A stretch of DNA of 25,810 nt from positions 1-25,810 of the IMG/VR virus record IMGVR_UViG_3300031578_000302; one strand, given 5' to 3'. This document shows, piece after piece, positions 1 to 25,810 of this stretch; position 1 is the first letter of the stretch, and each line of letters begins with the position of its first letter. The stretch comes from a virus. Both the position numbers and the translations under genes were made by a program. A model generated the notes under the pieces. It made no database searches. It worked only from the letters and a program-made list of their open reading frames with translations, and had not been told where the DNA came from.

Positions 1-1
1 G

Positions 2-376
2 CTGACAATCAAAGTTCAGGGTGCACTCATTGACCAATCGGTCACCATCGTCAACGTCCTGGCAGTTGGTGTGGTCGGGGCAGGCACAGTATCCCTGGAG
101 ACCTGCATCCTCACTGGAAACGTTAATGATGCATCAGGGCAGCCTGTGGCCAACGCCGCAGTGCTCGCAATCATCTTGGGTGTCCCATCCATCGAGCAGA
201 ATTCCGCAGTCATAACGGACGGGCGCGTGAGCGTGAAGACAGACGCCAATGGCGAGTTCTTTCTGACACTGGTTCGGCTGGCAGACGTGGAAATCTTCAT
301 CCCCGAGGCCAACTACAGGCGGACCCTAGTGGTCCCCAACCAACCAAGCGCCAACTTATTTACTGGAGTCACCTAA
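2..376 (+). CDS. Virion protein with carboxypeptidase-regulatory-like beta domain (5' partial)
   Basis: The frame is open from the window edge to TAA at 374-376, so the true start lies upstream and only about 124 residues are visible. The C-terminal ~85 residues read LTGNVNDASGQPVANAAVLA, then a KTDANGEFFLTL segment and a closing LVVPN strand. That is the usual signature of a carboxypeptidase-regulatory-like (CarboxypepD_reg) beta sandwich: G-x-V-x-D-x-x-G-x-P-V-x-x-A, then T-D-x-x-G-x-F. In phages such domains are found as surface or decoration modules of head, neck and tail proteins. Its stop abuts the TTG start of the next gene, so the two are probably translationally coupled. The molecular role cannot be named without the missing N-terminus; neck or tail-completion protein is my inference from position upstream of the connector genes. 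Confidence 0.7.
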   Translation: MTIKVQGALIDQSVTIVNVLAVGVVGAGTVSLETCILTGNVNDASGQPVANAAVLAIILGVPSIEQNSAVITDGRVSVKTDANGEFFLTLVRLADVEIFIPEANYRRTLVVPNQPSANLFTGVT

Positions 377-2107
377 TTGGCAGCCCCCACCTCAATAGCG
401 GTTGACGTTGACCGTGAGGAGTACTCACGCTTCGAGGAGGAACGCGACACCATCATGGTGACCGTTGCCTTTGAGGGCGTGAGCCTCAATGGGGAGCAGA
501 TCTACGTCCAGCTCATGAAGGCGCGGCGCGCGCGGGACGAAATCCTGGCCACGCAGATCCTCACGCTATCGAACCCTGTCGCGGGCATGCGTGCGCTCGA
601 GTTCGTGCTCAACGACATCGTCAACGAGAAGGACATCCCAATGGCTCGGCGGGGCAAGTACTTCGTCAAAGCCTACTCAGCCACGACTCCATCGGTCGGG
701 AGCACTACCGAGGACTTCCGAATCTCGCTCATTTCATTGGACCGACTCAGAGGGGACTATCTTCACGGCACCGACCAGTTCAGCTCCGACCAGCTGGCAG
801 TCTCGGAGCAGCCGCAGATCATCACTGGAGTCACGGTCGAGAGCATCTCACTGAAGCACCCGCAGCAGTGGTATCCGCTCTCCTTCAATTTCAGCATTGC
901 TGAACAACCAAGCGTCACCGGGGTGACATCAGAGCCTTTTGCTTTGGTGGATGGTGAAACTCTTGTCCTCCGCGTCGATGGTGGGGACCCGCTGACAGCC
1001 ACGTTCAACACGGCTGACTTCGGGGCTATCGGGGCGGCAACCGCAGCAGAGGTCGCAGCTGTCATCGCAGCCGATACAGGATTGTCGGCTGTGGATGACG
1101 GTTCCGGTAAGGTTCAGGTTACTGGAGGGCAGCTCTCGCTCCTGGTGGACCCCACGGGTACCGCTACGACCACGCTTGGCCTGCTCAACCAATCATCAAC
1201 TGCTACTGTCACCAGGCTCCTGAGCTGGTGCGACGGACCCGCAGCCGCTGTCGTGATGGGCAAGAACACCTACACCCTCCGACGTGGGAATACATCAGAC
1301 TGGATCAAGGTGCGCGTCTCCTCCATCACAGCGCTGCCAACGCAGTCTCGTGCTGAGGAATTGCTCATCGACAGGAAGCCTCTAGACGACGCACGCATCC
1401 GAGCCATCATTGGCCAAGCGATCAGCTGGGTGGAAGACGTGTCTATTGGCATCTACCTGGAGCCTACTAGGATCATTACAGAGCCAGATCCAGACATTTA
1501 CGCCTACCCATCAGAGCAGGACTACCCCAAGCTTGTGGGTGCGGACTACGACTGTATCGTGGACGCGATCATGTACCAGGCACCTGCTTCAGGTCACTGG
1601 ATCAATTGGAAGTGTCCATACTACCCAATCCTCTGCTTCGAGGAACTCTACGGCAAGATCAGCAACACTCGAGTTGTGGACATCGCTCTGGAATGGGTCG
1701 AAGCACACGAGATGACTGGTTGGGTGGAGCTGGTTCCCTTCAACCAGGAAGCAGCGTTCAACTTCATCGGACTTGTCTGGGTAGAATCCCTACGCGGGCC
1801 TGTACCACTGCCAAACTTCTGGAACTTTACAGCGCTCGTCGGCTACCGCAAAACCCCGCAGATCTTGCTGGAACTGGTGGCCAAAAAGGCTGCCATGGAC
1901 GTGCTCTCCATTGCTGGTCAAGCATTCCGTGGTGGTTACGCCAGCCAGTCCATCAGCCGCGATGGCGTGAGTGAATCGGTGAGCTACACAGCCTCCGCAA
2001 CCTTCGGCATTTTCAGTGCGACCATTGAAGATTACAAGAAGTGGATCGACTCCAACATCAAGCATATGCGGGGCGCGTTTCGTGGTCCTAATATGGTTGT
2101 TTTATAG
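377..2107 (+). CDS. Large virion structural protein, probable neck/connector component
   Basis: This 576-aa protein starts at TTG 377, directly after the previous stop and with GGAG at 365-368 as ribosome binding site. Residues 1-185 form a beta-rich N-terminal part. Residues about 188-272 contain a phage insertion domain of the form GETLVLRVDGG ... ATAAEVAAVI ... TTTLGLL, a module known from many phage structural proteins. Residues 330-576 are mixed and tryptophan/tyrosine-rich, ending in SVSYTASATFGIFSATIEDY and KKWIDSNIKHMRGAFRG. An amphipathic helical C-terminus of this kind is seen in some head-tail connector proteins, but I could not assign a named family. Its place upstream of zinc-ribbon, gp10-like and terminator-like genes supports a neck or head-tail joining role. 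Alternatives are a portal-vicinity or tail-completion protein. Confidence 0.75.
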   Translation: MAAPTSIAVDVDREEYSRFEEERDTIMVTVAFEGVSLNGEQIYVQLMKARRARDEILATQILTLSNPVAGMRALEFVLNDIVNEKDIPMARRGKYFVKAYSATTPSVGSTTEDFRISLISLDRLRGDYLHGTDQFSSDQLAVSEQPQIITGVTVESISLKHPQQWYPLSFNFSIAEQPSVTGVTSEPFALVDGETLVLRVDGGDPLTATFNTADFGAIGAATAAEVAAVIAADTGLSAVDDGSGKVQVTGGQLSLLVDPTGTATTTLGLLNQSSTATVTRLLSWCDGPAAAVVMGKNTYTLRRGNTSDWIKVRVSSITALPTQSRAEELLIDRKPLDDARIRAIIGQAISWVEDVSIGIYLEPTRIITEPDPDIYAYPSEQDYPKLVGADYDCIVDAIMYQAPASGHWINWKCPYYPILCFEELYGKISNTRVVDIALEWVEAHEMTGWVELVPFNQEAAFNFIGLVWVESLRGPVPLPNFWNFTALVGYRKTPQILLELVAKKAAMDVLSIAGQAFRGGYASQSISRDGVSESVSYTASATFGIFSATIEDYKKWIDSNIKHMRGAFRGPNMVVL

Positions 2108-2179
2108 CTCTTGACCAGTCAAGAGAGAGCTTAGAATCAGCCTTGACATGTCAAGGGCAACTCCCTAGAACCGCTTGAC
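2108..2179. promoter_or_regulatory. Three TTGAC elements at exact 32-bp spacing, two of them perfect palindromes
   Basis: TTGAC begins at 2111, 2143 and 2175, exactly 32 bp apart (about three helical turns). The first two copies are perfect inverted repeats: CTCTTGACCAGTCAAGAG at 2108-2125 (8-bp arms, 2-nt centre) and CCTTGACATGTCAAGG at 2141-2156. Both share the core TTGACNNGTCAA. The third copy (CTTGACTATTAGG) is a half site. This is one of the few non-coding stretches in the window, and a dimeric DNA-binding protein on one helix face would fit. It is not followed by a U-run, so a terminator is unlikely. Binding by a regulator is inference. Confidence 0.55.
2143..2171 (+). promoter_or_regulatory. 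Candidate sigma70-like promoter overlapping the second palindrome
   Basis: TTGACA at 2143-2148 matches the -35 consensus and is followed after 17 bp by TAGAAC at 2166-2171, a four-of-six match to the -10 hexamer. The -35 box is inside the 2141-2156 palindrome, so a protein bound there would compete with RNA polymerase. A promoter here would drive the neck and tail genes downstream. Hexamer matches alone are weak evidence. Confidence 0.35.
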
Positions 2180-2231
2180 TATTAGGGTTTCGTAGCTGAA
2201 ACTTAGTCCGTGACTCGCAATCTCAATACGG

Positions 2232-2266
2232 GTCTTGGAATCGATTTCCAAGCTGGCTTCCAAGAC
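2232..2266 (+). promoter_or_regulatory. Mutually exclusive hairpins in the leader of the zinc-ribbon gene
   Basis: CTTGGAA at 2234-2240 can pair with TTCCAAG at 2246-2252 (7 bp, 5-nt loop). The slightly longer GTCTTGGAA at 2232-2240 can pair with TTCCAAGAC at 2258-2266 (9 bp, 17-nt loop). The two pairings use the same left arm and exclude each other. The element ends 15 nt before the AGGGGG ribosome binding site at 2282-2287. If translation starts at ATG 2294 this is untranslated leader. A regulatory role is inference. Confidence 0.3.
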
Positions 2267-2293
2267 GGGCTAGTAGCGAATAGGGGGGCTGAC

Positions 2294-3019
2294 ATGATTC
2301 ACGAGCTTGGCCTCGCGTGTCCGAAGTGTCGCACAAGTGATGTTCATTTGAACATGATCCCCGATGCGCAAGGACAGAACCGAAGTCCACACTGCAGCAA
2401 CTGTTATGCTGATGGTTGGCTGTTCCGCAGCCCGGTGCTGGTGCGCGGTCTCGCCACAAGCATTCGCCAGCAGAAGAACATCCTTGACGCAGGCATAGCG
2501 CAGCCAGGGGACATGCAGTTCTCCATCGGTCCAGGATTCACAGGTTGTGGTCAAGACCAACGTCGCATCTCACGCAACGACAAGTTCACAGCCACGTGGT
2601 CGCAGCCGCTCGACGACGGACAGACCATTGTTCGTGGTGCTGCGCATATGCAGGACAACGTGGGACTCGCGAACAACGTCTCGATCACTGAGGACCGTCT
2701 CTGGTACTCACCGGACCAATCGCTTTGGTGTGAGGATGAGAATGGTGTCGTCTATGGGACGGGTGACTTCGAGCTTGGTCCAGGACGAATCATCAACTGG
2801 ATAGGCAACGCGCCCGCGCAGGGAACCGCGTACACGATCAAGTACACCGCATTCTTCGAGTGGATTGCCTTCGTTCCTCCACAAGAGCGTGTTGATCGAG
2901 ACAACAGGGACATGGGTCCTCTCATAATTCTTCGGAAGCGTCACGTCGCGCATATCAACGACAGCCCATACATCACCGAGGCGGACAGAATTTCGATCTC
3001 AGATCGTGTGGCCTGCTGA
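2294..3019 (+). CDS. Zinc-ribbon neck/virion protein
   Basis: I place the start at ATG 2294 because AGGGGG at 2282-2287 lies 6 nt before it. The frame also permits GTG 2210 (just after an in-frame TAG at 2204-2206), but that codon has no ribosome binding site and is not coupled to an upstream stop. The protein is then 241 aa. Near the N-terminus is a four-cysteine zinc ribbon: CPKC (residues 9-12) and CSNC about 25 residues later. The rest is beta-rich with aromatic residues and closes with LIILRKRHVAHI and a short polar tail ending in Cys. Position between the 576-aa connector-like protein and the gp10-like protein suggests a head-tail joining part whose fold is held by zinc. The stop overlaps the next start (TGATG). 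The family is not named with certainty. Confidence 0.7.
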   Translation: MIHELGLACPKCRTSDVHLNMIPDAQGQNRSPHCSNCYADGWLFRSPVLVRGLATSIRQQKNILDAGIAQPGDMQFSIGPGFTGCGQDQRRISRNDKFTATWSQPLDDGQTIVRGAAHMQDNVGLANNVSITEDRLWYSPDQSLWCEDENGVVYGTGDFELGPGRIINWIGNAPAQGTAYTIKYTAFFEWIAFVPPQERVDRDNRDMGPLIILRKRHVAHINDSPYITEADRISISDRVAC

Positions 3020-3513
3020 TGTCACAAGAAGCAACAGGGCAGCCAGCGCTCAACGTCAACATCGAGCAACCAGATATTGACTGGGGCGAAATGGAAGCGA
3101 AGATTGAAGCCAAAGTCCAAGAAGGCTTGAAGCAGTTTCGCGATGAGATTGAGCGTGTGTGGCACGAGAAGGCACAAGCGCAGCTCAACACAACATCGGC
3201 TGAGTACTTGGCTGGTCTCACTATCACAGCTACAAGTGTGGGTGTGGAGGGGACTATCACAGGTTTTAGACCAGTTGCGATTGAGCAGGGAATCAAACGC
3301 TTCGACATGAAACCAGGACTCCTGAAGGGCTTTCCGTACCGCGTCATCCCAATGCGCGACGGCGGCTTCCGCACGGTGAGCAAGACATCACCCGAGGGAA
3401 GCTGGTGGCACCCAGGCACGCAAGCAGCTGCCATCGGTGAGCAGGTCAAGGCAGAGGCACCAAAGATTGCAGGCAAGATCTTCACGAAATTGATCGAGAG
3501 GATGGAAGTTTGA
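3019..3513 (+). CDS. Neck/tail-completion protein (HK97 gp10-like)
   Basis: This is a 164-aa protein whose ATG overlaps the previous TGA. A charged helix at residues 20-55 (EMEAKIEAKVQEGLKQF) is followed by the pattern A-x-x-x-L-x-T-T-x-x-E-Y-L-x-x-L, then AIEQGIKRFDMKPGLLKG and a segment SKTSPEGSWWHPGTQA. The combination of a 'TT..EYL' helix, 'IE.G...FDMKPGLL' and 'W.HPG' is characteristic of gp10/gpS-like neck proteins that sit between head and tail in many tailed phages. The length is typical for that group. The stop TGA 3511-3513 overlaps the next TTG start, so expression is coupled. The assignment rests on motif recall, not on a search. Confidence 0.65.
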   Translation: MSQEATGQPALNVNIEQPDIDWGEMEAKIEAKVQEGLKQFRDEIERVWHEKAQAQLNTTSAEYLAGLTITATSVGVEGTITGFRPVAIEQGIKRFDMKPGLLKGFPYRVIPMRDGGFRTVSKTSPEGSWWHPGTQAAAIGEQVKAEAPKIAGKIFTKLIERMEV

Positions 3514-4547
3514 GTCTCATACCCGAGTACATCTTTCGGTCTGCTATCCAACGAGGCATCCGCGCACTGCGTGACGACACACGTTTGATTGATCAGTTGT
3601 TCCGCAACGTGGACCAAGAGTCTGCTGGCGAGATGCGGGACTTCCTGCTGAAGAATCGAATTTACATCGACGTGAACTACCCGAGGGAGGAGCTGCAGAT
3701 TCCTGCGATCATCATCCTCCTGAAGTCTGAGACCGAGAGCCAAGCGTTCTTGGGTGACATCATGGGCGTGGACTGCGAGCCTGATGCGTTCTCGTTTGAC
3801 ACCTTCGAGCAGGACGAACTCGCTGATGAGATTTTAGGTGGTGCTGCTTCTGTATCCGATCTTAATGGTCTTGGTTCTGTGTCGTATGGACCAGCTAGAG
3901 CACTCACAGGCACAGCGAACACACTGAAGGCAACCTTCGCAGCTGGTGACGCAGCTTGGGCATCCAGCCAATACGCTGGGCGTGGGCACACGGTACACCT
4001 CATCGGAGGAACTGGCGTCGGTCAACAGCGCGGCATCAACGCCAACGGCTCGGACACCCTCATGGTGTCACCAAATTGGCAAGTGACGCCGGATGCTACG
4101 ACTGTGTTTGTGATCCGCAACCAAGCACAAGAGGTCATCGGACAACCGAGGGCAATCTTCAACAAAAGTGGTGGAGCACGCACTGAGCGCCTTGGCAGTC
4201 TCTACAATCTGCAGCACCAAATACAGATCATCGGACCAAACCCTGAGTTTACGATCTATCTGCACGCCATCGTGAAATCGATATTCACACTCTCCAGGAC
4301 GTTCCTGGAAGGGCAGGGAATCATCAACATGAAGATGGGTGCCACAGATTTCATCCCACGCACTGAATATCAACCAGACTTCGCATATATGCGTGCGTTG
4401 AACGTGGACTTTCAGTACCCATTCGATATTTTCAGTGAGTTGGGGGAACTAGCAGAAGAGTTCCGATTGAGGATCTGCCAAGCCACGGAAGATGGTCCAG
4501 TGATTATGAGTGACGTAACAAGCACCGTCACACCAACGAGTCCATAG
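3510..4547 (+). CDS. Probable tail terminator / sheath-cap neck protein
   Basis: This 345-aa protein starts at TTG 3510 with GAGAGGA at 3496-3502 as ribosome binding site, overlapping the previous stop. Residues 1-85 form a helical start (SAIQRGIRALRDDTRLIDQL) leading into the strands YIDVNYPREELQIPAIIILL. Residues about 134-203 form an inserted small beta domain (KATFAAGD ... GHTVHLIGGTGVGQQRGI ... TVFVI) related to inserts in the sheath and baseplate genes. Residues 220-345 carry an NLQHQIQIIGPNPEFTIYLH segment and end with a Pro/Thr-rich tail. Position just before the sheath operon and the split alpha/beta layout fit a tail terminator (gp15/gpU role) enlarged by an insertion. A general neck protein is the alternative. 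Confidence 0.6.
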   Translation: MSLIPEYIFRSAIQRGIRALRDDTRLIDQLFRNVDQESAGEMRDFLLKNRIYIDVNYPREELQIPAIIILLKSETESQAFLGDIMGVDCEPDAFSFDTFEQDELADEILGGAASVSDLNGLGSVSYGPARALTGTANTLKATFAAGDAAWASSQYAGRGHTVHLIGGTGVGQQRGINANGSDTLMVSPNWQVTPDATTVFVIRNQAQEVIGQPRAIFNKSGGARTERLGSLYNLQHQIQIIGPNPEFTIYLHAIVKSIFTLSRTFLEGQGIINMKMGATDFIPRTEYQPDFAYMRALNVDFQYPFDIFSELGELAEEFRLRICQATEDGPVIMSDVTSTVTPTSP

Positions 4548-4557
4548 GAGCTAGAAA

Positions 4558-4851
4558 ATGTCTAAGAGAAACAAAGAATCAGAAAAAGAAGAAGAGGTTG
4601 TTGTCGAGCAAGTGGAAGAAGTGAAAAGCGCTCCATCCATGTCTTCACCTCCTCCAGCTGAAAAGTCTGATGACAAGAAGCCAATCGAAACTGAGAAGCC
4701 TGAGCCAATGCTCACCTTCTCGAGATACTTCGCATACACAGGGAAGCCTGAGCACCACAAATCGGGAATGGTTGCTTGGTTGAGTAAGCGCGGCGGAACC
4801 AATGGGCGACGAACAGCCAAGTCATGGACTGACCTGTTCTCAAAATACTAA
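4558..4851 (+). CDS. Small charged protein of unknown function, upstream of the sheath
   Basis: This 97-aa protein starts at ATG 4558 with a strong AGGAG ribosome binding site 7-11 nt upstream. Residues 1-47 are almost all Lys, Glu, Asp, Ser and Pro (KESEKEEEVVVEQVEEVK) and are probably disordered. Residues 48-97 are compact and aromatic: LTFSRYFAYTGKPEHHKSGM, then AKSWTDLFSKY. A short protein with an 'F..YF...GKPEHH..GM ... W..LF..Y' ending next to the sheath gene looks like a conserved phage tail-module component, but I know no assigned function. A sheath-assembly or scaffolding helper is possible by context only. Confidence 0.65.
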   Translation: MSKRNKESEKEEEVVVEQVEEVKSAPSMSSPPPAEKSDDKKPIETEKPEPMLTFSRYFAYTGKPEHHKSGMVAWLSKRGGTNGRRTAKSWTDLFSKY

Positions 4852-4872
4852 GCAAGCAGAGGAGAATGAGCC

Positions 4873-7212
4873 ATGACACGATTCGTTAATTTTGGGGGAC
4901 AAACCCAGTTCAAACCAGGTGGCCTCACGCGCATCAATCCAAGCGCGTTGGCACCAATCGGCCTTTCGGCCACAGGCATAGTCCATCTGCTGGGTGAAGC
5001 AGACGGAGGAATCCCTGGCGCAAGTGGACTCATCATCATGGATGATCCCGCTGAAGCCAAGGCAGCACTACGGTCTGGTCCACTGGCCGATGCCATTCGC
5101 GTTGCGTTTGGGCCATCCGGTGACTCAAGAATTCCTGGAGGCGCATTCCGGTGCGTCATCTACAAGACCAACAACTCAACCCAAAGCGGGACACAGCTGC
5201 CTGGTGACGATGCATTCATAGCAGACACAGCAGCAGGTGCACCGACGACCACGTCCATTCAGCTGACAACCAACACGACAATGGTGGTCAACGCGCACGC
5301 TGGTAGGTGGTTCAAGCTGGTAGCTACGGGAGAAAAGCGGCGCATCGTATCGAACACGGTGGACACGATTGTAGTGTCTCCTGGTTTCAAAGCCGCACCT
5401 GCTGCTGCAGCCGTAGTGCAGATTCTCCAATCTCAACTACTCCTCACTTCCGCAGACTACGGCGCACACACCAACCAAGTGTCTGTCGAGTTTGAAGCAG
5501 GTGTTGGTGATGGATTCGTCGTCACACTCGCCTTTGAGGACCAAGTGGAGCGCTCACCAGAAGTTGGTGGGGAAAGTTTCCTCGACCTCAAGTACGTTGG
5601 TGGTCCGTCGTTCATCGCAGGCAACTCGACTGCAATTGATGCCACAGGATTGATCATCACAACGGACATCAGTGCGGTGGGTGCGAACGATGCAGCCGGA
5701 ATGTTCATGCGATTCGCTGATGGGTCGCAGCGTGAGATTGCCAGCAACACCATCGGACCTGCGTCGGTGTACACACTGTCGGCTGGGCACGCTCTCACGA
5801 CTTCACAGATCGCAGCACTGGCTGTGAGTGCTGTCGATGTCATCAACGTGCTCACGTCGGCGGTAAGCATCACTGGCACCAATGGGCTCTCCACTGGGCT
5901 CACCAGCACAGTCACTCCGACTGCAGACAACCTTGCAATCGTATTCGCGACTGCTGGATTGACTACTCTTCGACAGCTGGTTGACTACCTAAACGGTAAC
6001 ACCAACTACGAAGCGACCATCCCCAATGGTGTGAACCCCGACACCACACTCCTGAACACCTACGACTTCGGTCAACGGAACACGGCTGTGGATGTTCGAT
6101 TCGGCACCGACATCACTCCATCCACCAAGGGAACCTTCCGCAGGGATCTGCAGGAAGCTGTGGACTGGATCAACCGGTTCGCCACTCTCGCAACGGCAGC
6201 CAGAGCTACGGTTGGGGCTACCGAAGGAAGCGAGATCCCGGACTACACGGGCGGCGTCTCTGGCACCATTCGCGATGTTCCTGTGTTCTTCATCGGAGGC
6301 ACCCGAGGAATCTCGGCCAACTCCAACTTCCAGGCTGGCTTCGACGAGCTTGTCCAGACTCGAGCCAACCATATCGTTCCGCTCATCAGCCAGGACCTCA
6401 CCAATGAGGGCAACGGCTCGACTGCTGAGATGGCCTCCGTGGCTGCTCAGTTGCTCTCGCACGTGCAGTACGCACGCCTGCAAGGCAAGAACGAGCAGGG
6501 CGGTTACCTGGGCTTCAAGGGCACCAAGACACAGTTCTTGGCCCAAGCAGCTGCGCTCAACGACACAGACGTGCAACTCATTCCCCAGCAGATGGCTTTC
6601 CTCGACGTGGACGGCAACCTGAAACTGATGGATGAGTGGGCCTCAGCTTGTGCCGCAGCAGGCATGCGCTCGGGAGCCAATGAGGTTGGAGAACCCCTCA
6701 CTTTCAAATACATCAAGACCAGCCAGCTCGAATGGGACTCCAGCTGGAGCCCAACCAACCGAACCGACATCAATCAGCTCCTTCAGGGTGGCATCATGTT
6801 CGCCGAGATTGCGGCGGGTGGTGTGCGTTGGGTTCGTGACATCACGACCCACCTGAAGAACGACGACACCGCATTCATCGACGGCAGTACTCGTGACGCA
6901 GTGCGGTACGTGGCCTATGACCTCCGCCAGTTTCTGGAGGACAGGTTCACGGGTCTGAAGGCGACCCCAGCCACAGCGGCATCCATCCGCGAGTCTGTGG
7001 CAGCCAAGATGGCTGACTACCTCACAGACCATATCATCGTGGAATCACTTGATCCTGAGACGGAGACCACGATCATCAAGGGCTTCCGCAACTTGCGGGT
7101 ACGCATTGTGGGTACTGTCGCTGACATCAAAGTGGAGATCTTCCCGGTCACGGGCATCGTCTTCCAACTCAACGACATCTACCTCCAGCTGCCAATCATT
7201 GTGGCTGCATAG
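4873..7212 (+). CDS. Tail sheath protein
   Basis: This 779-aa protein is the contractile outer tube of the tail. GAGGAG lies upstream of ATG 4873. The C-terminal third shows the sheath pattern: NHIVPLISQDLTNEGNGSTA near residues 500-520, then ITTHLKNDDTAFIDGSTRDA, a helical DLRQFLEDRFTG segment, VAAKMADYL, and closing strands KVEIFPVTGIVFQL and IYLQLPIIV. This region forms the handshake between sheath subunits in contractile tails. The N-terminal FVNFGGQTQFKPGG start, with GLSATGIVHLLGEADGG, also fits sheath proteins. Two small beta inserts (residues about 122-189 and 255-320) make it longer than the 450-660 residues common in the family; they should protrude from the surface. The J-domain gene follows directly, then the tube gene. 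Confidence 0.93.
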   Translation: MTRFVNFGGQTQFKPGGLTRINPSALAPIGLSATGIVHLLGEADGGIPGASGLIIMDDPAEAKAALRSGPLADAIRVAFGPSGDSRIPGGAFRCVIYKTNNSTQSGTQLPGDDAFIADTAAGAPTTTSIQLTTNTTMVVNAHAGRWFKLVATGEKRRIVSNTVDTIVVSPGFKAAPAAAAVVQILQSQLLLTSADYGAHTNQVSVEFEAGVGDGFVVTLAFEDQVERSPEVGGESFLDLKYVGGPSFIAGNSTAIDATGLIITTDISAVGANDAAGMFMRFADGSQREIASNTIGPASVYTLSAGHALTTSQIAALAVSAVDVINVLTSAVSITGTNGLSTGLTSTVTPTADNLAIVFATAGLTTLRQLVDYLNGNTNYEATIPNGVNPDTTLLNTYDFGQRNTAVDVRFGTDITPSTKGTFRRDLQEAVDWINRFATLATAARATVGATEGSEIPDYTGGVSGTIRDVPVFFIGGTRGISANSNFQAGFDELVQTRANHIVPLISQDLTNEGNGSTAEMASVAAQLLSHVQYARLQGKNEQGGYLGFKGTKTQFLAQAAALNDTDVQLIPQQMAFLDVDGNLKLMDEWASACAAAGMRSGANEVGEPLTFKYIKTSQLEWDSSWSPTNRTDINQLLQGGIMFAEIAAGGVRWVRDITTHLKNDDTAFIDGSTRDAVRYVAYDLRQFLEDRFTGLKATPATAASIRESVAAKMADYLTDHIIVESLDPETETTIIKGFRNLRVRIVGTVADIKVEIFPVTGIVFQLNDIYLQLPIIVAA

Positions 7213-7218
7213 GGGTAG

Positions 7219-7584
7219 CTGATCGACACGCCTGAACACGCAAGAGTTGCCTCACTGCTCGGAGTAAGTGGTGAGGCACTTCTGCATTGTGTTCAAGGGA
7301 AGTCTCGAGCTGAGAATCTGCAGCGAATGAACGACCTCATCACGAGCGCCAAGAGGGCGTACAAGAAGCTCGCTCGGGAGCTGCACCCAGACCACAATGG
7401 CGGGTGTGCGCAGAAAGAGAAAGAATTCAAGTCACTTGCACTGGCGTTTCCAGTGGTGATGCAATTTTTGGTAGAGACACGGGACGGACCTGCCACAAGC
7501 CGAAGACCGAGAATCAAGATCTCCATAGCGGAGCCAGCGATTACAGAACTGCAAGTGAAGCGGTCCTACGATGTCTGGAGTTGA
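7219..7584 (+). CDS. J-domain (DnaJ-like) co-chaperone protein
   Basis: From ATG 7327 the protein reads AYKKLARELHPDHNGG, which is J-domain helix II plus the essential HPD tripeptide (codons 7384-7392), followed by a helix KEKEFKSLALAFPVVMQFLV. HPD stimulates the ATPase of DnaK/Hsp70. The frame stays open upstream to TAG 7216-7218 and encodes a plausible helix-I region (HARVASLLGVSG), which a J-domain needs. No ATG, GTG or TTG occurs there, so the start is probably CTG 7219 or ATC 7222, with AGGGG at 7211-7215 as ribosome binding site; from 7219 the protein is 121 aa. The gene sits between sheath and tube, so recruiting host DnaK to tail assembly is a reasonable inference. Using ATG 7327 instead would leave a truncated J-domain of 85 residues. 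Confidence 0.75.
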   Translation: MIDTPEHARVASLLGVSGEALLHCVQGKSRAENLQRMNDLITSAKRAYKKLARELHPDHNGGCAQKEKEFKSLALAFPVVMQFLVETRDGPATSRRPRIKISIAEPAITELQVKRSYDVWS

Positions 7585-7620
7585 CGTTGATTCTAGTGTG
7601 CGATAGCTTGGAGGTACTGA

Positions 7621-7809
7621 TTGCCCAAGGCACGGTACTCGGCAGCACGCGACTCCTCCGTCTCGACTGTCTCTTTCGCTGAAATGAAGACGCCCATAGG
7701 GGCACAACCCACTAGACGGAGGATTGACGTATGGCTGCAAATGTATTTTCTGGAGCGCGTGCTCGTTTCAAAGTTGACGGAGTTCCCGTTGGCTGGGCAG
7801 GTGGAGTAA
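7621..7809 (+). CDS. Possible small ORF before the tail tube gene (doubtful)
   Basis: The 146-nt gap 7585-7730 contains GGAGG at 7610-7614 with optimal 6-nt spacing to TTG 7621. Translation from there gives 62 aa (MPKARYSAARDSSVSTVSFA as first residues) that overlap the first 79 bp of the tube gene in another frame. TTG is used as start by other genes here, so a leader peptide is possible. The C-terminal part is simply the tube gene read out of frame. I see no family resemblance, and the gap may be only a tube-gene leader. Confidence 0.2.
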   Translation: MPKARYSAARDSSVSTVSFAEMKTPIGAQPTRRRIDVWLQMYFLERVLVSKLTEFPLAGQVE

Positions 7810-8153
7810 GCGGTTCGGAGTCTATCGACTACGAGCCTGTGGACGTGATCGATCTCTTGGAGGTCCGTGAATTCGTCCCAGTTGCCTATCGGGCAACGCT
7901 CTCGGCACAGGTCTTCCGTGTCATCGGGCAATCGCTCAAGGCTGTGGGCATCTTCCCTGTGGAGGAGAATATCCTCACCAGTGGTGACCTCACTGCCACG
8001 GTCGAAGACCGACTCACTGGAAACACGATGGCTCAGTTCGAGAGCTGCAAAGCTTCCGAGCACAGCTTCGACATCTCAGCGCGAGGAATCGTCTCCGAGA
8101 ATGTCACCTTCGTGACCATTCGACTCCGCGACGAGTTCGAGAATCCGGTCTAG
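7731..8153 (+). CDS. Tail tube protein
   Basis: This 140-aa protein starts at ATG 7731 with CGGAGGA (7718-7724) at good spacing. It follows sheath and J-domain genes and precedes the chaperone pair, the usual place of the tube gene. The sequence begins FSGARARFKVDGVPVGWAGG, a short strand-turn-strand like the start of Mu/XkdM/gp19-type tube proteins. It continues as alternating strands (VPVAYRATLSAQVFRVIG, NTMAQFESCKASEHSFDISA) with a closing ENVTFVTIRLRDE segment. Length and all-beta character fit a tube monomer that stacks in hexameric rings inside the sheath. The family has low sequence identity, so the call rests on length, strand pattern and position. Confidence 0.85.
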   Translation: MAANVFSGARARFKVDGVPVGWAGGVSGSESIDYEPVDVIDLLEVREFVPVAYRATLSAQVFRVIGQSLKAVGIFPVEENILTSGDLTATVEDRLTGNTMAQFESCKASEHSFDISARGIVSENVTFVTIRLRDEFENPV

Positions 8154-8164
8154 GAAACTCCCGC

Positions 8165-8206
8165 GAGCATGGGTACGCAGCGGTTTTATTGACCGTTTGC
8201 GTGCTC
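8165..8206 (+). promoter_or_regulatory. Imperfect stem-loop between tube and chaperone genes
   Basis: GAGCA (8165-8169) pairs with TGCTC (8202-8206), CGCA (8176-8179) with TGCG (8198-8201) and CGG (8181-8183) with CCG (8193-8195), closing a 9-nt loop with a 6-nt bulge on the left side. No strong U-run follows. It could partly stop transcription or protect the tube mRNA end, which would suit the large excess of tube over chaperone needed in a virion. This role is inference. Confidence 0.3.
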
Positions 8207-8235
8207 TATTTCGCTCAAAGAAACCACTTGGAACT

Positions 8236-8736
8236 ATGAACACACCAAAGAATCAAAAGACTTTCACCATCAAGTACAAGAGTGATGAGACGGGTGAAAT
8301 CACCGAAGGTACTTTCACTGTCAAGCGATTGGCAGTGCGAGACCGTTCCCAGGTTGGGATGCGCAAAAGCCAACTCGCAGGCGGCATGTATTGCGTGCGT
8401 GATGACGAGGGCAACCCAACAGGGCAGGGCCTTGATGAGGACACGGATTACCTCAATGGCATGATTGCTCACCTCGAAGTAGCCCTAATCCAGAAACCAA
8501 GTTGGTTCAACTTGGCGGAGCTTGCCGATCTAGGCTTGGTCCGGGAGGTATATGGGGCAGTCTTTGACTTTGAGACCTCCTTTTTTCGTCTTGGACAAAA
8601 AGACGGGGACACTCCAGAAAGCGGATCTGACAACGTGGGCACAAAAGACCGCGTCCCAGAATATCAGGGAACCGGAGTTGGAAACGCTCCTACGCAGGTG
8701 GTGGACCAACAAGTACAAGCTTCCCTGGACGCATGA
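8236..8736 (+). CDS. Tail assembly chaperone, short product (gpG-like)
   Basis: I prefer ATG 8236 (MNTPKNQKTFTIKYKSDE, 166 aa) over TTG 8197, because TTG 8197 lies inside the hairpin 8165-8206. Neither start has a strong ribosome binding site. The N-terminal two thirds are a small alpha/beta domain (TFTVKRLAVRDRSQVGM, then DYLNGMIAHLEVALIQKPSWFNLAEL), as in gpG-like tail chaperones. The last ~50 residues are a Gly/Ser/Asp-rich tail read only by ribosomes that do not change frame. Position after the tube gene and before the tape measure, with a second overlapping frame, is the hallmark of the gpG/gpGT pair. The protein is expected to coat the tape measure during tail assembly and to be absent from the mature virion. 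Confidence 0.85.
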   Translation: MNTPKNQKTFTIKYKSDETGEITEGTFTVKRLAVRDRSQVGMRKSQLAGGMYCVRDDEGNPTGQGLDEDTDYLNGMIAHLEVALIQKPSWFNLAELADLGLVREVYGAVFDFETSFFRLGQKDGDTPESGSDNVGTKDRVPEYQGTGVGNAPTQVVDQQVQASLDA

Positions 8737-9181
8737 GTGTGCCCAATCCGCAACCCTTGAGGACCTCCTAGTCGAGTACTACGAGGACTTCTACGAAAAG
8801 AATCCCTCTGAAGCTCGAAAGGTGTTTTCTGAAGATGGTGAATTTTTCTTTGAGAGCACAGGCGATCCACTTCTCGACAAGTGGGAAGAGGAACTGCAGA
8901 AAGGTCTCATCCCTGATCTCGAGGAAGGGATGTCTGCGAAGGACAAAGATAAGCTCAGGGAGGAGCGTGCTTCCGTGCGTCGTGCGCGCGGGGCAGCAGA
9001 TGAACTGTTCAAAGAGCCCGACGAGAAGCGCTTGCGTGAGTACCAAAGCAAGTTCGCTTCTCCTGGCACAAAGCGTGAGCAGGACCTTCTTCAGCAACAA
9101 GCTCGCTACGGAATGCTCGGAGAGACTGGACCAACCGATGATGAGGGTTGGGAAGACATGTTGATGGGGATGAGTGACTAA
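8552..9181 (+). CDS. Tail assembly chaperone, frameshifted extension (gpT part of gpGT-like fusion)
   Basis: This frame is open from 8534 to TAA 9179-9181 and overlaps the gpG-like gene by about 185 nt. It is reached from the first frame by +1 or -2 slippage, most simply at 8581-8602, giving a fusion of about 314 aa. Coding character is clear from ELETLLRRWWTNKYKLPW onward; an aromatic WW..KYK..W motif is common just after the junction in such fusions. The rest is highly charged and helical (DKWEEELQKG, KDKDKLREERASVRRARGAA) and ends in EDMLMGMSD. In lambda-like systems this part binds the major tail protein and the tape measure. ATG 8552 with GGAGG 8544-8548 could also start a separate product, but its 3-nt spacing is poor. 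Confidence 0.8.
   Translation: MGQSLTLRPPFFVLDKKTGTLQKADLTTWAQKTASQNIREPELETLLRRWWTNKYKLPWTHECAQSATLEDLLVEYYEDFYEKNPSEARKVFSEDGEFFFESTGDPLLDKWEEELQKGLIPDLEEGMSAKDKDKLREERASVRRARGAADELFKEPDEKRLREYQSKFASPGTKREQDLLQQQARYGMLGETGPTDDEGWEDMLMGMSD
8581..8602 (+). other. Probable programmed frameshift site (T6C and A5G runs)
   Basis: Reading TTT TTT CGT in the first frame, tRNA-Phe on TTT 8584-8586 can re-pair with TTC 8585-8587 after +1, or with TTT 8582-8584 after -2. Ten bases on, CAA AAA GAC allows tRNA-Lys on AAA 8599-8601 to re-pair with AAG 8600-8602 (+1) or AAA 8597-8599 (-2). All lead to the gpT-like frame. CGTCTT 8587-8592 and AAGACG 8600-8605 form a 6-bp stem right after the T-run. A -1 shift would reach TGA within about 20 codons, so it is excluded here. 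Phage Mu is the known -2 precedent. Confidence 0.5.
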
Positions 9182-11415
9182 TGGCGGGAATGAAGATACC
9201 CATCGACATCAATCTCCAGCAGGTTCGCAAGAGCTTCCGAGAGATGACCAAGCTTCAGAAGAAGACTTGGCGAGTACGCCAGCAGCAGATCCGCATCGAG
9301 AAGAAGGAGTCCAAAGAAGAACTAAAGCGCATAGCTAAGGAGCACAAAGCTAAGCAAAAGTACATGAAAGAGGAGTCCACGCACACCAAACGGTTGCGGG
9401 ATGATCGCGGAAGTTACATCAAGCGCGAAGAAACTTTCACACGCAAAAATAGGCAAGAGCAGTCCAAGGACTACCGGACCACCACTGACCGCATCAGGAA
9501 GATCGATAAGCAGACCAAGGGTGGTGCATTTGGTCGTGTCAACAGGGCTGGGGGCGCAGCCGCCGCGATGATTGGTGGCGGGATCCTTGGTTTCGCTGTC
9601 GGCTACGGACTCAAAGCTGCTGAGATGCGTAGGTCTGCGATGCAATCCTTCAGCCCCGCCATCGGCACTGGTGAATCCTTCGGCGGGATCATGAAGCAAA
9701 AGTCTCAGGGCAGGGTAGGAAATTATAAAGGCGGAAATCTCGGCTACAACGTCATGGAGCGCTCCGGGATGATCCCCGGAATGACCCGAGCCACTGGGTC
9801 AACCAACGTGGTCCCAATGATGGAGGCCATGCGTGCCACTGGCATGAACCAAGGTGAGGTGGGTGGTGCGTTTGGAGCCATGGCAGCTGGTGGCACCTCA
9901 TTCAGTGGAAAAGGCAAGGGCAACGCAGGAAAGCGTGAGTTTAAGGAACTGCTAGCAGCAGGCATGGCGTCTGGTCTCGAGAAGGGGCGGATGCCTGAGT
10001 TCATGTCTGGCGTCACGCAGCTTATGCAGACGCAGCAGGCGATGGCAGCTGGTGACGTGGCCTCTGGCGGCATATCCAAGCTTGCAGCAGCACTTGGGCA
10101 GAGTGGTCTCTCTGGATTCAAGGGCCAGCGCGGCATGGCCCTCATGGGCAAGATACAACAAGGCATTCTGCAGCCAGGCGGAGGTGAGTCTGGGATGGCG
10201 TTCATGCGCCAAGCTTTTGGGTTCGGCAAGCCAGGTGGTGGTGCAAGTTTCTACGACGCTGAGAAGAAGCGGGAAGGCGGACTTGGCAAGAACGCGGAGG
10301 GTTTCGCCACGGTCATGGGAGAACTGAAGTCTCAGTACGGCACTGGCGAAGACGCAGTCCTCAAGATGCGCGAAGTCCTCGGTACGTCCATCTCTCAGGG
10401 CGAGGAACTGATCAGGCTGTCTGAAGCTGGGAACATGTCCACTGAAAATCTCGCACGCATCGACGAGATCATGAAGGAGACCGAGCCCATCGAGAAGCAG
10501 GCGGCGCGCGCCATGAAGGAAGCAGGTACGACGCTCAAGAGCATCGCAGCTCGTATGGACCAATCTGTTGGCAATGGTGCAGCGGCGCAGAAGATGCTCG
10601 ACAAGATCGAGAACTTCCAGAAGATGCTCTATGAGCTGATGCTCAAGTGGCTTCCAAAAATCGCTGGCATACTCGCGGACTTGAAAGTCATCTTCGAGTT
10701 TGTCTTTGATCACCTCAAAAAAGCATTCCCTGTCAAAGCAATTATAGAAGGCGCAAGCAATGTCATTAACGGAAAAGAAGACATCAAGAAGGCAACAGCT
10801 GCCCTTACGTCTGGTGGCAGGTCCTTCAACAAGAAATACAAAGGTGTGTCCATCAAACAGCTACAAGACATGTCTGCTGGTGCGTCTGGCCAGTCTCGCG
10901 TAGATCTTGAGAAAGAACTCGCTGACAGAGGCAACGCACTACTAGGTGTGTCTGTGGCTGCTCCAGGCGCTTACGGAGCCGGGCAAACCCGTGCCAACGC
11001 AAGAAGCTTAGCGAAGCAAGCTACAGGAGGCACTGAACTGTATGAAGCTGCGCTGAAGGGCATGGGCGTCACGCACGCCACTGCATCTCCGCAGCAGAGA
11101 GCAGATGCGCGAACTAGAGCAAATCTGTTAGCTGGCGCTGACAGCAGGAAGGCCAGGACAAGCTTGATGACCCCGAAATCCGAGCGTGAAGCAGCTGCAA
11201 GGGATATGGCGGAAACCAAGCGCACTGGCGATATTACTCCAGTCTTGGAGGGTGGTACGAAGCGTGCAGAAGCCATAAAACAGCGAGACGAAGAATTCGC
11301 AAGAGAGCGCCGATCCAAAATCGTCGTAGAAGTACACGAGAAAAGCGGAGATCCAGGCACCGTTAAGAACGGAAAATCAAAAGGCAAAGAGAAGCGACTG
11401 GACGCAGGGCAATGA
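9181..11415 (+). CDS. Tail tape measure protein
   Basis: This 744-aa protein starts in a TAATG overlap with the chaperone stop; GATGGGGA at 9163-9170 serves as ribosome binding site. Residues 8-110 are a long, very basic/acidic helix (LQKKTWRVRQQQIRIEKKES, EELKRIAKEHKAKQKYMKEE), predicted coiled coil. Residues about 122-147 are a Gly/Ala-rich hydrophobic segment (AAAAMIGGGILGFAVGYGLK). The middle is Gly/Met/Gln-rich, and residues about 486-517 are a second hydrophobic helical stretch (LMLKWLPKIAGILADLKVIF). Place after the chaperones and this composition identify a tape measure, which sets tail length and is ejected into the cell envelope. At about 0.15 nm per residue it predicts a ~110-nm tail. 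No peptidase or lysozyme motif is visible. Confidence 0.9.
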   Translation: MAGMKIPIDINLQQVRKSFREMTKLQKKTWRVRQQQIRIEKKESKEELKRIAKEHKAKQKYMKEESTHTKRLRDDRGSYIKREETFTRKNRQEQSKDYRTTTDRIRKIDKQTKGGAFGRVNRAGGAAAAMIGGGILGFAVGYGLKAAEMRRSAMQSFSPAIGTGESFGGIMKQKSQGRVGNYKGGNLGYNVMERSGMIPGMTRATGSTNVVPMMEAMRATGMNQGEVGGAFGAMAAGGTSFSGKGKGNAGKREFKELLAAGMASGLEKGRMPEFMSGVTQLMQTQQAMAAGDVASGGISKLAAALGQSGLSGFKGQRGMALMGKIQQGILQPGGGESGMAFMRQAFGFGKPGGGASFYDAEKKREGGLGKNAEGFATVMGELKSQYGTGEDAVLKMREVLGTSISQGEELIRLSEAGNMSTENLARIDEIMKETEPIEKQAARAMKEAGTTLKSIAARMDQSVGNGAAAQKMLDKIENFQKMLYELMLKWLPKIAGILADLKVIFEFVFDHLKKAFPVKAIIEGASNVINGKEDIKKATAALTSGGRSFNKKYKGVSIKQLQDMSAGASGQSRVDLEKELADRGNALLGVSVAAPGAYGAGQTRANARSLAKQATGGTELYEAALKGMGVTHATASPQQRADARTRANLLAGADSRKARTSLMTPKSEREAAARDMAETKRTGDITPVLEGGTKRAEAIKQRDEEFARERRSKIVVEVHEKSGDPGTVKNGKSKGKEKRLDAGQ

Positions 11416-13733
11416 CCACGCATCGGTACCATACTCGCGTGTGCGTGGTTGTGGACTCGCACGAGAGCGGCCAAGTCGAACTCTCTCGTGATGTCATCTC
11501 ACTGAACTGCAGCAAGCAGACAAAGTCGATGGGACGATGGCAGATGCAGCTTGTCCCAAGACGAAACTATATCAATCTCGTCTACCCGAACGATGTCGTC
11601 AATATCTACATCGATCCAGGTGACGGTGAGAGCGGTCTCGTGCGGACCATGTTTGGTTACGTGGACCGCGTACAAAGGACAGAGCAAGTCAATGAGAACG
11701 GCGAGATGTCCACACGCATCACGCTCGTGGGATCAGACTTCCAAAAAGCAATCGACAAAACCAGCATGTACTTCAATGCGTATATGCGCCAGGTCCTTGA
11801 TGAGAGATTCGCACGTAGCGACTCGGGACGACTACGCACAACCTTCCGCAACGACGCAGAAGGGTCGTCACTGCGCAACGCAGGAATCACAGCACACGGC
11901 ACACCAGCGGACTTCATCGAGAACTTCTTGATGTTGATCCTTGGGCTTGGGCAGCAGTGGCGACTACCAGACTCCTACAAGCGTGCGCAGCAGCAGATTC
12001 AAGAGAATCGAGACAAGCGTGCCCAACGTGCCATGAGCCGAATTCCTCAAGTGGTTCTCGACGCAGTGGACATCCTGGGCTTCAAAGGACAGAAGCTCAC
12101 AGACATTGTGGAGGACGTGCTCAAGCAAGCAGCGGAGGCGAATCGCAACGCAGACATCAGCCAATCTGCAGTGCTCTCTGGAGACGCAGCACAGTTTGCA
12201 GAGGACCTGCGCGTGGCGGCTAAGACGCTCACAGGCAGCGCAGCGCTCCTCGCATACCGCAACGTGCGAGCTACCTCAGATGCAAGCTACCCCAACGGAA
12301 TACTGGACCTGATGAGTTTCGATTTCATCGAAGCGCTGTGCATTGATGGGTTCAATGCTAATGCAGCTGTCTGGCAAGCGGGCAACCAAACCCTTGCGCA
12401 GTTTCTATATGGCAACAGCAACGGGGAAGTGAACGAGTTAATTTTCGACCTTCGACCAATATCCACCACCAACGAGTTCGACCTACTTGATGGCGGACTG
12501 GAGGAGGGTGGATACTCACGTGCCAGCGACGAGTTGGGAATCAATGAGAAGGGCTCAGAAGCCTTCTCAAAATCTGTTGGAGCTGTTCGATACCAGCCTG
12601 CAGTCGTGTTTCGGGAATATCCGTACTCAGTGGTTGAGGGTATCGATCTGTCCAGCCTTGCCCAGCCAACACCAGCCCCACCAGCATTCAACTCTTTTTC
12701 ACCAGCAGCACTGCAGTCACAGTTCCAGGCTGTCCTGGACGCGGTAGACCTGAAAACTACTTACGAGACCTTTGTGCCATTTGGGCCAATCTTTTCAGTG
12801 AACGTGAACCAGGCAGGTCGCGCAATCTACAAGTACGCGACACCACTGCACCCAGCTGCGAAGCAATTCAACGACAAGGTACAGGCACAGGCGCGGAAGC
12901 ATATCGATGTTGTCGTCATCAACAACAGCGACGTGCAGAACTCAGAAGTTGGTCGCAGCGACGAAGACACCATCAACGTGTTCCAGCTCGGTACGAGAAG
13001 CAGTGCCGACATGACCACGCAGATGACTTCAGTGCTCACTAACTTCTCTCCTGTGGTCAACCAGATCAGCATCGCAAGGCACGGCATTCGCGTGTGGGAA
13101 GGTCAAACGCAATTCGCAAACTGGTCACCACGCAACATAGAAGGCATCGTCGGAGGGTCCAAGGACAACTCACAGATCCGCAGGAACTTGGTTCGGTGGC
13201 AGCTGATGATGGACCACTGGAACCAACACAACATCGAGTTCCTCTCGGGGACCATCACCGTGCGCGGACGACCAGACATCCGAGTTGGCTACAGACTCGA
13301 CTGGGAGGACAGGAACGAGAGCTACTACGTTGAGGGAGTCCAGCACCAGTGGCAGTACCCAGGAGCCATGACCACGACATTGAGTGTGACTCGTGGGCAA
13401 CGCAATGACCCATTCCCTGCGTACATTCCTCCGGTGTTCATAAACGATTCTGGCCAGACGGAGGAGCAAGTCTCAGGTAACCGTGGTGCGACGGGACGAC
13501 TGGCAAGATTCTTCAAGGTCAAAGACACCAGTGCTACGAGATCATCAACAGAGGGAGAAGGTCCAAGTGAAGCCGAGCTTGGTCGCAATGAGACGGACCA
13601 ATACCCAGAGGTCATCATCAACGGTGGCATAGCGATTCTTGGATCGACCACTAAAATCGGTGTGGAGACTGAGTACGGCGCAGACCAAGTGAAGTTGGTC
13701 ATTCCACGTAGTGGTGGAGGAACACTCGCATGA
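11412..13733 (+). CDS. Baseplate/tail hub protein (gp27/gpD/XkdQ-like)
   Basis: This 773-aa protein overlaps the tape measure stop by ATGA. Residues 1-125 hold strands typical of hub domain I: VELSRDVISLNCSKQTKSMG, VYPNDVVNIYID, then MFGYVDRVQRTEQV and RITLVGSDFQKAI. A long helical insertion follows (residues 195-290, rich in Gln, Arg and Ala). The C-terminal hub fold reappears at residues 515-680: HIDVVVINNSDVQNSEVGRS, LSGTITVRGRPDIRVGYRLD and SYYVEGVQHQWQYPGAMTTT, ending L-S-V-T-R-G-Q-R. The 'G...i..G..v......YYV..V.H.W...' signature is a known mark of hub proteins that join the tube to the spike. Family members are usually 320-450 aa, so this one is about twice as long. Next comes the spike gene, consistent with a hub-spike complex. 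Confidence 0.8.
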   Translation: MTTHRYHTRVCVVVDSHESGQVELSRDVISLNCSKQTKSMGRWQMQLVPRRNYINLVYPNDVVNIYIDPGDGESGLVRTMFGYVDRVQRTEQVNENGEMSTRITLVGSDFQKAIDKTSMYFNAYMRQVLDERFARSDSGRLRTTFRNDAEGSSLRNAGITAHGTPADFIENFLMLILGLGQQWRLPDSYKRAQQQIQENRDKRAQRAMSRIPQVVLDAVDILGFKGQKLTDIVEDVLKQAAEANRNADISQSAVLSGDAAQFAEDLRVAAKTLTGSAALLAYRNVRATSDASYPNGILDLMSFDFIEALCIDGFNANAAVWQAGNQTLAQFLYGNSNGEVNELIFDLRPISTTNEFDLLDGGLEEGGYSRASDELGINEKGSEAFSKSVGAVRYQPAVVFREYPYSVVEGIDLSSLAQPTPAPPAFNSFSPAALQSQFQAVLDAVDLKTTYETFVPFGPIFSVNVNQAGRAIYKYATPLHPAAKQFNDKVQAQARKHIDVVVINNSDVQNSEVGRSDEDTINVFQLGTRSSADMTTQMTSVLTNFSPVVNQISIARHGIRVWEGQTQFANWSPRNIEGIVGGSKDNSQIRRNLVRWQLMMDHWNQHNIEFLSGTITVRGRPDIRVGYRLDWEDRNESYYVEGVQHQWQYPGAMTTTLSVTRGQRNDPFPAYIPPVFINDSGQTEEQVSGNRGATGRLARFFKVKDTSATRSSTEGEGPSEAELGRNETDQYPEVIINGGIAILGSTTKIGVETEYGADQVKLVIPRSGGGTLA

Positions 13734-14806
13734 CAAGGATGCGGTCGGGAAGCATTGAGCAAGGTGCATTGTCCCACCAGCCAGCGGACTATGCGCATGA
13801 GCAAATATCGAGCCCTATGCTCGGCATCGTTCTCAGTACGTTCTGCTCAGATGACCCATTAAATTCGTTGGCTGGAGTTTTCCAGGATGGTCGTGGGTAC
13901 GCATGCCAGGCCCGCGTGATGATCGTCAATGACGGAACGCAGCAGCCTACAATTCTTCCCAACGTCATCATCACACCTGGCTCAGGAACAGGAATCGACA
14001 ACTACAACGAAGAGTTGCCTAGAGGTGTCACTGGCAAAGTCGATGGCACGAAATACAACACAGATTTCAACGATGTTCCGATGAACCAACTCGATGGCGA
14101 CTGGTGCATCGTCCAGTTCATCGGAGGCAGTATCCACCAACCGTACATCTCCACGTGGTTCCCTCACCCAGCCAATCGACGGGACGCACACACAGGCAAT
14201 CAAGGAGACACTGACACCATCGTGCAAGGTCGGCGTTGGGTGAAGCGGTTCCAAGGGACACGACTCGCAATCACCGCCAAAGGTGACATCGTCGTCGATA
14301 CCAACGAAGCCAATCACCCCATTGACCCAACATTTCCAGAGCGTATCGAGAACGACGCAGGTGGGGACATCTACGTCAACGTGAAGGCTGCGCGCGAATT
14401 CGAGATCAACTTTAATCCGTCCGTGGCTACATCTGCATTGCCCGACGTGCTTCGTGCACCTGGAGAACTCCCAGACATGACGGAGCGCAGCATTGACCTC
14501 ACTTCGCTGCTCGCCAACAAAGACGTTATTCGCCTCATTGCAGGGCAGGTCATGGAACTGTTCTCCTACAGCATGTTGCACCTTGGTAAGGAAGCGGACG
14601 CAACCGAGAACTTCGTGCTTGGCCAGTCGTGGAAGACGTTGATGGAAACGGTTCTGCAGGACCTCATCGACCACGTCCACCCAACTGGCGTCGGTCCATC
14701 GGGAACATCACCAACACTCCTGGCCAGCTTTGCGCCACTAAAAGCCGCACTTGATGACCAGCTCAGTGACTGGATCTTTGGGCAGAAAGCGGCACCGACA
14801 CCCTAA
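13730..14806 (+). CDS. Baseplate central spike protein (gpV/gp5-like OB-fold)
   Basis: This 358-aa protein starts at ATG 13730 in an ATGA overlap, with GGAGG upstream. Residues about 60-150 form an OB-fold-like barrel: ACQARVMIVNDGTQQPTILP, then GDWCIVQFIGGSIHQPYIST and WFPHP. The 'G.W..V.F..G....P.I..W.P' strand-turn is typical of gpV/gp5/VgrG N-terminal OB folds. Residues 165-235 (RFQGTRLAITAKGDIVVDTN, then EFEINFNP) contain further strands in the place of the spike stem. The C-terminus is helical and includes HVHPTGVGPSGTSP, a His/Pro/Gly motif seen in many phage spike proteins. No lysozyme domain is inserted. It should cap the hub and pierce the outer barrier on contraction. Confidence 0.78.
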   Translation: MTRMRSGSIEQGALSHQPADYAHEQISSPMLGIVLSTFCSDDPLNSLAGVFQDGRGYACQARVMIVNDGTQQPTILPNVIITPGSGTGIDNYNEELPRGVTGKVDGTKYNTDFNDVPMNQLDGDWCIVQFIGGSIHQPYISTWFPHPANRRDAHTGNQGDTDTIVQGRRWVKRFQGTRLAITAKGDIVVDTNEANHPIDPTFPERIENDAGGDIYVNVKAAREFEINFNPSVATSALPDVLRAPGELPDMTERSIDLTSLLANKDVIRLIAGQVMELFSYSMLHLGKEADATENFVLGQSWKTLMETVLQDLIDHVHPTGVGPSGTSPTLLASFAPLKAALDDQLSDWIFGQKAAPTP

Positions 14807-15300
14807 TGGCACTCGCAAACGCAGCACTGAAGACGGACATCCAAGACATCTTGGACGGCACTATCCCGTTGCCTACGGTTGCAGCAGCAGGAGTTGCTTG
14901 GGGAGACGCGATCCATGCATACGCAGGGACAGGAGGTGTCATCAACCCAGGTCCAGCCGAGCTTCCAATCACAGGCTTGGCCACAGGACTGCCAGCACTG
15001 AAAACGGCATTGGCTGCTGCGTTCAGTTCAGGAACCCCTGCAGGTGTAGCCAGTGGCATGAGTGCAGCTATCGATGCGTATTGGGCTCCGGGAGTCGTAG
15101 CACTCGCTACCCCTGGGATGGGATCCACAGGAGGCGCAGCACTCACAGCGACATTGACGGCAATCTTCGCAGTCGTCGGAGGAACACACAGCAGTAAGGC
15201 AGCAGAAATCCAAGCAGCCATCACGGTACACACCGGGCTCGTAGTCGCAGTCTTCCCAGCACCAGGTCCACCAGTCCCTGGCCCATTCCCAGTTGTGTGA
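14806..15300 (+). CDS. Ala/Gly/Pro-rich protein with internal duplication, baseplate region
   Basis: This 164-aa protein overlaps the spike stop by one base (TAATG). It has very few charged residues and is dominated by Ala, Gly, Thr, Val and Pro. Two similar units are visible: AIHAYAGTGGVINPGP ... LPALKTALAAAF (residues about 35-73) and AIDAYWAPGVVALATPG ... GAALTATLTAIFA (about 85-125). A third, weaker copy (IQAAITVHTGLVVAVFPAPG) precedes a proline-rich end. I do not recognise a characterised family. Its location between spike and wedge genes suggests a baseplate or spike-associated virion component. A membrane-interacting role is possible given the hydrophobic helices, but there is no clear single transmembrane segment. 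Confidence 0.65.
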   Translation: MALANAALKTDIQDILDGTIPLPTVAAAGVAWGDAIHAYAGTGGVINPGPAELPITGLATGLPALKTALAAAFSSGTPAGVASGMSAAIDAYWAPGVVALATPGMGSTGGAALTATLTAIFAVVGGTHSSKAAEIQAAITVHTGLVVAVFPAPGPPVPGPFPVV

Positions 15301-15309
15301 GGTATCTAG

Positions 15310-17196
15310 ATGGCCAATGACAAAATAGTAAGCACCGTGATTGACCCCAGCAGCGTCCGACGCAACTGGCGCATTGGTGGCTCAAGGAGTGGTAGTGACG
15401 GGCTGTACGCACTCGCCATCATCGACACAGAGTTCGTCACTGCAGGTACGACTGCAGGGGCACTGGTGTCTGGTGGTGTTCTAGGGAATGGCGGAGCCAG
15501 CATCGTTGCCAACTCAGGGCAGGATGCAATTGAGTTCGTCTTCAAAATGAACCCGCAATCGATGTCTATGAACGAGCCTGCTGCCGTGCAGATCGTCCCA
15601 ACGCAAGACGGTAGTCAATTCATCGAACATCAGGGAAGCATTTACAAGGACATCACCATCGCAGGTACGACTGGATTGCGTCCATCGAAAAAGTCAGCAC
15701 CTTTGATCCCTGTGCTGAACATCCCCAACCCATTCAGTGGACGAAGGATTGATCCCGAGACGCTGCTCCCAGACGCAGAGAAAACGCAGAGTGGCTTCGA
15801 GGATTTGATCCTCCTCAAGAACATGTTTCGCCACTACTTCGACATCAAACGCAACCCAACCATCGCGCACAGGCACGTGATGGTGTGGCAGAACGGCAAA
15901 GAGGGTGAGTGGTGGATCGTCGAGCCAATGGCATTCAAGACGAATCGAGACTCTGGATCTCCTCTCACCACGAAGTATGACATCCAGCTCCGAACCATCA
16001 AGCGCTACGACCTGAGGCTCTTTCAGCGCCCCTTTGAGTCCCGCAAGAAGCGCAATGGCTTCACTCGACTCAATGTTCGCTTGGCGGAGGCAACACGACG
16101 CATTGCCAACTCGCTATCAGTAGCCACAGCACTATCAGACCGAACGGTAGGAGTCACCCAGGCCACACTCAACAACATCATCGGACCAGCCAAAGCACTC
16201 TTCGACGGGCTCACAGGAGTCACCACAGTCTCGTCACGAGCTTTCCTGGTCCCGCGTAACACGACCATTGCATTGGCGCAGTCTGCGCTGGGCCTAATGG
16301 CTGAGCTGCAGTCGTCGCAAGCCGCTCTGAACGCATACAAGCAGGATGGTGTGTCTACCCAGCTCTCGACAGCCTGGCACGCCTACAGAATGATCTTCAG
16401 AGTGTCCACAGCGGTGGCAGCTGAGGATGCACTCTACGGCGAGACTACTGGACACAAGTTCAGTAAACGAAACCGAGCCTACAACAACCCAGCATCTGGC
16501 CCACCACGCACGGGCGGCAGCCCCACCAACGTGTCCAACACCAAGGCACCAGGAGGCACGCAGATCGCAGCTGTCACGAGCTTCGACACCATCTTCACGC
16601 TTGCCCAGCGGTACTTGGGGGACCAGGCCCGATGGAAGGAGCTGGTGCTTCTGAACGACCTCAAAGCGCCATATATCGACCCTACAGGGAACGGTAGTGA
16701 GGTTCTGCGCCCAGGGGACCAGATTCTGGTTCCGTCTCACGGCATCGAGCTGCAGAGTGGTGTCGAGCTGGATTTGTCTCAAGAGACGGATCTCCTCACC
16801 AAACGCTTGGGGCGGGATCTGCGTTTGTCATCATTTGACGCAGCAGGTGGTGTCACTGATTTCGACCTGGTAGTCAATTCTCGAGGAGACATTGACACTA
16901 TCTCGGGGGTCCCCAACCTAGAGCAGGCTGTGGAAATCAAATTCTCCACAGAACAAGGCACTCTGCCGACACACCCGGCATTTGGACTTCAAGTCCCAAT
17001 TGGCAGTAAAGCCAACATTCGGACCCTCATTGGTTTTCAACTCAACGCCAGAGCTTCTCTGCTTGCTGATTCTAGGATCAGCGACGTAAATAGGCTAAAT
17101 TTCCGCGTCGAGGGGAACACCGTAACAGTCAACGCAGAACTGCAAGTTGCGGACGTGAATGAATCACTCGCAGTGAGCTTCGACGCACGCAGGTAA
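15310..17196 (+). CDS. Baseplate wedge protein: LysM domain fused to gp25-like domain
   Basis: This 628-aa protein has GAGG 9 nt before ATG 15310. Residues 70-125 (FVFKMNPQSMSMNEPAAVQI, then YKDITIAGTTGLRP) resemble the N-terminal domain of tube-initiator or circularisation-like tail proteins. Residues 165-240 contain a second beta segment (HVMVWQNGKEGEWWIVEPMA). Residues about 423-478 are a LysM domain (SFDTIFTLAQRYLGDQARWK, then LRPGDQILVPSHG). Residues about 515-628 are gp25/gpW-like: DFDLVVNSRGDIDTISGVPN, then LEQAVEIKFSTEQGTLP with HPAFG. gp25 nucleates the sheath in contractile systems, and T4 wedge protein gp53 carries a LysM-like domain, so this may combine gp53 and gp25 roles in one chain. 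Baseplate J follows 3 nt after the stop. Confidence 0.85.
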   Translation: MANDKIVSTVIDPSSVRRNWRIGGSRSGSDGLYALAIIDTEFVTAGTTAGALVSGGVLGNGGASIVANSGQDAIEFVFKMNPQSMSMNEPAAVQIVPTQDGSQFIEHQGSIYKDITIAGTTGLRPSKKSAPLIPVLNIPNPFSGRRIDPETLLPDAEKTQSGFEDLILLKNMFRHYFDIKRNPTIAHRHVMVWQNGKEGEWWIVEPMAFKTNRDSGSPLTTKYDIQLRTIKRYDLRLFQRPFESRKKRNGFTRLNVRLAEATRRIANSLSVATALSDRTVGVTQATLNNIIGPAKALFDGLTGVTTVSSRAFLVPRNTTIALAQSALGLMAELQSSQAALNAYKQDGVSTQLSTAWHAYRMIFRVSTAVAAEDALYGETTGHKFSKRNRAYNNPASGPPRTGGSPTNVSNTKAPGGTQIAAVTSFDTIFTLAQRYLGDQARWKELVLLNDLKAPYIDPTGNGSEVLRPGDQILVPSHGIELQSGVELDLSQETDLLTKRLGRDLRLSSFDAAGGVTDFDLVVNSRGDIDTISGVPNLEQAVEIKFSTEQGTLPTHPAFGLQVPIGSKANIRTLIGFQLNARASLLADSRISDVNRLNFRVEGNTVTVNAELQVADVNESLAVSFDARR

Positions 17197-17199
17197 TCC

Positions 17200-19035
17200 A
17201 TGGCATTCGTACCTAGAACATTCGAGGAGATTCGCGATGACATGATCAACTTCGTGCGTCTGCAGACCGACCTCACAGACTTCGAGGTCGGATCAGTTAT
17301 TCGCACGATCATTGAAGCAGCGGCACTGGAAGACGACGAGCAGTATTTCCAGATGGTTCAACTGCTGGATGCGTTTCGACTGTCCACAGCCTCAGGACAA
17401 GACCTCAACGACCGAGTGGAGGAGTTTGGACTCAACAGGCTTCAGCCCGCTTCGGCTGCGGGTGACATCTACATTACTGATGGGCTACTGAAGACCTCAG
17501 CACTGGCCTTCGATCCCAGTCCTGACCCAGGTGCTACTTCGCTGATTCTAGAATCTTCGGACGGCTTCCCAACTGCAGGATTTCCCATCACCGTCCGCAT
17601 TGGCGAAGGCACCATCAACGTAGAAGACGTAGTGGTCTCAGCCAACAACACAGGCACAGACACGCTCACGTGCGCAGCCACAGTCAAAGCACACAGTGCG
17701 GGTGATCGAGTCTCACTGGTTGATGGATCAGCAGACAAGACGCTGTCCTCCGCAATCCGAGCACAAGTTCCCGCCAGTGGATCAGCGGAAGCTGTAGTCT
17801 TTGTGACAGTCGAGGAAGGTTCAATTGTAAACGGAAACTTCCGAAGCACCTCGTTGAACGCTCGTGCCGAGCTTCCAGGATCAACAGGGAACATTGGCTC
17901 GGCACGTATCACTACTTTCGTGACAGCAGCCCCGTTCGATGGAGCAGGCGTTACCAACCTAGCAAACTTCGCGGGCGCACGTGACTTGGAGACCGACGCA
18001 GCCCTCCGAGACCGCGCACGCAAGCAAATCCAGTCACTGTCGAAAGGAACAGTCCTAGCACTCCAACAAGGCGTTCTCGGTGTAGCGGACGACATCACTG
18101 GCCAGCGTGTAACCACGTCCAACATCCTCGAGTCTTTCGTGAACAACGAGGTCATCGTTTACGTGGACGACGGCACAGGATTCACACCCGACCAAGTCAC
18201 ACTGGCCAGGACAACAGCATCCGTTGCTGTCGCTGCTCCAACCGCAAGCATCACAGTCACTGATGCAGCCGACATGGCACAAGAGGGATCAATCCTCATA
18301 AGCCCAGACGACCCAGCACAGACTGAGATTCTTGAATTTTCCGGCATTACTGGAAACGTCCTCAGCCTAGTAGGCGTGACTGCAAAGATACACGACATTG
18401 GCGATGAGGTTGCGCTGGTCGATGTAATCGAAGACAACGCTGAGGCAGGCGCAAACTTCTTCCAACTGGCAAATTTCCCAGTGGTGCGTGGAAGTTTACG
18501 TCTGTGGCTAGATGCTGGTGGTGGAGGTAGCCCAATAATTCAGGTCGAGGGCACCGACTACTACGTCAATCGGGGAACGGGACAGATCGAGTTCACAGGA
18601 GCTGGCGTGACTGCCGGGTCTGTGATCGCCGCTTCGTACATCTACTACACGACACTGATTGCGAAAGTGCAGAAGGTCATCGACGGAGATCCTTCAGACC
18701 CAATCAACTTCCCAGGAATTCGTGCCGCTGGTGTGAACGTGTTGGCGGAGACTCCAATCATTCGACGTGTCACGGTGCGCGTGTCCATAACTGCTGCACC
18801 AGGCATCCAGGAGCAGGACCTTGTTCCGCAGGTGCAGGAGACCATCGAGTCGTACATCAACGGTCTCGGCATTGGCGAAGACGTGATCATCGCAGAGATC
18901 ATCGAACGTGCCATGGCTGTTAGTGGCATGTTCAATGTCACAGTCACACTACCGACAGCTGATGTCGTGGTCCTCGAGAATGAACTCCCTGTGCCGTTTG
19001 ACGTGAGTGGAAACTCCTTGGTGATCGTTACGTAG
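17200..19035 (+). CDS. Baseplate J-like wedge protein (gp6/gpJ family)
   Basis: This 611-aa protein starts at ATG 17200, 3 nt after the gp25-like stop. The N-terminal motif FEEIRDDMINFVRLQTDLTD, followed by VGSVIRTIIEAAALEDDEQY, is the standard opening of Baseplate_J proteins. The core motif ARDLETDAALRDRARKQIQS and GTVLALQQGVLGVADD (residues 265-300) is the most conserved part of the family. The C-terminus (VRVSITAAPGIQEQDLVPQV, ESYINGLGIGEDVIIAEI) closes as in gpJ. Two small beta inserts interrupt the fold (residues about 112-177 and 347-408), making it longer than P2 gpJ (about 300 aa). It dimerises in the wedge ring and transmits the contraction signal. Gene order gp25-J-I is conserved in P2-like and T4-like baseplates. 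Confidence 0.92.
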   Translation: MAFVPRTFEEIRDDMINFVRLQTDLTDFEVGSVIRTIIEAAALEDDEQYFQMVQLLDAFRLSTASGQDLNDRVEEFGLNRLQPASAAGDIYITDGLLKTSALAFDPSPDPGATSLILESSDGFPTAGFPITVRIGEGTINVEDVVVSANNTGTDTLTCAATVKAHSAGDRVSLVDGSADKTLSSAIRAQVPASGSAEAVVFVTVEEGSIVNGNFRSTSLNARAELPGSTGNIGSARITTFVTAAPFDGAGVTNLANFAGARDLETDAALRDRARKQIQSLSKGTVLALQQGVLGVADDITGQRVTTSNILESFVNNEVIVYVDDGTGFTPDQVTLARTTASVAVAAPTASITVTDAADMAQEGSILISPDDPAQTEILEFSGITGNVLSLVGVTAKIHDIGDEVALVDVIEDNAEAGANFFQLANFPVVRGSLRLWLDAGGGGSPIIQVEGTDYYVNRGTGQIEFTGAGVTAGSVIAASYIYYTTLIAKVQKVIDGDPSDPINFPGIRAAGVNVLAETPIIRRVTVRVSITAAPGIQEQDLVPQVQETIESYINGLGIGEDVIIAEIIERAMAVSGMFNVTVTLPTADVVVLENELPVPFDVSGNSLVIVT

Positions 19036-21498
19036 ATGCCAGTAGTCAAGAAACAGAGTGCCATCAAAGAAGCACGTGACCAGTTGTTCCTGGACACTGC
19101 GGATGGCGTGCGCCTCAACGTTGTCACGTCCAACCTTGGGCTAGACCGACCACTCATTGGAATTGATGACGACGAGTGGAGGTCCATAGCAAAGAGCGTT
19201 GCGTTGCAGCCGAAAGTGGTTCGCAACGTATTTGCGCGCCTGATGGAGATTTGCACAGGTCCAAAGAAGACGCGCATTGCAGCACTCTCTGCAGACTCCG
19301 CAATTGGAGCAAGCATCGTACAGTGCAGTGACGCATCAGACCTACTTCAGCTAGGTACGCTGGTGTTCAGTCCAGGGCAGGTGATTGAAGAATCGGTATC
19401 GTTCTGTTTCCGTGATTTGGAGACCAACAAAGTATTCCTGAACGGAGACCTAACACAACCACACACGCTCGTTGACGAAGCTTCTGGTCACCTGCTTGCG
19501 GCCACAGCAGCTGGTGCGGCGTCTCTCGTGCTCATCAGCACAAAGACTTTCCCAACCACCAACTATCCATACTCGCTGATTTTGGCGCGAGGAACTGAAG
19601 CAGAAGAGACGGTTGTGGTGACGGGCAATGACCCAAACACCAACACACTCACTCTGTTGAACGTGACTGTGAACGACCAGGCTGGCCCACGCGCAACCTT
19701 TGTTAGTAAGGTTTTGGACGCAGACGCACCCAATGGTCGCGTCTTCATAAAACTGGACGATGACGCGACAAGACCATTCCCTGGACAAGGTTTCCTTCGC
19801 CTGGACTTCAACGGAGCCAACCAAGAAACACGAGAGTATGAGTCCAACGATGTTGTGGCCGACGTGCTTCACCTGCGTAGGCCACTGGAGAACGACCACG
19901 TAGCTGGTGAGTCCGTTGAGCTTGTGGACCCTGGAGCAACCGTGGAGACGTGCTCGGTGATCCAGGTTGGTGTGGGCTGGGAGCTGTTCGAGACAGAGCA
20001 TCGAAAGATCAAAGTCTATGCGCCTAGCATGAACACCGATCTTCGACTTCGTGACGCCAGTTGGCTACACGGTGAAGTTCCTGCAGCATTCGCTACAACA
20101 CTGTCTGGTCCCGCAGTAAGTACCGATTTGATACTCGATGTCACTGACATCTCAGGATTTCCTGATGAGGCGGGACTGATTCTGATCGACGGGACGATCA
20201 CACGCTTCTATGTCCTCCGTGAGGAGACAGGAGTACAGCTCCACCTAACGCAACAACTTGGCTTCTCAAAACTTGCAGGAACACCTGTTTCGCTCATCCG
20301 TGAGGTGTATCCAGGGACAAATCTTGAGCAGGGAAACTTAACAACGAACCAATTCCCTGGACCGTATCTCTACGACGCAACACAACGCGCACCATCGACC
20401 ATCAGCACACAACTTGATGAGGCTATTCCTTCACCAACAAGGTTGGCTGTAGCCGCCCTGGCAGGACAGAAGTGCCTTGAAGTGTTGAGCGCGTTCACGT
20501 GGCCAGCTACTCCGTTCACTCCATTCACACTGCGACTCGGACGCGCCACAGGCGGAGCTGAAGATCTCACCATCAACGACAGGACGCTGAAAGGTGATGC
20601 AGTCACTACCGTGAACATCGCACCTGTTCCCGACCCAGGGGCTCTGACTATTCAGGGCGTGGACACCACGGCATTCCCGCAAGCAGACGGAATCAACATC
20701 GCAGGCTACCGGATCATCATCGACGAAGGCGGCGGCAATGAGGAGATCCTTACCGTCACACAAAACTCTGCAGCAGCTCCAGGCAACTTCACGCTGTTGA
20801 GCCCCACGACAGTGGTGCACGCACCAGGTGAAACCATCGGACTACTCAACGACATACTCACTGTTGACCCAACAGTCTTCGCGCACACAGGGCCATCACT
20901 GAGCCCAACAGTGGAAGGGCACAGGGTTGAACCGCTGACCACCAAAATTGAGCTTTTGTCTGGTGCTGCATTCCCAGATGTTGGTGGCATTGTGTGGTTG
21001 AACTTTGGCAAAGAGCGACCCAACATCCGCAGACGGATCATCTCTGTGGTGAGTACTACTGTGTTGGAGTTCGCAGATACTAGCGTGTTTCCAGACGCAG
21101 CCAACCCATACGCAATTCTGGTCGGTGAAGGGTTGCCGCACAGGGAATACGCCACAGTCATCACCAACGACACAGGACTCAATAGACTCACCTTGAGCGC
21201 GGCAATCGTAGGAACATTCAACGCGGGTGACTACGTTGAGTTTCACGCAGGCGCACCACTAACCGTGTCCTACGTAGATCGTGACACCAACACACTGGAT
21301 CTAGCGCAGCCAACCGTGTTCCTGAGCGGGTACACAAAGGGTGAGACTGTGATGCTCTCACCTGTTGAGTCCATCCCAAGTGAGCTGGGTACGGACTACG
21401 CCATGCTGATGCCACCAGACGCAACGATCTGCCTAACTGCCCTCTTTGAACTCGTGCGTGCCGCTGGCGTCGAGATTGAATTCCTGGAAAACACGTAG
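19036..21498 (+). CDS. Large multi-domain baseplate protein in the gpI position
   Basis: This 820-aa protein starts at ATG 19036 directly after the J stop, with no evident ribosome binding site, so translational coupling is likely. Residues 1-75 (LGLDRPLIGIDDDEWRSIAK, then VVRNVFARLMEICTG) form a helical anchor. The rest is built from about six beta repeats (starting near residues 169, 246, 372, 535, 633 and 682) with a common plan: FP....L.L..G......V......L.L......H..GE.V.L. The C-terminus (MLMPPDATICLTALFELVRA, AAGVEIEFLENT) is a short helical/strand cap. Position between J and fibre equals P2 gpI (176 aa) or T4 gp7, which link wedge to fibre. I infer a peripheral baseplate arm that bears the fibre. 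There is no enzymatic motif. Confidence 0.7.
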   Translation: MPVVKKQSAIKEARDQLFLDTADGVRLNVVTSNLGLDRPLIGIDDDEWRSIAKSVALQPKVVRNVFARLMEICTGPKKTRIAALSADSAIGASIVQCSDASDLLQLGTLVFSPGQVIEESVSFCFRDLETNKVFLNGDLTQPHTLVDEASGHLLAATAAGAASLVLISTKTFPTTNYPYSLILARGTEAEETVVVTGNDPNTNTLTLLNVTVNDQAGPRATFVSKVLDADAPNGRVFIKLDDDATRPFPGQGFLRLDFNGANQETREYESNDVVADVLHLRRPLENDHVAGESVELVDPGATVETCSVIQVGVGWELFETEHRKIKVYAPSMNTDLRLRDASWLHGEVPAAFATTLSGPAVSTDLILDVTDISGFPDEAGLILIDGTITRFYVLREETGVQLHLTQQLGFSKLAGTPVSLIREVYPGTNLEQGNLTTNQFPGPYLYDATQRAPSTISTQLDEAIPSPTRLAVAALAGQKCLEVLSAFTWPATPFTPFTLRLGRATGGAEDLTINDRTLKGDAVTTVNIAPVPDPGALTIQGVDTTAFPQADGINIAGYRIIIDEGGGNEEILTVTQNSAAAPGNFTLLSPTTVVHAPGETIGLLNDILTVDPTVFAHTGPSLSPTVEGHRVEPLTTKIELLSGAAFPDVGGIVWLNFGKERPNIRRRIISVVSTTVLEFADTSVFPDAANPYAILVGEGLPHREYATVITNDTGLNRLTLSAAIVGTFNAGDYVEFHAGAPLTVSYVDRDTNTLDLAQPTVFLSGYTKGETVMLSPVESIPSELGTDYAMLMPPDATICLTALFELVRAAGVEIEFLENT

Positions 21499-21509
21499 AG
21501 GTAACTGAA

Positions 21510-24500
21510 ATGCCAAAGAACGCCAACATACTGCCAAACGGTCGGGTGGATATCCCAGACTTCAAACAAGCAACATCAGTGCTTAGTCGAGGGACTGCTG
21601 AGTTGCACCGCAAGCTGGTGTACCAGGATCGTTCTTCGGTAATCGCTGAAGGTTTCCTCACGGAGATTGCGAACCAAGGATCATTTCCAGGTCTGTTCTC
21701 CATCCACAACGGAATCGGCTACGACCGCGACGGCAAGATCATCAACAACGAGGATGACGAAGATGCAACGCGATCAGCAACGCTAGTCGGTGACGCAACG
21801 TACTTCATCGAGGTGGAGTTCACAGAGACCGAGTCGGACTCAGACGCACGCGCATTTTGGGACACAACCTACAACAATGGTGCTGGTGTTGAGCCTGGTC
21901 GCGAGTTCAGTCAAACCGTTGCAACAAGGATAACACCGGACTGGCAGATCGTTACTCCGATCTCGACAACAGCATTCGATAGTACATCCGACCCAAGCTC
22001 AACGAAGATTCCGGTGGCAGTTCTCACAGTCGCTGGTGGGTTGATTTCTGGAGGCACTACGTCACCTCTGCGCTCTGTCGTTTCTGCGGATGCCAGCATT
22101 GGAGCCACTGCGATCACGCTACTCAATACGCGAGCTATGCCGCAGAGCTTCACGCTGCGACTCGACCCAGGAGGCGGCAATCAGGAAGACGTTGTGGTCT
22201 CTGTCAACGACCAGAGCAATGGTGTGCTTACCTGCACAGCTCTCACGGCGAACCACCTAAAAGGTGAACGCACGATCATCATAGCAGGCGCAGACTTCTT
22301 GGTTGAGCGCATCACTGCAGCGCTTCCGACTTCTGGTACTGAGGATGGGCGTTCAAGATTTTACCAAGCCAACGAAGAACGTGGCGCACTGATTGGACTT
22401 GACCCCACAGGAACAGGTGAAGATCGATCAGACCTGCAGGTCGAGAACCTGAAGCGGTACGTTGACTTTCTGGCTGGACAGCTGCGTGAGCTGAAGTTTG
22501 GTGGCCAAGCAGGATCTGACGTTGGTGACCTAGCACCTCCGAACAGTTTCGTAGCAGAGCCACGCTACTTCTCGCGTGCAGGCGGACTCCTGGGCGCTAG
22601 GTCCAACACTGTGTCTGTCGGAGATGGTGTAGCCACTTGGGGCGATTTCAACTCGGTGCAGAGCGGTAGTGCACAAGCGGCACTACAGGCTGCGCATGAT
22701 TCGCTGCCAGCTGGTGGTGGCATCATTTACGTCAAGGCAGGCTTATACAGCATTGGTGCAACAACCGTCACGTTCAGTAAGAACGTACACCTCATCGGGG
22801 ATAAGGGGTCTTCAGTCATCGACGCAGGCGGAGCTGTACCAGCAATCACCTACACAGGGGCAGGTCTTCGCCTGTCGATTGAGGGCGTGGACATCCTCGC
22901 CACAGGCACAAGTCTGAGTGGCCTAGAAATCACCAACGGAGGAAAGATCAATATCCAGCGTTGCCTCATCACCAGCATGCTAGCCACAGGCAGTGGCGTA
23001 GTCTCTGGCTACGTATGCGACACGGAGTTCACCTTCGGAACTACGTCAACTCTTGGTATTGATGGCACCTACCACGACATTGTGTTTGAGCGCTGCAGCA
23101 TGCTCGGTGCAGCTGGTGCGAATAGTCGAGGGGCGCGTTTCTCAGTCACAAGCACAAACGTCACACTTCGATCCTGCGATTTTGATCTAGGAGCAGACAA
23201 CCAATATGGCATCGAGCAGGTAGGTGGTGCTGAGACGCACGGTCCCCTCATCGTCATGGGCTGTACTTTCACCAATGGCGACAGTACATCTACTGGAATC
23301 TTCGTCGGGCCAGGTTGTCAAAAGGTTCGCATACTCGATTGCTCATCGGATTGCAGCGATGGACTGGTCCACTTCGAGCCTGGTCCAAACATCGCAGTGA
23401 GCACGCGCAACGTGCACGTTAGTCGAAACAAGATCACGTATGCTGCTGGGCAGATTGGTATCAGTTTCGCCTCAGTCGCTGTCGTCAACGCAGACGCCAT
23501 CATCGGCATCGACGTATCGCACAATGAGATTGAAGAGACAGGTGCACCTGTAGCGACCGCTGGCGTAGGCATCCACGCTGATGCGGTTGAGGATGGTACT
23601 TGGTCAAACAATCAATTCTACAACTGCGGTAGGAGCATAGCGATTGTTGGCCTTGAGCTTTACCCAAACCACAAAATCACCGACAACCTGATAGAGAACA
23701 GCTCTGGTTCCGGTCGGCAAGGCATCGTCTGTAACGCAGACACTGCCATAATCACTGGCAATAGAATCAATGGCATGTCCGATGCCACAGACAATGAAGT
23801 CTCAGGAATCATCTGTGAGTCTGGCTTTGTTGTCACGGAGATCAAGAACAACGTAATCAACAGCATCGGGGTCTTCAATGGTCCTGATTTTGCTTACGGA
23901 ATTTTCGTAACCAGCATAGCCAACGGTCATATTTCTGGGAACACCATTTCAAGTGTTGCTGCCGACGCTTCTAGATCAGTCGGTATTTGGTGTGAAGGCT
24001 CGACTCTGCAAACTATGCAGATCTGCGACAACATCATTGACACCATGACCATCAATGGGACGACAGGGACCGGTAGAAGCATCGGCATCAGAACAGCTCT
24101 GCCAAGTTTTGGCGTAACCATCAACGGGAACACGATTCGTGCCGTAGGTAACGCTTCTTGTTCGGCGCAGCACGCAGGAATTCTCTGCAAGGGTCTGTCC
24201 TCATTCTCCACTAACATCGTGGACATCAGCCACAACACCATTGACGGACTCCTCACTGTGTCCTCCGCGAATAAAACCGGGGCCATTGTGGTGCAGGAGT
24301 GTGGCAACGGCATGAACATCTGCAACAACCGCATGGAGTTGGAGGACACGCAGGTCTACGGAATCTACCTTGAACAGAACACTGCCGGAAACTCCGCACT
24401 ATCGAACGTGGTTGTTACTGGGAACATCATTGCACCAAGCCAGGTCAACTACCTGAGTCAGTCATGTCTCACAGGCATCGACATCGATGTTCCGCAAAAC

Positions 24501-25064
24501 GGCACCACAAAATTTGGAAGGTTCGTTGTATCCAACAACATCGTGACCAATGCCGACACGGGTTTGGCTCTGCGTGGTGACACTACAGATTCTCGTGGTT
24601 GGTCAATTTGCGGAAACGTCATCATATCTAATGTAGATGAGGCAGATGGCATCACTTGCTACGACCTCGCACTGAAGACCATCAACAACAATGTTGTTGA
24701 GCTTTCAGCAGGAACCAACATATTAGTCTTTGGTATTTTCGCCTCAGGTGGTTTCCGTTCCACGGTCTGTGGCAACCATATCTCAATCACCTCAGGCTCA
24801 GGTTCTGGCACTCGCTTTATCGATCTCAGCGCTGAGGCCCAAACTATGATCTCAGGCAACATGATGTTTTGCAGCGGCGCTTGGGTGGTTGATGGTGCCA
24901 AAGTCGCTGCCGGTACCCCAGCCTACTGTGTTGGCAACCTAATTGAGGGTGCAACATCGCAGTCGTACAACGGCATAGCATCTGAAGCACGACGAGATGT
25001 AGCTAATAACATAGCCCTCGACCCAACAGCCTTCACAGACATCGGACTCAACATAGACGGATAG
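21510..25064 (+). CDS. Tail fibre/spike protein with right-handed beta-helix
   Basis: This 1184-aa protein has GAGG upstream of ATG 21510. Residues 1-190 are the probable baseplate-attachment part (NGRVDIPDFKQATSVLSRGT, ATYFIEVEFTETES). Residues about 193-255 contain the same small beta domain found in other virion proteins here. Residues 280-330 are helical (DLQVENLKRYVDFLAGQLRE), perhaps a trimer coiled coil. From residue ~377 (AHDSLPAGGGIIYVKAGLYS, NVHLIGDKGSSVIDAGG) a pectate-lyase-like beta-helix runs to about 1150, with at least 17 rungs marked by N-x-I/V turns such as ISGNTIS, ICDNIID, INGNTIR and ICNNRME. Such helices bind or cleave surface polysaccharide. No catalytic residues can be assigned by eye. 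It is the likely host-range determinant. Confidence 0.85.
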   Translation: MPKNANILPNGRVDIPDFKQATSVLSRGTAELHRKLVYQDRSSVIAEGFLTEIANQGSFPGLFSIHNGIGYDRDGKIINNEDDEDATRSATLVGDATYFIEVEFTETESDSDARAFWDTTYNNGAGVEPGREFSQTVATRITPDWQIVTPISTTAFDSTSDPSSTKIPVAVLTVAGGLISGGTTSPLRSVVSADASIGATAITLLNTRAMPQSFTLRLDPGGGNQEDVVVSVNDQSNGVLTCTALTANHLKGERTIIIAGADFLVERITAALPTSGTEDGRSRFYQANEERGALIGLDPTGTGEDRSDLQVENLKRYVDFLAGQLRELKFGGQAGSDVGDLAPPNSFVAEPRYFSRAGGLLGARSNTVSVGDGVATWGDFNSVQSGSAQAALQAAHDSLPAGGGIIYVKAGLYSIGATTVTFSKNVHLIGDKGSSVIDAGGAVPAITYTGAGLRLSIEGVDILATGTSLSGLEITNGGKINIQRCLITSMLATGSGVVSGYVCDTEFTFGTTSTLGIDGTYHDIVFERCSMLGAAGANSRGARFSVTSTNVTLRSCDFDLGADNQYGIEQVGGAETHGPLIVMGCTFTNGDSTSTGIFVGPGCQKVRILDCSSDCSDGLVHFEPGPNIAVSTRNVHVSRNKITYAAGQIGISFASVAVVNADAIIGIDVSHNEIEETGAPVATAGVGIHADAVEDGTWSNNQFYNCGRSIAIVGLELYPNHKITDNLIENSSGSGRQGIVCNADTAIITGNRINGMSDATDNEVSGIICESGFVVTEIKNNVINSIGVFNGPDFAYGIFVTSIANGHISGNTISSVAADASRSVGIWCEGSTLQTMQICDNIIDTMTINGTTGTGRSIGIRTALPSFGVTINGNTIRAVGNASCSAQHAGILCKGLSSFSTNIVDISHNTIDGLLTVSSANKTGAIVVQECGNGMNICNNRMELEDTQVYGIYLEQNTAGNSALSNVVVTGNIIAPSQVNYLSQSCLTGIDIDVPQNGTTKFGRFVVSNNIVTNADTGLALRGDTTDSRGWSICGNVIISNVDEADGITCYDLALKTINNNVVELSAGTNILVFGIFASGGFRSTVCGNHISITSGSGSGTRFIDLSAEAQTMISGNMMFCSGAWVVDGAKVAAGTPAYCVGNLIEGATSQSYNGIASEARRDVANNIALDPTAFTDIGLNIDG

Positions 25065-25071
25065 GAAAACC

Positions 25072-25326
25072 ATGCCCAAAAAAGAAACCACGGTAGAACA
25101 GCTGCAACCAGGACACCCGTCGTACAAGGATGGTCGTGGAACTGATCAGTACATCATCACTGAGAGCAGCGAGCGCACGGTCTTTGTTGAGTCTGTTGCG
25201 CAACTCGACGAGAGAATCAATGCAATCGAGTACAACAGACAGCGCTTCAACACTAAGTTTGACGCTCAGCGAGATCGATTGATTCGCTTGCGCACGGACT
25301 TACTAACTGCTCAAGGAACAGAATAA
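25072..25326 (+). CDS. Small coiled-coil protein after the tail fibre
   Basis: This 84-aa protein starts at ATG 25072 with AGGA 7 nt upstream. The first 35 residues are polar (QPGHPSYKDGRGTDQYIITE) and the last ~40 form one strongly amphipathic helix (VAQLDERINAIEYNRQRFNT, then KFDAQRDRLIRLRTDLLTAQ) with heptad-like spacing, so it is probably oligomeric. Its stop TAA overlaps the next ATG (TAATG). I do not recognise a family. It could be a fibre-assembly chaperone, a fibre-tip or virion component, or a regulator of the downstream membrane protein. Position alone does not decide. Confidence 0.65.
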   Translation: MPKKETTVEQLQPGHPSYKDGRGTDQYIITESSERTVFVESVAQLDERINAIEYNRQRFNTKFDAQRDRLIRLRTDLLTAQGTE

Positions 25327-25810
25327 TGAAACACCTAGCCAAAATAACTCTGATCACAATCCTGGTCTCTTTCTCAGGCCAAAGCGCATTCGCGCAAGAA
25401 GCACCACCCGCTGCTGAACCAGCTGTGGAAACACCCGCGCCTGCGGCAACACCTACGGCGACGACACCTGATGCACCAGCTCCAGTGGCAGAGCCAGCAG
25501 CCGAACCTGCCCCAGCTCCGTCAGCTGAACCAGAAAAAGTCTCAGCACTAGAACCCGTGGTAGCAGAATCAGCTAGCCCTGCACTCAGTCGAGTCATGAC
25601 TCACGTGATTGAACTGATGGCAACGCTGCTGATGGTACTCATGACCGCACTCATCGGGAAAGCAACTTCATACTTCACCAAGAAGACAAAGATCGAAATC
25701 CCTGCCAAGACCGAAGAGATGCTCGCGTCATGGGGAGGTAAAGCTGTCAACTACGCTAGCGAGAAGGCTCACCAATACAACGCCGAGAAGGGCGAACTGA
25801 TGAAGTGTCC
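25326..25810 (+). CDS. Signal-peptide membrane protein, probable LL-H type holin (3' partial)
   Basis: The frame starts at ATG 25326 in a TAATG overlap and is open to the window edge (161 codons visible, no stop). Residues 1-23 are a typical signal peptide (MKHLAKITLITILVSFSGQS with an AFA-Q cleavage site). Residues 24-85 are an Ala/Pro/Glu-rich linker with repeated AEPA/APAP units. Residues about 94-111 form one transmembrane helix (VIELMATLLMVLMTALIG). The C-terminal part (KTKIEIPAKTEEMLASWGGK, then AVNYASEKAHQYNAEKG) resembles the cytosolic helix of LL-H superfamily holins. The signal would place the linker outside the inner membrane. Location after the fibre gene suits a lysis cassette. 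A non-lytic membrane protein is the alternative. Confidence 0.6.
   Translation, partial: MKHLAKITLITILVSFSGQSAFAQEAPPAAEPAVETPAPAATPTATTPDAPAPVAEPAAEPAPAPSAEPEKVSALEPVVAESASPALSRVMTHVIELMATLLMVLMTALIGKATSYFTKKTKIEIPAKTEEMLASWGGKAVNYASEKAHQYNAEKGELMKC

Follow-up and report, generated by a model that had tools for sequence, protein, structure and literature searches.

The window, a stretch of 25,810 bases that makes up the IMG/VR virus record IMGVR_UViG_3300031578_000302, encodes a small J-domain protein in the gap that separates the genes for tail sheath and tail tube. In our estimate the chances are about even that this is an accessory class C J-domain protein, a putative recruiter of host DnaK that serves late infection generally from a variable slot of the late operon and has no dedicated client in the tail. 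Close relatives are without it at this place or have a different J-domain gene elsewhere, which suggests a mobile helper more than a permanent part of tail building. An earlier note had proposed that host DnaK is brought to the assembling sheath or tube, or that host Hsp70 is redirected during infection. The latter half of this idea, putative as it is, is favoured here.

The contractile-tail module of the window

The genes on the + strand of the window make up a contractile-tail module. The J-domain gene at 7219-7584, placed between sheath and tube by the earlier note, is confirmed: it is an open frame on the + strand, co-oriented with the late genes, whose product matches Pfam family PF00226 above the cut-off and whose neighbours are recognised as sheath and tube by phrog_279 and phrog_985. 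The features are as follows.

4873-7212, + strand: tail sheath gene (phrog_279, 3.3e-30)
7219..7584, + strand: J-domain protein frame, 121 codons and TGA, with a probable non-canonical start at CTG 7219 or a nearby codon
7231..7293, + strand: N-terminal helix (residues 5-13) and inserted helix (residues 18-25), before helix II (AlphaFold2 models)
7306..7383, + strand: long helix II (residues 30-55) with the basic end KRAYKKLAREL (AlphaFold2 models; sequence)
7327..7329, + strand: first in-frame ATG; a start there would give an 85 aa product without the N-terminal helices
7384..7392, + strand: HPD tripeptide (residues 56-58; sequence, invariant in 4/4 family members)
7408..7482, + strand: helix III (residues 64-88; AlphaFold2 models)
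7492..7581, + strand: C-terminal tail of low confidence; it contains the stretch RPRIKISI and, as residue 120, a W close to the end (alignment; AlphaFold2 model)
7731-8153, + strand: tail tube gene (phrog_985, 1.9e-15)
8197-8736, + strand: tail assembly chaperone, gpG-like (phrog_25000, 3e-5), with the overlapping frame 8552-9181 next

The phage was said also to have a tail assembly chaperone of its own, and the phrog_25000 match, with the overlapping frame next to it, agrees with this. Further downstream come a gene for a tail protein that has lysin activity and the baseplate genes. The J gene itself was considered as a gpG/gpGT tail assembly chaperone and rejected: it is a separate frame, not one of two overlapping frames joined by a frameshift ahead of the tape measure, and the chaperone match falls at 8197-8736 instead. 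No promoter of its own was found for the J gene in 6900-8300 (0 found against 0.5 expected).

In tblastn, the window tube aligns at 25% identity with the product annotated as 'tail tube protein' in two Mammaliicoccus phages. A search with the window sheath matched 309 phage records, none of them covering 80% of the sheath, and the best 15 matches listed are 25-28% identical. Judged from these alignments, the known isolates are distant from the window virus. No relative of the window tube was found in the bacterial genome contigs scanned with the tube alignment.

Two further observations concern the start of the tube gene. The 3' arm of a hairpin at 7642-7738 contains the tube gene GGAGG and the start ATG 7731; the fold energy z is only -1.64, the CTCCGTC/GACGGAG pairing is seen again in L013, L018 and L019, and a change in L015 may be compensatory. 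A 62-codon frame at 7621-7809, with a TTG start and a GGAGG before it at 7610-7614, overlaps the tube start and may be due to chance.

A variant J domain with an inserted helix

A J domain engages DnaK through helix II and the HPD motif, and this docking sets off ATP hydrolysis. Class C J-domain proteins supply a targeting part of their own. The window protein matches PF00226 (DnaJ) over residues 45-79 with an E value of 1.1e-7 and 32.3 bits, against a curated cut-off of 27.8. The alignment starts at profile position 18 of 63 and covers helix II to III only, because an insertion follows helix I. In place of the canonical short helix I closely joined to helix II, the LGV helix is separated from the basic part of helix II by about 20 residues and an extra helix. 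Because of this non-canonical junction the protein is filed as a variant J domain, in which, according to the models, a further helix is inserted after helix I and before helix II. It belongs to class C (type III), having no DnaJ G/F region or zinc finger and matching PF00226 as the only Pfam family at E <= 0.01. All four members of the small family described below match PF00226 at E <= 0.01 in the protein search; the match of L020 in the DNA search scores 18.7 bits, below the cut-off.

The AlphaFold2 model from the four-member alignment has a mean pLDDT of 69.5. That from a seven-row alignment, in which the look-alikes L073, L080 and L085 are included, has a mean pLDDT of 77.7, with the helices at about 85-95. 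The models place helices at residues 5-13, 18-25 and 30-55, followed by the HPD loop, a helix at 64-88/89 and a low-confidence tail. The HPD and helix II had been called clear from the letters, and they hold up well: the HPD lies at 7384-7392, in the loop between helices II and III in both models, and a long helix II spans residues 30-55. Solved bacterial DnaJ J-domains (PDB 1bqz and 5nro) align in helix II, HPD and helix III over window residues 44-81, but the window protein lacks the G/F region and zinc domain of bacterial DnaJ and has a long insertion between helices I and II.

Structure searches return J domains at modest significance. With the first model, J domains fill all of the first 8 PDB rows in Foldseek, the best at E 0.1 and prob 0.99, which is not significant by E value; with the second, the best PDB row is 5nro_B, a J-domain bound to DnaK (prob 0.97, E 0.36), again not significant by E value, and ranks 2-3 are designed proteins. 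A BFVD structure search gave DnaJ-domain rows at E 0.06 and above. In VIA-align, unrelated-looking helical bundles lead (best Z 7.3), and the row of the polyomavirus T-antigen J domain 1faf (Z 6.2) was given no weight because this Z lies within the range of common helical arrangements.

Homologues of the small J protein

Homologues over most of the length of the protein were found in three other viruses, at loci gathered as relatives of the window tube. The homologue lies immediately 3' of the sheath in L002 (31% identity to the window J protein), after a 125-aa gene in L005 (34%) and after a 354-aa gene, just before the tube, in L020 (25%). The frame is conserved in all three, and their tubes are 91%, 86% and 68% identical to the window tube, respectively. 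Residues L14, G15, L40, H56, P57, D58, F70, K71, L84 and W120 are invariant in 4/4 small J proteins. The three homologues end in a WW-x-R motif, which makes 3 of the 4 proteins, and the window protein ends in VWS. Conservation of the HPD, without which the earlier idea would have fallen, is therefore seen in every member, but partly by selection: homologues were found through the HPD or through patterns, one of which holds the HPD, and L005 and L020 were noticed via the HPD.

A four-member profile, run without filters over the loci gathered by then, found no further member and none lacking the HPD. A tblastn search with the window J protein against 50,697 phage records gave 16 records with a best E of 0.1 and none covering 80% of the query, and two further family members searched likewise gave partial J-domain matches only. 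The annotated neighbourhoods of three such partial matches (Rctr41k, TJE1 and R7M) show no tail context next to the match. Three weaker look-alikes (L073, L080 and L085) have the same architecture at 21-23% identity and lie outside recognisable tail genes; they were joined to the family on architecture and are left out of the placement figures. In 2/4 viruses the GC content of the J gene departs from that of sheath and tube (0.51 vs 0.60, and 0.31 vs 0.41-0.42), as an accessory gene might show.

The sheath-tube interval among relatives

The sample comprised 35 tube-relative loci, 33 of them with a sheath upstream; L030 has the tube only. A small J gene occupies the interval in 4 of the 33 loci with both sheath and tube, one being the window's own virus. 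The other 29 loci, whose sheath and tube genes belong to the same families, lack it there, among them loci of sister viruses whose tubes are 77-84% identical. Otherwise the interval is empty or is filled by proteins of varying length or, in L018/L004 and L045, by genes that look HNH-like by eye. Across relatives, then, the gene stays between sheath and tube in all four full-length family members but is missing from the interval in 29/33 loci.

This pattern bears on whether the protein is a dedicated tail co-chaperone, which would bring host DnaK to nascent sheath or tube and stop premature polymerisation of the monomers. Among the tube-relatives, every one of the four full-length members has its gene in this interval and in the same orientation; the exact position varies, but the interval stays the same even where the tubes are only 68% identical. 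The kept interval speaks for some link to sheath or tube, and in these four viruses it could equally mean selection for coupling to them. However, the wide absence of the gene, even from sisters with closely similar tubes, the location of the look-alikes outside recognisable tail genes, and the 10 records that carry a J gene downstream of a helicase instead (next section) all count against it. With the gene missing from the interval so widely and another J gene in its place elsewhere, we disfavour a duty restricted to sheath or tube and consider a dedicated tail co-chaperone unlikely.

A sheath-tube cargo slot was also sought in a distant cultured relative, Myxococcus phage Mx1, and dropped: its tube homologue lies directly 3' of the sheath, and the record is without a PF00226 match. 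Just downstream of that tube homologue (L164, OR576727.2:43464-46159) there are a tRNA gene cluster, small genes and HNH/Hef-like endonuclease genes.

A separate feature of the interval is a stem-loop just upstream of the tube gene in L021, L023, L024, L026, L027, L031, L032 and L046. Its loop contains the invariant 12-nt GTCGTCCCCTCC. The stem varies greatly in sequence, the 5' arm averaging 42% identity across the inner 14 pairs, but pairing persists: in 8/8 folds the loop is closed by 19-27 pairs. The Shine-Dalgarno sequence of the tube gene, about 30 nt further on, could pair with the CCTCC of the loop. No Rfam match was found in the 5 of the 8 loci that were searched. The stem-loop looks like a putative cis-acting RNA controlling tail tube expression.

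A second J type downstream of a helicase

PF00226 searched over the 35 tube-relative records finds a J domain in 14, exactly one in each: 4 in the interval and 10 elsewhere. In these 10 records (L056-L065) the protein has another, N-terminal domain followed by a C-terminal J domain, and its gene follows that of a phrog_16/UvsW-like helicase downstream, at a distance of between 14 nt and about 6.4 kb. Near-copies are present among them (G017/G018 and G022/G023). The helicase-side proteins share with the small J protein the virus lineage, the Pfam domain and the single copy per record. They differ from it in the C-terminal place of the J domain, in a Pfam match that takes in helix I and in the location downstream of the helicase. 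In one of these loci (L059:8493-13241) a ribonucleotide reductase large-subunit frame has internal HNH endonuclease matches, as in an intein.

The phrog_16 helicase is present in 11 of the 35 records, and 10 of these have the helicase-side J gene. The eleventh (G009, L020) has the interval J gene, and the 2.3 kb beyond its helicase yield no J match; in three helicase-side viruses the J gene lies 2.8-6.4 kb from the helicase, beyond what G009 can show. In 3 of the 4 interval-type records there is no helicase match, and these records are short and may end before the helicase region. Absence is weak evidence throughout, because all records are classed as linear and may be fragments, and one J gene per phage is only weakly tested. 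In a tree of sheath and tube, the 10-tip clade of the window contains 4 interval-type viruses, 5 helicase-type viruses and 1 in which no J gene was found (a 33-kb record), interleaved with one another. The tree used 24 of the 35 loci; of the 11 dropped, L021, L022, L025, L026, L029, L034, L043, L044 and L046 were set aside by eye as near-copies or redundant, and L039 and L041 as fragments.

We entertain only tentatively, as rather unlikely, the stronger proposition that a J function is close to obligatory in this lineage and that the two architectures, the small interval protein and the larger helicase-side one, replace each other. As for delivery of DnaK to sheath or tube, what stands of the original proposal is a J domain that looks intact, its HPD and the four homologues in the interval. 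What tells against it is the presence in 4/33 loci only, the sisters without the gene there, the other J gene elsewhere in 10/35 records and an interval that takes in other genes.

Relation to known phage J-domain proteins

Phage J-domain proteins are known already. RB43 gp057w (Rki), from a T4-related phage, is described as a functional J-domain protein of 237 aa with an N-terminal J domain, which is expressed early, acts on DnaK and stabilises sigma-32 (PMC3486835). Rki resembles the window protein in being phage-encoded and type III, in its HPD and in its likely partner, host DnaK. It is set apart by its description from the window protein, which has about 121 aa, an inserted helix and a place in the tail interval. 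What is new in the family described here is the inserted helix, the C-terminal motif and the place of the gene.

The likeness to Rki invites a reading as host takeover or counter-defence, in which the protein would tie up DnaK and alter sigma-32 stability, or blind a DnaJ-dependent defence, the tail operon serving only as an expression slot. The reported action of Rki on DnaK and sigma-32, the dependence of bNACHT25 on host DnaJ for sensing phage, as stated in PMC12169576, and the unrelated extra genes that relatives carry in the interval speak for this reading. However, Rki is early according to the same source (PMC3486835) whereas a gene between sheath and tube should be late, and no defence context was seen. 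We judge this reading distinctly unlikely.

Phage DnaJ proteins of the phrog_14336 type also have a J domain with HPD, but they are about 280 aa long with an N-terminal J domain. At their loci (L088, L128 and others among L071-L162) a peptide deformylase and a Clp-like ATPase are both nearby in 46/91, and the ATPase in 65/91. The cluster C mycobacteriophage McGee, a myovirus, encodes a DnaJ-like chaperonin, gp206; unlike the window gene, gp206 is listed with the genes of DNA metabolism and lies apart from sheath gp129 and chaperones gp132/133 (PMC9583779). Large aquatic phages carry DnaJ and DnaK, for which an assembly role has been suggested (PMC12619734). The general idea that a phage DnaJ recruits host DnaK for assembly is thus already published, and that source calls the role of DnaJ in phages not well understood. 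The literature searched, subscription papers being mostly outside its coverage, yielded no paper on a J-domain gene between sheath and tube.

Start codon and coding evidence

Codon 7219 is a CTG immediately 3' of a TAG, and the J frame contains no ATG, GTG or TTG upstream of 7327. The homologues align to the window protein from about residue 4. The frame has a codon log-odds of 0.02 per codon, where shuffles average -0.38 (sd 0.11); upstream of ATG 7327 it is 0.006 per codon (shuffles -0.40, sd 0.21), against 0.028 in the rest of the frame. Because homology reaches back to about residue 4 and codon use differs little on the two sides of ATG 7327, translation most likely begins near 7219 at a non-standard codon. 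Read-through from the sheath gene, which is in the same frame with two TAG codons between, is not favoured, because the L002 homologue is in another frame than its sheath and because TAG is the stop codon of 7 among the 15 window genes measured, with no sign of recoding.

That the gene is a decaying passenger losing its function in the window virus is very improbable: the missing standard start, a codon log-odds below the 0.13-0.27 of the 15 other genes measured, and a C-terminus shorter than in the homologues, with WW-x-R down to a single W before the stop, would fit decay, but the frame is open over 121 codons, keeps the HPD and helix II, has its N-terminal helices conserved upstream of ATG 7327 and recurs in a near-identical second contig (L003, 2 differences from the window over this locus).

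Proposed role and perspectives

Returning to the accessory DnaK recruiter, we propose that a small class C (type III) J protein would be made together with the late genes and would dock host DnaK through helix II and the HPD, while its flexible C-terminal tail may present or tether something. The gene would be an accessory one in a variable slot between sheath and tube. J function would be common in the lineage, provided either by the small interval protein or by the different, larger helicase-side protein, if the two are indeed equivalent. Because either of two different genes would then supply it, the task would probably be the recruitment or reprogramming of DnaK for the whole infection, not the folding of sheath or tube alone.

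Phage use of host Hsp70 beyond replication is poorly known. Sister phages with two different J proteins in two modules offer a natural comparison for tails, replication and the control of host stress. If the two J types do replace each other, what the phage needs would be command of host DnaK, and the position of the gene would decide only when and where.
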